A stretch of DNA of 64,000 nt from Bacteroides timonensis (lineage in GTDB: Bacteria > Bacteroidota > Bacteroidia > Bacteroidales > Bacteroidaceae), in NCBI RefSeq assembly GCF_000513195.1, contig NZ_CBVI010000112.1:1-64000 (forward strand). The letters are read 5' to 3'. A program made the translations under genes and the position numbers. Below are positions 1 through 64,000 of this stretch, piece after piece (position 1 is the first letter of the stretch; the number at the start of each line of letters is the position of its first letter). The notes beneath the pieces were generated by a model, which was not told the DNA's origin, did not search any database, and worked only from the letters and a program-made list of their open reading frames with translations.

Positions 1-50
1 TGTAGCCCTTTTAGCTGCAACCTTCCTATATTTAGATCCGTTTCCGCTGT

Positions 51-187
51 GGGGAACGCCAGTTTCCCCTCATGGGAACTCACGTTTCCCTTAATAGGAA
101 CGATAGTTTCCCTTAATGGGAACAGCAGTTTCTATTAGTGGGAACAGCAGTTTCTCTTAGTGGGAACGGAAGTTCCCTGCAGGAGGG
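51..187. repeat. Tandem degenerate 22-23 bp repeat, about six units
   Basis: Each unit follows GGGAAC-N4-GTTTCCC-TTAAT or a close variant. Because GGGAA and TTCCC face each other, every unit is itself a small imperfect hairpin. About six units run head to tail, and an extra GGGAAAC closes the block. No gene overlaps. Function unknown; it could be a terminator-like or protein-binding array at the end of a gene that lies left of the window. Confidence 0.7.
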
Positions 188-189
188 AA

Positions 190-1230
190 ACTCTAATTAA
201 TTAGTTCTAAGGATATTGAAGATGCTTTCAGGAGGCACTAAGAATAATACGAAAATGCATGGCAAAGTAGAGAATTGACGGAGGGGAGGAATAACTGCCG
301 GATACGAAGTGATACAGAGAAAAGTCGTAACAATGCAGAAAAGACTTTTCTTTATGCTTATATCCTTTCCTTAAACGTCATCCCGAATAAAAAAACAAGC
401 GGAGCGTTATCCCGCTATCACTTTATCACCCTACCACCTTATCACACTTTGTTCATAACCGGAAAATAATGAACATAATTCAACTCCTGATTCACATAAT
501 TAGTAAAAGAGTAGGGGAATAAAAATAGAACAGGGAAAATTCTGCACATTGATAGTACAAAAGGAAAATGTGATTGAGATTTCGTAGGAAAGGAAGAGAA
601 AAATCTGTCAGAGGTCCCATAAAGGTTCAATAGTGGTTTGCAGTGAAACGAATTACCCTAAATTAAAGACTTAGAATATTGAATTCAAATGCAACTTCCT
701 TTGAGTAAGAATATCTCCTACAAAAAGAGCCTTGTATCAAAACCTCTGACCGGCTGCCGCCTTGTCATCTCAAACGGAAATAAGAAATTCGGATATATCC
801 GGTTCATTTTCCCTAACAGCAAGCTTACTTTACTGCGGAGACAGATCATCTGTCTGGTGGGAGAACATACGGACAACCGCTTTAGAATAATCGAACAGAC
901 AAAACGAATCATAGAAATAATACTAACCTAAAAATCAATCACTGTCCGACAGTTATTTTATACACTTTCCTTATAATTCAGATCACCTTCTCACCATTAA
1001 ATGGAAACCGACTCAAATCAGAAGCAATTAATAAGATTAATGATTTGAATCATAACACTTTAACAAGCCATTAAATAGTCTGTACCTGCCCTCGCATTAC
1101 ATAATTTAATATTTTTTTGCTAGAAATTACTAGTACTATATAGATCCAGGCATCCCATAATAATAGACATGGAGAAGTGGTATACAAGTGTATACTGGAC
1201 CTTTCTATACTAAATATATAAAAAAAACAA
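190..1230. other. Long noncoding leader upstream of the fimbrial operon
   Basis: About 1 kb without a convincing gene. It contains the left copy of a direct repeat (501-630). An 80-codon + strand frame at 689-931 has no recognisable motif and I do not call it a gene. No clear TTTG/TAnnTTTG promoter was found just before the first fimbrial gene, so the operon promoter may lie further upstream. Confidence 0.5.
501..630. repeat. Left copy of a direct repeat flanking the fimbrial locus
   Basis: The first 40 bases (TAGTAAAA, then AGGGGA, TAAAAATAGAA, AGGGAAA) match 13838-13890 closely. Similarity returns at the end of the block (CATAAAGGTTC against CATAAAGTTC). The middle is more diverged. Both copies have the same orientation and bracket the fimbrial operon. 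Confidence 0.6.
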
Positions 1231-1803
1231 ATGAAAAGAGTATTGATTTTTATTATACTTCTGTACAGCGCGGCAACCATAAATATGCATGCGCAGCAAG
1301 TAGCAATCAAAACGAACCTCCTGTATGATGCTACCACGACCCTCAATCTTGGCATTGAATTGGGGATGGGACGGCACTGGACTTTGGATATACCCTTCAA
1401 TTACAATCCATGGAAGTGGGACGATGGCATGAGGGGGCAGCATTGGGGCGTACAACCCGCGATACGTTACTGGTTTTGCGAGAAATTCAACCGCACTTTC
1501 GTAGGACTGCACGCCCACTATGCTGACTTCAATATAGGTGGCTTGCGCAACTGGATGCCAGTAAGCAAGAATATGAAGCAGAACCGTTACGAAGGACAGT
1601 TGTATGGCGCAGGTGTATCAGGCGGATACTCATGGATATTAAGCAACCGCTGGTCACTGGAAATGGAAATCGGAATAGGATACGCACATATCGTAACAGA
1701 CAAATATCCCTGCCGCACATGCGGAACCCCGAAAGGACATTCCCATAAGAACTATGTGGGTCCCACCAAAGCCTCTATTTCACTAATATACATGATTAAA
1801 TAA
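1231..1803 (+). CDS. DUF3575 outer-membrane-type protein, fimbrial locus
   Basis: 190 aa with an N-terminal signal peptide (basic MKR, hydrophobic stretch, likely cleavage after MHA before QQ). The rest resembles DUF3575, a family of small secreted or outer-membrane proteins often placed first in Bacteroidales Mfa/fimbrillin operons. Visible features are the alternating hydrophobic pattern of a small beta-barrel, the segment GVQPAIRYW near residue 75, and a Cys pair (CRTC) near residue 165. The next gene starts 7 bp downstream, so they are probably co-transcribed. The biochemical role is not established; assembly or anchoring of the fimbria at the outer membrane is an inference from context. 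Confidence 0.8.
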   Translation: MKRVLIFIILLYSAATINMHAQQVAIKTNLLYDATTTLNLGIELGMGRHWTLDIPFNYNPWKWDDGMRGQHWGVQPAIRYWFCEKFNRTFVGLHAHYADFNIGGLRNWMPVSKNMKQNRYEGQLYGAGVSGGYSWILSNRWSLEMEIGIGYAHIVTDKYPCRTCGTPKGHSHKNYVGPTKASISLIYMIK

Positions 1804-1810
1804 AAGAGCC

Positions 1811-3307
1811 ATGAAAAAGTTCAAACGCCCAATAACCGTACTCTTACTTTGGATAGTTGCCGCAACAGGAATCCTGCCGGCAACTGCCATTGCCCAAAAC
1901 AAGGAAATGGCATATACCGGAAAGATTATGATCAATCCCCTGCACTTGGAACGAATAGGGAACCTGTTGTTCATCGAACTGGACATACAGCTGAAAGACA
2001 TTCAGGTAGTTTCTACCAATAGCATAGAGCTGCTTCCCCGCCTCGTCTCATCTTCGGGGGAATGTTCCCTGCCCGAAGTTTCCATAAAAGGGAGAAATAA
2101 CCTGAAAATCTACCACCGCATGCTGTCATTGATGAGCAACACGCAGAAAAAGAAATATCAGCAACCATATCAAGTAGTAGAAGGATACCATAACCGCACG
2201 ACAAACATCAGTTACCGCCACTCCATACCCTATGAGGCATGGATGGCAGATGCCACTCTCGAAGTACGATACGATGACTGCGGTTGCGGGAAGAATGCGG
2301 AATTATATGCAGAGCAGATAGCCAAAGTGAAACAGGCGGAAAAGAAGAAGCGGGCATTAGTGCCACACATGGCATATTTGAAACCGCAAGTCGAAGAGAT
2401 AAAAAACCGCGAAGTGCAGGCCGAAGCTTTTCTGGACTTTGTTGTGAACAAGACAGACATACGTCCCGACTACATGAACAACCCGCGCGAGCTGACTAAG
2501 ATACGCAACATGATAAACGAACTGACGGACAACAAAACCATCACCCTGAAGCGGATAGACATCATAGGCTATGCATCCCCTGAAGGCGCATTGGCAGGCA
2601 ACAAGCGATTGTCTGAAGGGCGTGCAGAGGCATTGCGCAACTATCTGGCTTTGCTATACAGCTTCCCGCTCGACATTTATCACGTAGAGTTTGGAGGCGA
2701 AAACTGGGATGGCCTGCAAAAGAAGCTTGAAGAACAGGCTATGCTTGATTTCAAAGACGAAATGCTGAACATCATTCAAACCACCTCTGCGGAGAAAGAG
2801 CGGAAAAAGCTGCTGATGAACTTGCGGGGAGGAGATCCTTACCGCTATCTGCTGAAAAATGTATATCCCGGACTGCGAGTTGCCGTGTGCAAGGCAAGCT
2901 ATAGCGTGAAGAATTTCGAATTGGAGGAAGCCCGGGAAGAGATGACAACCCATCCGCAAAATCTTAGTTTGAACGAGATGTTCATTGTCGCCAACAGTTA
3001 CCCGGTAGGTTCCACAGAGTTTGTAGATGTATTTGAGACTGCTGCACGCTTATTCCCGGAAAGCAGTACAGCCAACCTGAATGCAGCTTTGGCAGCCCTT
3101 TCGCGTGGCGACACAGTGGCAGGAGAACGCTATCTGGGCAAAGTAAAAACCAGAGTACGTATACCGGAGCTTGACAACGCTCGTGGAATATTGGCTATGC
3201 TAAAAGGTGATTATGAGGCAGCCAGAGATTATCTGAAAGCAGCTGCCAATGCCGGATTGAAGGTAGCGGAAGAGAACCTGGAGGAATTGGAAGAAAAAGA
3301 ACAATGA
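1811..3307 (+). CDS. DUF3868 / OmpA-like fimbrial accessory protein
   Basis: 498 aa with a signal peptide cleaved after about residue 29 (ATAIAQ). The first 200 residues resemble DUF3868. Residues about 215-345 look like an OmpA-type peptidoglycan-binding region: GYASPEG followed by N, LSE, RA and YL is the usual OmpA signature. The last 100 residues form TPR-like helical pairs (NLNAALAALSRGD, then ARGILAMLKGDYEAARDYL). The combination suggests a periplasmic or outer-membrane protein tethered to peptidoglycan that supports the fimbria. It sits 7 bp after the DUF3575 gene and 53 bp before the major fimbrillin. A Cys-rich patch, CGCG, near residue 155 is unusual. Confidence 0.8.
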   Translation: MKKFKRPITVLLLWIVAATGILPATAIAQNKEMAYTGKIMINPLHLERIGNLLFIELDIQLKDIQVVSTNSIELLPRLVSSSGECSLPEVSIKGRNNLKIYHRMLSLMSNTQKKKYQQPYQVVEGYHNRTTNISYRHSIPYEAWMADATLEVRYDDCGCGKNAELYAEQIAKVKQAEKKKRALVPHMAYLKPQVEEIKNREVQAEAFLDFVVNKTDIRPDYMNNPRELTKIRNMINELTDNKTITLKRIDIIGYASPEGALAGNKRLSEGRAEALRNYLALLYSFPLDIYHVEFGGENWDGLQKKLEEQAMLDFKDEMLNIIQTTSAEKERKKLLMNLRGGDPYRYLLKNVYPGLRVAVCKASYSVKNFELEEAREEMTTHPQNLSLNEMFIVANSYPVGSTEFVDVFETAARLFPESSTANLNAALAALSRGDTVAGERYLGKVKTRVRIPELDNARGILAMLKGDYEAARDYLKAAANAGLKVAEENLEELEEKEQ

Positions 3308-3360
3308 AATATATTTTTGGCCAAGTAAGTATATTGAAGCAATTATTAATTAAAAAAAGT

Positions 3361-5016
3361 ATGAAAACAAAATTATTTTTTATGTATGCATTTGCATCTG
3401 TATTGTTTGCGGCCTGCAACAATGACGATGCCATTACAAATGAGAGCGGAATAGTGACCGATCCGAATGGAGAAGCGTATGTGGCATTGTCCATCAAGAC
3501 ACCGGCAACAACCCGTGCACTGCATGACCCCAATCAAGAGATTGGTACTGCCGATGAATCCAAAGTAACCGATCTGAAACTCGTATTCTTTAGTGATGCA
3601 AACCCCAGAGTTGTTACTGATGTAAAGGACTTTACAGTAGGGACAGATGCGGAAGCCGGTAACCCAAACCAGCCTACCGGAACTGCGGGCAAGGCATTTA
3701 AAGTAGCCGCCGGTTCCAAGCATGTGCTTGTGGTTGCCAATCCTGTAGCTGCATTCGCTCCTGCTGTAGGACAGAGTTATGACGCAGTCAACGCAGTATT
3801 GACCGGTACCGTCAGTGATGTTATAGGTGCCAACTACAACGACTTCATGATGAGTAATGCCAAGGGAGGTTTGGAGCCGTCTGATGCTGCTGGAGCAGAT
3901 GTAACTCTGACACTCTACACTACCCAAGCTCTTGCAGAAGCCAACCCGTGCTCTATCAATATTGACCGTGTAGCGGCCAAAGTTCGTGTATATGCCGATA
4001 AGATTAAGGGTATGGGTACCCCCAGTGCTACTGGTGCTTATCCTGCTACTATTTCAGATGCGGGATGGGTACTCAATGTAACCAACAAAAAATATTATCC
4101 ATGTTCTGAAAGATTAGCAACTTATTTTGAAGGGACTGCTGCAGGATTTCGTTCACCGTTTGATATCTATAGGATTGGTTCCTACCGGAGAGACCCGAAC
4201 TATGATACTCAACATGATCCGGGTACTGATGTAACAAACTATGCGTCAGATTACAATTACTATGCCGGTACTACTGTTCCTGCAGTATGGAATAATCCGA
4301 CTGATGCCCAAACAAATCCGGAAGTGGAATATTGCTTGGAGAACACTCAAACTGCCGCCTATAATATGGTCGCTTATACCACACAAGTACTCTTCAAGGC
4401 TGTCATAACACCTAATGGACTGAAAAATTATGATGGAAGTCCCGCTACTATCTCCACCGGTGATGACTGGATTACAATCGGCAGCAGCCAATTTACTTAT
4501 GCATCATTGCTGACTTACATTAAGCAAGAACTGACTAATAAGTATACATCTGCTAATCCGTCCCTTTATTCTACTCCATTGACAGACGCTTTGATAGCTT
4601 ACCTAAACGGTCGTAGCATTACAGGTGCCCCTACTCTGGACCAACCTGCTACTCCTGATGCTGCTCCTGCTACAAAAGCAGATGGTTATGTAACTACTTT
4701 GGATGGATTATCCACCGCTATCAAAACTGCCGGTGCCGGTTCGGTAGGCTCATTCAACTATTACAAGGGTGGTGTCAGTTACTACAGAATCATGATTAAA
4801 CATGATGATACCCCTACAGCACTGAATGAATTAGGTGAGTTCGGTGTAGTTCGCAACTCTGTTTATGACATAAACATCACAGCCATCAATAACCCCGGTT
4901 ATCCTACGATTCCTGCACCGGATCCCACCATTCCGGATGAAGATGAAGAAGCTTGGTTGTCTGTTCAGATCAATGTAAACCCATGGACTTGGTATACTCA
5001 AAGCGAAGAGTTATAA
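3361..5016 (+). CDS. Mfa1-like major fimbrillin (lipoprotein precursor)
   Basis: 551 aa from the ATG at 3361. This start is preferred because it gives a proper lipoprotein signal, MKTKLFFMYAFASVLFAAC, with the lipid-accepting Cys at 19; an in-frame upstream start at 3304 would overlap the previous gene and bury the signal. Residues 47-54 (TPATTRAL) hold an Arg suited to the trypsin-like processing known for Bacteroidales type V pilins, which frees the donor-strand groove. The C-terminus ends in VNPWTWYTQSEEL. A near-identical motif ends the next protein, as expected for strand-exchange polymerisation. This is probably the shaft subunit: it is the first pilin of the operon and is followed by a strong hairpin that could raise its transcript level over downstream genes. 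Confidence 0.85.
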   Translation: MKTKLFFMYAFASVLFAACNNDDAITNESGIVTDPNGEAYVALSIKTPATTRALHDPNQEIGTADESKVTDLKLVFFSDANPRVVTDVKDFTVGTDAEAGNPNQPTGTAGKAFKVAAGSKHVLVVANPVAAFAPAVGQSYDAVNAVLTGTVSDVIGANYNDFMMSNAKGGLEPSDAAGADVTLTLYTTQALAEANPCSINIDRVAAKVRVYADKIKGMGTPSATGAYPATISDAGWVLNVTNKKYYPCSERLATYFEGTAAGFRSPFDIYRIGSYRRDPNYDTQHDPGTDVTNYASDYNYYAGTTVPAVWNNPTDAQTNPEVEYCLENTQTAAYNMVAYTTQVLFKAVITPNGLKNYDGSPATISTGDDWITIGSSQFTYASLLTYIKQELTNKYTSANPSLYSTPLTDALIAYLNGRSITGAPTLDQPATPDAAPATKADGYVTTLDGLSTAIKTAGAGSVGSFNYYKGGVSYYRIMIKHDDTPTALNELGEFGVVRNSVYDINITAINNPGYPTIPAPDPTIPDEDEEAWLSVQINVNPWTWYTQSEEL

Positions 5017-5046
5017 TTTTCTCTCTATAAATTTCATTCTATTTTC

Positions 5047-5082
5047 TATAAGTTGTAGGGGTTCTATCCCCTACAACTTATA
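5047..5082 (+). terminator. 15-bp perfect hairpin after the major fimbrillin
   Basis: Arms TATAAGTTGTAGGGG and its exact complement enclose a 6-base loop, TTCTAT, about 30 bp past the fimbrillin stop. It is followed by ATTT rather than a long T run. It could be a partial terminator or an RNA-stabilising stem that sets the shaft-to-accessory ratio. Confidence 0.75.
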
Positions 5083-5266
5083 TTTCCAAAAACAACAAAG
5101 TTACCGGAGATCTTAAAAAAAACTTCGGGAGGGCGTTTGCCCCACATTGCACTTATCTCTTTTCCCCGAGATATCCAGTTGTACCCAAACAAGATAATGA
5201 CGAGAGAAACGGCAACCAAACCTTTCTCCACACCATAATAAAGAAATGAAAGAAAATCACTAAGAA

Positions 5267-6222
5267 ATGAAACTAAAAAGAAAAGATTATACCGGATAGC
5301 ATTACCCATTGCAACCTTTATTTCTTGCATATTGGCCTCGTGCAATTGTTTCGACGAACACTTGCCCGAATGTCGTTTCCTGATTCAGTTCAAATACGAC
5401 TACAACATGAACTCTGCCGACGCTTTTGCCACGCAAGTGGACAAAGTGGAGCTATACATATTCGACCACTCAGGCAAATTCCTGAAAAAACAGTCGGAAG
5501 AAGGGGCAACGCTATCCACGGGTCACTATCGCATGGAGATTGATCTTCCCATAGGCAAATATCAAATCATGGCATGGGCCGGAGCGCATGATTCGTATGA
5601 ACTATCGCAACTCGTTCCGGGTGTCTCCACCCTGTCCGACCTTGAGCTGAAACTGAAACGTGAATCTTCACTCATACTCGACAAAGAACTTGAACCGCTA
5701 TGGTATGGCGAACTGAAAGACGTAGAGTTCAGAGGCGATGCCCATGTGACGGAAGTTGTCAATCTGATTAAAGATACCAACAAGCTGCGTTTCATATTCC
5801 AATGCGCCACCTCCGACGACAATTTCTCTCTGAACGTAGACGACTACACGTACGAAATCATAGAGTCCAACGGATGGCTGAACCACGACAACACCTTGCA
5901 CGAGGACGACGTGTTGAGCTTTCGCCCCTACTATAAAGAGCAAGTAAGCCGCTCCGCCATATGTGTGGAGATAAACACCATGCGCCTGACTCCTGAAAGG
6001 GACACCCGCTTTGTAGTAACCGAAAAGGCAAGCGGACGGAAAGTCTTCGACATCAACCTGAAAGACTATCTGCTGATGACAAACATGGAAAATCATAATT
6101 GGAGCGCCCAGGAATATCTGGACCGCCAGGACGAATATGCCATTGTTTTCTTCATGTCGGAATCATGGATAGCGACACAAATCAACATTAACGGCTGGAC
6201 ATGGTATATCCAGAATGAATGA
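5267..6222 (+). CDS. FimB/Mfa2-like fimbrial lipoprotein, start out of frame
   Basis: The main frame is open from 5242 to 6222 but has no ATG before 5407. The open part encodes a textbook lipoprotein signal (KKKRLYRIALPIATFIS, then CILASC with the lipid-accepting Cys), and the residues match FimB/Mfa2-type subunits. The ATG at 5267 (MKLK) lies in the neighbouring frame and reaches a stop after 10 codons. One extra A in the A5 run at 5275-5279 would join it perfectly to the signal peptide. TTG at 5332 is the only usual alternative start upstream and would remove most of the signal. The C-terminus, QININGWTWYIQNE, matches that of the major fimbrillin. Known relatives terminate or anchor the fimbria. 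It may be off by mutation, slippage-controlled, or a sequencing error. Confidence 0.7.
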
Positions 6223-6247
6223 CAATGTATAATTCAACCACTTGATA

Positions 6248-8011
6248 ATGAAATTGATGAAACACAAGGAAGCAATACATATCGGCCTAATGATATTCTT
6301 GCTGCTATGGGTAGCCGGATGCAATATCCGGGAGGATGACCTCCTGTCTTGCAACCTGGTAAACATGGAGGTAGGCATTACGACGCGTGGCGCCACTTCG
6401 GATACAGACGTTTTGTCCAAGAACCTGAACGAATACCGTATCCGTAAGATAAGGATTTTCGTATTCAACAGTGACGGCTCATGGGATGCCACCTTCTTCG
6501 ACGGTAATGTCCCTACTGATTCGGAAAGTTATAAATCACCTTATTTCCGGGTATCGAAGAGCGACAACAAAACAGTATGTGCCGTGCTGAATGAACCGGA
6601 CGCTGCCGCAGCAGCACTGGATGCCGTGCGCTCTCATGCCGAACTGGAAGCCGTGACATACAAGATGGCCGACTACATCAACGAAGAAAACTTATTGTTA
6701 CGCTCTCATGCAGACACATACTGTCTGCCTATGTACGGTGAACTCGGCGGAGTGAACGTACCCGCCCAATACAATGACGTAAACAATCTGGAAGTGAACC
6801 GCTGCGTGGCAAGAGTGGATGTGTACATGGCGACAAAGGACAACAGCAACATTTCCATTCCAAGTACAGCAACTTTGCAGGCAAGCAATACGGGCAAGCA
6901 TGGATATCTCACAACAAGAAACCAGTTTGCCATCAACGAAACAACGGGAGAAATGCAGATTGTCGGAACAGATACATCGTTGGATTACGTCTACCCGGCA
7001 AGTAGTGACGACCCGGGACGTGATTTTAAGGACACAGACAAATACTTCTCCTTCTATTTACCGGAAAAGAAGGTAACTGTCGGAAACGAATTGACGCTGC
7101 ACATCAAAGGCATCAGTATAGATGATTTGGGAACCACAAAGGACTATACAGTAAAAGTAAACCCGCAAAATGCAGGAAAAGACATGATGGAACGGAACAA
7201 AGTATATCAGCTCTACTTGACATTGAGGGAAACAGACTATATAGATATAGAGGTACATGTCACTCCTTGGGAATTGGCCGGTACTCAAACCGTTGAGGAA
7301 ACAGCCGATGTAAGGATGACCAACTGCCACATCGTGGCTCCCGGCGGACGGGTACACATTCCACTGTCAGAAGTGTATAAAATATGGCGCGATGTCTTTG
7401 GAGAAGAGATAGATCAGACAGCAACGGTCACCGCAGAGGTGCTGTGGCAGAACGGGACTACCAATGACATTTTGCCAGCCTCAAACGTAACTGTGGTGAG
7501 GGGAAGCGGTGCTACCCACAGTACCGATTATATAAAGGTGGTTACCGGAACTACAGAGGGAAACGCGGTAGTGGCCATGAAGGTGAACGGTGAAGTGAAA
7601 TGGAGTTGGCACATCTGGAATACAACCTATGAACCCAATGTGGCGGAAGGACAAACAAATGTAAATGGCCGTGTATGGATGACGTGTGATTTGGGCAGAA
7701 CTCAAAACTTCTGTTTAAACTATCAGTATGGAAGAAAAGATCCCTTTATCAATAATTCTATCGGTGAAATGATACCCGCTACGGCAACTTACTGGAAAAA
7801 TGCAATATTGTCTGTGAGGAATCCGACCACTTATTATATAAACTGGTACAATTTCTGGAGTGCCGTACCAGGACAGAATTATTGGGAAAATGCAGATCAT
7901 AGCAAAGGAATTTTTGATCCTTGTCCGGATGGCTGGCGTGTGATTCCGCGTGTAAGTACACGTTATGCAGATATGAATTATACAGTACTCCGTTGTGTAA
8001 AAGATGAATAA
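6248..8011 (+). CDS. Fimbrial accessory lipoprotein (Mfa-like, DUF4906 type)
   Basis: 587 aa from the ATG at 6248, giving the signal MKLMKHKEAIHIGLMIFLLL then WVAGC (Cys 25). Near residue 50 there is TTRGATSD, a fimbrillin-type processing Arg. The middle is beta-rich (RIFVFNSDGSWD, then VARVDVYMA), as in Mfa-family pilins. An early copy of the pilin strand motif, VHVTPWEL, lies near residue 340. The C-terminus, DPCPDGWRVIP then LRCVKDE, resembles the end of the FISUMP/DUF1566-like domains in the next proteins, but in a short form. It is the third pilin-like gene of the operon, 25 bp after its neighbour, and is likely a minor or tip-proximal subunit. Confidence 0.75.
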   Translation: MKLMKHKEAIHIGLMIFLLLWVAGCNIREDDLLSCNLVNMEVGITTRGATSDTDVLSKNLNEYRIRKIRIFVFNSDGSWDATFFDGNVPTDSESYKSPYFRVSKSDNKTVCAVLNEPDAAAAALDAVRSHAELEAVTYKMADYINEENLLLRSHADTYCLPMYGELGGVNVPAQYNDVNNLEVNRCVARVDVYMATKDNSNISIPSTATLQASNTGKHGYLTTRNQFAINETTGEMQIVGTDTSLDYVYPASSDDPGRDFKDTDKYFSFYLPEKKVTVGNELTLHIKGISIDDLGTTKDYTVKVNPQNAGKDMMERNKVYQLYLTLRETDYIDIEVHVTPWELAGTQTVEETADVRMTNCHIVAPGGRVHIPLSEVYKIWRDVFGEEIDQTATVTAEVLWQNGTTNDILPASNVTVVRGSGATHSTDYIKVVTGTTEGNAVVAMKVNGEVKWSWHIWNTTYEPNVAEGQTNVNGRVWMTCDLGRTQNFCLNYQYGRKDPFINNSIGEMIPATATYWKNAILSVRNPTTYYINWYNFWSAVPGQNYWENADHSKGIFDPCPDGWRVIPRVSTRYADMNYTVLRCVKDE

Positions 8012-8025
8012 AGGAGGGAAAAAAC

Positions 8026-10896
8026 ATGAAAATCAAGTTCTATCATAAACTGTTATTATTGACATGGCTATTGTGCCTATGGGCAGGCTGTTCAGACGAC
8101 CACTTCCTGAAGAAAGGGGAAGAAGTGCCCGAAGGCATGGAAAGAGTCAGAATAGACCTTTCGGGACTTGGGTTGGAGAAACAGACGGTGCAAACCCGTG
8201 GAATGGAAAACGGGACAGGAACAGAGAGTACTATTAGTAATGTATATATCCATATATATAAGCCTGACGGAACAGAAATTCCCGGCCTTGCCAATCCGTA
8301 TTCCGTACAAGGATATACATACGGCCCTACGCTGACAGGAGATGCAGAAGATGCAAGCGGATATGTCTCACTATATTTGCCCAATGGAACCATGGCGACA
8401 GATTATACAGTGCTGGTTTCGGCAGATCATGATATCGATCTTGTTCCGGAGCTGAATGGTTCAGCTTATCCGGCACCTCCTTTTTATATGTCCGGCATTT
8501 GTTCATCCTTTGATTATGATGCAAGCTACTATACCTATTCTGCCAATGTGTGGCTTTCACGGGGAGTGGCCAAAGTGCGTGCCTCTTTTTCCGTATCCGA
8601 TGACGTAGTGCCAGCCGGAACTACTATCGACCTACCCAACGTGACTATGCAACTGCTGAACGTCCCTGCCCGGATACGCCCCTTTGCTCCTTATGACAGT
8701 TACAAGAATCCTCCGGTCGCCGCCTATCCTTCCTACGTGAATACGATGCAGGCCGGGTGGAGTGATGCAACTCCCCGTTATGACTTACCGCAAAGGCAAG
8801 TGAACGAGTATACTGCGGGAGAAATAGATTTCAAAAACGGGAAGAACTACTATCCCATGTATGCCTACGAGAATTTTGTGACGGATACCTATACCGGCTC
8901 TGTCAAACTGAAAGTAAGCATTCCTCTGTATCGGCTGGTGAACGGCACCAAAATCTATCTGAAAACCCAGGAAAGAACCGTCTCCCTGAAGCGAGACAAT
9001 GACAGCACTTTGCTGCGGAATTACATCTATCCGGTAGATTTCATCGTGAAAAGCGGTGAAACAGTAGAAGTATGCACCGATATGCTGAAGTGGGAAGAAG
9101 AGAACTTCTATGATATTCTGGGGACTTACCTCACAGCATCCAATGTAGAAATGAACCAGACGGGAAGCATTCCCTGCAACTTCAAGACCGACGGAGACAC
9201 ATTGTTTGTGGACTGGAGCGACATACCCGCGGAGGTAAAGCGAAGCGGCATTGCCACCGCAACTCCCAATGTGACTTACTTCACGGGACTGGTTGCGGAA
9301 TCTGGTTCCATCCCATTGCAATGGAATACAACAGACGGCAACGTAGCCAAATCATATATGGGGTTCATTCGTAACCTGACATTACGGGTGGGAAATATCA
9401 CTCACCAAGTAGAGATAAGCTATATTCCCACCTTGGTAGTGGACTGCCACGTGATAGACATGCCGATGTATGCTTATGTAGAAGGTGGAAGCAGCGGAAA
9501 TAACCGTAACTATTATGGCGTAGAAAAAGCCAATACAGTGCTCGCTACCGCCACTATAGCGGATAGCGACCAATGCCCTTGGCTGCATCTGTCTCCGCAT
9601 AAAAGGTACAATGCGGCTGAGATGACAACATCCCTGTCAAACTCGGCGGTCTACATCCATTGCGATGAAAATTCATATACCTCCACCGACCGTTATGCCG
9701 TGATACAATATACACTGCCCGGTGACCTGGATGTGAATGGTGAAGCCCATCGATATGAATTGCGCATAAAGCAAGTGATTCCCGTGTTTGTAGGATACTG
9801 GGGTAAATATAATACCCAGTCAGGCTACTATACAGAGGCATTATACACGGAACAGATAGAAGAACTGGAACAAGGATATGTGCCTTATACGCTAACCAAC
9901 GCTCCGGTACGCTATACGGATCCTTGGGAAGGATACGGGCAGACCTTTGCCGGCTACCAACCCGCGGCTTATGACAATTACAAGAACGCAGATTACTGTG
10001 TGCTAAACTATTGCGCCTCAAAAAACAGGGCAGATGCCAACGGAAACATCGCAACGACAGACCGGAACTGGTTTGCCCCATCGGAATACCAGTTAGCGGG
10101 AATGATTGGTTTGGCCGACCGATACGACAGCAAACTGCAACAATCCATCAATGCAATGCCAGTCTGGCATTATGCTTCAACAGATTGTAACAGAGGTTCT
10201 GGTAGCGGTGCATTAGGCGTACACTTTGGAAGTAATAGAATTGGTCTTATTAATTATGGACAATGGGATGATAATGCAGTGCGATGCGTACGCACTTGCA
10301 ACGTAAGCGGGAAAATAGAGGTAAAGATACCTTCTTATCCAGTTGTTGATTTACAGAATCTGCCCGGCAACTATTACTCCAGTACGACATTATCCTTGCA
10401 AAAAGGAGCCACCTTAGGAGATACATATTCAGCTGCCAATACAGCTTACAAGAAGTTGCGGATTGCACGGTATTATGCCCGCAGTTCAGAGACTCCCAAC
10501 ATCGGCTATTCCACGACTTCCGTAAGGATGACTTGGGCGGCTGCAGTAGGATTGCCAGCTAGTTTCAACAACGCGTCTGCAACTACAGCAACAACAGCGA
10601 ACATGGTAGCAACGGGATGTAACGCCTATTGGGAGGATGACATCAGCGAAAAAGGGACCTGGAGATTGCCTACTGCCCGCGAAGCTGCCATCATCGCCAC
10701 ATTAAAGGGTCATTTAAATATTTACCTAGGGTCTGAAGAATACTGGACACAAACGGAGTTTTACCAGACATCTTACAATAGATATGATGGCACATATATC
10801 AGATATAACGACAATATCCCCCTTTATATGCACAATGCAAATCAAGCAAACAAAACGTATTACAGATCAGCCCGTTGTGTACGCGAAGAACCCTAA
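8026..10896 (+). CDS. Large surface lipoprotein, probable fimbrial tip adhesin
   Basis: 956 aa. Signal MKIKFYHKLLLLTWLLCLWAGC with the lipid Cys at 22. The residues around QTRGMENGTG (about 55) look like a fimbrillin processing site. The N-terminal half is fimbrillin/DUF4906-like. The C-terminal 350 residues hold two copies of a WRLPT/RCVR type module: one ends NAVRCVRT near residue 765, the other has GTWRLPTAREAAII near 890 and ends RSARCVREEP. In Bacteroidales such modules (DUF1566/FISUMP-like, C-lectin fold) are common at fimbrial tips and may bind ligand. The start is decided by a perfect AGGAGG at 8012-8017, 8 bp before the ATG, which is rare in this group. The gap to the previous gene is 14 bp. 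Confidence 0.75.
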   Translation: MKIKFYHKLLLLTWLLCLWAGCSDDHFLKKGEEVPEGMERVRIDLSGLGLEKQTVQTRGMENGTGTESTISNVYIHIYKPDGTEIPGLANPYSVQGYTYGPTLTGDAEDASGYVSLYLPNGTMATDYTVLVSADHDIDLVPELNGSAYPAPPFYMSGICSSFDYDASYYTYSANVWLSRGVAKVRASFSVSDDVVPAGTTIDLPNVTMQLLNVPARIRPFAPYDSYKNPPVAAYPSYVNTMQAGWSDATPRYDLPQRQVNEYTAGEIDFKNGKNYYPMYAYENFVTDTYTGSVKLKVSIPLYRLVNGTKIYLKTQERTVSLKRDNDSTLLRNYIYPVDFIVKSGETVEVCTDMLKWEEENFYDILGTYLTASNVEMNQTGSIPCNFKTDGDTLFVDWSDIPAEVKRSGIATATPNVTYFTGLVAESGSIPLQWNTTDGNVAKSYMGFIRNLTLRVGNITHQVEISYIPTLVVDCHVIDMPMYAYVEGGSSGNNRNYYGVEKANTVLATATIADSDQCPWLHLSPHKRYNAAEMTTSLSNSAVYIHCDENSYTSTDRYAVIQYTLPGDLDVNGEAHRYELRIKQVIPVFVGYWGKYNTQSGYYTEALYTEQIEELEQGYVPYTLTNAPVRYTDPWEGYGQTFAGYQPAAYDNYKNADYCVLNYCASKNRADANGNIATTDRNWFAPSEYQLAGMIGLADRYDSKLQQSINAMPVWHYASTDCNRGSGSGALGVHFGSNRIGLINYGQWDDNAVRCVRTCNVSGKIEVKIPSYPVVDLQNLPGNYYSSTTLSLQKGATLGDTYSAANTAYKKLRIARYYARSSETPNIGYSTTSVRMTWAAAVGLPASFNNASATTATTANMVATGCNAYWEDDISEKGTWRLPTAREAAIIATLKGHLNIYLGSEEYWTQTEFYQTSYNRYDGTYIRYNDNIPLYMHNANQANKTYYRSARCVREEP

Positions 10897-10908
10897 AAAG
10901 AAAGAATC

Positions 10909-13029
10909 ATGAAACAGAAACAGTTGATAAAATTAAGCTACCTCATCACTCTGCTATATATGATGGCAGGCTGCAACTCTGATCCTCTGATACTGGAACA
11001 GCCTGATTCTACATTGGCATTGCTAATGCCGGATCCGGAAACAATAGCAGTGAGAAGTACCGCCACAGAGTCCGAATGCCGGATAGACGAATTGGTCGTA
11101 CTGGCCTACCGGGGAGCATCCAACACTCCGGTTTTTGGCAAACAATATAGCGGCGCCGGTTTGAATGCCGTGCTTTTGGGCAACGGCACGAATTCGCCCA
11201 AACTATCATTCACCACCGAATATGTCCCCCAGGACGGTGATTGCCTTTATTTATTTGCCAATCCTACAGTTGCCATTCCTATCACCCAAGAGAAGGATAA
11301 AATAGCAACAGAACTGCACGGAACGCTGAGCGAAACGACCACAGAAGATGTATTGCCGATATCGGGAATGGTGGCATCTTGGAATAACGCAGTGACCAAT
11401 GTCTGCGTAATGAAACGTGCTGTAGCCAAAGTGCAGGTAGAGATTTCCGCAGTAACACAGAGCGGCGAAGCTTTTGAAGGACAGACAGTGACGTGGAAAC
11501 CACTGAACTATAATCAAAGAATATATCTTTCTGAACAAGCGGCCATGACGACCGGTGATTACGCGGGAGGCTACTCCAATCGCTTCGTAAGTGCGGATAT
11601 GGCAACGTCCGTCTATATACCGGAGTATCAGAATCACAATTATGCCCAAGGAATGGAACTGACCGATGAAGGACGGTTCAATGCCAACCGCTGCTGCGTG
11701 CTGCTACAAGTGGAAGGTAGCACCGGAAAGTATAATGGCTATTATCGGTTGGATTTCCATCGGGATGCCCGGTATCTGGATATTAAACGCAATTACCATT
11801 ATATATTCCATATCACTAAAGTAAGGAGCAACGGATATGATACGTATGAAGAAGCATTAAACAATCCACCCAGCAATATAGAATATGAAATAGTGGTAGA
11901 TGCTGCCGGAAATACAAGTGCATCCAACGGGCAGTATGCAATCTCTGCCACAAACGACCATTGTATCATCTATGGAGGGTACAATGGCTATTATGAAACC
12001 AAAGATTATGTGGTGGCCAGCGCAAAAGCTATCATGGGGACGGATGCTACCTTGAATAACATTACCACCAATTCTATCGAATGCAACGGAGACGGGTGTA
12101 CTCTTCTCAGCCCCGATAAGCTCACCAATGACAATGCGGAGATAAAGATTGCAACAGATTTGAACTTTACCGGTGGGACAATCGCTATTCGGCTAGGGAA
12201 TCTGAAGAAAACAATAACCATTGAAAGAGAAAACATATTGGATGCACATCCGGTGGTGAAGACCTTGAAGGGTACTCTGTCCGCTTTCTACACAGTCGAG
12301 AACAATCTGACAGGTGAAATCAAGACTTTCGACAACGGTGATGGCACCTACCGCCTATGCATCCCCGAAAATGTATATCCCACCAATGCCCTTCAGGTAT
12401 ATGACGACCTCGCAGTGGAGGTCGAACCGGAGTTTGAAGAGAAAGGTGCCGTATGCTATGCCTCTACGCTGGAAAGCGGAACATCCGGCGGCAAAGTCAC
12501 CCGCCTTGTGATAAACCAGGCGGCTCCTGAATACATCGGCTGGTTCGGAGGAAAAGGCAATCTCAGCAGAGACATACCTTATACGTACTACGACCGCCGG
12601 TTGCTGATGGAGAGCATCGAAGAAGAAACCGGCAAGCAATTTTATTCTACAGACAATTATTCCGAAGCACCAGGCAATATAGAAAACGGCTTGGCAAATA
12701 CCATGGCAACAGGAATGTTGACTGAATTCCAAGCTGCCAACTATTGCTACTTAAAGAATGACAGAAACGGCAATGGAGCAGTAGACACTGATGAACCCGT
12801 CTTATGGTATCTGCCCGCCCATAACCAATTGATGGGAATATGGATATGCAAAGAGAACATTCAGCGGAAAGATGACTTAAATTCAGGTTATTATTGGGGG
12901 TCGGAAAAAGCATGGAACGCCTTGGAAGGCTATTGGACCGGATGGTTTAGTTCTTTCTTTCACGGGGCAGCTGCATACGGTCAGATGTCCACCCTGTATC
13001 GTGTCCGTTGCGTACGGGATATAGAATAA
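10909..13029 (+). CDS. Surface lipoprotein, fimbrial accessory or tip subunit
   Basis: 706 aa. Signal MKQKQLIKLSYLITLLYMMAGC (Cys 22). Near residue 45 there is VRSTATESEC. The N-terminal 330 residues have fimbrillin-like strands, including VCVMKRAVAKVQVEIS, the usual AVAKV strand of Mfa-type accessory proteins. The C-terminal region contains LWYLPAHNQLMGIW and ends YRVRCVRDIE, so it carries a variant of the module seen in its neighbours. It lies 12 bp after the 956-aa gene and 11 bp before the next start, clearly in the same operon. Surface display on the fimbria is inferred; the ligand is unknown. Confidence 0.75.
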   Translation: MKQKQLIKLSYLITLLYMMAGCNSDPLILEQPDSTLALLMPDPETIAVRSTATESECRIDELVVLAYRGASNTPVFGKQYSGAGLNAVLLGNGTNSPKLSFTTEYVPQDGDCLYLFANPTVAIPITQEKDKIATELHGTLSETTTEDVLPISGMVASWNNAVTNVCVMKRAVAKVQVEISAVTQSGEAFEGQTVTWKPLNYNQRIYLSEQAAMTTGDYAGGYSNRFVSADMATSVYIPEYQNHNYAQGMELTDEGRFNANRCCVLLQVEGSTGKYNGYYRLDFHRDARYLDIKRNYHYIFHITKVRSNGYDTYEEALNNPPSNIEYEIVVDAAGNTSASNGQYAISATNDHCIIYGGYNGYYETKDYVVASAKAIMGTDATLNNITTNSIECNGDGCTLLSPDKLTNDNAEIKIATDLNFTGGTIAIRLGNLKKTITIERENILDAHPVVKTLKGTLSAFYTVENNLTGEIKTFDNGDGTYRLCIPENVYPTNALQVYDDLAVEVEPEFEEKGAVCYASTLESGTSGGKVTRLVINQAAPEYIGWFGGKGNLSRDIPYTYYDRRLLMESIEEETGKQFYSTDNYSEAPGNIENGLANTMATGMLTEFQAANYCYLKNDRNGNGAVDTDEPVLWYLPAHNQLMGIWICKENIQRKDDLNSGYYWGSEKAWNALEGYWTGWFSSFFHGAAAYGQMSTLYRVRCVRDIE

Positions 13030-13040
13030 CTCAAAATAAG

Positions 13041-13694
13041 ATGAATAGTATGAAACAAAAAACAGCAAGTATATTATTAGGACTCTATATGGCTTTGTTT
13101 GCAGCAGGCAGTGCACGCGCCCAGCAAGTTACTGTAAAAACGGTGAATTCCGACTCTTATATTGCTATAGACAATGCCCGCATTCCCTCCAAAGCCAGAA
13201 AAACATCCGCAGAAGTAGCGTCAACCATAGATGCAAGCACGGGAGTAACTGTTCAGCATAATGATACAGAAGCGACTAATGCAAAGGTTTCCCCGTATTT
13301 CATCATCGCACCTACTGATACCGACATAAACGGCGTCCACAGCAACAACAACAATGTGGATTGGTCTGAAGCAGCAACCTCCTGCAGACGATATAGAGGT
13401 ATATCCGGCACAGACGAAGAAGGTTCATGGCGTCCTCCAACACAACGTGAACTGGAACTGATATGGGTATTGACTCCCAAGATAAAAGAAGTAGTAACTA
13501 CTCGTGGCATTGGCTTTACCTTCTACGATACCTATTGTACTTACTGGACTTCCACAACATTCAGTGAAGACATAAATAAAGCATGGCATGTAGACATGAA
13601 CGATGGCAATACAAATACATCTGAGAAATTGAAAGCCACGTCAGCAACTACCCAAATAGCCAGATATGTACGATGTATTCGTGATATAAAATAG
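13041..13694 (+). CDS. Secreted single-module RCVRD-type protein
   Basis: 217 aa from the ATG at 13041 (a second ATG at 13050 is possible). It has a signal-peptidase-I signal, not a lipobox: hydrophobic core then GSARAQQV. The mature protein is little more than one DUF1566/FISUMP-like module: DWSEAATSCRRYRG, GSWRPPTQRELELIW, YWTSTTFSEDINKAW and the end YVRCIRDIK. It is therefore a free-standing version of the C-terminal module of the preceding proteins. It closes the operon, and its job may be to bind the same ligand or to cap the fimbria. No transmembrane anchor is seen. Confidence 0.75.
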   Translation: MNSMKQKTASILLGLYMALFAAGSARAQQVTVKTVNSDSYIAIDNARIPSKARKTSAEVASTIDASTGVTVQHNDTEATNAKVSPYFIIAPTDTDINGVHSNNNNVDWSEAATSCRRYRGISGTDEEGSWRPPTQRELELIWVLTPKIKEVVTTRGIGFTFYDTYCTYWTSTTFSEDINKAWHVDMNDGNTNTSEKLKATSATTQIARYVRCIRDIK

Positions 13695-13837
13695 AGTGCA
13701 CAAATGAATAAGACGTGGTCTTGGAATAAATAATGATATGTTTGAACTTTGCACTTAAAAAAATCTCACGCCGGCAATCGGAAGGCAGACTACAAAAGAG
13801 TTAACCTCTCTTTACATAAGGAAAAGAATACAGGATA

Positions 13838-13963
13838 TAGTAAAAAGGGTAGAATAGGGGAGTAAAAATAGAATAGGGAAAGTTTATGCACCGCTAATAT
13901 AATGAGGAAGGCGAGATCGAGTCTTTCATACGGAAGACTTATCCAGAACCTCATAAAGTTCTA
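13838..13963. repeat. Right copy of the direct repeat flanking the fimbrial locus
   Basis: Matches 501-630 in the same orientation: TAGTAAAA, AGGGGA, TAAAAATAGAA and AGGGAAA in the same order, and the same CATAAAGTTC-type end. It ends only 2 bp before the Fur box. Confidence 0.6.
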
Positions 13964-13965
13964 AT

Positions 13966-13984
13966 GATAATGATAATCATTATC
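13966..13984. promoter_or_regulatory. Perfect 19-bp Fur-box consensus
   Basis: The sequence GATAATGATAATCATTATC is identical at all 19 positions to the classic enterobacterial iron box, two 9-bp arms around a central A. It lies 271 bp past the last fimbrial gene and 160 bp before the stop of the leftward genes, so no annotated gene starts next to it. It could control a small RNA, or be a leftover from a lost iron-uptake gene. Confidence 0.75.
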
Positions 13985-14143
13985 ACGAGCAAGAAATTTA
14001 TAGATGGATTTCAAATGCGAGTTTTCTCCAAACAGGATATTTCTTGCCCCAAAAACTATACATCATAAATCAGACCTGTTGTCACATTGCCATCTAAAAT
14101 GAAAATTAAGGAAAAATCTATTCGACTTATTTTTCCTGATCCC

Positions 14144-14356
14144 TCATTTCACAATTATAGGTAATATGACAATATAGTCTGATTTACGATCCTGTTCATC
14201 AGTAAAAGAGAAAGAACTCTTCTCAATCGAAGAAATACTCATATAAGCCTCATGTTCACAAAGGGAAGGTTGTGCATTGGAAAAACCTTCGGCTTTTGAA
14301 AGATTGCCAGCACGATAACTATAAGTTATACCGTCATCGGTTATGAGCTCTATTGC
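14144..14356 (-). pseudogene. C-terminal piece in another frame of the 14350-15258 gene
   Basis: Reading leftward, a 70-codon open frame starts where the 302-aa gene stops: AIELITDDGITYSYRAGN near its start, YIVILPIIVK at its end. Two stops (TGA, TAG) close it just upstream, and it has no start codon. One extra G at the junction (AGG CAA to AGG GCA) would fuse it to the 302-aa protein after VCDR. The most economical reading is a one-base frameshift near 14357. Confidence 0.45.
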
Positions 14357-15258
14357 CTATCACAAACAAGATTTTGTACAGCATGAGGAAAAGAGAACAT
14401 GCCAAACTTCACCGATTCCGGAGATGTGGCATTTATGACAAGCTGTTCTCCGGTCGTTCCTCCATAGTCTAAACCAAAGGTTGTAAGTACCTTCCGATAT
14501 TGGTAAAAATATGTAAACATTCCTGGTATCTCTTCAAGCTCCGTTTGCATTTTATGGATATTTATCGCTGTCTTAGTTGTCAATAGGCCTTTTGTTCCAC
14601 CATCCGGCATATAAATAACCTCTGAAAAGTTAGTGCCGACGGCCTCTAACCAACGATTACTATAATGTAAAGTATGGAGCGTATAGGATTTATTGGGGAA
14701 ATAGTACCTCAAATCTTCAAATGCTTCATCAAATTCCACTTCAAACTGCTCAAGCAACGTACTTGTACCATACAAATAGATGTAATATTTGTCTTTATAA
14801 TAATAAACAGGTGTAAGTTTGTGCCTTGAGAGAAAGGAGAAAAATGCTTGATCTGTTTTGAAAAGAGTCAGATAAGTATCATAGGACAACAAAAAACTCC
14901 AAGAAAGAGGTGAATGCAAATTATCTTCCATAGTAGCAGGGACAAAAAGTTCTTTTGAACTCAATTCCACTAATCCGGCAGTCACCTCTTTTGGCATCAG
15001 TTGCGAATAAGGATAGTTGATTTTTATATCATCAAAATCCTTCGTACGTAACAAAGGCAAAATGGAATCTTCTGTACATTCAAAATAGATATAAGCCGTA
15101 TTTACATCTCCATGATTCTCAAATGAGCTGATATTTACGCCTCCGATAGCTCCTAAAAGAGCCACCGGATAATCATAATCACCATTGTGTTCCCAATCGC
15201 AAACACTAACATAACCATTGTATTTTGTAAGAGTATTCATATTATAACTTTTTATCAA
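14350..15258 (-). CDS. Unrecognised 302-aa protein, possibly frameshifted at its end
   Basis: No family recognised. A second start (MNTLTKYNGY, 15240) is equally likely. The sequence is rich in aromatic residues (YYYKDKYYIYLYG near residue 150) with no signal peptide or membrane segment, suggesting a soluble cytoplasmic protein. It overlaps the 167-aa gene by 4 bp (ATGA type), so the two are translationally coupled. A further 70 codons in the next frame may be its true C-terminus. It belongs to the leftward cluster that includes the Hsp70 paralogue. Function unknown. Confidence 0.65.
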   Translation of the reverse strand: MIKSYNMNTLTKYNGYVSVCDWEHNGDYDYPVALLGAIGGVNISSFENHGDVNTAYIYFECTEDSILPLLRTKDFDDIKINYPYSQLMPKEVTAGLVELSSKELFVPATMEDNLHSPLSWSFLLSYDTYLTLFKTDQAFFSFLSRHKLTPVYYYKDKYYIYLYGTSTLLEQFEVEFDEAFEDLRYYFPNKSYTLHTLHYSNRWLEAVGTNFSEVIYMPDGGTKGLLTTKTAINIHKMQTELEEIPGMFTYFYQYRKVLTTFGLDYGGTTGEQLVINATSPESVKFGMFSFPHAVQNLVCDRQ

Positions 15259-15758
15259 ACGAAATAGAGTTTTTTATATTCCTCCATACAGAAAGCATTA
15301 TACTCGTCTTCATTCGTACCTTTTTCAATAGCTGTATCAATGATATCACCCATTTCTTCAAAGGTTATTTCTGATGCGATACATACCGTTTTCTCACTAT
15401 CAGCAAGAAAAATATCATAATAGTCATAAGTATACGATATAAGCACATATCCTTTGAATAGACGACCATTCACCTTAAATTTAAGTGTTGGCTTTTCCTT
15501 GTACTGAGTGGCAATAAAACCTTCGATACCCCAAGACATGAGCACATTCATATCATTCATTGTAAATAATTGTTCTCTTATCGTTTTCACGATCTCCAAT
15601 ACTTCTAATTTATCCATAAGAATAAGATTTTTATTCCCTACTTTCATCTCTGATTTCAGGAGATTAATTTTTATTTTCTGCTTCTCTGATAAACCTCGTA
15701 TTCCGGCAAAACTTTCGGAGAAATACTCTCCGGTATAGACGGAGGAAGATTTCTTCAT
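15255..15758 (-). CDS. Unrecognised 167-aa protein
   Basis: No family recognised. The N-terminus is basic and helical (LSEKQKIKINLLKSEMK), followed by a compact alpha/beta region with a tyrosine-rich core (YTYDYYDIFLADSEKT). The C-terminus is acidic. No signal peptide or membrane segment. It is the upstream partner of the 302-aa gene and overlaps it by 4 bp. A Bacteroidota-type promoter box is not obvious in front of it; the 780 bp upstream holds iteron-like sites instead. Possible roles such as a toxin/immunity pair or replicon accessory genes are guesses from size and context. Confidence 0.6.
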   Translation of the reverse strand: MKKSSSVYTGEYFSESFAGIRGLSEKQKIKINLLKSEMKVGNKNLILMDKLEVLEIVKTIREQLFTMNDMNVLMSWGIEGFIATQYKEKPTLKFKVNGRLFKGYVLISYTYDYYDIFLADSEKTVCIASEITFEEMGDIIDTAIEKGTNEDEYNAFCMEEYKKLYFV

Positions 15759-16538
15759 GAAAGCAATGCCTGTTTTGCCGAAGAATACACAGGAGGGTTA
15801 TTTACTTTGCAGAAATAAAAAGTTCATCACCTCAATTCTGGGATAGAATAACATAAACGAAAAATATAAAAGCATATAGGAAGGGCAAAGGCTTTTGGCA
15901 AAAATGGAAGTAGTAATTCGACAAAAAAGGAACTCTCTGTTATAGATATATTATTGATTCACAAAACATTATAAGATTTTATAAAAGTTATATTTAGGAT
16001 TTTAAAAGAGGAAGACAGAAATATATAAATGGCAGAAACCAAATCGAATATAAAAATGGCAATGAAAACAGTCAAATTCATGTTTTATATATATACTTAA
16101 TATACAAAGAATTAAATATATAATATTAATTCTTTAGTTTAGATGTATTCATTCACTATTCGACAAAAATGGAAGTTGTTGCAAATAAGTAAGAGCCAAT
16201 GAACATTCTCCTTCAAAAGGCCAAGTTCTGGATAAGGCAATACTTGAATTGTCTTTCATACCGATTTGTCGAATAGCAAGTTACGCACTCAATATATATA
16301 GAAAAAAATACCGATTTGTCGAAAAAGTATAGAAAACCATGAAACTCAGCACACAAGTGTTGTTTTCAGTTCCCAAAATACAAAAGAACGAAAGGTAAAA
16401 TTGACCAATATTCAGGAGTAGGGGAAAGAGTTGAAAGGGCTAACGGAAAAGGAAGCAAAGAATAACAGGAAACCGGTGTTCTTTTCTCTAAACAAAAAAA
16501 CTCTGGAACATATCAACCATCATTCTCTACATCTCCAC
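15759..16538. other. 780-bp noncoding stretch with iteron-like sites
   Basis: AT-rich, without a supported gene. It carries one TTACTTTGCAGAA box (15802-15814) and four copies of the site found in the replication array at 49-51 kb (listed separately). The rest shows poly-A and TATA runs only. Confidence 0.6.
15917..16323. repeat. Four iteron-like sites matching the 49-51 kb array
   Basis: Two sites read TTCGACAAAAAAGGAAC (15917-15933) and TTCGACAAAAATGGAAG (16159-16175). Two read TACCGATTTGTCGAA in the opposite orientation (16259-16273 and 16309-16323). The last form is identical to the complement of the array member at 50809-50823. No rep gene is adjacent here. Confidence 0.65.
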
Positions 16539-16757
16539 TTAAGGTGATTTACCCGGATTAGATTCATCGTCTACTTTATCATCGGAATAACCGACAATGG
16601 CACGAATAGTACAGAACAAGGCTGCTATTACTGTAGCAAGGATAGTTCGAAGCGTAAGATTCAATCCGAATGATCCAAGAATATACGAACATGCAAGAAG
16701 AGCGATTATCAATAAAATTAGAATGGTTCTTTTTTTCATTAAAATGTTTATTTTCAT
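16539..16757 (-). CDS. Small two-helix membrane protein
   Basis: 72 aa, or 66 aa from the second Met (16739). Two hydrophobic segments, about residues 11-30 (TILILLIIALLACSYILGS) and 35-52, form a likely membrane hairpin. The C-terminus is acidic and hydrophilic. A Cys inside the first segment (LLAC) is a weak lipobox; a helical hairpin is the better reading. It is 3 bp downstream of the 125-aa gene and so probably in its operon. No family recognised. Confidence 0.55.
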   Translation of the reverse strand: MKINILMKKRTILILLIIALLACSYILGSFGLNLTLRTILATVIAALFCTIRAIVGYSDDKVDDESNPGKSP

Positions 16758-16760
16758 TAT

Positions 16761-17138
16761 TTACTTGCGAGAAGAAAGGGAAGGCCGATGGTTATACTCA
16801 AAGTATATTTCATGGAACAGCCCCAATTGCACCCACTTATCAGCATCTTCCACCGTTATCGTATGGGCTCTCATGCGTTGTCTAAACTCACCATCTGTCA
16901 GTTCAACCAGTCGTTCTATTGCTTCTTCCTGATTAACAGAAGGAATTGGTAATATTGTATTTTCCGGGAAGATATGGTTACCATTGACGAAGCGTACAAA
17001 AATTGTATCCGCGTCATATCCCAACATTAATTCATGCCGTTTTTTCAACAAATGCATATAGCTGTCCTTATCCAAGACCTCCCAGCGGTAGCCTTGATTT
17101 ACCAGACTTATCAGTTCTTTCAAAATGGTTATATCCAT
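16761..17138 (-). CDS. Unrecognised 125-aa soluble protein
   Basis: Begins MDITILKELISLVNQGYRW. Mixed alpha/beta with many charged residues, no signal or membrane segment, no cysteine. The size and composition resemble small immunity or adaptor proteins, but no diagnostic motif is visible. It is followed after 3 bp by the small membrane protein and preceded by the short gene at 17261. The function cannot be stated. Confidence 0.6.
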   Translation of the reverse strand: MDITILKELISLVNQGYRWEVLDKDSYMHLLKKRHELMLGYDADTIFVRFVNGNHIFPENTILPIPSVNQEEAIERLVELTDGEFRQRMRAHTITVEDADKWVQLGLFHEIYFEYNHRPSLSSRK

Positions 17139-17260
17139 AAGATAATTTTACAAAAGAAATTTATTGATGAAAAGGATTTTCCTATCTCTTCCCGGACTTT
17201 TAAATTAACTTCTCTTCAAGCGAAAGTAAAAAAACACATCCAGCCCGGACTTATAAGCCT

Positions 17261-17491
17261 TTAAATAGGAATCATCTCTTCAACATAGATTTTATATCCA
17301 CATTCGTCAGATTGCCGGATTTCATAAGGTTTTTCTAAATTCATTACAAACCATCCCCTATAAAACATCTTGTAACATGACTTAATGAGCATCAAGAGCT
17401 TATCTTTCACTTTGTCGTCCTCATCGTCTATACCGGAGGTATTGCCAGCATCTTTTACTGATATACAAAATAAATGTATTCTCTTTTTCAT
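17261..17491 (-). CDS. Unrecognised 76-aa protein
   Basis: The start at 17491 (MKKRIHLFCIS) is chosen over an upstream Met at 17557, because that would overlap the preceding gene and adds an unlikely low-complexity leader. The protein contains the acidic patch DDEDDKVKDK followed by an amphipathic helix, LLMLIKSCYKMFYRG. No family recognised. Part of the leftward cluster. Confidence 0.5.
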   Translation of the reverse strand: MKKRIHLFCISVKDAGNTSGIDDEDDKVKDKLLMLIKSCYKMFYRGWFVMNLEKPYEIRQSDECGYKIYVEEMIPI

Positions 17492-17541
17492 TGTTTTGTT
17501 TTTTGTAGTTAGTTTGACGGAACAACTCTCTGAGAAATTAC

Positions 17542-17991
17542 CTAAAGAAAATACCATATTAATTCCTTTAGTGGCAGTTTATATTCAAAGGAACCCAGTT
17601 TTTCCATCATCTGTAATTCGCCAACCAATTCACCCTGCATAATTTCCAGCGAGTAATAATAAGTGACATACAGCTTATCAACCACCCCCTGAACATCGGT
17701 AGAAGCATAAACCCGTATCATCATTTCGGAAGTCGGATTGGTCATGGCACAACATGAATGTCCACCTATAACAGCATATGAAGGGATATAATGATATATA
17801 AGGATCAAACTCCTTTCTTCCTCAAATATATCTATCACGTGTTCCAAGGGAAGAGGTTCCGCCAGTGTATATACATACATAACCGCATCTCCACTTACCT
17901 CACTTATTGACGGAGTAGATTTATCAAACAGTTCAGGCATTGTTAGTTTCGCTATGTTTTCAAACTCCATTCTTTTCATCAATTTCTTCAT
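17542..17991 (-). CDS. Unrecognised 149-aa protein
   Basis: Soluble, alpha/beta, with a short basic start (MKKLMKRMEFENI; a later Met at residue 8 is possible). The central segment, LILIYHYIPSYAVIGGHSCC, includes a Cys pair. The spacing to the short gene upstream is 9 bp, so it is co-transcribed with the cluster. It resembles the neighbouring 125-aa protein in size and charge but not in an obvious sequence motif. No function assigned. Confidence 0.6.
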   Translation of the reverse strand: MKKLMKRMEFENIAKLTMPELFDKSTPSISEVSGDAVMYVYTLAEPLPLEHVIDIFEEERSLILIYHYIPSYAVIGGHSCCAMTNPTSEMMIRVYASTDVQGVVDKLYVTYYYSLEIMQGELVGELQMMEKLGSFEYKLPLKELIWYFL

Positions 17992-18000
17992 CTCTTTTTA

Positions 18001-18177
18001 TTATGGATTCGACTTTGAAGAGATTTTTTCGAGTGTCTCACATGCAACATTCATTTTCTCAAAGATGCAGGAGAGTCCTTCGGAATCTTCTTCGATTACT
18101 TTACTTGAATATTGGTTGATAGGCGATAACGATATACTTATATCATCATCGAATATCCGGCGATCCAATTTTTCCAT
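18001..18177 (-). CDS. Small 58-aa ORF downstream of the Hsp70 paralogue
   Basis: MEKLDRRIFDDDISIS at the start, EKISSKSNP at the end. Acidic and helical with two Cys. The frame stays open 11 codons upstream of the Met but then meets a stop, so ATG at 18177 is the only usual start. It fills the gap between the Hsp70 gene and the 149-aa gene. Its length and lack of motifs make it uncertain, but the absence of any other gene in the gap and the shared strand support it. It could be an adaptor for the Hsp70. Confidence 0.45.
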   Translation of the reverse strand: MEKLDRRIFDDDISISLSPINQYSSKVIEEDSEGLSCIFEKMNVACETLEKISSKSNP

Positions 18178-18237
18178 CCATTCCTTAATCTGATCTACTA
18201 TGTTCTTAGATTAGAGATATTTGCAAACTCATTCTTT

Positions 18238-19800
18238 CTACTTTCGTTCCCGGCACTCATTTTGCGTGGCATCTGCACGCATACGGTCAATTTCTTCCCG
18301 CATGAAACTACCAGATTGTTCAATACGGATTTCTCCGGAATTTCCAGAACCTTCATCCAATGCTTTAACAGTCAGCAATCCGTCCTTGTCCAAATCAAAC
18401 AAAATCTTAATACGCGGTTCTCCGGCCTTGGCAGGAGAGAGTCCACTCAGAGTGAAAGTTCCAATCAGTTTATTTGTTTTCGCAAAATATCCTTCTCCTT
18501 GAAGAATTTGTATCGTTACAACTTCCTGAAAATCTTCAGTTGTAGTAAAATAGTCGTGGCGGCTTATCGGTATTGTTTCATTTGCATGAATTATGGGTGA
18601 CATTACTCCGTTTTCTGTCTGTACACCTAATGTCAAAGGAGTAACATCCATCAATATTACACTCTCAAATTCCTTATTCAACAATGCTCCCTCCCATGCG
18701 GCCCCCATAGCTACAATTTCATCGGGATTGACGCAATGCGAAGGTTCCAGTCCAAAATACTGCCGGACCATTCTTTTTATAACCGGCATACGAGTTGAGC
18801 CACCAACCAAGAGGATCCGGTCAATCTCAGATAAAGATATACCAGCATCGCTAACAGCTTTCTCACAAGGCAGGTAACATTGGGCAACAAGCGGCTCAAC
18901 AAGTTGCTCGAATTTCTCTCGGGTCAATGTATGTTGCAGGTGGAGGGGGACATTACCAGATGCGACTATATACGGAATCTTAATTTCTACAAAGTCACTT
19001 GAAGAGAGTTCTATCTTTGCTTGTTCAGCAGCCTCTCTTACACGTTGCAACGCTTCCGGAAAAAGCCAAAGTTCTACTCCATGCTTTTTATAGAAATCCC
19101 CCATCAGCCAATCCATAATCACCTTGTCAAAATCATCTCCACCCAAATGTGAGTTACCACCGGTAGCCATCACCTCATAAAACCCCGCATCACAGTCCAG
19201 AATAGAAATATCAAAAGTACCTCCCCCCAGGTCAAACACAGCAATCTTACCTGGCGTACCATCTTGTATGCCATAAGCTAGTGCTGCAGCTGTCGGTTCA
19301 TTCAAGATACGCCTTACATTTAGATTGGCAATATGGCCCGCTTCTTTCGTAGCCAATCGCTGTTTCTCTGTAAAATAAGCCGGTACTGTTATAACCGCAT
19401 CCGTCACTTCCTGCCCCAGATGCTCTTCAGCAATCCTCTTAATATTACAAAGGATATGTGCCGATATTTCCTGTGGTGTATAATCTTTATTTCCAATCGG
19501 GAACGCGACTCCACCATTATCTGTTACCTTGACAGGATATGGCATTTGGTTCCCCATGGCTTTTATATCCTTATAAGATTCTCCCATAAACCGCTTGACA
19601 GAGAAGACTGTTTGCTTCGGATTAACAATTGCTTGTCTTCTGGCAGAATCTCCCACCTTGATGCCCATAGAGGTAAAAGCAACAACTGATGGAGTTGTCC
19701 TTTTGCCTTCGTTGTTTGGCAAAACAACAACCTGGTTTCCCTCGTACAGAGCAACACACGAATTTGTCGTACCTAAATCAATACCTATAATTTTCTTCAT
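18238..19800 (-). CDS. DnaK/Hsp70 paralogue lacking the alpha-helical lid
   Basis: 520 aa against about 640 for house-keeping DnaK. The nucleotide-binding domain is complete: IIGIDLGTTNSCVAL (phosphate 1), AVITVPAYF, ILNEPTAAALAYG, IAVFDLGGGTFDISIL (phosphate 2) and RILLVGGSTRMPVIK (adenosine). The linker/SBD-beta start, LMDVTPLTLGVQTENG, is near residue 390, and SBD-beta runs to about 485. After that only about 30 residues remain, so the C-terminal lid is absent. ATP-driven peptide binding should persist, with faster release. It lies in a cluster of unknown small genes and has no DnaJ or GrpE beside it, which points to a specialised client inside this island. Confidence 0.85.
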   Translation of the reverse strand: MKKIIGIDLGTTNSCVALYEGNQVVVLPNNEGKRTTPSVVAFTSMGIKVGDSARRQAIVNPKQTVFSVKRFMGESYKDIKAMGNQMPYPVKVTDNGGVAFPIGNKDYTPQEISAHILCNIKRIAEEHLGQEVTDAVITVPAYFTEKQRLATKEAGHIANLNVRRILNEPTAAALAYGIQDGTPGKIAVFDLGGGTFDISILDCDAGFYEVMATGGNSHLGGDDFDKVIMDWLMGDFYKKHGVELWLFPEALQRVREAAEQAKIELSSSDFVEIKIPYIVASGNVPLHLQHTLTREKFEQLVEPLVAQCYLPCEKAVSDAGISLSEIDRILLVGGSTRMPVIKRMVRQYFGLEPSHCVNPDEIVAMGAAWEGALLNKEFESVILMDVTPLTLGVQTENGVMSPIIHANETIPISRHDYFTTTEDFQEVVTIQILQGEGYFAKTNKLIGTFTLSGLSPAKAGEPRIKILFDLDKDGLLTVKALDEGSGNSGEIRIEQSGSFMREEIDRMRADATQNECRERK

Positions 19801-19814
19801 CAGCTACTTACTTT

Positions 19815-20036
19815 TTAATGGTTCATCACAAAAGCTATATACTCTTTAATAAGTTTATTAGATAGGCTATCAATGTTTGAGACTGAAACTAATTGTTTAC
19901 ATTCCATTGTATGAATAGCTTTGGATATTTTTCCACTCATTTCCAAAAGTTGACCATACTGACCGGAAGTCCGCATAGCGAGCGCAAGCCAGTTGAAATC
20001 TGCATAAGGATTAAGAAGCATGGAAACCGTCAGCAT
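19815..20036 (-). CDS. Unrecognised 73-aa helical protein upstream of Hsp70
   Basis: Predominantly helical (LLNPYADFNWLALAMR; SLSNKLIKEYIAFVMNH), no membrane segment. It is 14 bp upstream of the Hsp70 start and 3 bp downstream of the 252-aa gene, so the three are clearly one transcript. A partner of the Hsp70, such as a small adaptor, is plausible but there is no J-domain HPD motif. Confidence 0.55.
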   Translation of the reverse strand: MLTVSMLLNPYADFNWLALAMRTSGQYGQLLEMSGKISKAIHTMECKQLVSVSNIDSLSNKLIKEYIAFVMNH

Positions 20037-20039
20037 AGC

Positions 20040-20798
20040 TTACCGCTTTGTTTGTAAAATTCCCTGATCAAGAGATAACAGGCAGGCAGTTGCATTCTGA
20101 ATAAGCCTCCGGTTCGTTCGAACAGCCATATAAATGGAAATCTCATTCCAATCAAGGGAATATTTACGTATATCGGCAGCCATTCGCGCAAGTAAATTCT
20201 CCGTTGAATGAATAATCGGCATCATATCATGCGAAGAGTATTCATAAAGATTACACAAAAACAGACGATAGTAGTAATCTTCTTCCTTCAGAAAGGACAT
20301 AATATCTTCTCGCGTCCTGAACCCATTCTGCGACCATCCTCCAAGCATATTTTTATAACCGCTTAATACCTGTTTAGCCTTTTTAAGCTGAACAGGATTC
20401 GAATCCATTCCATTAAAATAGAGTTCACCCTCATGCTGAAAATACAGTTGTTTTTGATTCAAGCACAATAATGGAAAACCATACTGGATTTTTACCAGAT
20501 CGTCCAAGCCACAGACTTGTCCATCTATAATATGATTAACAGTTCGGTGGACACGGCTGCCTATCTGGGAACATCTTACTATATCATTCGTGTGCTCCTC
20601 TAAAGTATCTCTGAAGATAAACCAAAGTACTGTGTCTTCAAGGGATTTCCATCTGTTTAAAAGTTCCGGTAATTTCTTAAAAGAACATTTTTCATCACCT
20701 TCAATAGAGTCCAGAAACCCTTCATATCTGGCAAAAGCGTCGTTTTTATCAGATAACGGACTTCGCTTTGCATTGAAAGAACAAGAAGAAAAGACCAA
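20040..20798 (-). CDS. Unrecognised lipoprotein-like protein without an ATG start
   Basis: The frame opens with TTG at 20798 (MVFSSCSFNAKR), but the codons before it (to about 20834) encode ILSILVIFQFAVLVFSSC, a good lipoprotein signal with a lipid-accepting Cys. No ATG or GTG exists in that extension before the stop at 20881-20883 in the other frame direction. The true start may be a rare ATT/ATA codon, or the start has been mutated. The mature protein (about 245 aa) is helical with no known motif. It heads the transcript that continues with the 73-aa gene and the Hsp70 paralogue. Confidence 0.6.
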   Translation of the reverse strand: MVFSSCSFNAKRSPLSDKNDAFARYEGFLDSIEGDEKCSFKKLPELLNRWKSLEDTVLWFIFRDTLEEHTNDIVRCSQIGSRVHRTVNHIIDGQVCGLDDLVKIQYGFPLLCLNQKQLYFQHEGELYFNGMDSNPVQLKKAKQVLSGYKNMLGGWSQNGFRTREDIMSFLKEEDYYYRLFLCNLYEYSSHDMMPIIHSTENLLARMAADIRKYSLDWNEISIYMAVRTNRRLIQNATACLLSLDQGILQTKR

Positions 20799-20849
20799 AA
20801 CAGCAAACTGAAATATTACTAAAATAGATAATATAGAAGAATAACCAGA

Positions 20850-21534
20850 GTACGAATAATTAGTCTTATCTATTCCGATTAAATGAAGATTGATTCTGTA
20901 TCGAGTGATATATCGTACTTAATATTGTACTATATCAAATATACTACTTGTAAAAGGGCAAAAAGCCCCCCAAAAGCCAATGAAGCACCTAAAGGATTTC
21001 ATACTATTTATTTAATAATTTATTGTTTCTATTGGCTTATGAATAGAGAGGGTAGAGAGGCCCGATATATCCGTATATAAGGTCTATCAGTCAAGATATC
21101 AATGGATTTATAGAATCCAATATTGCTGTTTATATGTGTGAAATGTAGATAACTTTGCATCATCGTTTTAAATTGGATGGCAAATGTAGGGATATTATTA
21201 CAAAAGTAATTAATTCTACGTACTCTTTAATGAATTTTAGTTTTTATACTTCATATCGTACTTCATTTATCGTACTTGTTTATTTTCTCGTTATCAATGC
21301 ATTATTATATTTATCTAAGTACTATTTATATTATAATACATAATACTGATATTGGCCATTCTTCAATAATAACGATAGCTATAACAGCTTCTTGGTACTA
21401 ACCAGAAGAAATAAATAGTATAAAGTAGATATATAGTATCATAATTAGTACCATTTTATTCAAGTTGTACATTAAAGTTAATGAAGTACTATTTTATAGT
21501 ACGATTATTTGTATTTTCATTTTAAATCGTACCT
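20850..21534. promoter_or_regulatory. GTAC-rich regulatory region before the serine recombinase
   Basis: About thirteen GTAC tetramers occur in about 680 bp, most within TCGTACTT or AGTACTAT contexts; 20910, 21257 and 21271 share ATCGTACTT. At 21486-21502 there is a palindrome with arms GTACTAT and ATAGTAC around TTT. A second inverted pair, GTACGATT/AATCGTAC (about 21499-21532), straddles the recombinase promoter. Likely operators or recombination sites. No gene is supported here. Confidence 0.55.
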
Positions 21535-21537
21535 TTG
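21508..21537 (+). promoter_or_regulatory. Bacteroidota-type promoter of the serine recombinase
   Basis: TTTG at 21508-21511 and TACCTTTG (TAnnTTTG) at 21530-21537, 18 bp apart. The right arm of the GTACGATT/AATCGTAC inverted repeat overlaps the -7 box, which suggests repression by a protein bound there, possibly the recombinase itself. Confidence 0.6.
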
Positions 21538-21564
21538 CAACTCAAACCTCGAAAATTAATAGTT

Positions 21565-22152
21565 ATGTCAAAAGTTGGTTATATTATGCTTAGTAGCACG
21601 AACGACCGTCAAGAAGAAGATTTAAAATCTCTTGAAACCGTAGGTTGTAAGACCATTATCCAAGAAAGAGAAGAAGATGAAGTTAGCCGTCCCAAATGGC
21701 GGAAGTTAATGATTAGTTTGGATAGGAATGACACATTAGTCATCATCCAATTCCGAAATGCAGTAAGAGGTACCCGAGAACTTGCCACTCTACTTGATTT
21801 TTGCCGGGAGGCCAATATAAGAATCATTTCCCTGAGAGACCGAATTGACTCGGAAGATTTGATGTTTCCTGCTTCTACCGCCAATATATTCAATGTTATC
21901 GGACGACTTCCACAAGATATTTTCTCACTAAGGAAAGCGAGCTCCCGGTTGCAAACTTTAAGAAGGCGTTTCAGTGCTAAAGAGTCTCAAGAACGGAATA
22001 ATAGAAATCAGCGTATCGTAGAACTTTATTTAGGTGGCTACTCTATAGACGAAATCCGCCAAGAAACAAATATACATAGTAAAGGCTCTCTTTATCGCAT
22101 TCTAAAAGAGAAGGGCGTTGAAACAAACAGGCGCAACCAAAAGAAGAATTAA
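21565..22152 (+). CDS. Serine recombinase (resolvase/invertase), active-site variant
   Basis: 195 aa from the ATG at 21565. The frame is open further upstream, but that part overlaps the promoter. N-terminal resolvase fold: KVGYIMLSSTNDRQEED supplies the catalytic Ser at 10; FRNAVRGTRELATLLDF contains the second Arg cluster; SLRDRIDSED follows. In most family members the third residue after Tyr 6 is part of Y-x-R-V-S; here Arg 8 is Met, so one of the conserved catalytic arginines is missing. The long helix and a short C-terminal helix-turn-helix (YSIDEIRQETNIHSKGSLYRIL) are present. Length matches small invertases. Possible roles: DNA inversion, resolution, or DNA binding only. Confidence 0.8.
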   Translation: MSKVGYIMLSSTNDRQEEDLKSLETVGCKTIIQEREEDEVSRPKWRKLMISLDRNDTLVIIQFRNAVRGTRELATLLDFCREANIRIISLRDRIDSEDLMFPASTANIFNVIGRLPQDIFSLRKASSRLQTLRRRFSAKESQERNNRNQRIVELYLGGYSIDEIRQETNIHSKGSLYRILKEKGVETNRRNQKKN

Positions 22153-22172
22153 TACTCAAAGAAAAAGCTTGG

Positions 22173-23180
22173 CTACAACAGCAAATAAAGCCAAAGCAAA
22201 AAATAATATAGGGTTAGTCTACGTAGTACTGTCCGGATTCGATTTATGTTGAAAGTCCTCACTACAACAACAACCGACAAATATAGCATTAATCCTGATA
22301 CAGCGTAAATACGCAAGCCTAATCCTATTATCTGATATTCGATATAAAGTGAAGAGATTCCAATAAGAAATAAGGAGATATAAAAAAGATCTCTGCACGA
22401 GAAGAAATAATGATTCCAATTACGCGGTGAATATTTATGTAACTGTGCTACACTCTCGACAAAGAAGATGGTAGCAATAACCATGTACACAACATACGGA
22501 CGTGGAAACAACGAGGTAATAAACATTCGAAAAATCATATATTCCCAGTATATTGCCAATATGATAACAAATGTTTCTGCAAAAATTAGGTGCAACCACC
22601 TAAGCCATGTCGGAGGTTCCACTTCTCTATCACGCATTCTTCGATCTATCGTGAAAAACATTAAAGGCCAAATAAAAACAAAAGCAAACATGCAACTATA
22701 TAAGAAGAACTGCTTCAAAGATTCCTGATTACTGACAAATAGGGAAGCAATCACATAGGCAATAATTACCAAAAGGAGGAAGCCAGCCGCATAATAGAAC
22801 CCCAAAAATAGATGTTTGGCCAAAGAATAGATGCGACTCGCAAAGGATTGTCGGCTACTGAAGACTAAGATAGCTATCCCCAAAAATAAACATAGACCCC
22901 ATAAGACTTTTGGAGCGCCCAAAAGATAAAAGAGTACTAATAATATTGTATAAATAACTAATACACGCGTACCTCCCAAAGAGACCGAAGAGTATTCGAT
23001 ATTTAGGGCATTATAGCTGAGAATTAAAGGGAAACCAGCATATAGGTACAGGAAAGAGTCATAGAACAAATAAAAACAAAAAGAAAGTAAAAGACAAAGG
23101 AATTCTGGAAGAGATTCCTTAATAACGATATAAACGAATCTTATTACTGACTCTTTAAGTACACACAGTCTGCTTATCAT
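22173..23180 (-). CDS. Multi-pass membrane protein, DUF4153-like
   Basis: 335 aa with about nine hydrophobic segments (residues 25-50, 70-90, 95-112, 125-150, 160-180, 200-225, 230-250, 265-285, 290-335). There is one charged cytoplasmic-type loop, DRRMRDREVEPPTWLRW. This layout, including the PRNWN loop, resembles DUF4153-type Bacteroidales membrane proteins but is shorter than usual. Convergent with the recombinase gene, 20 bp apart. No transport motif visible. Confidence 0.6.
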   Translation of the reverse strand: MISRLCVLKESVIRFVYIVIKESLPEFLCLLLSFCFYLFYDSFLYLYAGFPLILSYNALNIEYSSVSLGGTRVLVIYTILLVLFYLLGAPKVLWGLCLFLGIAILVFSSRQSFASRIYSLAKHLFLGFYYAAGFLLLVIIAYVIASLFVSNQESLKQFFLYSCMFAFVFIWPLMFFTIDRRMRDREVEPPTWLRWLHLIFAETFVIILAIYWEYMIFRMFITSLFPRPYVVYMVIATIFFVESVAQLHKYSPRNWNHYFFSCRDLFYISLFLIGISSLYIEYQIIGLGLRIYAVSGLMLYLSVVVVVRTFNINRIRTVLRRLTLYYFLLWLYLLL

Positions 23181-23376
23181 ATTGATGTTACCTTTTACCC
23201 AATAGCTATCCGGTTATTTTTAATAGTATGGCTACAAAAATAGGGTAGGGGAAACAAAATAAAAAAGAATCGTAATCAATCCTTGATAAAAGACTGATTT
23301 GATGAAAGTTAAATTATCATTCAATATAACAGAATCGTATTACGGCCGTAATATAAAATTAAGCTCCGCCACCTAT

Positions 23377-24375
23377 TTAGAAAGGATAATCAATATAAAC
23401 TAATCTGTATTTATCCTGAAAAGATTGTCGCCGTCTTGGTTCAAAATTCTGCCCGATAGAGAGCTGATAGTGACTCTCAAAAAATGATCTGATTAGAGAA
23501 TCCTTATTAGGCAAGAAATACCCATTATCCAAAAGACCGACAATGAAAATAACAAGTGACCGGATATCCCGATGTCCATTTTTGTGCTTTATCACCCAAT
23601 GTTGGGTTTCACTTAAATAACCATCCTGGCGAAGACGCTCTTCCAAAAGAAGGAATCTGTCATACTTTGTTTTATGAAAAATATTATCCGGCATTATACC
23701 AGGATGATCTTTCACAACATCCTCTTTTACTTTTACTGGATTTCCAACCATTATCTTCCTATAAGCGCCAAACATCAGATTCCAATAGGTATGCATTTTC
23801 TGTATTTCCTCAAAATGATTCTCGCAATAATGGGAGACTTGAAGCATATACTCATGTGCATTATCAAAAAGTTCAGACAATTTGGCTTTCTCATATCGAT
23901 AGCTTTGGTTTAGCTCGCCGATTCTATCATCCAATAATCTTTGTTCTTGCTCGGAAATCCCCTGAAAGCCACAATAATCCAACTGTCCAGATATAAGTAT
24001 ACATTCCTTATCAAGCTCACCCACAATATTTGTTTGTAGTTGAATGGCATTCTCATAAAATGTTCCTTGCTGACGACAAATCTGGTCAGTATCGAGTTTT
24101 TGCCACAAAGTCGGAATGATATGATACAAATAAAGATTTCTTAGAACTTCATCTTCCAAGATCGAAAGAAGAAGCTCAAATTTATCTTTATCCGTATTCA
24201 TAAATAGCCGAAGAATCATATTTTCTACAGCTTCAAAATTTTTGTAGGAGTTATAGTACTCGGTTATAAAGACTTGCTGTGGATAAGAGATTTCACCTTC
24301 TGCAATAATATTAACATAAATATTATTCAAATTACGGATTGCAGGTATATGTTCTGTGATCGAGAGTTCCATCAT
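23377..24375 (-). CDS. Unrecognised 332-aa protein with weak RteC-like C-terminus
   Basis: Helical N-terminal two thirds (ENMILRLFMNTDKDKFELLL; GELNQSYRYEKAKLSELFD). The C-terminal 100 residues (IRSLVIFIVGLLDNGYFLPN; SLIRSFFESHYQLSIGQNF; RQSFQDKYRL) resemble in pattern the C-terminal domain of RteC-like and related Bacteroides mobile-element proteins. That similarity is from memory and weak. It overlaps the 75-aa gene by 4 bp. The context (RadC-like protein, recombinase) fits a mobile island. Confidence 0.55.
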   Translation of the reverse strand: MMELSITEHIPAIRNLNNIYVNIIAEGEISYPQQVFITEYYNSYKNFEAVENMILRLFMNTDKDKFELLLSILEDEVLRNLYLYHIIPTLWQKLDTDQICRQQGTFYENAIQLQTNIVGELDKECILISGQLDYCGFQGISEQEQRLLDDRIGELNQSYRYEKAKLSELFDNAHEYMLQVSHYCENHFEEIQKMHTYWNLMFGAYRKIMVGNPVKVKEDVVKDHPGIMPDNIFHKTKYDRFLLLEERLRQDGYLSETQHWVIKHKNGHRDIRSLVIFIVGLLDNGYFLPNKDSLIRSFFESHYQLSIGQNFEPRRRQSFQDKYRLVYIDYPF

Positions 24376-24599
24376 GAGGGATTTTCCTTCTTAAGCCTTT
24401 CTGCTTCTTCCGTATTTCCGAAAGCTATAGCATAGTCTATAGCTAATTTAAGAAACTTCGAATACTCCGGATGGTCTTTATCAACGCATACGACACCTTT
24501 TGTTCCCATATTCATTAATGTAGAATGTTCGGCAATAGCCAGACGATCCTCAATTGTCTCAATCTGCTTTGTCGTAATAAGTATAACATTATCATCCAT
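24372..24599 (-). CDS. Unrecognised 75-aa protein
   Basis: MDDNVILITTKQIETIEDRL at the start, NTEEAERLKKENPS at the end. It appears to be a small alpha/beta protein. The stop overlaps the start of the 332-aa gene by 4 bp (ATGA), which strongly supports that it is translated. No family recognised. Confidence 0.6.
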   Translation of the reverse strand: MDDNVILITTKQIETIEDRLAIAEHSTLMNMGTKGVVCVDKDHPEYSKFLKLAIDYAIAFGNTEEAERLKKENPS

Positions 24600-24701
24600 A
24601 AATTATATACATCAGTCTTTTATTAGCAAAGGTAAATTAAATTATAGAATAATACCATATAGCATCTTCGAAATTCTTCAAAAAATCATTTATAACTCAG
24701 T

Positions 24702-25295
24702 CTATATCCTTTCATGATCTGCATAACTGTAGTAGCTTTCGTTTGACACAATTATATGGTCAGTTACAGAAATATCAACCTGAGCCGCCGCCTGGCAAAG
24801 CGTCTGAGTAATCCGATCATCATCTACACTCGGAGTGGTATTACCTGAAGGATGATTATGACATAAAACCAAACGAGTTGCCCTATATAATAAGGCTTCG
24901 CGAAGAACCACACGAACATCTATCGGTACTGAGGTATATCCTCCGCAGGAGATCCTAATTTTTCGGATTACCCCTGATGCATGGTTCAATAAGATAATCC
25001 AGCATTCTTCAGTCACCAGATCTTCCATTACCGGTTGCATAAGATAATAAATATCCTGGCTGCAATTTATGATGGGATGTAAACCAGCAACCGAACAGTT
25101 CCTCTTATAAAGTTCAATAGCAGCAAGTGCTATTTTCCTTTTTAAGGGTGGCATCTCTTCCAATATTTGCCGCATAGAAGTAATTTCTTCGTGCTTCTGA
25201 ACGAAGTCCATATTTTCGGTTAACATATAGGCCAGCTCCTGATCCTCCATCAACCGATAACTCTCGTTTAACTCAAAAATTGTTTCTTTTTTCAT
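24702..25295 (-). CDS. RadC/JAB-domain protein, mobile-element type
   Basis: 197 aa. The C-terminal 120 residues carry the RadC JAMM motif: LCHNHPSGNTTPSVDDD, with the paired His and Asp of a metal site. The N-terminal helical part (EMPPLKRKIALAAIELYKR) resembles that of RadC proteins in Bacteroides conjugative elements rather than the longer chromosomal RadC. Function is unresolved in the family (metal-dependent hydrolase fold, once thought to be repair). It is a good marker of an integrated element. The preceding gene on the strand is 430 bp away, so it probably has its own promoter. Confidence 0.85.
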   Translation of the reverse strand: MKKETIFELNESYRLMEDQELAYMLTENMDFVQKHEEITSMRQILEEMPPLKRKIALAAIELYKRNCSVAGLHPIINCSQDIYYLMQPVMEDLVTEECWIILLNHASGVIRKIRISCGGYTSVPIDVRVVLREALLYRATRLVLCHNHPSGNTTPSVDDDRITQTLCQAAAQVDISVTDHIIVSNESYYSYADHERI

Positions 25296-25667
25296 TCGTT
25301 TTTTAATTTAATCGTTCAATGCCCTATTTTAAGCATTGGCTCTTAGGACTTTATTTTCGGCTTGAAGTAAGAGATAGCTAGAATAAGAGAAGTTTTGACC
25401 GACAAAATATCAAACGGAACGGCTAATATTTTATCGAGACAATGCGAAGCAAACAACTTCTCACTTTCGAGCTCTCAATTTATATTTGCCGATAAATAAA
25501 GTTCTAAGAGTAGTAGCCTTAGAAAATAAAAAAGGGGAAAAAATAAGTATAAAAGGAAAAACGTTGTTGATAAGTAAAAGAAAGACACCCATGTTAATAC
25601 AAGCGAAGACCCATCAGGTTATTAGAAGAGTACTTAACATCACTAATATTAATAATGACTATACGAA

Positions 25668-25695
25668 GGTTGTTACCATTTATCCGGTAACAACC
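25668..25695. terminator. Perfect 10-bp hairpin
   Basis: GGTTGTTACC and its exact complement, GGTAACAACC, enclose an 8-base loop. It lies between two leftward genes and has no T run on either side, so it is either a weak terminator or a binding site. Confidence 0.5.
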
Positions 25696-25727
25696 ATTTC
25701 AACTTAAAATGTTCTATGAGAATCTCT

Positions 25728-26198
25728 TTATTTTATAGAAACAAAACATTCATCAATATATTTCCACCCTTTTGAACGCCATGAAAAATTTTCTGAACGT
25801 CGGGTAAAAACTTCAGCCTGCACCGTCATGTTGTCCGTAACAGATAGTATATATTTCCGTTCTCGGTCTAAAATAGGGGAATAAGTATTTCCTGTAAACA
25901 ATCGAAAATCTTCTTCTGTTATTTCTCCTACAAAATTTATGGCTTGCCCTACTGCTGACGAACGCACCAATAGCAATTCTTTACCAAAGAGAGAGATCTG
26001 CATTGTTCCAGGATTTTCCTCCAACACCTTTAAACGCACTTCTGCACGTTCTTTATGAGAGGAGCCAACATATTCGTTTATTGAAATCAACTTGGCATCA
26101 ATATACTTTGGATGTTTTTCATCTCGGTAAACTGCCTTATCCCCGTTTATTAGATCTTTTATCTGAGTCTTTGGGGTTACTTTTTTCTCTAATATCAT
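25728..26198 (-). CDS. Unrecognised 156-aa protein
   Basis: Basic N-terminus (MILEKKVTPKTQIKDLINGD) followed by a beta-rich domain with LISINEY, ERAEVRLKVLEEN, and the end GWKYIDECFVSIK. No signal peptide or membrane segment. No family recognised. It stands alone on its strand between two intergenic hairpins. The AT-rich flanks resemble those of the other island genes. Confidence 0.55.
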   Translation of the reverse strand: MILEKKVTPKTQIKDLINGDKAVYRDEKHPKYIDAKLISINEYVGSSHKERAEVRLKVLEENPGTMQISLFGKELLLVRSSAVGQAINFVGEITEEDFRLFTGNTYSPILDRERKYILSVTDNMTVQAEVFTRRSENFSWRSKGWKYIDECFVSIK

Positions 26199-26385
26199 CT
26201 TCTATTCTAAATATTGTAATTATTTTCTTTAGGCTTGGCAGGTATTTTGTTCGCTTAAACTAAAATTTTCAATTGAGAATGTAAAACAACTTTCTTTTGT
26301 GCAAAGATAGTATTTCTCAATATAATACGAATAAAACAAGCACAAAAATTGCCTTTCTATAAAACAGCTTTCTGCTTTATGAAAT

Positions 26386-26431
26386 CTCCATTATAATTTA
26401 ATGGAGTGTTCTATGAAAATTCATAGAACAC
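26386..26431 (-). terminator. Two adjoining hairpins after the 129-aa gene
   Basis: 26406-26431 is a perfect palindrome of two 12-base arms (GTGTTCTATGAA and complement) around AA. Directly beside it, CTCCATTA (26386-26393) pairs with TAATGGAG (26399-26406). The pair lies 10-50 bp past the stop of the leftward 129-aa gene, as expected for a terminator, but two nested stems are unusual. Confidence 0.65.
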
Positions 26432-26440
26432 CCATAAAGT

Positions 26441-26830
26441 TCACACATCCTTGAATTTTTTTAAATAACTTATTATTTGAGAAGTGTCATTTAGCTGTTT
26501 AGCAGGTGCACACTGTAATCCTTGATTATTTAAATATTTCACATAAATTAATCCCGATGCCGGATTAGGGACATAAATTACAATAAAGGCCCTTCCATCC
26601 ACTAACAGTTTATAAAATCCCGTTGAAAGTCCAGCTTGGATAATGATATGCTCACCCGTCTCTTGACACAGATCTTGTACTATTGGCTCAATCACATTCA
26701 TACGTATTAAACTTGAGATATTTTTGTGAATCGGGAGATAAGGTGTAATACCTAACCGTTGCCTACGCTTCTCTTGTTGAATCTCCGTCACTTTATTGCG
26801 AAGTATACGGCACAAATGTTGAATGTTCAT
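26441..26830 (-). CDS. Unrecognised 129-aa protein
   Basis: MNIQHLCRILRNKVTEIQQEK at the start is basic and helical; the second half is beta-rich (HIIIQAGLSTGFYKLLVDGR; AFIVIYVPNPASGLIYVKYL). It may be a small nucleic-acid or partner-binding protein, but no motif supports this. It is followed by two strong hairpins, so it forms a single-gene transcript. No signal peptide. Confidence 0.55.
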   Translation of the reverse strand: MNIQHLCRILRNKVTEIQQEKRRQRLGITPYLPIHKNISSLIRMNVIEPIVQDLCQETGEHIIIQAGLSTGFYKLLVDGRAFIVIYVPNPASGLIYVKYLNNQGLQCAPAKQLNDTSQIISYLKKFKDV

Positions 26831-27022
26831 GATTGCTACTTTTTAAATGATTAATATTGTTTCCCTGTAATAATAAATTGGAGAGAACGTTTATTTTTTC
26901 TGCTCACGAGTTACGTTATATTCCTGCTAAACTTTTTGATAAATACTCTTTTCGCTATCGAAAAGGAAGATTTATCTTTAAAGTCCATCGGGAGATTTTG
27001 CAGAGAATATGATAAATGTAAC

Positions 27023-27169
27023 TTACTTTGCAGAAAAGAATAAACGAGATTTCTCCAGCTAAAGTCTAATAAGACAATTATAAGTCACCAGTCAAGATTA
27101 AAAGTGGTTGCTGTAGGAAAATTTAGATTATCAAAACTAAAATGTAAGCAGGCAATTAACTTTGCAGAA
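27023..27169 (+). promoter_or_regulatory. Two repeated promoter-like boxes upstream of the Crp/Fnr gene
   Basis: TTACTTTGCAGAA (27023-27035) and TTAACTTTGCAGAA (27156-27169), each preceded by AATGTAA and followed by AATA(A/G)ACGA. They match the -7 box TAnnTTTG plus downstream bases. A third copy, TTACTTTGCAGAA, is at 15802-15814. No gene begins directly after the first, so it may start a leader or a small RNA. Confidence 0.45.
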
Positions 27170-27246
27170 TAAAATAGACGAATCCTGAGAGTTGATGCGG
27201 AATGTAACTTTTTTAAGATGACCGGAATGTGTTCTGCACGTTTTCG

Positions 27247-27254
27247 TACCTTTG
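27247..27254 (+). promoter_or_regulatory. -7 box of the Crp/Fnr regulator gene
   Basis: TACCTTTG fits TAnnTTTG and lies 17 bp before the first Met. No clear TTTG is found 20 bp upstream, so this promoter may need an activator. Confidence 0.5.
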
Positions 27255-27270
27255 TAGAGGAAGAAAGTAT

Positions 27271-27840
27271 ATGGCTATGAACAATATAATAAGAAGAATA
27301 AAAGAATACTATCCGGTTTCGGATGAGTCGTTGGAGCTGTTAAGAAGTTGTTTCAAACAGCATGTCTTTCCAGCTAACACTGTTATTATACAAGCCGGAC
27401 GTCTGGACAGGCAGGTCTATTTCATAGAGAAAGGCATGACGCGCTCTTATATCCTGCATGACGGCAAGGAAATAACTACCTGGTTCTCGATAAAAGGGGA
27501 CGTTACTTGCGGCTCCTGGGATTTATACCGTAACAAGGCAGGATTTGAATACGTGGAAACGGTGGAAGAGACAACGGCCTGTTCCATTTCCATAGAAAAG
27601 CTAAACGACCTGTATAAGTACCGGATAGATATCGCAAACTGGATGCGGGTGTTGCAGCAGGAAAATTTCCTCCGACTGCAAGATACCCATATTTCCCAAC
27701 TGAATCTATCAGCCCGAGAACGCTACGAAAAATTGATAAAGGAATATCCCGATATCTTCAACCGGGTAAATTTAGGACATATCGCCTCTTTTTTGGGAAT
27801 AGCCCAACCCTCCCTCAGTAGAATCAGGTCCAAATATTGA
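27271..27840 (+). CDS. Crp/Fnr-family transcriptional regulator
   Basis: 189 aa from ATG at 27271 (a second ATG at 27277 is equally good). Cyclic-nucleotide-binding-like beta-roll: FPANTVIIQAGRLDRQVYFIE, then GKEITTWFSIKGDVTCGSW. A C-terminal helix-turn-helix is formed by LGHIASFLGIAQPSLSRIRS. The typical RxS phosphate-cassette of CRP is not seen, so the ligand is probably not cAMP; many Bacteroides paralogues have lost ligand binding. Its targets are unknown. It stands alone between the island and the HAD/acetyltransferase pair, and may regulate these. Confidence 0.8.
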   Translation: MAMNNIIRRIKEYYPVSDESLELLRSCFKQHVFPANTVIIQAGRLDRQVYFIEKGMTRSYILHDGKEITTWFSIKGDVTCGSWDLYRNKAGFEYVETVEETTACSISIEKLNDLYKYRIDIANWMRVLQQENFLRLQDTHISQLNLSARERYEKLIKEYPDIFNRVNLGHIASFLGIAQPSLSRIRSKY

Positions 27841-27885
27841 GTGATTTTTTTCACATAGGTTAAAATTAGAATGGGGGCCATTCCG

Positions 27886-27893
27886 TATTTTTG
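27886..27893 (+). promoter_or_regulatory. -7 box before the HAD gene
   Basis: TATTTTTG fits TAnnTTTG, 67 bp before the HAD start. The region also has a palindromic TGATTTTTTTCA (27842-27853), which could be an Fnr-type operator. Confidence 0.35.
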
Positions 27894-27960
27894 CACGAGA
27901 TAGTGGTGTATATACGCAGACTATAATGAATAAAACATTAACTAAATCGGATCTGGAACA

Positions 27961-28563
27961 ATGATAAAGAATCTTATATTTGACTTCGGGAAAGTCCTCG
28001 TGAACCACGATTTGCACGCTGTTCTTGAACACTATTTCAAGGAAGAGAAAGAGGCAATGGAGCGTTGCATGGCTATTTTAGCCTCTCCGGAATTTACCGA
28101 AGCTTGTGACCGTGGTATTATCCCATTAGATGAGCTGATAAGGGAGACGCAACGCAATAATCCTCTCTACTCTGACGCTCTCCGTTTTTTTCGTGACAAT
28201 TATCTGGCAGAGGTAACAGAAATAGAGGGGATGAGGGAAGTGCTGAGTAAACTCAAAGCTAAAGGTTTCAGGCTCTACGGACTGAGTAACTGGTGCAGTG
28301 ATGTCTATGAGGTGATATACAAATATGAGATTTTTAATTTGCTCGACGGACAGGTCATTTCGTGCGAAGAGCATCTGGTTAAACCGGAGAAGGAAATCTA
28401 TCTGCGCTTATGTGAACGTTATGGTCTTGAACCGGCTGAATGCCTGTTCACCGATGACAGGATAGAAAATGTAGAGAGTGCGAAGTCGGTCGGTATGAAT
28501 GCTGTGCTGTTTATCTCTCCGGAAAACTATGCTGCCGATGTGGAACGGATTTGTGCGGAATAA
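27961..28563 (+). CDS. HAD-superfamily phosphatase
   Basis: 200 aa. Motif I is in MIKNLIFDFGKVLVNHD (DxxG-type, with Asp 9 as nucleophile but Gly-Lys in place of the usual Asp at +2); motif II RLYGLSNWCSD; motif III around EEHLVKPEKEIYLRL (Lys); motif IV in CLFTDDRIENVESA. The alpha-helical cap lies between motifs I and II, as in beta-phosphoglucomutase/YihX-like HADs. Cytoplasmic, substrate likely a sugar phosphate. The missing second acidic residue in motif I (DFGK rather than DxD) is common in the YihX group. Followed after 9 bp by the acetyltransferase gene. Confidence 0.85.
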   Translation: MIKNLIFDFGKVLVNHDLHAVLEHYFKEEKEAMERCMAILASPEFTEACDRGIIPLDELIRETQRNNPLYSDALRFFRDNYLAEVTEIEGMREVLSKLKAKGFRLYGLSNWCSDVYEVIYKYEIFNLLDGQVISCEEHLVKPEKEIYLRLCERYGLEPAECLFTDDRIENVESAKSVGMNAVLFISPENYAADVERICAE

Positions 28564-28572
28564 TCTAATAAC

Positions 28573-29190
28573 ATGGTAACTGAAAGGAAGTATATGACAG
28601 AACTTGAAAAGTGCATGGCGGGCGAGTTTTACGATTGCCACGACAAAGTATTCATTGAAATGAAGTCTGTTGCAACACGATGGATGCAACGCTATAATGC
28701 TTTGCCTTATGAGCGGAGACCGGAACGTTATGCAATGCTCAGGGAATTGTTCGGTGGCATTGGCACGAATTGTTCCGTCAGGGATGAATTTATCTGTGGA
28801 TTCGGATGCAATATCTATCTTGGTAATAATGTATCGATTAACTATCGCTGCACATTGATTGACTGCAATAAGATTACGATTGGCGACAACGTCCTGATCG
28901 CTCCCGGAGTCCAAATCAACACGGCATCCCATCCAGTCGAATGGGAAGAGCGTCGTAATCCCGAATTTCCGGATAATCCACAAGCTTACTTCTGTAAGAC
29001 TTATGCAAAACCCGTGACCATCGGTAACGGCTGCTGGATAGGTGCCGGAGCAATCCTGCTCGGTGGTGTGACGCTCGGCGACAATGTTACCGTTGCCGCA
29101 GGAGCGGTAGTGACAAAATCATTTCCCGGAGACTGCCTGATTGGTGGTGTCCCCGCCAGAATAATTAAACGATTTGCAGAAAGAAGGTGA
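28573..29190 (+). CDS. Sugar O-acetyltransferase (Maa/LacA type)
   Basis: 205 aa, with a probable alternative start at 28594 (MTELEKCMAGEFYD). The N-terminal Maa-type helix region is followed by the left-handed beta-helix of hexapeptide repeats (CNIYLGNNVSINY, ITIGDNVLIAPGVQI, NGCWIGAGAILLGGV). The catalytic His sits in NTASHPVEW. It transfers an acetyl group from acetyl-CoA to a sugar hydroxyl (maltose or galactoside in known relatives) in the cytoplasm. It lies 9 bp behind the HAD gene, so the pair may handle sugar overload. Its end at 29190 lies only 21 bp from an inversion breakpoint. Confidence 0.85.
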   Translation: MVTERKYMTELEKCMAGEFYDCHDKVFIEMKSVATRWMQRYNALPYERRPERYAMLRELFGGIGTNCSVRDEFICGFGCNIYLGNNVSINYRCTLIDCNKITIGDNVLIAPGVQINTASHPVEWEERRNPEFPDNPQAYFCKTYAKPVTIGNGCWIGAGAILLGGVTLGDNVTVAAGAVVTKSFPGDCLIGGVPARIIKRFAERR

Positions 29191-29201
29191 TTTCTAAACG
29201 G

Positions 29202-29345
29202 TTATAAAGGGTTAGCTTCATTGCTTCTAGCTACCACACAACCGTCATTATTTGATAAAACAACGATCGGAACACCTCTCAAATTAGGTTGGAACACTCT
29301 TTCACAACTTGCATAGAAGTTGTTACAATCCACTATACCATACAT
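29202..29345 (-). pseudogene. umuC: N-terminal 45 codons of umuC, detached
   Basis: Directly after umuD on the same strand (5 bp gap), an ATG opens MYGIVDCNNFYASCERVF, the classic start of UmuC with the first catalytic Asp and Phe-Tyr steric residues. It continues to VVLSNNDGCVVARSNEA and then runs into NPL and a stop. The rest of UmuC, starting at KALGIPMGEP, is found on the opposite strand at 30154. The break falls inside the codon pair GCT AAG, at CTAA. As it stands this piece cannot make a polymerase. Confidence 0.85.
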
Positions 29346-30154
29346 TTATTTTATACTCTTCTTTTTCTGTTCTTTTTTATAGTATATACCACAATACCCC
29401 ATACCCAGAATTGATTATCTTCTGTAACTTTTATCCTAGGGAATTCGGTATTAGAAGGCACGAGCCATACAATTTTTGCATTTTTATCTATCTCTACCCG
29501 CTTCAGAGTGAACTCTCCGTCAATATAGCAAACTGCCAAATCATTATTCTCTAAGTCGAGTGATTTGTCTATTACTAATATGTCTCCATCTGAAATGTTT
29601 TCATCCTTCATGGAGGTTCCTTTGACACGTCCTAAAAAAGTAGAAGCAGGATTTTTAATCAGTTCCTTGTTCAAATCCAGTGCCATTTCCATATAGTCCT
29701 GAGCAGGACTCGGGAAACCGGCTCTTATCCCCTCATCAGCAAAAGGTAAAAGTTGTTTACTCAACACATCTGCCTTATATAAGCTTAGCCACTTTTTCAT
29801 ACCCAATCATTTTCAAAAGTAACAAATTACCCGTTCATTTGATTGCTGCTTAAAGATTATTGTGTTTTCTTTGCTAACCACTAATCGTACCTTTTCAATA
29901 TGTCTGCTCATCGTTAACAAAAACTTTTGCATAGCAATATCACGATACTCTCTCTTGATAATCATAAAATATGCCGAACAAACGATGAATGTTGCAAGAA
30001 TAAACACTATATTTTTACATCTTACACCAAGATAATAGAGATATAGCTATGCTACATTCAAGCCAATCAGCTCCCGTCGTTGATGGCAAAGTCATGGAGT
30101 TTATGATTTTTGCCATCGAGAGTGTCACCCAGAAGTTGGGTATTCCGGCCCTAA
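29212..30154. other. Inverted 943-bp segment containing umuD and the umuC start
   Basis: Breakpoints are TTAG at 29212-29215 and CTAA at 30151-30154. The flanks TAAAGGGTTAG (left) and TAAAGCCTTAG (right, read on the other strand) agree at 9 of 11 bases. Flipping the segment in silico joins umuC N- and C-parts in frame (SNEA-KALGIP), giving about 422 codons, and simultaneously extends the DUF3791 fragment by GIPALTLYNRLE, a plausible DUF3791 continuation. Both joins being restored by one flip is strong evidence for inversion. Confidence 0.8.
29351..29806 (-). CDS. umuD: UmuD-like SOS peptidase (S24 family)
   Basis: 151 aa. The self-cleavage region is AGFPSPAQDY, as in UmuD/LexA. The catalytic Ser is in RVKGTSMKDE and the Lys in GEFTLKRVEI. 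The C-terminus, GIVVYTIKK, is typical. In the SOS response UmuD is cut with RecA help and then activates the lesion-bypass polymerase UmuC. Its normal partner follows 5 bp downstream but is cut after 45 codons by the inversion. UmuD itself appears intact. The start MGMKKW at 29806 may be preceded by a LexA site, which I could not identify. The expected neighbour arrangement (umuD then umuC on one strand) is restored only by reversing 29212-30154. Confidence 0.9.
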   Translation of the reverse strand: MGMKKWLSLYKADVLSKQLLPFADEGIRAGFPSPAQDYMEMALDLNKELIKNPASTFLGRVKGTSMKDENISDGDILVIDKSLDLENNDLAVCYIDGEFTLKRVEIDKNAKIVWLVPSNTEFPRIKVTEDNQFWVWGIVVYTIKKNRKRRV

Positions 30155-30162
30155 GGCTTTAG
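30049..30162 (+). pseudogene. DUF3791-type fragment cut at the inversion breakpoint
   Basis: 37 codons. APVVDGKVMEFMIFAIES and then VTQKLGIPA matches the start of DUF3791 proteins, small toxin-antitoxin-like or helix-turn-helix-like Bacteroidales proteins. After GIPA it switches to LRL and a stop, exactly at the CTAA breakpoint. Flipping the neighbouring segment continues it as LTLYNRLE, then into the end of the acetyltransferase region, so it was already truncated before the inversion. Confidence 0.65.
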
Positions 30163-31286
30163 GTATTCCTATGGGAGAACCTGTTTTTAAACTCAAACCA
30201 TTACTAGAGAAATACAATATTGCTATTTTTTCTAGCAACTATGCACTTTATGGAGATATGAGCCGCAGAGTTATGTCAATGTTGCACGATTTCATTCAAG
30301 AGATGGAAGTATACTCGATTGATGAATGCTTTTTATCACTTCGTGGTTTTCAAAACTATAATCTGCGCGATTATGGCAAAAACATTATAAATTCAGTCAC
30401 AAAGGGTACAGGAATCCCAGTATCTATGGGGATAGCTGAAACAAAGACTTTAGCAAAAGTTGCTTCAAAATATGCTAAAAAACACAAAAGGTATGAGGGT
30501 GTATGTATTATTGATACTGAAGAAAAAAGAATAAAAGCTCTTCAGCAACTTAGCATCGGAGATGTCTGGGGCATCGGATATCGCCAACAAAAAAAATTAG
30601 AATATTATAATATTAAAACAGCCTTTGATTTTGTACAGAAAAAAGAGTCATGGGTAAAGAATATTCTGACCGTTACTGGAGCCAGAACCTGGAAAGAGTT
30701 AAACGGCATTCCAGTATTCAGTCTGGAAGATTATATTCCAAATAAAAAATCCATTTGTACATCCAGAAGTTTTAGAGATATGCTTGGTGATTTTGAAACA
30801 TTAATGGAGGCTATTGCTAATTTTGCGGCTTCATGTGCCAGAAAACTAAGGAGACAGCATTCATGTGCAAGTGCACTTCAAGTCTTTATCCAAACAAACC
30901 GGTTTCGGGAAGATTTGCCGCAACTTTACCAAAGTCAGGCCATCTCAATACCTGTAGCAACTAGTAGCGTATTGGAACTAATTCATTATTCCCGGGAAAT
31001 ATTACAAAACATATATAGAGAAGGGTATTTATACAAAAAGGCTGGCGTTATTGTTACCGATATCGTTCCTGAAAACAATATCCAATTAAATATATTTGAT
31101 AAATGCGATCGGGACAAACAACAAAAAGTGCTCAATGTCCTTGATCGTATAAACCTTAAATATGGTCCCCAGTTACTAAAAATAGCATCCCAAGGCTCCG
31201 GTAGAAAGTGGAAATTAAAAAATGAGTATATATCCAAACAATACACAACTAATATGAATGATTTAATTCAAGTAGTCGTTAAATGA
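30154..31286 (+). pseudogene. umuC: umuC without its first 45 codons
   Basis: An open frame from KALGIPMGEPVFKLKP to the stop at 31286. The first Met is at 30171 (371 aa). It includes the Y-family palm motif YSIDECFLSLR (the Asp-Glu catalytic pair), the helix-hairpin-helix region GDVWGIGYRQQKKL and the C-terminal little-finger domain with QLNIFDKCDRD. Missing is the N-terminal strand carrying the first catalytic Asp, now at 29202-29345 on the other strand. Without it, DNA polymerase V activity is not expected. No other damage is seen, so the break is recent or reversible. Confidence 0.9.
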
Positions 31287-31414
31287 CCTACTTAGAATTA
31301 TTTTTTATTTTCGATATGACAAATTTCAATATACTTTAATAGAGCTTATTTATTCTTGAGCAGTATATGCTCTTTCGGTTCATTCCTATATTTTTTATGT
31401 AACATTATCTGTTT

Positions 31415-31813
31415 TTATAAACTGTAATGTTCAAAAACGGGAGGATTTGGTGACAGGTTATAATAGTCTACTTGACCGATGGACAGGCGAAAATAGACTA
31501 AATCCGTATATGATTTGTAAAGCCGTGGTAGTACCGGATTGGCGGTATATATCCCCTGCGCTACTTTATCGTCCACATCAAACACAACTTGTCCCATAAC
31601 ACGAACAGAGATGTTGTTCACCATAGCAAGTACTTCTACACTGGGATTTAGTTGTAATTGCCGATAGACTTCTTTTCTGGATGCTGTGACTAAATAAAGG
31701 CTGGCTATTTCCTGTTTCATGATTTGGAATACCCGAATTTTCGGTTTATTGCCTTCCACAGTGGCGAATGCTACTTCTTTATGCTTCCTTAAAAAGTCAA
31801 ATACCTTTTCCAT
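31415..31813 (-). CDS. PPOX-family FMN-binding protein
   Basis: 132 aa, a single split-barrel domain of the pyridoxamine-5-phosphate-oxidase-like group. It starts KHKEVAFATVEGNKPKIR (the usual beta-1/beta-2 with A-T-V-x-x-x-x-P), continues with YLVTASRKEVYRQLQLNP and VRVMGQVVF, and ends NLSPNPPVFEHYSL. Known relatives bind FMN or F420/haem and reduce small substrates. It is the last gene of a leftward set after the MBL-like and cupin genes and opposite an HxlR regulator, so a role in a redox or electrophile response is likely. Confidence 0.8.
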   Translation of the reverse strand: MEKVFDFLRKHKEVAFATVEGNKPKIRVFQIMKQEIASLYLVTASRKEVYRQLQLNPSVEVLAMVNNISVRVMGQVVFDVDDKVAQGIYTANPVLPRLYKSYTDLVYFRLSIGQVDYYNLSPNPPVFEHYSL

Positions 31814-31883
31814 ATTCTACATTGATTTAAACTGTATGTTCCGTAGCCCTACAGGTAACGGAACATACAAGCCATAATATATC

Positions 31884-32720
31884 TTATTTGTATAAAACCT
31901 TTGCCAATTCTCCCAATCCACCTATACCGGAAAGGTCAGGATAGGCTTTCTTCATAGCTTCGACGAAGGCTTCCTGCGTTTTGTTTTCAGCCAACAGTTT
32001 CTTCATGATCTTCAAATAATCGATTCTGAACCCGACGACATCGGCCTTTGCCGTACCGCCATGACCGCCAATGAACAGTTTAGCTCCTGACCGCAAAGCA
32101 TTCTTGCTTTCAGCTATTTCAGCATCTATCGCTGCCGGAGAAGATATCTGTAAGTGGCTAGCATGTGACCTGGATGGAGCCCAATGTGTATAGTATACTT
32201 TTTTGCCAATCAGTATGCTTGCACCGGGGAAGTCGCTCGATGCTCCATGATGGAACTCAAATGTTATATCATCGTATGTCTTTATCGAGCCGAATGCCAC
32301 TTCCGAGATTTTGCCTGTAGGCATTGTAGTAAGGGCATCACCGAAAGCCTGTGCGAAGTTCTGCATCATGCCGCCATACACTGTACCTTGCGTGAACTCC
32401 GGCATACCTTCAGGCATAATCACTTCATGATTAGCCGTACCGCCTACATGATAGTCGGTGATACGCTGCTCCACAGGTTTGTTCAGTTTGGAGAGATAAG
32501 CGTCGAACTCCACCACATTATCCTTGAAAAGTGGCTGCTCCATTGTGATGAGTGCGTTATTACCCTCTATGATATAACTGGCATCCCCCAACGCATCGTT
32601 GGTATAATAGACGTGCAACTTGAAGTTGTCGAAATCGTGCATTTCAAAACGACCTTTATCCTGTGCCGAAGCACCCAAAGCCACAAGTATCAATACCAAA
32701 ACAAATAATTTCTTTTTCAT
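31884..32720 (-). CDS. Secreted metallo-beta-lactamase-fold protein, degenerate site
   Basis: 278 aa with a signal peptide (MKKKLFVLVLILVALGASAQ). It has the MBL-like order of strands: ASYIIEGNNALITMEQPL, then RITDYHVGGTANHEV in place of the HxHxDH motif, YYTHWAPSRSHAS and LFIGGHGGTA. Only single His residues remain at the metal positions, so Zn hydrolase activity is doubtful. Related Bacteroidetes proteins are annotated MBL fold. It is periplasmic or secreted. It sits 22 bp downstream of the cupin gene in the same operon. Confidence 0.7.
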   Translation of the reverse strand: MKKKLFVLVLILVALGASAQDKGRFEMHDFDNFKLHVYYTNDALGDASYIIEGNNALITMEQPLFKDNVVEFDAYLSKLNKPVEQRITDYHVGGTANHEVIMPEGMPEFTQGTVYGGMMQNFAQAFGDALTTMPTGKISEVAFGSIKTYDDITFEFHHGASSDFPGASILIGKKVYYTHWAPSRSHASHLQISSPAAIDAEIAESKNALRSGAKLFIGGHGGTAKADVVGFRIDYLKIMKKLLAENKTQEAFVEAMKKAYPDLSGIGGLGELAKVLYK

Positions 32721-32742
32721 GATTCTTTTTGTTTTATTTTGT

Positions 32743-33192
32743 TTACCACTTTACTGGGGCATTCAGTATCACGCCGTCAGTTGCATCTTCTGTCGTGAAC
32801 GTATTACCACGATACTGTACACAGAGCATCACAAGCGGATTCGTTCCATTATTTCGAACACTACGTTTTCCATCAGGAGATACACGCACCACACTGCCCT
32901 CTTCCACAGGAAATACCTGTCCATCCACCTGAAATTCACCTTTGCCACTAAGGAAAAAGTAAAGTTCCTCATGGTTCTTATGGGTGTGCAGAAATCCGGT
33001 TTCAGCACCAGGCGAAAACACCTGCATGGAGAATTCACTGCCCGTAACATTGAGAACGCCCCCACCGAACACCTTACCAGGTATCTTAATTTCTGGTCCG
33101 AGCTCCAATACATACTCATTTAAATCACTTAACTTACCCAAGTTGATGGCATTAAAATTCGTTGCTTCCGCAAGTTTCTCAATTTGTTTCAT
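32743..33192 (-). CDS. Cupin-domain protein
   Basis: 149 aa, one cupin barrel: motif 1 is LHTHKNHEELYFFLSGKG (His, His, Glu) and motif 2 around FPVEEGSVVRVSPDGKRSVRN. It probably binds a divalent metal, in the cytoplasm, and may act on or sense a small molecule. It is the first gene of the leftward operon that also holds the MBL-like and PPOX genes, divergent from the HxlR regulator 240 bp away, the classic layout for a regulator controlling its neighbours. Confidence 0.85.
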   Translation of the reverse strand: MKQIEKLAEATNFNAINLGKLSDLNEYVLELGPEIKIPGKVFGGGVLNVTGSEFSMQVFSPGAETGFLHTHKNHEELYFFLSGKGEFQVDGQVFPVEEGSVVRVSPDGKRSVRNNGTNPLVMLCVQYRGNTFTTEDATDGVILNAPVKW

Positions 33193-33371
33193 AATTACCT
33201 TCTTTTAAAATTAATAGTATTATAATGTTTCTTAGTTACTTTTCTGCCGCAAAGGTATTGAAAACTTTATGCTCATACAAGTAGGCACTTGTTTATCAGA
33301 TAGTTACCTTGAAGTAACTATTGCTGAAATACAGGCAAATACAAAAGCATTTTTTTATTATATTTTTTTCT

Positions 33372-33403
33372 TTTGGAGATAAAAGTATATTTACTTACCT
33401 TTG
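33372..33403 (+). promoter_or_regulatory. Promoter of the HxlR-family regulator
   Basis: TTTG at 33372-33375, a 20-bp spacer and TACCTTTG at 33396-33403: an ideal Bacteroidota promoter, 26 bp before the start codon. Confidence 0.7.
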
Positions 33404-33429
33404 TATAGTAATTTGAAACACATCATATT

Positions 33430-33804
33430 ATGGATAGAACAACAATAGAAAATGCCCTATTTCCCACTTGCCCAATTCGAAACGTACTGGCACGTATCAG
33501 CGACAAATGGTCGCTACTGACCATTTACACGCTCGACAAAGATGGAGGAGGTCCCGTGCGCTTCAAGGAATTGCAGCGTGAAATTCCTGACATTTCACAA
33601 AAGATGCTAACAGTAACACTCCGCACTCTTGAAGAAGATGGCTATGTGACACGTACTATATATCCCGAAGTACCACCACGGGTGGAATATACACTCACCA
33701 AACGGGCGAAATCACTATTGCCACACATAAATTCGCTGATAGGATGGGCTTTAGAAAACATAGATGCAATTATAACAGACCGAAAGACAGTTGCTCGCAA
33801 ATGA
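33430..33804 (+). CDS. HxlR-family winged-helix regulator
   Basis: 124 aa. Family signature: FPTCPIRNVLARISDKWSLL (Cys near residue 13, then DKWS), VRFKELQREIPDISQKMLT, TLRTLEEDGYVTRTIYPEVP and VEYTLTKRAKSL. HxlR regulators often sense aldehydes, hypochlorite or other electrophiles through that N-terminal Cys and control a divergent gene. Here the divergent operon (cupin, MBL-like, PPOX) is the obvious target. The promoter is clear. It is probably autoregulated. Confidence 0.9.
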   Translation: MDRTTIENALFPTCPIRNVLARISDKWSLLTIYTLDKDGGGPVRFKELQREIPDISQKMLTVTLRTLEEDGYVTRTIYPEVPPRVEYTLTKRAKSLLPHINSLIGWALENIDAIITDRKTVARK

Positions 33805-34030
33805 TATTATGATAATGTAAAGTGGGTATAATTTACAATTCTACACATGCTATAAAAGAGGGGTAAAATTTTTTATTTATAGTTTGGTCATCCAAAATCG
33901 GCAAGCTTATCAGAATATCAAAAAGAAGACTTAAACTAATTGATAAAACTCATTATTAATGATAATAAATGATAGGAACACTGAATATGTGGGACTATCA
34001 TTACTAATCGTTACTCCTTAGTTCTATCGT

Positions 34031-34660
34031 TTAATAGCAACCTGTCTGTATAAAGTCATACAAGTATAGCAGGCCGTTATCCGGCAACTCTGATTCATCC
34101 ATAAATGACTCAAGGCCATACTCATTCACGCCTAAGAATGATAATCTGTTACCATCAAACTGCATATTTTGGAAATAGAAAATAGCATAGGGCATATCCA
34201 AAACGGCCAGAGAATAATATTCATTATCACTTCTCTTGTGGATTTTGATGGTGTCATATTTGTCTTCAAAGCAGGCTATCAGACCATCTCTGGCTATTTG
34301 ATCTATCTTTGCTTTTAATCTATATGCTAATTCTATCGAAGACATGCCTGGTGAAGCATTTATTTTCATGTCTTCTTTCGCATATTGGATAGCTTCTTCA
34401 TTTTCATCCTCTTCCAGTTCTTCGCCCGAATAGGGAGAGTGAATCACCCCACTTTCAACTGCTTCTACGGCAAACAAGCCATGACCAACTTCATAATACA
34501 GCTCTAACTCTATAGGACCCAAAGCTATTTCGCACGCTTCTTTATCCGACATCCCGGAAAGTTTCAAACATTCTACCTTGTTCCGATAAGCGATAGGCGT
34601 CTTTTCCTGTGTCAGACCCACATTAAAGGGTTCGTAATCTTCTGCTTTATTCTTATTCAT
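34031..34660 (-). CDS. Unrecognised 209-aa protein
   Basis: An acidic N-terminal helical part (LKLSGMSDKEACEIALGPIE) leads to GELEEDENEEAIQYAKEDMK and a beta-rich C-terminus (YYSLAVLDMPYAIFYFQNMQ). No signal or membrane segment. In size and acidity it resembles immunity or SMI1/KNR4-type partner proteins, but no diagnostic motif is seen. It is in the same direction as the 77-aa gene 70 bp upstream, with a TTTTATTCTTC repeat between them. Confidence 0.55.
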   Translation of the reverse strand: MNKNKAEDYEPFNVGLTQEKTPIAYRNKVECLKLSGMSDKEACEIALGPIELELYYEVGHGLFAVEAVESGVIHSPYSGEELEEDENEEAIQYAKEDMKINASPGMSSIELAYRLKAKIDQIARDGLIACFEDKYDTIKIHKRSDNEYYSLAVLDMPYAIFYFQNMQFDGNRLSFLGVNEYGLESFMDESELPDNGLLYLYDFIQTGCY

Positions 34661-34703
34661 TTTATTCTTCTTTATTTTATTCTTCTTTATTTTATTCTTT
34701 ATT
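34659..34703. repeat. 15-bp tandem repeat, nearly three copies
   Basis: The unit ATTTTATTCTTCTTT appears twice and then as a shorter third copy, between the 209-aa gene and the 77-aa gene. It would vary the spacing upstream of the 209-aa start by slippage, an arrangement known for phase-variable expression. Confidence 0.7.
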
Positions 34704-34732
34704 TCCTTTCCGTTTACTTCATCGTTCTATTA

Positions 34733-34966
34733 TTACATCTTTTCCGTTCCAATCTTTAATTCTATCGGTTCGTCATCCCATGTCAGTTCTTTGCCTATAA
34801 GTTTGTAAATAGAACCTTTAGGGAGTTCTATTTCAATTGATACACTCCCTTGTTCGGACTCGACGTATACTTCCTCTGAGTAATACCACTGATTACCCCA
34901 ACCCCTAACAGGTTTTTCAGGCGTTATTAACTCTGTCTTGTCTTTGTTTACTGCTAACCATGCCAT
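34733..34966 (-). CDS. Unrecognised 77-aa protein
   Basis: MAWLAVNKDKTELITPEKP at the start. A compact beta-type composition with no signal or membrane segment. It lies upstream of the 209-aa gene on the same strand and may be its partner. No recognised family. Confidence 0.55.
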   Translation of the reverse strand: MAWLAVNKDKTELITPEKPVRGWGNQWYYSEEVYVESEQGSVSIEIELPKGSIYKLIGKELTWDDEPIELKIGTEKM

Positions 34967-35063
34967 AATCTTAAAATTTTGAGTTTTCTTTTTTCCCTAT
35001 TGTAGCAATCAGCTACTTTCGGGCTTGATTAATTATGTCGCATCAAAAGGTGTTATGGCTCTT

Positions 35064-35149
35064 TATGCAAGGTTTCACGATTAAATACTACCTGTATGAA
35101 GCGGAGGGTGGAGATTTTGTCGTGAATCGTCAGGCTTCGACCTTGCATA
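35064..35149. other. Candidate structured RNA or long inverted repeat
   Basis: TATGCAAGGT (35064-35073) and its exact complement at 35140-35149 enclose a second pair, ACGATT (35077-35082) with AATCGT (35125-35130). TTCACG/CGTGAA can form an alternative pairing with the same bases. A 110-base transcript would fold into a two-tier stem. The 580-bp stretch 34967-35553 holds no supported gene. Confidence 0.45.
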
Positions 35150-35553
35150 CAAGAAAAACATGACAAGTACCTTCGCGACACAATTCACATCAAATAGCCC
35201 GAAAGCGATATGCGAACCAGAGAAGAGAAGGTTTCTTACACTTATAGAATGGGGCACTGTGAAAAAAAATATAAATAGATATTTCGAAGGAAAAGCATAA
35301 AAGTCATGTACTTGTGTATGATGCGTTACAAACAATTTGTTTGTGAAAATAAAAAGGGGATCGCGCCAGCAACGTATCTGTATCTGTAAAACATTAAACT
35401 AACTTCTATGTATTGGAAGAAAAATAAGGAGGCAAACAAAGGGACCCAATAGACGGAGCAAATGTCGGGAAGTGGAGAAAAAACCAGCTTTTTAGAACCA
35501 ACAATATGGAGTAGGAAACAAGTTCTTCTTTTCTCTATTAAACATAAGATAGA

Positions 35554-35940
35554 TTATACACAAAAAATCATTCTAACAAAGAATAGATTAAACTGCCGGA
35601 TATTGTAAATATTCTCTAACAACGGAACCGCAGTAGATATGATGGAAGCATCCACAGGAGAAGTGCATTTCAGTCCCATCACAAAAAGATACTGATTGAT
35701 ACCTACGCCGCATAGTCCGCAGACGATGAGTTTTATCAAATCCTTTATTAAAACCTTTTCTTTAGGAATGAAGAATGAAACTCCCCAAAACATGAGGCAG
35801 GCAAAAATGGAGCGCATGATTGCAATCGCTTCAGGAGGAACACCCGATGAAAGCAAATACTTGAATATAGGTATACTGATACCAAATAATACGTTGGCTG
35901 TACCAATCAGCAGATGACCCTTTAATTTCTCGCTATCCAT
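35554..35940 (-). pseudogene. EamA/DMT transporter, C-terminal half missing
   Basis: 128 codons. The start is a good EamA domain: GTANVLFGISIPIFKYLLSS, VLIKDLIKLIVCGLCGVG, then TSPVDASIIST. Complete EamA transporters have ten helices in about 300 aa; here only the first four are present, then the sequence changes to LLENIYNIRQF and a stop. It is the third broken gene in a row with Lrp and nitroreductase. Confidence 0.7.
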
Positions 35941-35958
35941 TTTTGCCTGGCTCTAATG

Positions 35959-36386
35959 TTACCATTTTATATTGTGAATCCTATCTTCAGCTTTGATTTC
36001 TTTTTGTTTGGGCAGGAAAGCGTTTTCAGCGGGATAGCCCATAGTCAGCAAACAGGTGAACTCGTAACTTTCGGGAGCACCTACGATTTTCTTTATTTGG
36101 TCAGCTTCGTCGCTCACGGGGATATGAAACACTGTTCCCAGCCCCTCAGCGGTGGCGGCAAGCAACATATTTTCCAATGCACACCATGCCGAAGCAAAGT
36201 AGTTGAGCGAACTTTGCTCCATGGGTTTTAGCAGGGGGCTTTGTTTCTGGCGGAAGAACGGTAGAATGAGCAGTCCGCTCTCCATAAGCATCCTCTGCTG
36301 TTTGGGCAATGCATCGGTAAACATCTCCATCTTGTCCTTGTCACCGGAGTCATCTACCTCAAAAACAAGGTCTTTGACTACCCGAT
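35959..36386 (-). pseudogene. Nitroreductase, N-terminal half missing
   Basis: The C-terminal portion of an FMN nitroreductase: SSLNYFASAWCALENMLLAA, TAEGLGTVFHIPV, LLTMGYPAENAFLPKQKEI. Met at 36330 is the first start, but the frame continues upstream (KDLVFEVDDSGDKDK) until about 36386, where the Lrp sequence begins in another frame. The N-terminal FMN-binding part (about 80 residues) has gone. The remaining fragment is unlikely to bind FMN. Confidence 0.65.
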
Positions 36387-36697
36387 ATATTATAACATTC
36401 GGTCACTTCGGGAATGTCTTGTATAATTCGTGTAAACTCTGCTGCAATATCCCTGTTCAGCCGTCTGAGCTTCACACTGCAAAATACGACAAATCCCTGA
36501 TTCAGCTTTTCCGCATCGAGGACGGCAATATACTTCTTTATATAACCGCCACTCTCAAGACGTTTGAGACGTTCGAATACCGGGGTTGATGACAAACTCA
36601 CCCGTGCAGCCAGCTCTTTGGTAGTCAGACGGGCATTCTCTTGCAAAGTACGGAGTATTTGCAAATCTACTTTATCCAGTTTCTCCAATGCACTCAT
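36359..36697 (-). pseudogene. Lrp/AsnC regulator, ligand domain truncated
   Basis: From ATG 36697 (MSALEKLDKVDLQILRTL) it has the full helix-turn-helix (TTKELAARVSLSSTPVFERL) and half of the RAM domain to VTECYNISG, then SQRPCF and a stop. Intact proteins are about 155 aa; this is 112. The break is where the nitroreductase fragment begins, so one deletion removed the end of lrp and the start of the next gene. It still starts divergently from metY, the likely original target, and could act as a DNA-binding stub. A longer frame from 36745 is open but lacks support. Confidence 0.7.
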
Positions 36698-36799
36698 AGA
36701 ATAATATTCTTCTAAAAGATAAATTTCAGGAATGAAGCGAATCATTCATTCTATATAACCGTACAAAAATAGTATTATTATCTATATTTATATCAGATA

Positions 36800-36830
36800 T
36801 TGTTCGATAAATCTACGTTCTATAACTTTG
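36800..36830 (+). promoter_or_regulatory. Promoter of metY
   Basis: TTG at 36800-36802, a 20-bp spacer and TAACTTTG at 36823-36830, 43 bp before the start. Confidence 0.6.
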
Positions 36831-36873
36831 CAAGAAAATAAAAAAGATTATTAAACTTCAAAAATATACGATT

Positions 36874-38160
36874 ATGGCAACAAAGAAATTACACTTCGAG
36901 ACTTTACAGGTACATGTAGGACAAGAACAGGCAGACCCGGCAACAGATGCCCGTGCAGTACCTATCTATCAGACTACTTCTTATGTATTCCACAACTCGG
37001 CTCACGCAGCCGCACGTTTCGGTCTGCAAGACCCTGGAAATATCTACGGGCGTCTGACTAACTCTACACAAGGAGTTTTTGAACAACGCGTAGCTGCCCT
37101 TGAAGGAGGAGTAGCCGGACTGGCAGTTGCTTCCGGTACTGCCGCCATCACTTATGCGTTCGAGAATATAACCCGTGCCGGCGACCATATCATAGCAGCC
37201 AAGACCATCTATGGTGGAAGTTATAATCTGTTGGCACATACACTACCTAGTTATGGTATCACAACGACTTTTGTTGATCCGAGCGATTTATCCAACTTTG
37301 AAAAAGCTATCCAAAAGAATACAAAAGCTGTATTTATTGAGACACTGGGTAATCCGAATTCCTATATCATAGATATAGAAGCTGTAGCCGAAATTGCCCA
37401 CCGCCACAAGATTCCTTTAATTATCGACAATACATTCGGCACTCCTTACTTGATCCGACCCATCGAACATGGAGCAGATATCGTAGTACATTCGGCTACG
37501 AAATTTATAGGCGGACACGGTTCGTCACTAGGTGGAGTGATCGTTGATTCCGGCAAATTCGACTGGGTGGCCTCCGGCAAGTTCCCGCAACTTACCGAAC
37601 CGGATCCTTGCTATCACGGAGTACGTTTTGTAGACGCTGCCGGTCCGGCTGCTTACGCTGTCCGTATCCGCGCTATTCTTCTGCGTGACACGGGAGCAAC
37701 TATCAGCCCGTTCAACGCTTTCATCCTGCTACAAGGACTGGAAACTCTTTCATTGCGTGTAGAACGCCATGTGGAAAACGCGCTGAAAGTCGTAAATTTC
37801 TTAAACAATCATCCGAAAGTGAAGAAAGTGAATCATCCGTCATTGCCCAATCATCCCGATCATGCATTATATCAGCGTTACTTCCCGAACGGTGCAAGTT
37901 CCATCTTCACTTTCGAAGTAAAGGGTGGACAGGAAGAGGCACACCGTTTCATCGACAGCCTGGAGATATTCTCACTGCTTGCCAATGTTGCTGATGTGAA
38001 GTCGCTCGTGATTCATCCTGCAAGCACTACTCACTCGCAACTTAATGCTCAAGAACTAGTCGAACAGGATATTTATCCAGGTACTGTTCGGTTGTCCATA
38101 GGAACGGAACATATCGATGATTTAATTGCCGACTTGGAACAGGCTCTTGCTAAAATCTAA
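36874..38160 (+). CDS. metY: O-acetylhomoserine sulfhydrylase (PLP enzyme)
   Basis: 428 aa, full length for the Cys/Met-metabolism PLP family. Features: [10 protein letters not shown] at the start, [40 protein letters not shown], and the PLP Lys in [18 protein letters not shown]. The end, [20 protein letters not shown], is typical of the sulfhydrylase branch. It makes homocysteine from O-acetylhomoserine and sulphide in methionine synthesis. The gene stands alone with its own promoter and a downstream hairpin. The truncated lrp lies divergently upstream. Confidence 0.9.
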
Positions 38161-38201
38161 AATACAGCAACAGCAGTTTGTGCATTGAACTTTCCATCAA
38201 A

Positions 38202-38243
38202 ACGTTCGCTTCTAGCCACTTTCCTACTGACTGGGGCGAACGT
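38202..38243 (+). terminator. Hairpin after metY
   Basis: ACGTTCGC (38202-38209) pairs exactly with GCGAACGT (38236-38243) 41 bp past the stop. No T run follows, so it may act as a weak terminator. Confidence 0.45.
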
Positions 38244-38370
38244 ATCAATCATTCCTGAGATCTTGGACTACTTGGCTTTTCCAAATGAGAAGCAAATATA
38301 GCCTCCGTTTGAATAAGTTTCATTGGGGAATCGTTAGCTTCTCTTTTTCGGGAAAGATATTTTTAGTTCC

Positions 38371-38410
38371 TTACCATTGACATTCTATCCTTACTATTGA
38401 CATTCTATTT
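38371..38410. repeat. 20-bp tandem pair downstream of hipT
   Basis: TTACCATTGACATTCTATCC and TTACTATTGACATTCTATTT stand head to tail with 17 of 20 bases equal. No gene overlaps. Possible binding site or scar. Confidence 0.55.
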
Positions 38411-38470
38411 ATGATATGTGAAGTATTCTCCATTGTAATAGGGAATGTCCCCTACCCTATTCTTATTAAC

Positions 38471-39484
38471 CTATTCTGTATCTAAAGATTTTCTCAGTAA
38501 TCTGCTTAACCGCTCTTTGTAGCTACTCAGATACATCCGTTTTTGTTTTTCCTCAAGAAAACTATTATTAATGAGTTCAGCAACTTTCGGCTGTTCAACC
38601 AAAAAAGGAGCCATCAGTTTTTTTATCTGTTTATCAGATAATCCTATTTTCTGGCCGAAATGAATAAAGTCATCCTGGCATGGGTGCCCTTTCCTCTCGT
38701 ATATATCCGTTTTGTCTAAAGTAGCAGAGAGCCCATCTTCTAAAGCAAAATCACCATCGTTAGTATGTAAAGAAGTATTCATCAAATCATAAGCTGGCGA
38801 TAATAAGTAATCTCCATCTTTAGATAATTGCAATGAGAAATTCTTTAAATGTGCATCTCCGTTAGCAAAAGCATAATTGAATAAAACAAGCACAAAGAAT
38901 TTACCCATTTCAACTTGCCATGCCGGCACCAATTCCTTAATTTTCAGAGCAACGTCCTCATAGCTTCCTGTATATTTAAAATCCTGTCCATGAGTTTCTG
39001 AGGTCTTCTCTATCAAAGAGGCAAAATCCTCCTGAGGCACTTTTGTACCATCATCAAGGATATCAAAGCGTTTGGTTAAATAAGCGGGTGTACCATCTGA
39101 AAAAAATATAATTCCATTTTCAGCCGTCGAGATCTGATAAACCTGACGAGCTATTTGCATAGTCAAGTGCTCATTGGCAGGGATTTGCTTTCTATCCCGT
39201 AATGCCTTATTCTCCGGTGCAGGTTTAATGATATAACGTCCCTGTTCACCTTCAGCCGTCAATCTTATTCTGCCATTATCTTCGACAGCGGACATTTTTT
39301 CCTGTACTCCTGAAACAGATATACGCACCGCATTTTCTGTTATAGCTACATACTGATCATCATCATAACTAAAATCCATCATGTGATTAACCCGCTTCCC
39401 AGAAAAGAGTCTTTTACATGCTAAGGGACTATATGTAGTAAATCCAACAGCTAAAGTAGAAGGACAACAAATAATATCTTTCAT
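38471..39484 (-). CDS. hipT: HipT toxin kinase (HipBST system)
   Basis: 337 aa, the kinase part of HipA without the N-terminal HipS-like domain. The Gly-rich loop is AVRISVSGVQEKMSAV with two Ser (56 and 58), like the two autophosphorylated Ser in HipT of E. coli O127. The catalytic loop is YAFANGDAHLKNFSLQLS, with Asp, and the metal-binding SPAYDLMNT. Known HipT phosphorylates tryptophanyl-tRNA synthetase, and HipA the glutamyl enzyme. Transcribed hipB, hipS, hipT, 1 bp after hipS. Looks intact. Target here unknown. Confidence 0.88.
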   Translation of the reverse strand: MKDIICCPSTLAVGFTTYSPLACKRLFSGKRVNHMMDFSYDDDQYVAITENAVRISVSGVQEKMSAVEDNGRIRLTAEGEQGRYIIKPAPENKALRDRKQIPANEHLTMQIARQVYQISTAENGIIFFSDGTPAYLTKRFDILDDGTKVPQEDFASLIEKTSETHGQDFKYTGSYEDVALKIKELVPAWQVEMGKFFVLVLFNYAFANGDAHLKNFSLQLSKDGDYLLSPAYDLMNTSLHTNDGDFALEDGLSATLDKTDIYERKGHPCQDDFIHFGQKIGLSDKQIKKLMAPFLVEQPKVAELINNSFLEEKQKRMYLSSYKERLSRLLRKSLDTE

Positions 39485-39485
39485 A

Positions 39486-39809
39486 TCAGTCTATTTTTTT
39501 CACTGTAACACTTCCTATCGTATCTCTATTGGCTGTAGCTAGTAATAACCCAAAATGGTCGCGCTCGTCAATTTTATATTCCAAACATTGAATGCGCTTA
39601 TTCGCCCCTTCCGAAAGCATATTAAAAAAGAATGGGAATAGAACTGAACTCCGGTATTCCTGTTTCTCTTTAGGAAGGGTTAAAGATATGGCCCGCTTAC
39701 TCGCATCAGCAAAATAATAATCGTCATAACGGAAAATGAATTCCCCGTCATCGGATTCTTCCAAGATTCCTGCCAAAATATGGTTTTCGTAAACTTCCGC
39801 TTTTCTCAT
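39486..39809 (-). CDS. hipS: HipS antitoxin (HipA N-terminal-domain-like)
   Basis: 107 aa. Matches the N-subdomain of HipA: VYENHILAGILEES, ISLTLPKEKQEYRSSVLFPF, FFNMLSEGANKRIQ, DHFGLLLATANRDTIGSV. In split HipBST systems this protein, not HipB, neutralises the toxin. It overlaps hipB by 4 bp and precedes hipT by 1 bp, so production is coupled. Confidence 0.85.
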   Translation of the reverse strand: MRKAEVYENHILAGILEESDDGEFIFRYDDYYFADASKRAISLTLPKEKQEYRSSVLFPFFFNMLSEGANKRIQCLEYKIDERDHFGLLLATANRDTIGSVTVKKID

Positions 39810-40012
39810 TTAGTACCTGGCTTTTTAATTTGTAACGCAACTTCCATTCCTAAAATATCTGCTATTCTAGAAAGGGTCATTAATGAAGGATTTCCTTTGC
39901 CATTCTCTATCTGTACAATAGTTCTCAGTCCTACCCCAGACATATCTGAGAGGTATTCCTGTGTAATATTTAAAAGGCTACGCCTTTCCTTTATAGTATT
40001 TCCAATATCCAT
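39806..40012 (-). CDS. hipB: HipB-like XRE DNA-binding protein
   Basis: 68 aa from ATG 40012 (MDIGNTIKERRSLLNITQEY). An in-frame upstream ATG at 40081 would add a leader that fits no family and runs over the operator repeats. XRE helix-turn-helix: LNITQEYLSDMSGVGLRTIV, then QIENGKGNPSLMTLSRIA. In HipBST it represses the operon and helps HipS. Stop-start overlap with hipS. Two direct repeats upstream are candidate operators. Confidence 0.85.
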   Translation of the reverse strand: MDIGNTIKERRSLLNITQEYLSDMSGVGLRTIVQIENGKGNPSLMTLSRIADILGMEVALQIKKPGTK

Positions 40013-40013
40013 A

Positions 40014-40100
40014 GTGCAATATAATGCGTATTTACTGCAAATATAGTAACCAAACATCAATAAAGCAAATGGAATGTGCATTATGTTGCGTATTTATGTC
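40014..40100. promoter_or_regulatory. Direct repeats upstream of hipB, candidate operators
   Basis: Two 25-bp direct copies (40014-40038 and 40076-40100), starting GTGCA and sharing TGCGTATTTA, with 62 bp between starts and about 18-19 of 25 bases equal. They bracket the likely promoter of the leftward operon. Placement fits HipB operators. Confidence 0.5.
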
Positions 40101-40379
40101 ATTTTTGATATTAAAAACTGTTTTACCAGAATCCATACTATTTCTACCTTAATGCATAACTTCTACTTTCTTGTAATTGTCAGCTTTGCACTTACTTGCA
40201 ATATATCTTACAAATTAGAATAAATGATGAAACAGCTACGAATGATAAAAAATAAGTGCTTATTTTTAAGGTTGAAGAATTCTTCATTCCATAATTACAA
40301 CTTTTATACTATGATACAGGAAAGTATTAATAGAGAACTTATCAAAAAACAGCTGAGATTAATGAAATCATAATCTATT

Positions 40380-40829
40380 CCTTTTGGATTGACTGAAGAT
40401 ATGTTGTACCGTGGTGGAAACAGATGGTTGGGAATGCAATATGGCATGACGGTCCGACATCCATGGGAAACAGAAGGTGTTTGTGATCCACGTGTTATCT
40501 GGAAAATTTGGGATGATTTCGGAATTTCTGATGCAGAAATGTCTGGCTTTTGGATAGCAAATACTCCTGTATCAACATCAGATAATGATGTAAAGGTAAC
40601 CACATACAAAAAGCCCAGAAGGGTATTGCTTTCTATTGGCAATTATTCGGATATCAAAAAGACTATAAGGCTGAAAGTGGACTGGAAACAACTAGGGCTG
40701 GATAAAAATAATTGTAGGTTCGTGGTACCAGAGATTTCTACATTCCAACCTGCCTTCGAATGGGAAACCAATGATTCTATCGAGGTAGTTCCCCGAAAGG
40801 GATGGTTAATAATAATTTGTCCTCAATAA
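40380..40829 (+). pseudogene. C-terminal remnant of a DUF6067-like glycoside hydrolase
   Basis: 146-149 codons from PFGLTEDMLYRG (first Met 40389) to a stop. GMTVRHPWETEGVCDPRVIW, WDDFGISDAEMSGFWI and RRVLLSIGNYSDIKKTIR fit the C-terminus of large secreted Bacteroides hydrolase-domain proteins. A complete gene would be several times longer, and no signal peptide or catalytic part precedes it. Adjacent unrelated genes indicate that the rest was lost. Confidence 0.6.
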
Positions 40830-40935
40830 GTGAGCAGGGTACTGATCTTTTCAAATTTCAGTACCCTTTCAAAAACTATAATTTTTGATACATGGTGATA
40901 TCAACAGATTTCTATCATTTACACCTTACTTTGAA

Positions 40936-43900
40936 TTAGTTTATCGGATTATTCTTTTCATAAACAGATCGCAAAGAATAATCCTCTTTCTTTACACATT
41001 CATTACATATAAGATCTGCCTCGGATTTATATCCGTTTGTATACAAATATTCAACTATATCTTTGAGCTTCGGATTATGATAATTATCAGACGAGCTTTG
41101 AATTAGACAATTAACGATATGCGCAACTTCAGCCGATGAATTGTGAAGAAAAGAATACAGGCATTCAATAATCTGCCATGAATTACCGTACTCACAATTC
41201 AGGTTTACGGAAGCCAACATCTTTTCTTCTCTATCACTATCTATTGTTTCAAAGAACCCGATCAGTCTATAGCTCTCTTTTATAAAAAGAGAGCTTGTTT
41301 CTTCTTCCTCATTCGAATCTTTATATTTCTGGTACATAAAACTCCAGATACGATTCACAAATTCCACACAACTTTTATCATCCCGTAACCGCCACAAATA
41401 ATTCATCAAATATTCGCATATCGTTTTTGAACCCCTACCGCAGATCGTGGGCAGTTCTTCATCACCAAGAAGTTTCATTCGAATAGCTTTCAAAAGATTA
41501 CCAATAACGGTTTCAGCTATTATAGAGTCCTGTTCTTCTATATTATCCAATATGTCTGCATATATGCCACAATCATATAAGTATTTAAAAACAGGCAGAT
41601 TACTTAATGGATGATGTAAATGATAACCATACAATGCTGCTTTATAATTCGATGGACAATTTACATTAAAAATTATATTTAGTTTATCGTAGAACCAAGA
41701 TTGATCGATATAGGTAATCTCATTATGGAAAGAGGCAATAGCGTAAAATAAATCGACATTTTCCTCCTGTCTTATATCTGTATCAAGAATTTCCTCGATA
41801 TCTTCATGCCATCTATGTGACTCTTCTTTGTGTTCGTTCTTGGCAGAAAGGTATGTTACCCTAATTAAGCACTCATATAATTTCTCATGATGCCGGTTAT
41901 ATATTGAATTCCAACTTCCATCCCATGGCTTTTCATAGATAGATTGTGCTTCTTGCCTAACAAGCAATAAAGTGTCCTTAATTATCTGTAACACAGTGGG
42001 AGTTATCTTGTCATAGCCCCTTTCCATGTATCGACCAGCAAGCATCAAAAAGTTATTAACCAACCAATGAGGAATATCAAAATTCGATGGGGCAGCATTG
42101 TATTTTATCCAAAAGCTCTCATTAAACAATTTTTGGAAGGTGACAAATATCACTTCCGCATTCCGGAAACTTCTATGTTCATTGAGATATTTCATCAACC
42201 CACATGACCAATCATATATCATCGGCATAGGAGCATTTTGCATTTCACCCATTTCCAAATCATATTTATCAGGGACCTTACTAATCCTTTCTACAAATTC
42301 CGAGGACAACTCTTGCCTAGCTATATCAATTGGTAAAGATCTTCCTTCTTTTTCATGTTCTTTGTATAATTCAACGATTTCTGATAAGGACATATTCTGC
42401 AAATTATAATCAGGAGAAGCAGCCGGAGCGGAAATACCCTCTGTCACATATGATAAATATCCCGGATGATCTATTTCATGAGGATATTGCAGACAAACAG
42501 ATTCTACATACGCAGCTATCTCAGAATCCTGATTCTTTTTAAGGGCCAGTACATACATCTTCTTCCAAAATAGGATATCATCCTTTGCATCTTTTTGACC
42601 TTCACCCTCCGGAAGCGTCAGATTTTCAATCCATTCTTTACACAAATGCAATTCATCTTGTGAAAATTCAGCACAATTTTGTTCTATAAGAGAATATAGC
42701 TCAGGATAACACTGTATGTCATTCAAAGGATTCTTATCTTGACTGCACAACAGCCCTTTTAACACTGCATAATTTTTTCCTATGACATAATAAGCTACTC
42801 TTTTGTAAATTATCTCAGACTCATTGAGAAGCTCTTTTACAGCAACCATTTGATCTTCTGCAGACAGATTATATACATAGTCAATAAGGTAAAAAACCAA
42901 CAGATCTTCATAATCATCATTGTAGCGGTTCTGCTCATCTTCTATATTCATAGAAGGCAGACATGACCTATGCCGTATAGACTTGAGCTTATCCAACAAA
43001 ATAGAATAGCCTTCCATACCGCAAACATCCACTATTTTTTTTAATTGATCCTTAATAAAGGACCTATACGAATATAAACTAAATACAGGGAGATATTCTG
43101 GGTATCCTGCGTCATTTTTCTTGTTAGAAAACAACAAATCGATACATTTCAATGCAGCATTTTTATTATCCACTTCAAGAAATCTGGGAATCAGTTTTTC
43201 TGTAAAAGAAAACATTAAAGCTGTACCAGCATTGATTATCTCTTCAATATATGTAAGATGTTTTTCGGAAATATATTCGTCGGGCAATGTACTGATAAGT
43301 TCAATCAGCATATCATTGGTCCTTAAATTTACTATTCTTCCACCATCCTCATTCGTGAAACCTAATATTGAATCTATAATATTACAGATTGTTTTCCATT
43401 TTTCTTTTTCTTTCGGAGAAATTTTGTGTGCTACACGGCATACATATTGTAATTCATGCCAGTAAGGATATGAAAAGCAACCTGGATATTCCTTGGATTC
43501 AACAGGATCAGGATTGTTTTTCCCATCAAATATTCCTTTCTCATAAAGAGGCTGTAACCATCCCACAGAATCTAAATGACTATAGAAATACATGGATTTG
43601 CTTTCATCTGATAAAATGATATTCAACCGATCCAAAGTGGTTTCATTCGGAATATCAGTCTGGGTCAATGTATCAAGTCGCGTTATGATTACAATATACG
43701 TTCCCACCAGTTGATAGAGTATATCTTCAAATTCATCCCATATCAGAATGATATCCTGAGGATTCCTTGGACGCTCTATAGACTTATCATCCCGGTGCGC
43801 ATATTTATTAAACCAAATGGACAGTTTAATGTATCTTTTGGCAATATTGGAATCAGGAGAGTAACCAAAAGAAGAAACAATAGATGATATATGTCCGCTC

Positions 43901-44226
43901 TGCTTGATATCTTTCTCATTTACATCTCGCAGATACTCATAGTGTGAATATTCATTTTTGAATTCATTGAACAGCTTCTCATAATAAACATCGTCAATGG
44001 TCTTTTTAATATCTTCTTTTTTCTTTTTGCTCTCAAAGATACTTCTTAGACCACCGTCGATCTCGCGCAGGAGATGTCCCAAAACATTTGACTTAGATAA
44101 AAAATCCATTTGCTTAAAGCAAACACCATCTTTATAAAAAGCCGCTATTTCGGGTCGGATGGTCATTAATCCGTTATAGACAGCTTGCTCTTTCGTATTT
44201 AAAATAGTATCTAACTGTTTCATCAC
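40936..44226 (-). CDS. Orphan 1096-aa helical protein, possible defence protein
   Basis: No family recognised with certainty. The N-terminal 200 residues resemble HEPN/Abi-type helical domains: SNVLGHLLREIDGGLRSIFE, then YIKLSIWFNKYAHRDDKS and the closing helix DIILIWDEFEDILYQLVGTY. The rest (residues 230-1090) is a series of helical repeats with no Walker A, nuclease or protease motif that I can find. Such large single-gene proteins with a HEPN-like head occur among abortive-infection systems. Here a TA operon lies 0.9 kb away. Its start MMKQLDTIL has no clear promoter. Only one strand of genes here; no partner gene downstream. Confidence 0.65.
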   Translation of the reverse strand: MMKQLDTILNTKEQAVYNGLMTIRPEIAAFYKDGVCFKQMDFLSKSNVLGHLLREIDGGLRSIFESKKKKEDIKKTIDDVYYEKLFNEFKNEYSHYEYLRDVNEKDIKQSGHISSIVSSFGYSPDSNIAKRYIKLSIWFNKYAHRDDKSIERPRNPQDIILIWDEFEDILYQLVGTYIVIITRLDTLTQTDIPNETTLDRLNIILSDESKSMYFYSHLDSVGWLQPLYEKGIFDGKNNPDPVESKEYPGCFSYPYWHELQYVCRVAHKISPKEKEKWKTICNIIDSILGFTNEDGGRIVNLRTNDMLIELISTLPDEYISEKHLTYIEEIINAGTALMFSFTEKLIPRFLEVDNKNAALKCIDLLFSNKKNDAGYPEYLPVFSLYSYRSFIKDQLKKIVDVCGMEGYSILLDKLKSIRHRSCLPSMNIEDEQNRYNDDYEDLLVFYLIDYVYNLSAEDQMVAVKELLNESEIIYKRVAYYVIGKNYAVLKGLLCSQDKNPLNDIQCYPELYSLIEQNCAEFSQDELHLCKEWIENLTLPEGEGQKDAKDDILFWKKMYVLALKKNQDSEIAAYVESVCLQYPHEIDHPGYLSYVTEGISAPAASPDYNLQNMSLSEIVELYKEHEKEGRSLPIDIARQELSSEFVERISKVPDKYDLEMGEMQNAPMPMIYDWSCGLMKYLNEHRSFRNAEVIFVTFQKLFNESFWIKYNAAPSNFDIPHWLVNNFLMLAGRYMERGYDKITPTVLQIIKDTLLLVRQEAQSIYEKPWDGSWNSIYNRHHEKLYECLIRVTYLSAKNEHKEESHRWHEDIEEILDTDIRQEENVDLFYAIASFHNEITYIDQSWFYDKLNIIFNVNCPSNYKAALYGYHLHHPLSNLPVFKYLYDCGIYADILDNIEEQDSIIAETVIGNLLKAIRMKLLGDEELPTICGRGSKTICEYLMNYLWRLRDDKSCVEFVNRIWSFMYQKYKDSNEEEETSSLFIKESYRLIGFFETIDSDREEKMLASVNLNCEYGNSWQIIECLYSFLHNSSAEVAHIVNCLIQSSSDNYHNPKLKDIVEYLYTNGYKSEADLICNECVKKEDYSLRSVYEKNNPIN

Positions 44227-44886
44227 ATATTATATTTTAATATATACAAAAATACAAATAAAGACAAAAGACAAAAAGAAGTAGCTGAATTATTATTTAA
44301 CAAACAGAATTATAGCATACTTTACAATTAACCCAGAGCTTCATTTTTCACCACTATATTCTGATATTTCGATGCATAACAATTTCCTCTATGCCCTAAA
44401 AGAATGTGCATTAATATAGTCCTTCCTTATAAAATACATCTAGACTCCCCTACCCGATAATCATAATACTCATCATTTTCTTCTCAACAATAATTGCCGA
44501 AAAACTCTATAATCTTTTCTTATTCACTTTCTTAAAAAAGTATTTATCTGTCCCCTCCTCCCCTCTCCTACTAAAACTTTTAATTAAGCTATTTCAAGAC
44601 TTGCGGTAATAAGAGTATATTCAATAAACAATACAGAAAAAAGTGAAGGGTAAAAGAAAAATATAGCAGGACTGTAAACCATAAAAAAGGTTGTGCCCTT
44701 CACAAAGACACAACCTCCTTTTCATTTAAGTACCACACTTCAAGGCGTCATCCACAAACACGTTCTTTGCAAATAACATTTTATTCCGGAAAACAACCAC
44801 TCCTATACAGCTATACAAACATACAAACATACAAACTTATAAACTTATAAATTCAACACCTGTTTTCTATTGAATTTTCTTATCAA
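44227..44886. other. Noncoding 660 bp with one terminator-like hairpin
   Basis: AT-rich between the orphan 1096-aa gene and the DUF1593 gene. Only the hairpin at 44688-44716 and short ATACAAAC repeats near 44815 stand out. No gene is supported. Confidence 0.5.
44688..44716. terminator. GGTTGTG/CACAACC hairpin with T run
   Basis: AGGTTGTG pairs with CACAACCT around a 13-base loop; CCTTTT follows on the + strand and a run of A/T lies on the other side, so it can end transcripts from either direction. The same GGTTGTG core occurs at 47464-47503. Confidence 0.6.
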
Positions 44887-46157
44887 TTAATTTTTCAGAT
44901 ATTGTAGTCGCTTTCCCCAGTCTTCCATAACTGCCTGACGCCACTTATAGACAGTCTCGGCACCCTGAAGGCCTCGCCAGAACAGTGCGGGATCGCTCTT
45001 GTCAGTGTACCAGTTGGGACCTACCTCGTAGTCGGTGGCAGACTCGCGACCCGGCCACAGATTTTCAACGGTTATGGCGCCCTCCAATGCAGGAAAACCT
45101 GATATGTCAGAGGTAATGGTATAGGGAAGTGTACCGGTGTAATATGTAGAGTGACGCACAGCATAATCACCACCTCCAAGGTGGAATCCGTCCCATTCCT
45201 GCCGTCCTATGGTAAGAGTGAAGCAGGCAGAGTCGGCGGGAATATCAGGACGATCAGGACCTTGAATATGAAACTCGATAATCGAATAGATAGGTACGGT
45301 GTCCGCAGCCATGGTGAGCTGGTGGAAGACCGGTCGCGAGCTACGTGCAGTTGGTTCGAAGCTGCCTCCCCATGACTCGCTTTCAGGATCATCGGGATTG
45401 CCATCCATCAGATAAAGAAGTGCCGGTGTGTCTCCCATCTTGGGGATGCCTTTGTAATAGTTGATAAAATCTGCACCAAGATGCCCTGCACCTTTGATAT
45501 AAGCATCATAATATCCGGCATTGTATTTATCTTTCACTTTATTTTGGGTGATAAATCCCCGATAAGAAGCGTTATCTTCAATCATCCACAGATTTGGGAA
45601 ATTCTCTACTATATAGGCGTAGCTGTTAGTACTCCATTTTTTGTTAGGACCTCCAATCCAGTAGACACGGATTTTGTCAGCAATGTCAGGCGCGTCGTGG
45701 AGGGCTTGTGCCACGTCGTCAAGTCCGCCCCACACAGATATCCACAACGGACGTTCGTCCTGCCGACGCGCACATTGCACTATCCATCGGGAGCCTTCGG
45801 TGGGAGAAAGGAAACCTCGATAAGGGGCTGCTCCCTTGCGTCCCTGCTTGGTTATGGCGCGAAGTTCTACAGGAGACATCAGTCCCTCAATATGTTTGGA
45901 CAGTTGGGAAAGTCTTTTTCGTAAAGGTAAATCATACGGAGAATTTCTTCCTGATTTCCCGAACCGTAAGAAGGAGAAGAAACGATTCCTTCAAGGTCAA
46001 AACAGTCAGTATACATCAGCAGATGAGCCATTGACTGATTGTCGTCAGGGTCCGTTCCTCCGATGTCAGTACTAATGAGCACACGCGGTTTAATAATGTC
46101 AATTGCCTGAATCTTCGTCCCGATTGAGCCTAAGATAAAAATGGCAAGTAATACCAA
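44887..46157 (-). pseudogene. DUF1593 nucleoside-hydrolase-like protein, frameshifted
   Basis: The two halves are a 92-codon N-part (46157-45879) and a 330-codon C-part (45879-44887). The N-part has a signal-like hydrophobic start (VLLAIFILGSIGTKIQA) and the Ca-binding STDIGGTDPDDNQSM of nucleoside hydrolases. It ends YEKDFPNCPNILRD, while the next frame reads LSKHIEGLMSPVEL. One extra C in AACTGTCC near 45905 would fuse them into a normal DUF1593 protein of about 425 aa. The C-part holds RPLWISVWGGLDDVAQAL and WDGFHLGGGDYAVRHSTYY. Substrate likely a glycan-linked sugar. The N-part starts with TTG. Confidence 0.75.
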
Positions 46158-46244
46158 TCTTTTATGATAGTTTGCTAATTTAAGATTTATTCTGCAAATT
46201 TACGCTCGAAATTCAATTTAAACCACCCACAAATTCGTAAAAAC

Positions 46245-47093
46245 ATGTCAGATTCCGAGAAATTGAGGACTTTCGATGAAAAGCGTGGCGAGTTTAAGCC
46301 CTACGGCCTGACGTGTGAGATCTGGCGTCCGCAGCTTATGCCGAAAATCGACCGTCATAACGAAATTGAGCTTAATTATATTCCCGAAGGGAGCATTACC
46401 TATTTTTTCCCTACAGGAAAAGTGACGGTTCCACCTCGCAAAATTACGCTATTTTGGGGGCTTATGCCCCACAAGATCATTAAAAGTGAGTCTGACGCAC
46501 CCTATTTTGTGGTTACCATACCGTTTAACCTCTTTTTAAGCTGGAGGTTGCCTTCAACCATTGTCGATAGAATTCTCGGAGGAGAAGTTGTGGTTGAGAC
46601 CGTTGAATCAGAGTACGGACTCGACAATTCAATGTTTAAGAGGTGGGTTTCTGATATGGCCAGCAAGCAAAATCAGGAGGCGGTAAGCCTTGAAATTCAA
46701 GCCCGAATACTACGGTTAACAAAAAACATATCTGTAGCCGGAGCCAGGTCCACTGCCATACTGAACCCTGCCGACGCGTCAATTTTGGAAAGGATTGTGG
46801 TCTACATTGCCCACAACTATAACCGCCCAATAAAAATTTCCGATATTGGCCGGACTATGGAACTTCACCCCGATTACGCTAATGCTATTTTCAAGAAGGC
46901 CTTTGGCTGCACGTTAAGTCATTATGTAGCGGAGGAACGGATAAGTCAAGTCAAACGCAAGCTTATTCTGGCAGACATGAGTATAACACAGATAGCCTTT
47001 GAATGCGGGTTTAATTCAATCAGCCGTTTCAACAGTATTTTTCTTAATATCTGCGGACAGACTCCCCGACGCTATCGTGAACAAAACAGGTGA
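46245..47093 (+). CDS. AraC-family regulator with cupin-like sensor
   Basis: 282 aa. N-terminal cupin-like arm (LMPKIDRHNEIELNYIPEGS, ITYFFPTGKVTVPPRKITLF), then a C-terminal pair of helix-turn-helices (IKISDIGRTMELHPDYANAI and SITQIAFECGFNSISRFNSI). The layout is MelR-like. Divergent from the DUF1593 gene 87 bp away, so it likely controls that gene in response to a sugar. Intact and full length. Confidence 0.85.
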   Translation: MSDSEKLRTFDEKRGEFKPYGLTCEIWRPQLMPKIDRHNEIELNYIPEGSITYFFPTGKVTVPPRKITLFWGLMPHKIIKSESDAPYFVVTIPFNLFLSWRLPSTIVDRILGGEVVVETVESEYGLDNSMFKRWVSDMASKQNQEAVSLEIQARILRLTKNISVAGARSTAILNPADASILERIVVYIAHNYNRPIKISDIGRTMELHPDYANAIFKKAFGCTLSHYVAEERISQVKRKLILADMSITQIAFECGFNSISRFNSIFLNICGQTPRRYREQNR

Positions 47094-47463
47094 AATATTA
47101 TCAGGCTTCTACATAAGTAAGCTTTATTAAAGTCACACCAAAAGCCTATCATGCCACTTGAATATACATACTTAATATGATAATTATTATAGAATAATAT
47201 ATTCACTCTTATGATTATCCTTGTCAAAATGCATCAGGGATGCCGCATGATGATTTTTACCATAAATACCTATAATTAATCTATTAATATGCATTGTATA
47301 TAATTGATAATCAATAGCTGCATTACTTTGGTATGTAATTTAAAATTCTTCTTCTGCGAACGCCTGTAGACCTAATGGTTACCAACAAAATACAGATGTT
47401 TAGTTTTTCCAATGAACATAAGGAATTGATTTTTACAGTTCCTATTTAGAATGGACAAAAACA

Positions 47464-47503
47464 AATCGGAGGTTGTGTTAAAAAGATAGCACAACCTCCG
47501 ATT
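47464..47503 (-). terminator. 14-bp perfect terminator of the rep gene
   Basis: AATCGGAGGTTGTG pairs exactly with CACAACCTCCGATT around a 12-base loop, 23 bp past the rep stop. On the rep strand it is followed by TTTGTTTTTG, so it is a Rho-independent terminator. Confidence 0.85.
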
Positions 47504-47525
47504 CTATTTAAATAGAATAAAATCT

Positions 47526-49022
47526 TTACCAGGAACCCTCCCCAACATTATAGAATAATTGAACTTTATCTCCATATATTGTCGTAAGAGAGGCTCTCAT
47601 CACATCAACGAATTTCTCTTCAATTATCTCATAGAAAAATTGACTGGGAACTATCACTATTACTTGAGTGCTATCATCTTTTTTACTTACAGTAAAAGGA
47701 ATTAAAGGTTTAAACCATATTTTGAATTGTTCCGGCTCTATTTTCTCCTTTATCAAATTCAGGAAACCTTCCCAATCTTTTTTTTGTTCTTCGGTCAACT
47801 GTGATTTATAAACAGTGATTTGAGGTTTAGGAGTTGGAACTGCTTGTTTTTTTGCCGGAGCAGGATCAACGACCACCTCATCCACCAATTCATTTGTTAT
47901 AAAATTGACCAAAGATTTATTCACATATCGACGTACACTCGTATCTACTTTTATTTTACCTTTCTCAATATCTGCAGACAAGGCCTTTACTTTAGCCGCA
48001 AATTTTTTAAAATTCGCAGGAGAAACTTTTAAAAGAAGTGACTTCATCTGTGCAGGAGTCTGCTGTAACTTCTCTTTGAGTATTTTTTCTAATTCTATTT
48101 CTTCTGACTTACGAGTTTTATCGGACTGCAATTGGTTACCTAGTTCAGATAACTTAACTTCAAATTCTATGCTTTCCGGACATCTGGATTTCCTATTATT
48201 CTTATAAATAGGTTTGTAATCGAAATAAAAATCAGTTTCCTTTGTTTTGGCTTTTTTTTCCAGTTCTTGTTTGGCCGGTTCGAGAACTCTTCTCTTAAAA
48301 TCACTAAAATAAAGGTATTTCTCTCCATTTTCACCGATAAATCCCATTATCTTCCTGAAATTCATATAGTCCTCCTTAAATTTACTCCCATCCCGGCTAA
48401 ATTTAGAAGAAATATAAATATAGATACGTGCGGAATAAGAACTTTCCGAATTAGTAACCGTATAATCCAAATAATGATCTATCCATTTATTGAAATCAAA
48501 TATATGGTTAGCGACATTTTTCTTTATAACAATAGAAATAACAGGTTTTTTGTACTTGTACACAGTATCTCCTGTTTTCTTATCGGTTTCAGTTATAACA
48601 TTCTCATTCCATAAGATAGGCTTAAGCAAGGTATCTATCATGTCTCCGGTATCCCCTTTTCCATTATTTACAGGAACCAGACAAGGAATACCCGCCATCT
48701 GAAAGATAGTATTGAAGGCAACCGGATAGTGTTTCGGTTGAATACCTAACTCACTTAGATGCAAATCGAACATTATATCATCTTTATCCAACACATGTTC
48801 ACGCAATTCCTCCGAATCAAAAAGAGACCCCATTTGCACTTGTGGCGCAGAGAACTTTTCATTAAGCTTTTTCTTGAAAATATCCTGTAACTTCCGTACT
48901 ACTGCATTAATTACTTTTATCTGTGTTAATGATGCAGTAAATGGAAGCATTGAAAGTGTAACCGGTTGTGCCAATAGATTATTTCGATCCAGGACAATAA
49001 TTTCTTTCTTCTTTGGTTTCAT
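47526..49022 (-). CDS. Rep_3-family replication initiator with DnaA domain I at its end
   Basis: 498 aa. Residues 30-290 are the two winged helices of a plasmid RepB/Rep_3 initiator (SLTQIKVINAVVRKLQDIF; FNKWIDHYLDYTVTNSESS; RIYIYISSKFSRDG; FRKIMGFIGENGEKYLYFSD). A linker (VPTPKPQ) leads to residues about 410-495, which match DnaA domain I: WEGFLNLIKEKIEPEQFKIW, FKPLIPF, then VPSQFFYEIIEEKFVDV and VQLFYNVGEG. Bacteroides DnaA carries nearly the same VPSQFFYE and EEKFVD strings. In DnaA this domain contacts DnaB helicase and DnaA regulators. The 1.6-kb iteron array upstream is the obvious binding target. Confidence 0.88.
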   Translation of the reverse strand: MKPKKKEIIVLDRNNLLAQPVTLSMLPFTASLTQIKVINAVVRKLQDIFKKKLNEKFSAPQVQMGSLFDSEELREHVLDKDDIMFDLHLSELGIQPKHYPVAFNTIFQMAGIPCLVPVNNGKGDTGDMIDTLLKPILWNENVITETDKKTGDTVYKYKKPVISIVIKKNVANHIFDFNKWIDHYLDYTVTNSESSYSARIYIYISSKFSRDGSKFKEDYMNFRKIMGFIGENGEKYLYFSDFKRRVLEPAKQELEKKAKTKETDFYFDYKPIYKNNRKSRCPESIEFEVKLSELGNQLQSDKTRKSEEIELEKILKEKLQQTPAQMKSLLLKVSPANFKKFAAKVKALSADIEKGKIKVDTSVRRYVNKSLVNFITNELVDEVVVDPAPAKKQAVPTPKPQITVYKSQLTEEQKKDWEGFLNLIKEKIEPEQFKIWFKPLIPFTVSKKDDSTQVIVIVPSQFFYEIIEEKFVDVMRASLTTIYGDKVQLFYNVGEGSW

Positions 49023-49200
49023 TGGATAAATGATTTATAATAGCCACAAAAATAGAATTACTTTCTCATTCCACCAAGAAAAAACAATCAAAGTTGACTG
49101 AATCGGCTTGCATTTTAAGTAATTAGTTTAAAAGCAAGTAGAGTTTAAATATCTCAACCTCCCCTCCCCTAACTAATGATCCAAAAAGGAAATGCATATT

Positions 49201-50823
49201 TTCGACAAAATTGGAACTAATAGACCTTATTTTCTACGATTAATCAGAGAGAAAGGGAAGCAAAAAACTTCCTTTTTTGTCGAAAATAAATTATAACACA
49301 TTATATCCCAATGCTTTATATTTACTATACAGACCAGAAATATAATCATGACTGCTATTTTATACTATAAACAATAACCTTACTATTACTCTTTTCGACA
49401 AAATTGGAACAATTATTCCCAATATTATCCCCTCATTTCACCATAGCGCCATCGATAGAATTGTATATATAGCTAACAATGAATGAAAACCGGCAAATTT
49501 TCGACAAATCTGGAACAATTACTCTCTATAACCGTATCTGCCATCCAAATCATGGGATATAATAGGAAATATTCACCTCAATTATATTCCATTTTGTCGA
49601 AAATGATATCTAAACTTCCACTTCTGACGAATAAGTTCCAAAAATGTCGAGAAATAATAGTTCCAATTTTGTCGAAAACAACAATAATAGCAAAAGACTA
49701 AAAAATTCCAATTTTGTCGAAAGTAAAAATTAATCTTCTGATATTCAACAATATATAAAATGATCAGAGCCAAACATACCTTTTCAAAGATATATCATCT
49801 CAATTTATAAAAGCAGTATATTCTGTCGTAAATAATATTTTAATATGCTGTATGATAGCTTATTAGCATACATATTTTCGACAAAGAGGTATTATTTTAA
49901 ATCGTTCAATATAGTCTTATGCAAATACGTGTCAAGCAGTACTCCCCTCCCCCACTTCACCTTATCCAGCATCCAAATTTGCCGAATATTAATTCCAAAT
50001 TTGTCGAATTTGCTTTTTTCGATTCCTAATATGACGAAATCCCTTCCATAAATGCCGAATAGAGAAAGAATAAAGCTCCATAAAGGCCGAGTAAATCTCC
50101 ATAAAAGCCGAAATAAGTTCCTAATTTGTCGAAAATTAGCGTATAATAGACTGATAATCAATACTGTTTAGCTCCTTTTATTTCTTATTCTATATATTCT
50201 TTATTTTATTCAAAATATATCGATCGATTGTTTTTTGAGAAGGACTAAAGGGAAAAAAGAAAATGCCGCAATGGATAAATTACAAATAAAAAATAAACTT
50301 TCGACAAAGCGGAATAATTATCTATATTATTAGATTAAATCTCTGAAGATACTACGAGTACTTCCTAAAAAGTCGAAAAACAGTTCCAAAAATGTCGAAA
50401 TGTACTATTTTAGTTCCAAATTTGTCGAATATGAATTCCATAAATGTCGAATATATACATAATTTTATTCCATAAAAGCTGAGTAAACTTCCATATATGC
50501 CGAAAAATGTTCCTAATTTGTCGAAATTACGATTATATTATACTGGAAATCAATATAATATGTTCCTTTTATTCTCTATTTCTTTTATTCTTTTGTTATT
50601 CAATATAATCGATCGATTATTTTTTGAGGAACAGATTAAAGGGAAAAAGAAAATAGGCACAAAAGATTGAAATTAAGGTAACTGGGATGATTTTTTATTG
50701 GTTTCGACAAATTTGGAACTCATTATAGGCCTTATTCTTTTTCTGTGCAGTTCCAATTTTGTCGAAATTGGTGGCAATAGTGGCTTTGTAGATAGCTGTA
50801 GTGGCATTTTCGACAAATCGGTA
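49201..50823. repeat. Iteron array, more than 20 degenerate copies, both strands
   Basis: Core TTCCAATTTTGTCGAA or its complement, loosely TTCC-N6-TG(T/C)CGAA. Clear copies start at 49201, 49395, 49499, 49635, 49660, 49706, 50410, 50703, 50751 and 50809; degenerate ones (for example CCATAAATGCCGAA near 50045) fill the gaps. Spacing is irregular. The array lies between the divergent ends of rep and the partition genes. It is most likely the plasmid-type origin, bound by the Rep_3 initiator. Variant forms also occur at 15.9-16.3 kb. Confidence 0.85.
50076..50654. repeat. 190-bp block duplicated inside the iteron array
   Basis: 50076-50264 and 50468-50654 align end to end in the same order: CCATAAA..GCCGA, TTCCTAATTTGTCGAAA, CAATA, TCCTTTTATT, ATCGATCGAT, TTTTTTGAG, GGGAAAAA. 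The second copy is offset by about 391 bp. The AT-rich segment with palindromic ATCGATCGATT between iterons is a good candidate for the DNA-unwinding element, doubled. Confidence 0.7.
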
Positions 50824-50955
50824 TAAAGAAATGAGTAATCCACAAGGAATATTTCTGCTTAAATTGGAAAGAAATAAAAATTTGACTGGAAAGTACACTA
50901 AAGAGTCTGTGAAATATGAATAGCCACAGACTCTTTAAATGCCCCTCTCCTACTC

Positions 50956-51444
50956 TTAGATATTGTAGCCATTAATAAGCTTGTATAGCTCTCTTGTATC
51001 TGGGTAGTTCTTATCTAGCCATTCTACTGCGCTTTGATAAAGCAGGAGATCCAATGATATTAATGGTTCACCTTTTTTGCGTGAATTATTCAAACGCTTT
51101 TTGACTGTGTCTAGACGAAATAAAGTTTCGTCATCCAATGTCACATTGCGGATACAGGTTCTTTTAACTTCACTTTTTTCAGCGGGTGTGCTTTGTTTTG
51201 GCATTTCATTTCTTGAATCATTAGTGGGGTTGGTTGCATTTTTATCTTCTATGACTTCTCCCCCACCCTGTTCTTGCGGCTGATTACCTTGTTCTGTTAA
51301 TGGAGATTCTTGCAACTGTTCAGTTTCTGAAGGATTTTCAGCAAGAGAACCCTGTGCTGGATTTAGAGCGTTCTTAGCCTTTTCTGTTTGATGCAATGCA
51401 TCAGCCATTGTATCATTCAATGAGTATTTTGCTTTTGGTGGCAT
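50956..51444 (-). CDS. ParA partner, possible centromere-binding protein
   Basis: 162 aa. The first 95 residues are Gln/Glu/Pro-rich and probably disordered (NPSETEQLQESPLTEQGNQP). The last 65 form a compact helical domain (RNVTLDDETLFRLDTVKKRL; LLYQSAVEWLDKNYP) typical of ribbon-helix-helix-like DNA-binding partners of ParA. The gap to parA is 13 bp, so the two form one operon. It has no ParB nuclease-like motif, so it is a type of ParB analogue. The site it would bind is unknown; the repeat-rich tract before parA is a candidate. Confidence 0.65.
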   Translation of the reverse strand: MPPKAKYSLNDTMADALHQTEKAKNALNPAQGSLAENPSETEQLQESPLTEQGNQPQEQGGGEVIEDKNATNPTNDSRNEMPKQSTPAEKSEVKRTCIRNVTLDDETLFRLDTVKKRLNNSRKKGEPLISLDLLLYQSAVEWLDKNYPDTRELYKLINGYNI

Positions 51445-51457
51445 AATCGTTCTTTTT

Positions 51458-52246
51458 TTAATGGTTAGTAATACGTGCTAGGATTTCTTTAGCTAGTTGC
51501 GAGTAGTCCTTGGCGCCAGGAGAATCCGGTGCAATTTCAAAAACATTTGTAAATTGAGCAGGTGACTGGGCTAATGGTATGTTCGTACGAATTTTAGTTT
51601 TAAATACTTTATCACCGAAAGTTGTTTCCATTGCTTTTACAGCATCGCGGTGCAATGTTAAACGTTTGTCATATCGAGCCATCAGGTATCCCAAAATTTC
51701 TAGCTTTGGGTTGATTATTTTTTTAACCTCCTCATATTTTGCGGAGATCATTCCCATTCCATCCAATGCAAAAACTTCGCAGTTTATTGGGATGATTAGG
51801 TAATCGGACGCACACATGGCATTAATTGCAAGCAATCCATTATTGGGCGGGCAATCGATAAGAATATAGTCATAGTCGACCAAATGTGGCTCTAAAAGCA
51901 TTTTAAGAATATATTCGCGTCCCGTTTTACTAACGAGTTCCTGCTCGCAGAAATAAAGTTCGGAGTTTGCAGGAACAAATTCGTATCCTTCTATATCTTC
52001 TTTCTCCAAACAAATGCAATATTTTAGGTCTACTTTTCCTGTCATAGCATCGTAGAGGGTCTTTAAGGGTTCTTCTTCTGCTTTAGCAGGCCGGTACCCC
52101 ATCATTTTTGATGCATTGCCTTGCGCATCAGCATCAACTACAAGAGTCTTATATCCAAGATTAAAAAGTGCTTTTGCTACATTAACGGTTGATGTACTCT
52201 TACCTACTCCACCCTTGAAATTTAGAAATGAAATAACTTTAGCCAT
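51458..52246 (-). CDS. parA: ParA partition ATPase
   Basis: 262 aa. Deviant Walker A FLNFKGGVGKSTSTVNVAKA (Lys 11 and Lys 16), Walker A' VVDADAQGNAS, Walker B YDYILIDCPPNNG. The N-terminus lacks a DNA-binding domain, as in small (type Ib) ParA. It ATP-dependently moves plasmid copies over the nucleoid. Its promoter (52272-52302) is clear. With the small partner gene it completes a segregation module next to the replication genes. Confidence 0.9.
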   Translation of the reverse strand: MAKVISFLNFKGGVGKSTSTVNVAKALFNLGYKTLVVDADAQGNASKMMGYRPAKAEEEPLKTLYDAMTGKVDLKYCICLEKEDIEGYEFVPANSELYFCEQELVSKTGREYILKMLLEPHLVDYDYILIDCPPNNGLLAINAMCASDYLIIPINCEVFALDGMGMISAKYEEVKKIINPKLEILGYLMARYDKRLTLHRDAVKAMETTFGDKVFKTKIRTNIPLAQSPAQFTNVFEIAPDSPGAKDYSQLAKEILARITNH

Positions 52247-52271
52247 GATTTATGATTTTACTATTATATTG

Positions 52272-52302
52272 CAAATGTACCTCTTTTTATTGAATAATCC
52301 AA
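52272..52302 (-). promoter_or_regulatory. Promoter of the parA operon
   Basis: On the - strand: TTG at 52302-52300, 20-bp spacer, TACATTTG at 52279-52272, 25 bp before the parA start. Confidence 0.7.
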
Positions 52303-53888
52303 TTTTTACATGAAAATATAAACGTGTAAAAGTATAATAGTATTAAAATGCAAAGTTATAAGTATGTAATTATACGTATATATAATTATATACCTGTATT
52401 ATAGTATGAAAATATGAAAATGTAAATGTGTTAATCTTTGTGTTGTTTAATATGTTTATTTATAGGATTATATTTAGTGATATGTTGTTGTCTTATTATT
52501 ATTGGTTTTGTCTGTTTCTTGTATTGTTACATGATAATATGAATATATGATAGTATAAATATATGGTAATGTAAATATGTTATCATGTTGTTGTATTGTT
52601 ATATATGTGTATTCTTATATTAATACATGATTATATCATCATATTAATATGCTGAAATGCGGATGTGGTTTTGGTTGATTTCTTCTGCCTCTCCCTCCTC
52701 TCCTCTCGGATGTCTTGTTGGCTCTGAGGGACTGGCGTTTTTTTTTAATTATTTTTGTTTGTACTGTTTATATGATGATGTTACTATGTGATGATATGGA
52801 TATATTATTACGCTTTTATATAATCATATTTTTGTATATAAATATAATAGTGTGAAAATGTGGCCGTATTATCATAGTTTAATATGAAGGTGTAGTTGTG
52901 TATTTTTTTTTCTGGGAGAACTTAGTATGCTGCGGTGTTGTAGTATGGATGGCATGAAAAAAATATCGGCGTATTGTTGTATGGTAGTATGTTTGTATTT
53001 TAATGTGATAACATAAAAATGTAATAATGTAACGATGCTAATAAGTGGTTATGTGAACATGTAATTATGCTGTAATATGATAATGTGAAAATATTATTGC
53101 ATAAAAATATGATGATATTGCGTTACTCTTGTGTTATGTGAATGTATGCTCGTGTTGTAATGTAAATATGTTAATATGCGTTTATGTGAAAATATGAATA
53201 TATGTTCATGTAAAACTATGTTTGTGTGATAATGTCTTAATGCAAATATGTAATTGTATTATTGTGTATTTTGTATTAGTGATTGATGTTACATGAATGT
53301 TTTATTGTATCTTCGTATGAAAGTATAAACATACAATAATGCTATAATATTATTATACTATAGCATTATTGTATGTTTTGTGGGGTGCTTGTCTGTGTGT
53401 GGGTTTGATTAAGTCTTATGGAGAGGGGATGTGCGGTTATATAATCATATGATAATGTTATTTGGTGTTTGTATTAATGTATTATTATATGTATGTATAA
53501 TCATGTAATTATTCGATAATGTATTTATGCAATCATGTGATAATATGAATATATTTATATATGAACGTATATATGTAGCTCGATTATGTTGATCTCCCAA
53601 GCCAGTCTTATTGATTGAGTATAGTTATGCTGGATGTATTTGTGGAAGGTATGCATATAGATAAGGTGAATAATGAAAATATATGTTCATATAATTATGT
53701 AAAAATATAGTAGTATGAATATGTATTTATGTTGAAATGTGATTGCATGTTGTCTGATATACTATTCATAATAGTCGTTTTAATTTATGGCTTCGTTGTA
53801 GTGTATTACAATATTTAGTGAGGGCTATATTGATATGATGATAGGCGAAGAGCTTTGAGTTGATGGGGATTCACTTGATTTATGTACA
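52303..53888. other. 1.6-kb AT-rich tract nearly free of C on the + strand
   Basis: No gene. The + strand is built almost only of A, T and G in variations of AATATG, TATGAA, ATGTAA and GATAAT, with C very rare up to about 53600. The style is unlike any other intergenic region of the window. It lies directly beside parA and may be the centromere, a replication feature or a transcribed repeat. A 20-bp perfect hairpin is embedded (53327-53378). Confidence 0.6.
53327..53378. terminator. 20-bp perfect hairpin in the AT-rich tract
   Basis: Arms at 53327-53346 and 53359-53378 are exact complements around a 12-base AT loop (ATATTATTATAC). The right arm is followed by TTG. It could be a terminator, an origin stem or a protein site. 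Confidence 0.65.
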
Positions 53889-54086
53889 TTGGCTGTGCTC
53901 ACAGGGGCTTTTTTAGTTGCCATAAGGCAGGGGAGAAATGGTAATAATGGATGGCTTATTCTATTTAAGTCCGATTCGGATGTCCGATTTTGTAGATATA
54001 ATCAATTAAATATAAATACTTTACCATTCGAACTGGTAAATTTCGTCCATCCGATGAAAGGCTTTTACTTTGCAAAAAAAACAGTG

Positions 54087-54749
54087 ATGATAATTACTTT
54101 TTCAAATAAGAAAGGTGGCGTAGGAAAATCCAGTTTGTGTGTTTCGTTGGCAAACTACTGGGCTAATCAGGGGAGATCCGTATGCATATTTGATGCGGAT
54201 GAGCAGGCGACCCTCTTGCGTGCACGTAATGAGGACATGAGAGCCTTTCCAGAATGTCAGCCTTTATTTGAAATACGGCCTTTTATTATAAAGGAGGAGT
54301 TTGACCGTTTGGGATTACTTTTGGAGAATTATAAAAAGGAAGAACAGCGGCATTATCTGTTTGATTTGCCCGGGGGATCCGGAGCTGAGAATCTGGGCAT
54401 TGTTACTTTTTCCGATTATGTCATTGTACCTTTCCAATATGAGGAATTTTCCATTGATTCTACCGGGGTATTTGCAACCGTCCTCCAAATGCTGGAAAAA
54501 ATGAATCCGGCGTTGAAACGAACGGCTATTTTTGTACCTAACATGGTGGATGTGCGAATAGGAAGAGTTTCAGACCGCAAGAGGTGGGATGATTGGGATA
54601 AATCCATAGATGCAGTAGCTATTCGCTCTCCACGCATTCCTTTAAAGGTGTGTATGCAGCGCAGGAATACCTTATTTATGTCTTTGGAAGAGCAGAAATG
54701 TGTTTCACCTTGTTTCGAGTTTATAACTAATCAAATATTTAAAAACTGA
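54087..54749 (+). CDS. traA: TraA-like ParA-family ATPase, head of the tra operon
   Basis: 220 aa from ATG 54087, chosen because MIITFSNKKGGVGKSSLCVS begins directly with the family strand. The frame is open to 53889 but that part has no homology. Deviant Walker A (KKGGVGKS), FDADEQATLLRARN, Walker B-like HYLFDLPGGSG. In CTnDOT-type elements it is the first tra gene. Role in transfer poorly known. 14 bp to the next gene. A TACTTTG box lies 20 bp upstream. Confidence 0.8.
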   Translation: MIITFSNKKGGVGKSSLCVSLANYWANQGRSVCIFDADEQATLLRARNEDMRAFPECQPLFEIRPFIIKEEFDRLGLLLENYKKEEQRHYLFDLPGGSGAENLGIVTFSDYVIVPFQYEEFSIDSTGVFATVLQMLEKMNPALKRTAIFVPNMVDVRIGRVSDRKRWDDWDKSIDAVAIRSPRIPLKVCMQRRNTLFMSLEEQKCVSPCFEFITNQIFKN

Positions 54750-54763
54750 TATTACTATTTAAT

Positions 54764-55210
54764 ATGATTACATTTACTCATGTCGCCATTGGTACAACAA
54801 TATTCCTGCTTTTATATCTTGCAGGAATGATTGCATATGACAAAAGAAAGCAGAAGGGGGCTTCTTCCGGAAAGGAAGAGGAGGAATTTGATGTTTCTTT
54901 TATGGGAGAGGAGGAGAAGGCCGTCGGGGTTCAGGAATCGGGTGATGGATTTACCTTGGACAAACCAACAGAAAAAAGGGAAGAAAAACAAGAAGACATT
55001 TATCAAAATAATAAGGAGAATATGAAGGATGACATGACATCCCAAAGTCACGGAAAGCTTTCTGCTATTAAGCAAAAGATAGGCAAAGTGGAAGATGATA
55101 TGGAGGCGATTGAGCCTATTGGTAGTGCTACAATGAGTAAAGAGCTATTCCGTGACCTCCTTTTAAATGCCCATGAAAGGGGATCATTATTTATCCGCAA
55201 GGTATCATGA
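54764..55210 (+). CDS. Conjugation-operon protein with one membrane helix
   Basis: 148 aa. An N-terminal helix (FTHVAIGTTIFLLLYLAGMI) anchors a long acidic and Lys/Glu-rich region, with a small C-terminal part (MSKELFRDLLLNAHERGSLF). In position (between traA and the DUF4134 genes) it corresponds to TraB-D in related elements, but the sequence alone does not decide which. Overlaps the next gene by 4 bp. Confidence 0.6.
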   Translation: MITFTHVAIGTTIFLLLYLAGMIAYDKRKQKGASSGKEEEEFDVSFMGEEEKAVGVQESGDGFTLDKPTEKREEKQEDIYQNNKENMKDDMTSQSHGKLSAIKQKIGKVEDDMEAIEPIGSATMSKELFRDLLLNAHERGSLFIRKVS

Positions 55211-55551
55211 CGAGTTTCGGGAAGGATTTGCTTAAATACTTTTTCATTTGCCTAGTATTGTTGTCTCAACCTGTATCCGCACTTGCCCGTTGTGGCGGTG
55301 TGGATTACAGTTGGGGGGCGGATGCGTTGGCTATGATGCATGATTTTGTAGTGACAATGATGCTCTATCTGCTTTATCTTATATATGTGGTGGCATCTAT
55401 TGTGGCTGTTGTAGCGGCTTTCCAGATTTATTATAAGATGGCGATGGGGGAGGATGGAGTTAAAAAATCCGTCATGCTTGTTGTAGGAGCTTGTTTGTTT
55501 TTAATAGGAGCTTCTATTGTATTCCCGGCATTTTTTGGATATCAGGTATAG
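55207..55551 (+). CDS. DUF4134-like conjugal membrane protein (first copy)
   Basis: 114 aa. A signal-like start (LLKYFFICLVLLSQPVSALA), then two membrane helices (TMMLYLLYLIYVVASIVAVV and VKKSVMLVVGACLFLIGASI) split by YYKMAMGEDG. The pattern equals that of traE (DUF4134) just downstream: V-K-K-S in helix 2 and two membrane spans. It is probably a diverged paralogue of traE. The family resembles VirB2-type pilins. Confidence 0.7.
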   Translation: MTSFGKDLLKYFFICLVLLSQPVSALARCGGVDYSWGADALAMMHDFVVTMMLYLLYLIYVVASIVAVVAAFQIYYKMAMGEDGVKKSVMLVVGACLFLIGASIVFPAFFGYQV

Positions 55552-55682
55552 GTGATGTTTGCCTATAGGCTAAGTTTCATTGTCTTCTTGAAGTAAGAGT
55601 TGGAAAATGGAGCGTAGATATGTGTGAAAATAAACTCAACTGCAGAAGAGTATAATAATACGAAGTTAAATTTATAAATGTG

Positions 55683-56054
55683 ATGATGAAAAGTAGAGTT
55701 GAAAGATTTGTAAATCAGTTAGTCTCTTCTCCGAGACTTAAAGCATTTTTGTTGATGTTAGTTTGTGGATCAGCAGTAGCTTTTGCACAGAATTCGGCAG
55801 GAGATTATTCTGCCGGAACAACAGCATTGGGTACTGTGACGGAGGAAATTGCCAAATATGTACCTTATGTGACCAAGTTATGCTATGCTATAGCCGGTGT
55901 GGTCGCTCTTGTCGGGGCGATTTCAGTCTACATCAAGATGAACAACGAGGAACAGGATGTGAAGAAGAGTATCATGATGATTGTCGGTGCCTGTATTTTT
56001 TTGGTGGCCGCCGCGCAAGCATTGCCTCTGTTTTTTGGTGTAACTAACTCATAA
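55683..56054 (+). CDS. traE: TraE, DUF4134 family
   Basis: 123 aa from ATG 55683. The signal is MMKSRVERF and a hydrophobic stretch ending CGSAVAFAQ; the mature part has VTKLCYAIAGVVALVGAISV, YIKMNNEEQDVKKSIMMIVG, and ACIFLVAAAQALPLFFG. This is the standard TraE of CTnDOT-type elements, with a VirB2-like role. Intact. Confidence 0.85.
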   Translation: MMKSRVERFVNQLVSSPRLKAFLLMLVCGSAVAFAQNSAGDYSAGTTALGTVTEEIAKYVPYVTKLCYAIAGVVALVGAISVYIKMNNEEQDVKKSIMMIVGACIFLVAAAQALPLFFGVTNS

Positions 56055-56058
56055 GATA

Positions 56059-56364
56059 ATGCCTGCAGAGCAAAGACAAGAGATGGAGTTGCCCGAGTAT
56101 CCCATATTTAAAGGACTCCAAAGACCTTTAGAATTTATGGGGCTTCGAGGGCGCTACATTTATTGGGCTGCAATGACAGCCGGTGGAGCTATAATGGGTT
56201 TCATCATCGCTTATTGCCTTTTGGGAATTGTTGCCGGACTGATCGTACTGGTTGCGGTGATAAGTACCGGAATTTCGATGATTTTCATCAAGCAGAAACG
56301 AGGTCTGCATACCAAGAAGATTGATAAAGGTATTTTTGTCTATGCCCTTTCCAAAAAACTTTAA
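56059..56364 (+). CDS. traF: TraF, DUF4133 family
   Basis: 101 aa. EYPIFKGLQRPLEFMGLRGR, YIYWAAMTAGGAIMGFIIAY and GLHTKKIDKGIFVYALSKK match DUF4133 (VirB3-like) proteins. One to two membrane spans. Four bases after traE. Intact. It is followed by a terminator-like hairpin. Confidence 0.85.
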   Translation: MPAEQRQEMELPEYPIFKGLQRPLEFMGLRGRYIYWAAMTAGGAIMGFIIAYCLLGIVAGLIVLVAVISTGISMIFIKQKRGLHTKKIDKGIFVYALSKKL

Positions 56365-56419
56365 TTAAAGAGAAACCTGCATGGATCAGACATGTGGTTT
56401 GTATTAGTATTCGAACGCC

Positions 56420-56456
56420 GATAGGCTCATTCCTGAGTAGTAGGTTTGGGCCTATC
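56420..56456 (+). terminator. Terminator between traF and the next gene
   Basis: GATAGGC (56420-56426) pairs with GCCTATC (56450-56456), followed by TTTTTAAAA. It would reduce transcription of the broken gene and traG. Confidence 0.6.
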
Positions 56457-56473
56457 TTTTTAAAAGCATTATC

Positions 56474-57984
56474 ATGAGATTTCTTTTTCTCTTCTTGATT
56501 GTACATCTCTTTTTGGTCTCTTGTGGTTCAAAGGAGAGTAATGTTACGACTACACAGGCGATTAGTACCGCTGAGCATGTGCGTAACCAGTGGTTGAAGG
56601 TGCGCAAACCCTTGGAATTCCAATTAGACGTTTATCCCCACGAGCATACGCCGCTTTTAAACAAGGTGGGGGTTTATTCGATGTCGAGTGATGCTACTAT
56701 GGATGAAAAATTGATGTTAAACGGGATGCCTTTCCTTTTCTCCGATCATCTTTTCCGACCGGAGTCGGGTTCGGTTATTACAGGAGATACGACGGCTATA
56801 TTTTATGTCTGTTATCCTTTTATTCCAGGGCTGACATTGAAAGACACCCTTGTTAAAAAGGCTCCTTTCACCGATTTTCTGTATGGACTGAATTGTCGAG
56901 AAGTTTATCCAGTAGTTTTTTTGTGCGGATGAAGATGATAAGTGCCACTTCTTTGTTAAGGTTCCGCATAGAAAGTTCCGATATGACTGACCGGTTATCA
57001 CTGTTAAGTGTTTCGGGAGACCGTATATTTACGCAGGGAAAGTATCAGCCTTATACGGGGGAATGGTTCTCACTCGCAGGGAATAATAAGCCTATCCGTT
57101 TTGACTTTGACCGTTTGATGAATAACTATCAGTTTGTGAATGTATATTTGCCGCCTTTTGACGGGGCAAGTGATCTTTCGGTCAGCTTGAAGATTAACGG
57201 AGCTGATTATATGACAAGGACCGTTTTACCTCATTTGAAGAGAGGTAGCATGACGCAGCTTAATTTACAGTTGGCAGATGAAAAGCTAAGGATTGTCAGC
57301 AGCTGGCTGGAGGAAAACCGTCCTCTGCTGGAACCTATGTCCCATAAGGCAGACTCGATAAAGGTTGGAGATTATTTGCAGCGTGACGGGTCAATCAGTA
57401 CGCAGATGGATTCGATGTCCGTCGCGGTGGTTTTTCAGACAGACGGCAAGCATGGCAAAGCGGTCGCTTTGGCTGATGTAGACGGGCGCAAAATATTTTC
57501 CTCAAGACGATTGACATCCGGAAGGTTTTTCAAGACTGTGGATGGGAGAAAGAAAGAAGGTTTTATTAATGCTTCCTAATCTGCCGGTGTGGATGAAACC
57601 TATCGGTTGGTATACAAACCTTCCATACCTTATGAACCGGACTGTGTTTTGGGGTTTACAGATGGAGTTGCGTTATCGAACAGTTTGTTACGTAAACAAA
57701 AGGGTAGGGGAGGGGAGGATGAGATGCTGACTGTCTTGCAGGATGTGAAAGGGGCTTATATGCCTTCGGCTGCGGAGATGGTTATGCTTTATTATCTGGT
57801 ACAGGGTTTCGGGGAACAGCAGTTTGCCGCTTCCGGGTTTACGGTTCCGGAGGGTGAGTACTTGACATCAAACGAATATTCGGAAGAGACATTTTACATG
57901 TTTGATTTCACGACTGGCGTATTGACCGGTTCTTTTTCAAAACAGTTCGCACGTATGGGATTACGTTTGTTTTATTTGTTTTAA
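56474..57984 (+). pseudogene. Degenerate tra-operon lipoprotein
   Basis: A lipoprotein start (MRFLFLFLIVHLFLVSC) is followed by fragments in three frames. Frame one ends at 56932 with PVVFLCG. The likely continuation ADEDDKCHFFVKVPHRKF is in another frame, and MTDRLSLLSVSGDRIF in a third from about 56983. An in-frame TAA at 57577-57579 separates FINAS from VDETYRLVYKPSIPYEP. So at least two frameshifts and one stop. The parent was about 500 aa, beta-rich and fimbrillin-like in style. I cannot name the family. Confidence 0.7.
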
Positions 57985-57996
57985 TTTGAAAAGAGA

Positions 57997-59472
57997 ATGA
58001 CATTATATGTAATTTTATTCTTGGTAGCTGTGTGTGTTGGCATGGCTATATCTATCTCCGCTTTTGGTACGGGAGGAAAGCGTAAAAACATTTTTAAAGA
58101 TATTTATTTCTCTGTAGAAGATACTGAGGATGGAATCGGGGTGCTCTATACCAAAGGGGGGGATTATTCTGCGACTATGCTTATGGAAAATCCTGTTGAG
58201 CAATACAGTGCCAATATAGATGCATATTATGATTATACCAGTCTGTTTACGGCATTGATACAGACGTTAGGAGAGGGGTATGCGATACATAAACAGGATG
58301 TGTTTTGTATGGAGAAGTTCCGGATGGAGGAGAATAATAATAAGAAGGAGTATCTGTCTGATGCCTACTTCAACTATTTTCAGGGCCGTCCTTATACGGA
58401 ATGCAGGACTTATCTGACTATTACCCAAGAGGGAAAGAAGGGACGTTTCAACCAATATGATGCGAAGAAATGGAATGATTTCCTGATTAAGCTTAGAAAA
58501 GTGATTGACCAGTTGCATGATGGGGGAGTGAAGGCACGTTTCCTGAACAAATTGGAACTTTCAGATTTTGTGGATCGTTTTTTTGCTGTCAATTTTAAAC
58601 GGGGAAAGTTTTCCATGAGTAATTATAAGGTTGATGAGGATTGTATCCATTTGGGGGATAGGAAGATGAAAATATATTCGCTGGTGGATGTAGATCAGGT
58701 GTCGTTGCCGAGGATTGTCCGTCCGTATACAGAGCTGGTGGTGAATAATACTTCGATGTCGATAGACTTTATGTCACATATCAGTTATACAAAAGAGCAT
58801 CCCATTACCATGAATCCGTTTTGTATCAGAAAGGAGGAATTGAATGTAGAGAAGACGGACTTTCTGAAAAATATGGTCTTATTGATATGGAAGGGAGCGC
58901 AAGGGAATGTAAGCAAGGAAGAGGACAAGGTTGTCAATATGGTGATAACCGAATACTATGATGTTTATTTTGAAGGTTTTGCAGGCTTTTCGGATGAGCA
59001 GCGCTGGGATATGCAGCGTAGTTTGCAGATTGATATGCGCTGCAAGGAGGATGACTCGGAAGAAGCCCGTTCAACCGCTTTGAGAAGGCTGATGCAGGAT
59101 GAAAGTGAACTGACTTTGGAAGATATGACACTGAGTGAGGAAGAAATTTATAAGAAGGAACAGTTTAAGCGCTGGAACAGCAATATTTATGACCAGATAG
59201 ACAATATAGAGAAAAGGCGGAAGGAGTTGGAGGTTTCGTCCTTGTCTTTCAACAGCTTTTATGAATATGCCATGCAGCGTGTACCGGATATCTGTAAGGA
59301 GAATAAGATTGAGTTTGATTTCAGCTCGTTCCGTTTTATGCTGAAAGATTTCTATAAAGGTGGTATTTTTGAAAAGACGTTGAACGAGGATTTTGACGGT
59401 AGTCTATTTGATGAAACTTTCATTGTTTTCGAGATCGATTCAATAAAGGGTGCGCCCGTCAAGGCTGCATAA
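57997..59472 (+). pseudogene. traG: TraG (VirB4-like ATPase), deleted inside and truncated
   Basis: 491 codons. N-part FKDIYFSVEDTEDGIGVLYT, then LPRIVRPYTELVVNNTSMSI. At DFMSHISYTKEHPITMNPF two parts that are normally about 200 residues apart meet: DFMS before the pore domain, and YTxEHPITMNPF after the Walker A segment. No GxxGxGKS motif exists in the protein. The C-end stops at IDSIKGAPVKAA because the group II intron begins at GTGCGCC (59450). Canonical TraG is about 830 aa. Non-functional. Confidence 0.8.
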
Positions 59473-60397
59473 ATCTTAGCAAGGAATTAGGCAAGAGTAC
59501 ATTGGAATGACCTATCATCCACCTGCTTATCCATTCAACGAAAGACGATGGGGAATGTAGCATGTACATGTCACGACGCATCTGCAATAAGCAGAAACGG
59601 ACGGAAGTCATATCCTCCTATCTATCGCGCAATAGTTATTATGCAAGCAAACGGGGATTGCCTAAATTGGAAAGCCGGTTGTAAGGCTATGAGGTGCAGA
59701 CCTCTGAATATCCGACAAGGCAACGGAGCCTCCGTAGTAGTCCGAGCAGGGTAATGTCCTGTACATGGCGAAGGGAGGCAGTTAATTCTTTTAATACAAT
59801 TAATGAAAAATGTGTGAGACATTATGAGAAGTTCAGAAAAAGTATTAAACAGTCTGGCTAAACATAGTCAACAACCAGACTACGAATTTGAGAGGCTTTA
59901 TCGCCTATTGTTCAACGAACAGATATACTACGTTGCCTATCAACACATTTATGCGAAAGAAGGCAACATGACCAAAGGTTCAGATAATACTACCATTGAC
60001 CACATGAGTATATCTCGTATCGAAAAGTTGATTGCTTCGTTGAAAAATGAAGCCTATCAGCCAAACCCGTCAAGAAGGGTATATATTCCCAAAAAGAATG
60101 GGAAGAAACGTCCTCTTGGAATACCCACGTTCAACGACAAACTTTTACAAGAAGTAGTCAGAATGATTTTGGAAGCAATCTATGAAGGTAGCTTTGATGC
60201 AAACTCTCTGGTTTATAGAAGGAGACATCAAAGGTTTCTTTGATAATATCAATCACGATGTAATGATTTCTATTCTTAGAAGACGCATCGCCGATGAACG
60301 TTTTATCCGACTAATCCGCAAGTTTCTGAACGCAGGATATATTGAAGACTGGATATTTAATAAAGCATACAGTGGAACACCCCAGGGTGGATTATGC
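59450..60397 (+). mobile_element. Group II intron inserted in traG, 3' part lost
   Basis: The 5' end GTGCGCCCGTCAAGG is the canonical GUGYG start. The intron carries a reverse-transcriptase gene (next entry). The 3' domains and maturase are missing: homology ends near 60397, after GTPQGG, where unrelated remnant sequence begins. Confidence 0.8.
59824..60395 (+). pseudogene. Group II intron reverse transcriptase, broken
   Basis: N-part from ATG 59824: IDHMSISRIEKLIASLKNEA, RRVYIPKKNGKKRPLGIPTF (RT motif 1-2), [19 protein letters not shown]. Then an internal loss of about 25 codons plus frameshift (near 60195) gives [17 protein letters not shown] (motif 3) in the next frame, ending at AYSGTPQGG (motif 4). 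The catalytic YADD and the maturase are gone. Inactive. Confidence 0.8.
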
Positions 60398-60479
60398 ATC
60401 ACAGTTTATATTTGAAAGCTGCCTATCTCCGTTGATTTTCTTCCACATAACAGTGCTCCTGAATGCCATACTCCGCCAA

Positions 60480-60571
60480 TGCAGTATCTGCTTTCCATAT
60501 TCGGCACATTCATTGTACAACACATCTTCTTTGATGCGTTTCCCGACGTGCCAATACGTCAATGCGAATCA
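60480..60571 (-). pseudogene. DUF1016 (YhcG-like) fragment
   Basis: Reading leftward, ALTYWHVGKRIKEDVL then YNECAEYGKQI matches the N-terminal start of YhcG/DUF1016 nuclease-like proteins, about 28 codons, with no start and a frame change after GKQI. A remnant only. Confidence 0.45.
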
Positions 60572-60823
60572 CTTACCCCTTTTACAGTTGTTTGTCAAAT
60601 CCTTGCAGATTGTGAGCAGGTCTGTTATTGCCCTTGTGCCGTTTCTGCGAGTGTATTCCGCCTTGCGGTAGTGCGCCAGCACAAGGCTTTTGAACGGCAC
60701 TTCCTCGTCCGTCATGGGGTGGAAGAACAGCCGCAGTTCTGTTTTTACCTTTATCTTATCGGATTGAAAATCATTATATTCATAACCGACGAATATGGAA
60801 TATCTGTCGGGACGGGGAGCCTC
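60569..60823 (-). pseudogene. Unrecognised mobile-element fragment
   Basis: An open stretch without ATG: PRPDRYSIFVGYEYND, TELRLFFHPMTDEEVPFKS, ending ICKDLTNNCKRGK and a stop. It has normal coding character and looks like the end of a conserved protein of conjugative elements, but I cannot name it. A stop immediately precedes it. Confidence 0.4.
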
Positions 60824-60865
60824 TCAGAATTGGCTATAGAAGTGAATAACTTACGGCTTGTCAAC

Positions 60866-60879
60866 TGACAAGCTTGTCA
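60866..60879. repeat. 14-bp palindrome at the edge of the element
   Basis: TGACAAGCTTGTCA, preceded by a further CTTGTCA (60857-60863), giving three alternating copies of CTTGTCA in 23 bp. It lies between the last mobile remnant and the first ordinary gene. A candidate for an attachment or recombinase site. Confidence 0.4.
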
Positions 60880-60942
60880 CTTTTCCCCTGCCTTTCTCGT
60901 TCTTTGCAAAAGAGGATAGCAGCAAAAGCAGTTTACTGCGAG

Positions 60943-63165
60943 TCAAATAGCATCTCGCGTCCGACAGAAGGTAGTCAGAGCCAACCTTGCCATTAAATAA
61001 CACACAGTCGATTCGGCTCCCTGATTCAAATTTATGTTATTCTCCTCCAATCCGTCATAACAGCCTCCGGTGGCCGGATTATAAATAATCTGATGCAAAT
61101 GGTTATTCCCCAAAAACCAGTTGAAGGCATCAGTTTGCATACGTAGGTATTTTTCCTCTTTGAATACCCGATAGAATGTACCTAAAGCAATCACTGTTCC
61201 CGCCACATCTACCGGTTGCTCACCAAATCCATGGCGAGTTTCTCCTTTATGCATCCATCCCTGGTTGGAAATCACCTGAAGACAATTCCCCACAAACAAC
61301 TTCTTCAATAAGAATTCGAAAGCTTCCAAGGCTATCTGCTTATACTCTTCTCTGCCAATGGCCAGATAAGCCAACAGCATCGATTCCGGCAAAATACCGT
61401 TATCATAAGTGAGATACGTCTCAAACCACAACCACTCTCCGCCTGCCGTCCGGCGATAGCACTGAACAAGTTTATTGGCCAATAGCCCTATATAAGCATC
61501 CGCCTGAGCCGATGGGCACACACGGGTGTAATAATAAAGTCCTTCGAGCATAAAAGCTATACTGCGGGGAGACTCTATCCGTCTGAACTGCTGGAATGTC
61601 CGTTCGAAAACAGCCACTGCTTCTTCTCTCCACAAAACCGGGAAATGTGCCGAACAAGAGATAAAATAACCTAAGGCATAAATAGCCCGTCCGTTACTAT
61701 CATCCAGCCCTACTTCTTGATTTTGTGAAGTAAACAACCCATCCTGATCCGCATAATTCAGAAAAGAACCATCCGGCTGCTGACAGTAGCGGATAAAGTT
61801 CAGATAAGTCCTGATATAGCGCTCTTTGACCTTACCCTTTCCAATGGCAACAACCTGACACATTGCTATCAGTGCACGCGCCGTATCATCCAGTGTATAT
61901 CCCGTGGAGCTATCCGGCCGATTCCCTTTCGCAAACTGAATTATTCCCCATTGCCGACTCATACGCCGGATATGAGAAGTATTCACGGGAGGTAAAGAGT
62001 AAATCAATTCCTCCTCCGGCTTGCCTGTTTCCTGAAAAAGCAGTGTGTAGGCAATTGCTACATTTTCCCAAGCTGTGGCTGCCGTCTTCTGCAAACCCAC
62101 CAGCTTCATCTCAGTCCGCAGACTTTCATCGGCAAGCAAACGATTGGCGGCTATGGCCAATTGAACCGAGTCTTTAAAGTCAAAGATGATACCGGAGTCG
62201 TCACTCAGCAATTCCAATGCATGCGGAATAGGAGTAGCTATGATCGGACAGCCACAACTGATAGCATAAACAAATGTCCCGCTGACTGCCTGATTCGGGT
62301 CGCTTGAAGTGAAAAGATACACATCTGTCAACTGTAAATATTCCAACAGAACGGGCAATTCAAGATATTGATTAATAAAAAGTACATGTTCTTCCAGATT
62401 CAATTTTTTTATTCTCGCTTTCAGCAGATTGCGGTATTTTTCTCCTTCCACCTTCAACACTCCCGGATGTGTCTTTCCGATAATAAGAAAGATGATGGAA
62501 GGATTCTCTTTCACAATATCCGGCAAAGCATCTAAAGTGGTCTCTATATTTTTCCCGGGACTGAGCAAACCGAAAGTAGAAAGGACTCGTCTACCCGAAA
62601 GTTTATAAAAACTCTTCAGCATATCCTTATCCTTAAATGACACCAGATGAGTGCCGTGAGGAATCACCTCTATTTTATCATCAGCAACATGATACACCTG
62701 CTGTAAGATGCGCCGGGAGTTTTGCGTCATGACTACCAGATGCTTGCAGGCAGTTATCATTCTCCTCACACTTCCATACATAGCAAGAGAAGGCTGCGAA
62801 AGAACTGTATGGAAGGTAAGAATCACAGGCTTGGACAGTTGCTCCAGCATTTCAAGGAAGGCTTCTTCCTGCTCGGCATACAATCCGAATTCATGCTGCA
62901 CAAGCACGATCTCTATTTCAGGGTCTTCGTTCAGCTGTCGGGCCAAGGTGACAAAAGCCGATGCATCCGAAGCATTGAGGATATACTCTACGGCTTGTTT
63001 CCGGGTGTAGGCGTGCTTCTCCGTATCGGAAGCCTCTACTGCACATATTCTGATGGAGTAAGAATCTCCAAACTTAGACTGAATAGCCCGGACCAGATCC
63101 TGGGCAAAGGTGGCTATGCCACATTCACGAGGAGGATAAGTAGTGATACATACTATTTTTCTCAT
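60943..63165 (-). CDS. Glycosyltransferase with C-terminal alpha/alpha-barrel domain
   Basis: 740 aa. N-terminal 390 residues: GT4-type GT-B fold, with KIVCITTYPPRECGIATFAQ (first strand and loop), STFGLLSPGKNIETTLDAL (nucleotide-sugar phosphate site) and YAISCGCPIIATPIPHALEL (Glu-containing donor motif). Residues 430-730 form an alpha/alpha-toroid (YTLDDTARALIAMCQ; GLDDSNGRAIYALGYF; WLWFETYLTYDNGILPES; GTVIALGTFYRVFK), as in glycoside-processing domains. Cytoplasmic. Its start overlaps the GH130 stop by 4 bp. Together they suggest synthesis or turnover of a mannose-containing glycan. Confidence 0.85.
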   Translation of the reverse strand: MRKIVCITTYPPRECGIATFAQDLVRAIQSKFGDSYSIRICAVEASDTEKHAYTRKQAVEYILNASDASAFVTLARQLNEDPEIEIVLVQHEFGLYAEQEEAFLEMLEQLSKPVILTFHTVLSQPSLAMYGSVRRMITACKHLVVMTQNSRRILQQVYHVADDKIEVIPHGTHLVSFKDKDMLKSFYKLSGRRVLSTFGLLSPGKNIETTLDALPDIVKENPSIIFLIIGKTHPGVLKVEGEKYRNLLKARIKKLNLEEHVLFINQYLELPVLLEYLQLTDVYLFTSSDPNQAVSGTFVYAISCGCPIIATPIPHALELLSDDSGIIFDFKDSVQLAIAANRLLADESLRTEMKLVGLQKTAATAWENVAIAYTLLFQETGKPEEELIYSLPPVNTSHIRRMSRQWGIIQFAKGNRPDSSTGYTLDDTARALIAMCQVVAIGKGKVKERYIRTYLNFIRYCQQPDGSFLNYADQDGLFTSQNQEVGLDDSNGRAIYALGYFISCSAHFPVLWREEAVAVFERTFQQFRRIESPRSIAFMLEGLYYYTRVCPSAQADAYIGLLANKLVQCYRRTAGGEWLWFETYLTYDNGILPESMLLAYLAIGREEYKQIALEAFEFLLKKLFVGNCLQVISNQGWMHKGETRHGFGEQPVDVAGTVIALGTFYRVFKEEKYLRMQTDAFNWFLGNNHLHQIIYNPATGGCYDGLEENNINLNQGAESTVCYLMARLALTTFCRTRDAI

Positions 63166-64000
63166 TTAATTTCTTTTATTAATTCATCCAGCAACTCTGT
63201 CAGCTTCACTGACACACAGGCAACATATTTATCAGCCGCCCCATAATATATATAGAGTGTGTCACCAAACAAGGCAGTGCCTGTAGGGAAACAGACTCTA
63301 TTGACTACACCGGACAGTTCATATTCTGTCATGGGGGTGAACAACGGATAAGGCAAACGGGCTATTTCAATGGCCGGATTGTCAATATCCAGCAAAGCCG
63401 CGCAAGCGGAATAAACATAACCGGAAGGAGTATCATAGACACTATGATAAATCAGCAGCCAACCGGCGCTTGTCTCTATCGGCGGACAACCGGCTCCAAT
63501 GTAGCTCGACTCATGGTCGTGATAAGGTGCCAGCAGAATACGTTTCGCAAAATTCAGGTAATATCTTTTCCAGAATTCTTTCGTCAACATATCCAGGCGT
63601 TCCACTGCCACGTACTGAATATCGGGACGGATGCGATGCATGAAATAAAACTTCCCATTGATTTTACGGGGGAAGAAAACCACATTCTTATCCATCATAT
63701 AGAGCGGATGCCCCTTCTCATTAGTCGCTTCGCGCTTATTGCCCGAACGGAAATACTTACTGATAATGGCTTGCTGTGTACGAAGTAGTTCCCGAAACTG
63801 TGGATAAGTAATTTGGGAAGTAATAATACCTTGCTTCTCAAAATGCCTCAAATCAGAAGAGAGCGCTAAAGCTCCTACAGCACTATAACCATCGTAAGCC
63901 GTATAAGTAAGGTAGTAAAGACCATCGATTTTTACGATTCGGGGATCTTCCACACCCTGACTTTCATAGCTATATTCAGGAACCAATAAAGGAACCGTAT
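63162..64000 (-). CDS. GH130 mannoside phosphorylase or mannosidase, 5' end outside
   Basis: Partial: the frame is open to the right edge of the window. GVEDPRIVKIDGLYYLTYTA holds the GH130 general-acid Asp region; further marks are DKNVVFFPRKINGKFYFMHR, IGAGCPPIETSAGWLLIYH and FPTGTALFGDTLYIYYGAAD (five-bladed beta-propeller). Family members phosphorolyse beta-mannosides to mannose-1-phosphate or hydrolyse them. No signal peptide can be judged. Coupled to the downstream glycosyltransferase by a 4-bp overlap. Confidence 0.85.
   Translation of the reverse strand, partial: TVPLLVPEYSYESQGVEDPRIVKIDGLYYLTYTAYDGYSAVGALALSSDLRHFEKQGIITSQITYPQFRELLRTQQAIISKYFRSGNKREATNEKGHPLYMMDKNVVFFPRKINGKFYFMHRIRPDIQYVAVERLDMLTKEFWKRYYLNFAKRILLAPYHDHESSYIGAGCPPIETSAGWLLIYHSVYDTPSGYVYSACAALLDIDNPAIEIARLPYPLFTPMTEYELSGVVNRVCFPTGTALFGDTLYIYYGAADKYVACVSVKLTELLDELIKEIK

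Follow-up and report, generated by a model that had tools for sequence, protein, structure and literature searches.

Why should a plasmid replication initiator end in a domain of the chromosomal initiator DnaA, and from where would it have acquired this domain? The question is raised by an ORF in a stretch of 64,000 nucleotides of Bacteroides timonensis DNA (hereafter the window), which starts with ATG, encodes 498 residues and had been interpreted by the first-pass annotation as a Rep_3 initiator carrying a captured DnaA domain I. The contig comprises 64,583 bases, without an overlap of its ends that would indicate a complete circle. Upstream of rep and on the same strand lie a gene for a ParA ATPase and an ORF of 162 codons, and the gap between this small gene and rep (1,933 bases, 30% GC) is occupied by an iteron array (Table 1). 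Since parA, the small ORF and the iteron array adjoin it, the rep ORF belongs to a replication and partition module of plasmid type. The 15 iteron copies, counted with a consensus derived from the array itself, compare with a mean of 0.04 copies in 100 dinucleotide shuffles. Four further iteron-like copies with 4-5 mismatches are located at positions 15893-16324 of the window, about 33 kb from rep, and are possibly a second control or partition site.

Several other genes of the window were recorded. Pfam recognised a second ParA-like ATPase (53889-54749), a TraG P-loop protein of the conjugation type (57997-59472, E 1.3e-23) and a HipA-like protein (38471-39484, E 1.6e-36), which is possibly a toxin-antitoxin stability module, and an ORF of 1,096 codons (40936-44226) belonged to no Pfam family at E 0.001. 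A DnaK-like HSP70 of 520 residues is encoded at 18238-19800 (E 1.6e-188, with the match ending at profile position 522 of 599). DnaK acts on the iteron Reps of other plasmids and, by analogy, the element-borne HSP70 might act on the window Rep.

Table 1 Features of the replication and partition module. Positions refer to the window unless a plasmid locus is named.
Feature	Position	Strand	Evidence
rep gene, 498 aa, Rep_3-type initiator with C-terminal DnaA domain I	47526..49022	-	ORF, Pfam, relative L089
Rep3_C, winged helix 2 (WH2), residues 222-288	48159..48359	-	Pfam PF21205, E 1.2e-10, above curated cut-off
Linker, residues about 381-410	47793..47882	-	alignment with six unfused relatives; pLDDT <50 at 381-407
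DnaA domain I-like domain, residues about 411-493	47544..47792	-	Pfam PF11638, AlphaFold, 4tps_B Z 12.3
alpha3 patch PSQFFYE, residues 459-465, holding the counterpart of E. coli Phe46	47628..47648	-	DnaA consensus comparison
Iteron array, consensus AGTTCCAAATTTGTCGAAA, both orientations, 15 copies at <=4 mismatches	49200..50767	.	repeat count
Small protein, 162 aa, after parA, in parB position, no Pfam match	50956..51444	-	ORF, Pfam
parA, partition ATPase, 262 aa	51458..52246	-	Pfam AAA_31, E 3.9e-51
Diverged DnaA domain I-like end, pBUN1	L036 4850-5143		hhalign
Diverged DnaA domain I-like end, pBuniCL06T06-1	L037 4895-5185		hhalign
Diverged DnaA domain I-like end, pBFO17_1	L045 3967-4260		hhalign

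The proposed architecture was borne out by Pfam, which found Rep3_C (E 1.2e-10) and DnaA_N (PF11638, residues 417-479, E 2.7e-11, 43.4 bits against a cut-off of 24.6) in one ORF. The first winged helix (WH1; Rep3_N, PF01051) gave no Pfam match in the window protein at E 0.1; it is present in the Rep of the fused relative L089 described below (E 8.3e-7) and in all five unfused relatives scanned. NCBIfam matched the window protein below its cut-offs to DnaA (6.9e-6, residues 417-494) and to RepM (1.7e-5, residues 154-315). Neither the AAA+ ATPase domain nor the DnaA-box-binding domain of DnaA was detected, DnaA_N and Rep3_C being the two Pfam families found at E 0.1. A misread chromosomal dnaA was ruled out by this absence of the ATPase domain and by the location of the host's dnaA on another contig: the host genome holds two PF11638 matches, one on contig C57 (dnaA) and one on C112 (the rep gene of the window). 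An assembly artefact was likewise ruled out, since L089, which comes from a different collection (IMG/VR), shows the same fusion and gene order. We are all but certain that the window protein, in identity and architecture, is a Rep_3 initiator with a genuine DnaA domain I tail.

The strings VPSQFFYE and EEKFVD, on which the initial reading had drawn, are found at residues 458-465 and 468-473, and residues 402-493 are 43% identical to the host's own chromosomal DnaA (E 3.1e-15). The assignment of the last 85 or so residues to DnaA domain I was further examined by structure prediction, based on an alignment of 48 sequences (the window, L089 and 46 dnaA rows from the best 80 of 582 loci). The resulting AlphaFold model of residues 405-498 (94 aa) had a mean pLDDT of 92.6 and the order H-H-E-E-H-E. 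In Foldseek, three matches scored below 0.001, all of them to domain I of DnaA (chains of 4tps and 2e0g), and H. pylori 2wp0 followed at ranks 5 and 6, after a ribosomal protein. With VIA-align 2, 82 residues superposed on domain I of B. subtilis DnaA (4tps_B) at 1.9 A with a Z score of 12.3, and H. pylori 2wp0_D reached 9.7; both exceed the background of ribosomal proteins (Z 8.1 and below), inside which E. coli 2e0g falls (Z 7.3). Neither a different fold nor a similarity confined to a few residues was thus found, given the 82 superposed residues. The alignment, consisting mostly of DnaA, could have steered the tail model. A full-length model made from the window and L089 proteins only, without DnaA rows, again had 4tps as its first match (E 1.7e-3, probability 1.00); its Rep part was poor (mean pLDDT 60.2), and no Rep structure appeared among the 50 matches listed for it. 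The predicted fold of the tail is the KH-like fold of DnaA domain I.

A second Rep with this tail was found only through a search with the domain alignment, not with the window protein alone. On the 83-kb IMG/VR contig concerned (L089), a gene for a ParA-type ATPase is accompanied by one for a protein of 139 aa, which has no Pfam match, and by a rep gene whose 482-aa product contains WH1, WH2 and DnaA_N according to Pfam; the order parA - small gene - rep in L089 and L171 is that of the window. The window and L089 Reps are identical in 135 of 500 alignment columns, with 46% identity in the tail (37/80) and 25% in the core (88/355). This higher identity of the tail may reflect later arrival rather than constraint. 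Protein searches with the window Rep yielded no whole-protein relatives in viral_contigs or genome_contigs and none covering 80% of the protein in plasmids or phages. Relatives of the core that have both winged helices and lack DnaA_N (5/5, Pfam) are encoded on plasmids of five named organisms, Prevotella sp. E2-28, P. nigrescens, B. fragilis (pBF9343), P. salanitronis (pBACSA01) and Mucilaginibacter robiniae, and six relatives without the tail, when aligned with the window Rep, measure 385-392 aa and end about where the linker begins. When the L089 Rep was searched by tblastn, 58 plasmid records were obtained, none with 80% coverage; among the best 40 of these 58, no match extended beyond query residue 364, the tail beginning near residue 399. 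Because plasmids without the tail exist, it is not required by this Rep family in general.

In genome_contigs, the domain alignment recovered 582 relatives, and the best 80 of them are all dnaA, typed as such by a downstream Walker motif (70) or by eye (10, two of which are cut by contig ends). Five loci that had resembled the fusion on a plasmid or phage were rejected: H5-H8 contain full-length dnaA frames, as does H39, where dnaN and rpmH lie alongside. According to per-genome match counts in a sample of 296 genomes from the phylum, 13 have a second PF11638 match, the window's genome included; the other 12 comprise 10 second dnaA genes with a Walker motif downstream, a dnaX (G368) and a weak 107-aa frame (G202), so that the Rep fusion was seen in 1/296 genomes, inspection being confined to those with a second match. 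The second dnaA genes (L063-L072) come from ten genomes of three families. The dnaX of G368 (L074) has a weak C-terminal DnaA_N match (E 4.9e-4), below the cut-off when the protein is scanned, in line with a kinship between DnaX and domain I of DnaA. A search of 198 related genomes with the whole protein, again tallied by match counts, gave two matches in six of them, two fused (the window's own and G014) and four (G001, G012, G029 and G081) with a tailless Rep relative of 385-392 aa.

The DnaA_N tail is not unique to the window Rep but recurs on other plasmid initiators. G014, a genome of the same genus, encodes a Rep of another subfamily with WH1, WH2 and DnaA_N (E 7.4e-10). The Rep of Hymenobacter sp. 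BRD128 is split into two overlapping frames, the first with WH1 and the second with WH2 and DnaA_N (E 3.8e-12); the second is annotated as 'DnaA N-terminal domain-containing protein'. Plasmids of Rubrobacter carry RPA/TrfA-like initiators with DnaA_N, with E values of 1.8e-10 in R. tropicus, 6.3e-10 in R. marinus, where the domain is in a separate reading frame, 7.7e-6 for plasmid 3 of R. radiotolerans and 2.7e-5, just under the cut-off, in R. indicoceani. An RPA protein of Deinococcus radiophilus (L086), to which tblastn aligned the query up to residue 454 and hence into the tail, was not counted, as Pfam finds no DnaA_N in it. The Reps of B. uniformis pBUN1, pBuniCL06T06-1 and B. fragilis pBFO17_1 are annotated as 'hypothetical protein' and their tails are missed by Pfam. 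In hhalign, their last 80 or so residues matched a profile built from Rep tails and domain I of DnaA with a probability of 96.5% (E 9.2e-10) and a second, larger profile with 96.2%, compared to 0.1% against the first profile for four unfused Rep C-termini and 0.3% for the two sets of C-termini against each other; these E-values are those of single comparisons, and the control alignment is loose.

Capture from a Bacteroidales DnaA, as the first-pass annotation had proposed, predicts that the tails group with the DnaA proteins of this order. We tested this with a domain tree of 83 columns, containing the window and L089 tails and 85 DnaA rows; the tails of G014, Hymenobacter and four Rubrobacter plasmids were left out for their long branches, so that two of eight Rep tails were used. 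The two tails came out as sisters (100/87) and fell inside a set of 34 rows with Bacteroidales DnaA (99/92), in agreement with the proposed origin, their branches still being flagged as long. Of this set, which includes both tails and the host's own DnaA, 28 rows bear the family names Bacteroidaceae, Dysgonomonadaceae, Tannerellaceae or Paludibacteraceae, and six have no family name. In a tree of all eight Rep tails with 45 DnaA rows, G014 joined the window and L089 on a long branch (90/92, not starred), the Hymenobacter tail was likewise placed among the Bacteroidales (93/98, not starred) and the Rubrobacter tails lay far away from these on long branches; a single origin of all tails was not rejected (p-AU 0.376). 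The string KEKI was considered as a mark of the window, L089 and G014 tails and was rejected, as it occurs in a few DnaA rows too; the looser pattern K[ED]KI is found in 6 of the 85 DnaA rows, all of Chlorobiaceae type. The tree of the cores (16 rows) did not resolve window and L089 as sisters (p-AU 0.319 when forced together), and the two tails may accordingly stem from one capture followed by losses, from two captures or from a tail swap.

What the tail could do was approached through its residues. For E. coli DnaA domain I, the accessible part of PMC5448010 describes dimerisation via Trp6 and contacts to DnaB via Glu21 and Phe46, on opposite faces; the same text portion presents helicase binding by this domain as demonstrated only for E. 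coli and seemingly not made in B. subtilis. In an alignment with 2e0g (numbered one lower), the window Rep has W417, W436 and F462 as counterparts of Trp6, Trp25 and Phe46, and Glu21 and Asn44 are replaced by Q432 and S460. The columns of W417 and F462 are invariant in the 48 rows. As Gln432 of the window Rep is matched by Thr in the host DnaA and as Ser is commonest in the DnaA rows, Glu21 is hardly defining in this phylum. The patch PSQFFYE equals the DnaA consensus in 7/7 positions in both window and L089; since it is the best-kept part among DnaA proteins themselves too, we regard it as shared rather than specially constrained.

The first-pass annotation had suggested that the fusion recruits the host helicase directly or sequesters DnaA partners, both of which are treated here as hypotheses. 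The reading to which we give roughly an even chance is that the tail tethers a helicase-loading partner of the host to the iteron origin. As in other members of the family, the two-winged-helix part would bind the iterons upstream of rep, and the tail, a domain I from a Bacteroidales-type DnaA, would be held on a flexible linker, consistent with the low-confidence stretch 381-407. Many iteron-bound Reps would then display an array of domain I heads, like DnaA bound to oriC, and these heads would tether to the melted origin a host partner, putatively DnaB, alone or together with DciA or the host DnaA. The iterons, the kept alpha3 patch and the presence of DciA in the host genome speak for this reading; the Gln in place of Glu21, the demonstration of helicase binding by domain I in E. 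coli only and the tailless relatives speak against it.

According to a second reading, which we consider unlikely, the tail pairs with the host DnaA via the Trp6-type dimer face and thereby draws DnaA and the helicase to an origin without DnaA boxes. The invariant W417 is in line with such pairing, as is the origin gap of the window, which holds no exact DnaA box and one single-mismatch box, no more than expected by chance. However, the Cys found on the dimer face in 98% of DnaA rows is Phe in both Reps, which may weaken the pairing, and exact boxes were absent from all of the 12 gaps beside rep genes that were scanned, fused and unfused alike (11 of them putative origins, defined as such gaps, in addition to that of the window). 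At one mismatch, one box was found at the window, one at pBFO17_1 and none in the other ten gaps, which is at chance. The prediction of fewer DnaA boxes at fused origins therefore did not discriminate among the 12 gaps and, since tailed and tailless rep genes are alike in lacking neighbouring exact boxes, a replacement of DnaA boxes by the tail gains no support. Matches of TTTTCGACA at two mismatches were rejected as DnaA boxes, since they represent the iteron core.

Quite unlikely in our estimation is a third reading, in which the tail joins Reps together, as oligomers or by handcuffing two plasmids, and serves as a copy-number device instead of a recruiter. The dimer-face Trp is kept, the iterons are many and lie in both orientations, and the change from Cys to Phe could favour Rep-Rep pairing; the best-kept patch, however, is at alpha3, opposite the dimer face, and binds partners in E. 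coli. It is very improbable that the tail titrates the host proteins which bind DnaA domain I, delaying or timing chromosomal replication to the plasmid's advantage: its alpha3 patch is the same as that of the host DnaA, but initiators are usually scarce, and a role at the plasmid's own origin better explains the location on Rep. A chance fusion or functionless relic, to which the tailless relatives and the divergence of the pBUN1/pBFO17-type tails beyond Pfam detection could point, is the least credible of all, as the reading frame is kept open, the fold is predicted with high confidence, the tail is better kept than the core between two distant Reps and it recurs on other Reps.

Tethering of a helicase-loading partner can be extended to a more general, tentative proposal, which we hold with clearly less than even confidence. 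Domain I would be a portable replisome-recruiting head, acquired at the C-terminus by plasmid initiators whose cores belong to different families (Rep_3 in Bacteroidota, RPA/TrfA-like in Rubrobacter and DALP in Rickettsia), partly in separate captures and with tails sometimes diverged beyond Pfam, as in pBUN1/pBFO17. Such a head would load the helicase without DnaA boxes and could set the host range. To our knowledge, helicase loading by iteron plasmids of Bacteroidota has not been worked out, and we know of no partners of DnaA domain I in this phylum. The host range of a plasmid may depend on helicase loading by its Rep. The tailed Rep and its tailless relatives amount to a natural deletion experiment, by a domain of 85 residues, on how a bound Rep brings about helicase loading, and the tail would offer a handle for finding the partners of DnaA domain I in Bacteroidota.

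Compared with known systems, the Reps of pBF9343 and Prevotella share with the window the Rep core with WH1 and WH2 (385-388 aa) and, on the plasmid of Prevotella sp. E2-28, a ParA upstream of Rep, but they end near the start of the linker without DnaA_N. The Rubrobacter plasmid initiators have the C-terminal DnaA_N in common with the window Rep and differ in their RPA/TrfA-like core and in their tails, which are remote in the tree and on long branches. The DnaA-like plasmid replicases of Rhodobacterales are relatives of whole DnaA, unlike the window Rep, in which Pfam finds no DnaA ATPase domain; one of our matches is annotated as 'plasmid replication protein DnaA-like-I'. Like the window Rep, these replicases are plasmid initiators related to DnaA, as described in the accessible text of PMC3832669. 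The RepA_N-type Rep of pSK41 from Staphylococcus also couples a DNA-binding part to a C-terminal domain that is probably host-specific and contacts the primosome. Its structures, in contrast, are similar to DnaD, and the partner of its C-terminal domain is DnaG, which provides a precedent for the binding of a primosome protein by the C-terminal domain of a plasmid Rep (available sections of PMC5703833).

The closest description comes from Rickettsia. In the literature searched, which included few subscription journals, C-terminal DnaA_N plasmid proteins were found for Rickettsiaceae only. The accessible portion of PMC4316617 reports that DALP, encoded on Rickettsia plasmids, has a C-terminal DnaA_N (pfam11638) and an otherwise variable sequence; DnaA_N proteins are also reported on plasmids of Torix Rickettsia and Megaira (excerpt of PMC9098888), and parA and dnaA-like genes together carry shuttle vectors (excerpt of PMC3244465). 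DALP resembles the window Rep as a plasmid-borne initiator candidate with DnaA_N at its C-terminus. It belongs to another phylum, and the portion of PMC4316617 at hand, from whose description alone the comparison is drawn, gives no Rep_3 assignment for its N-terminal part. The tail of the window Rep is real and looks functional, and it is a variant of what has already been noted in Rickettsia plasmids. What the present case contributes beyond this is a clean Rep_3 core, an iteron array, tailless plasmid relatives and evidence for a derivation from Bacteroidales DnaA.
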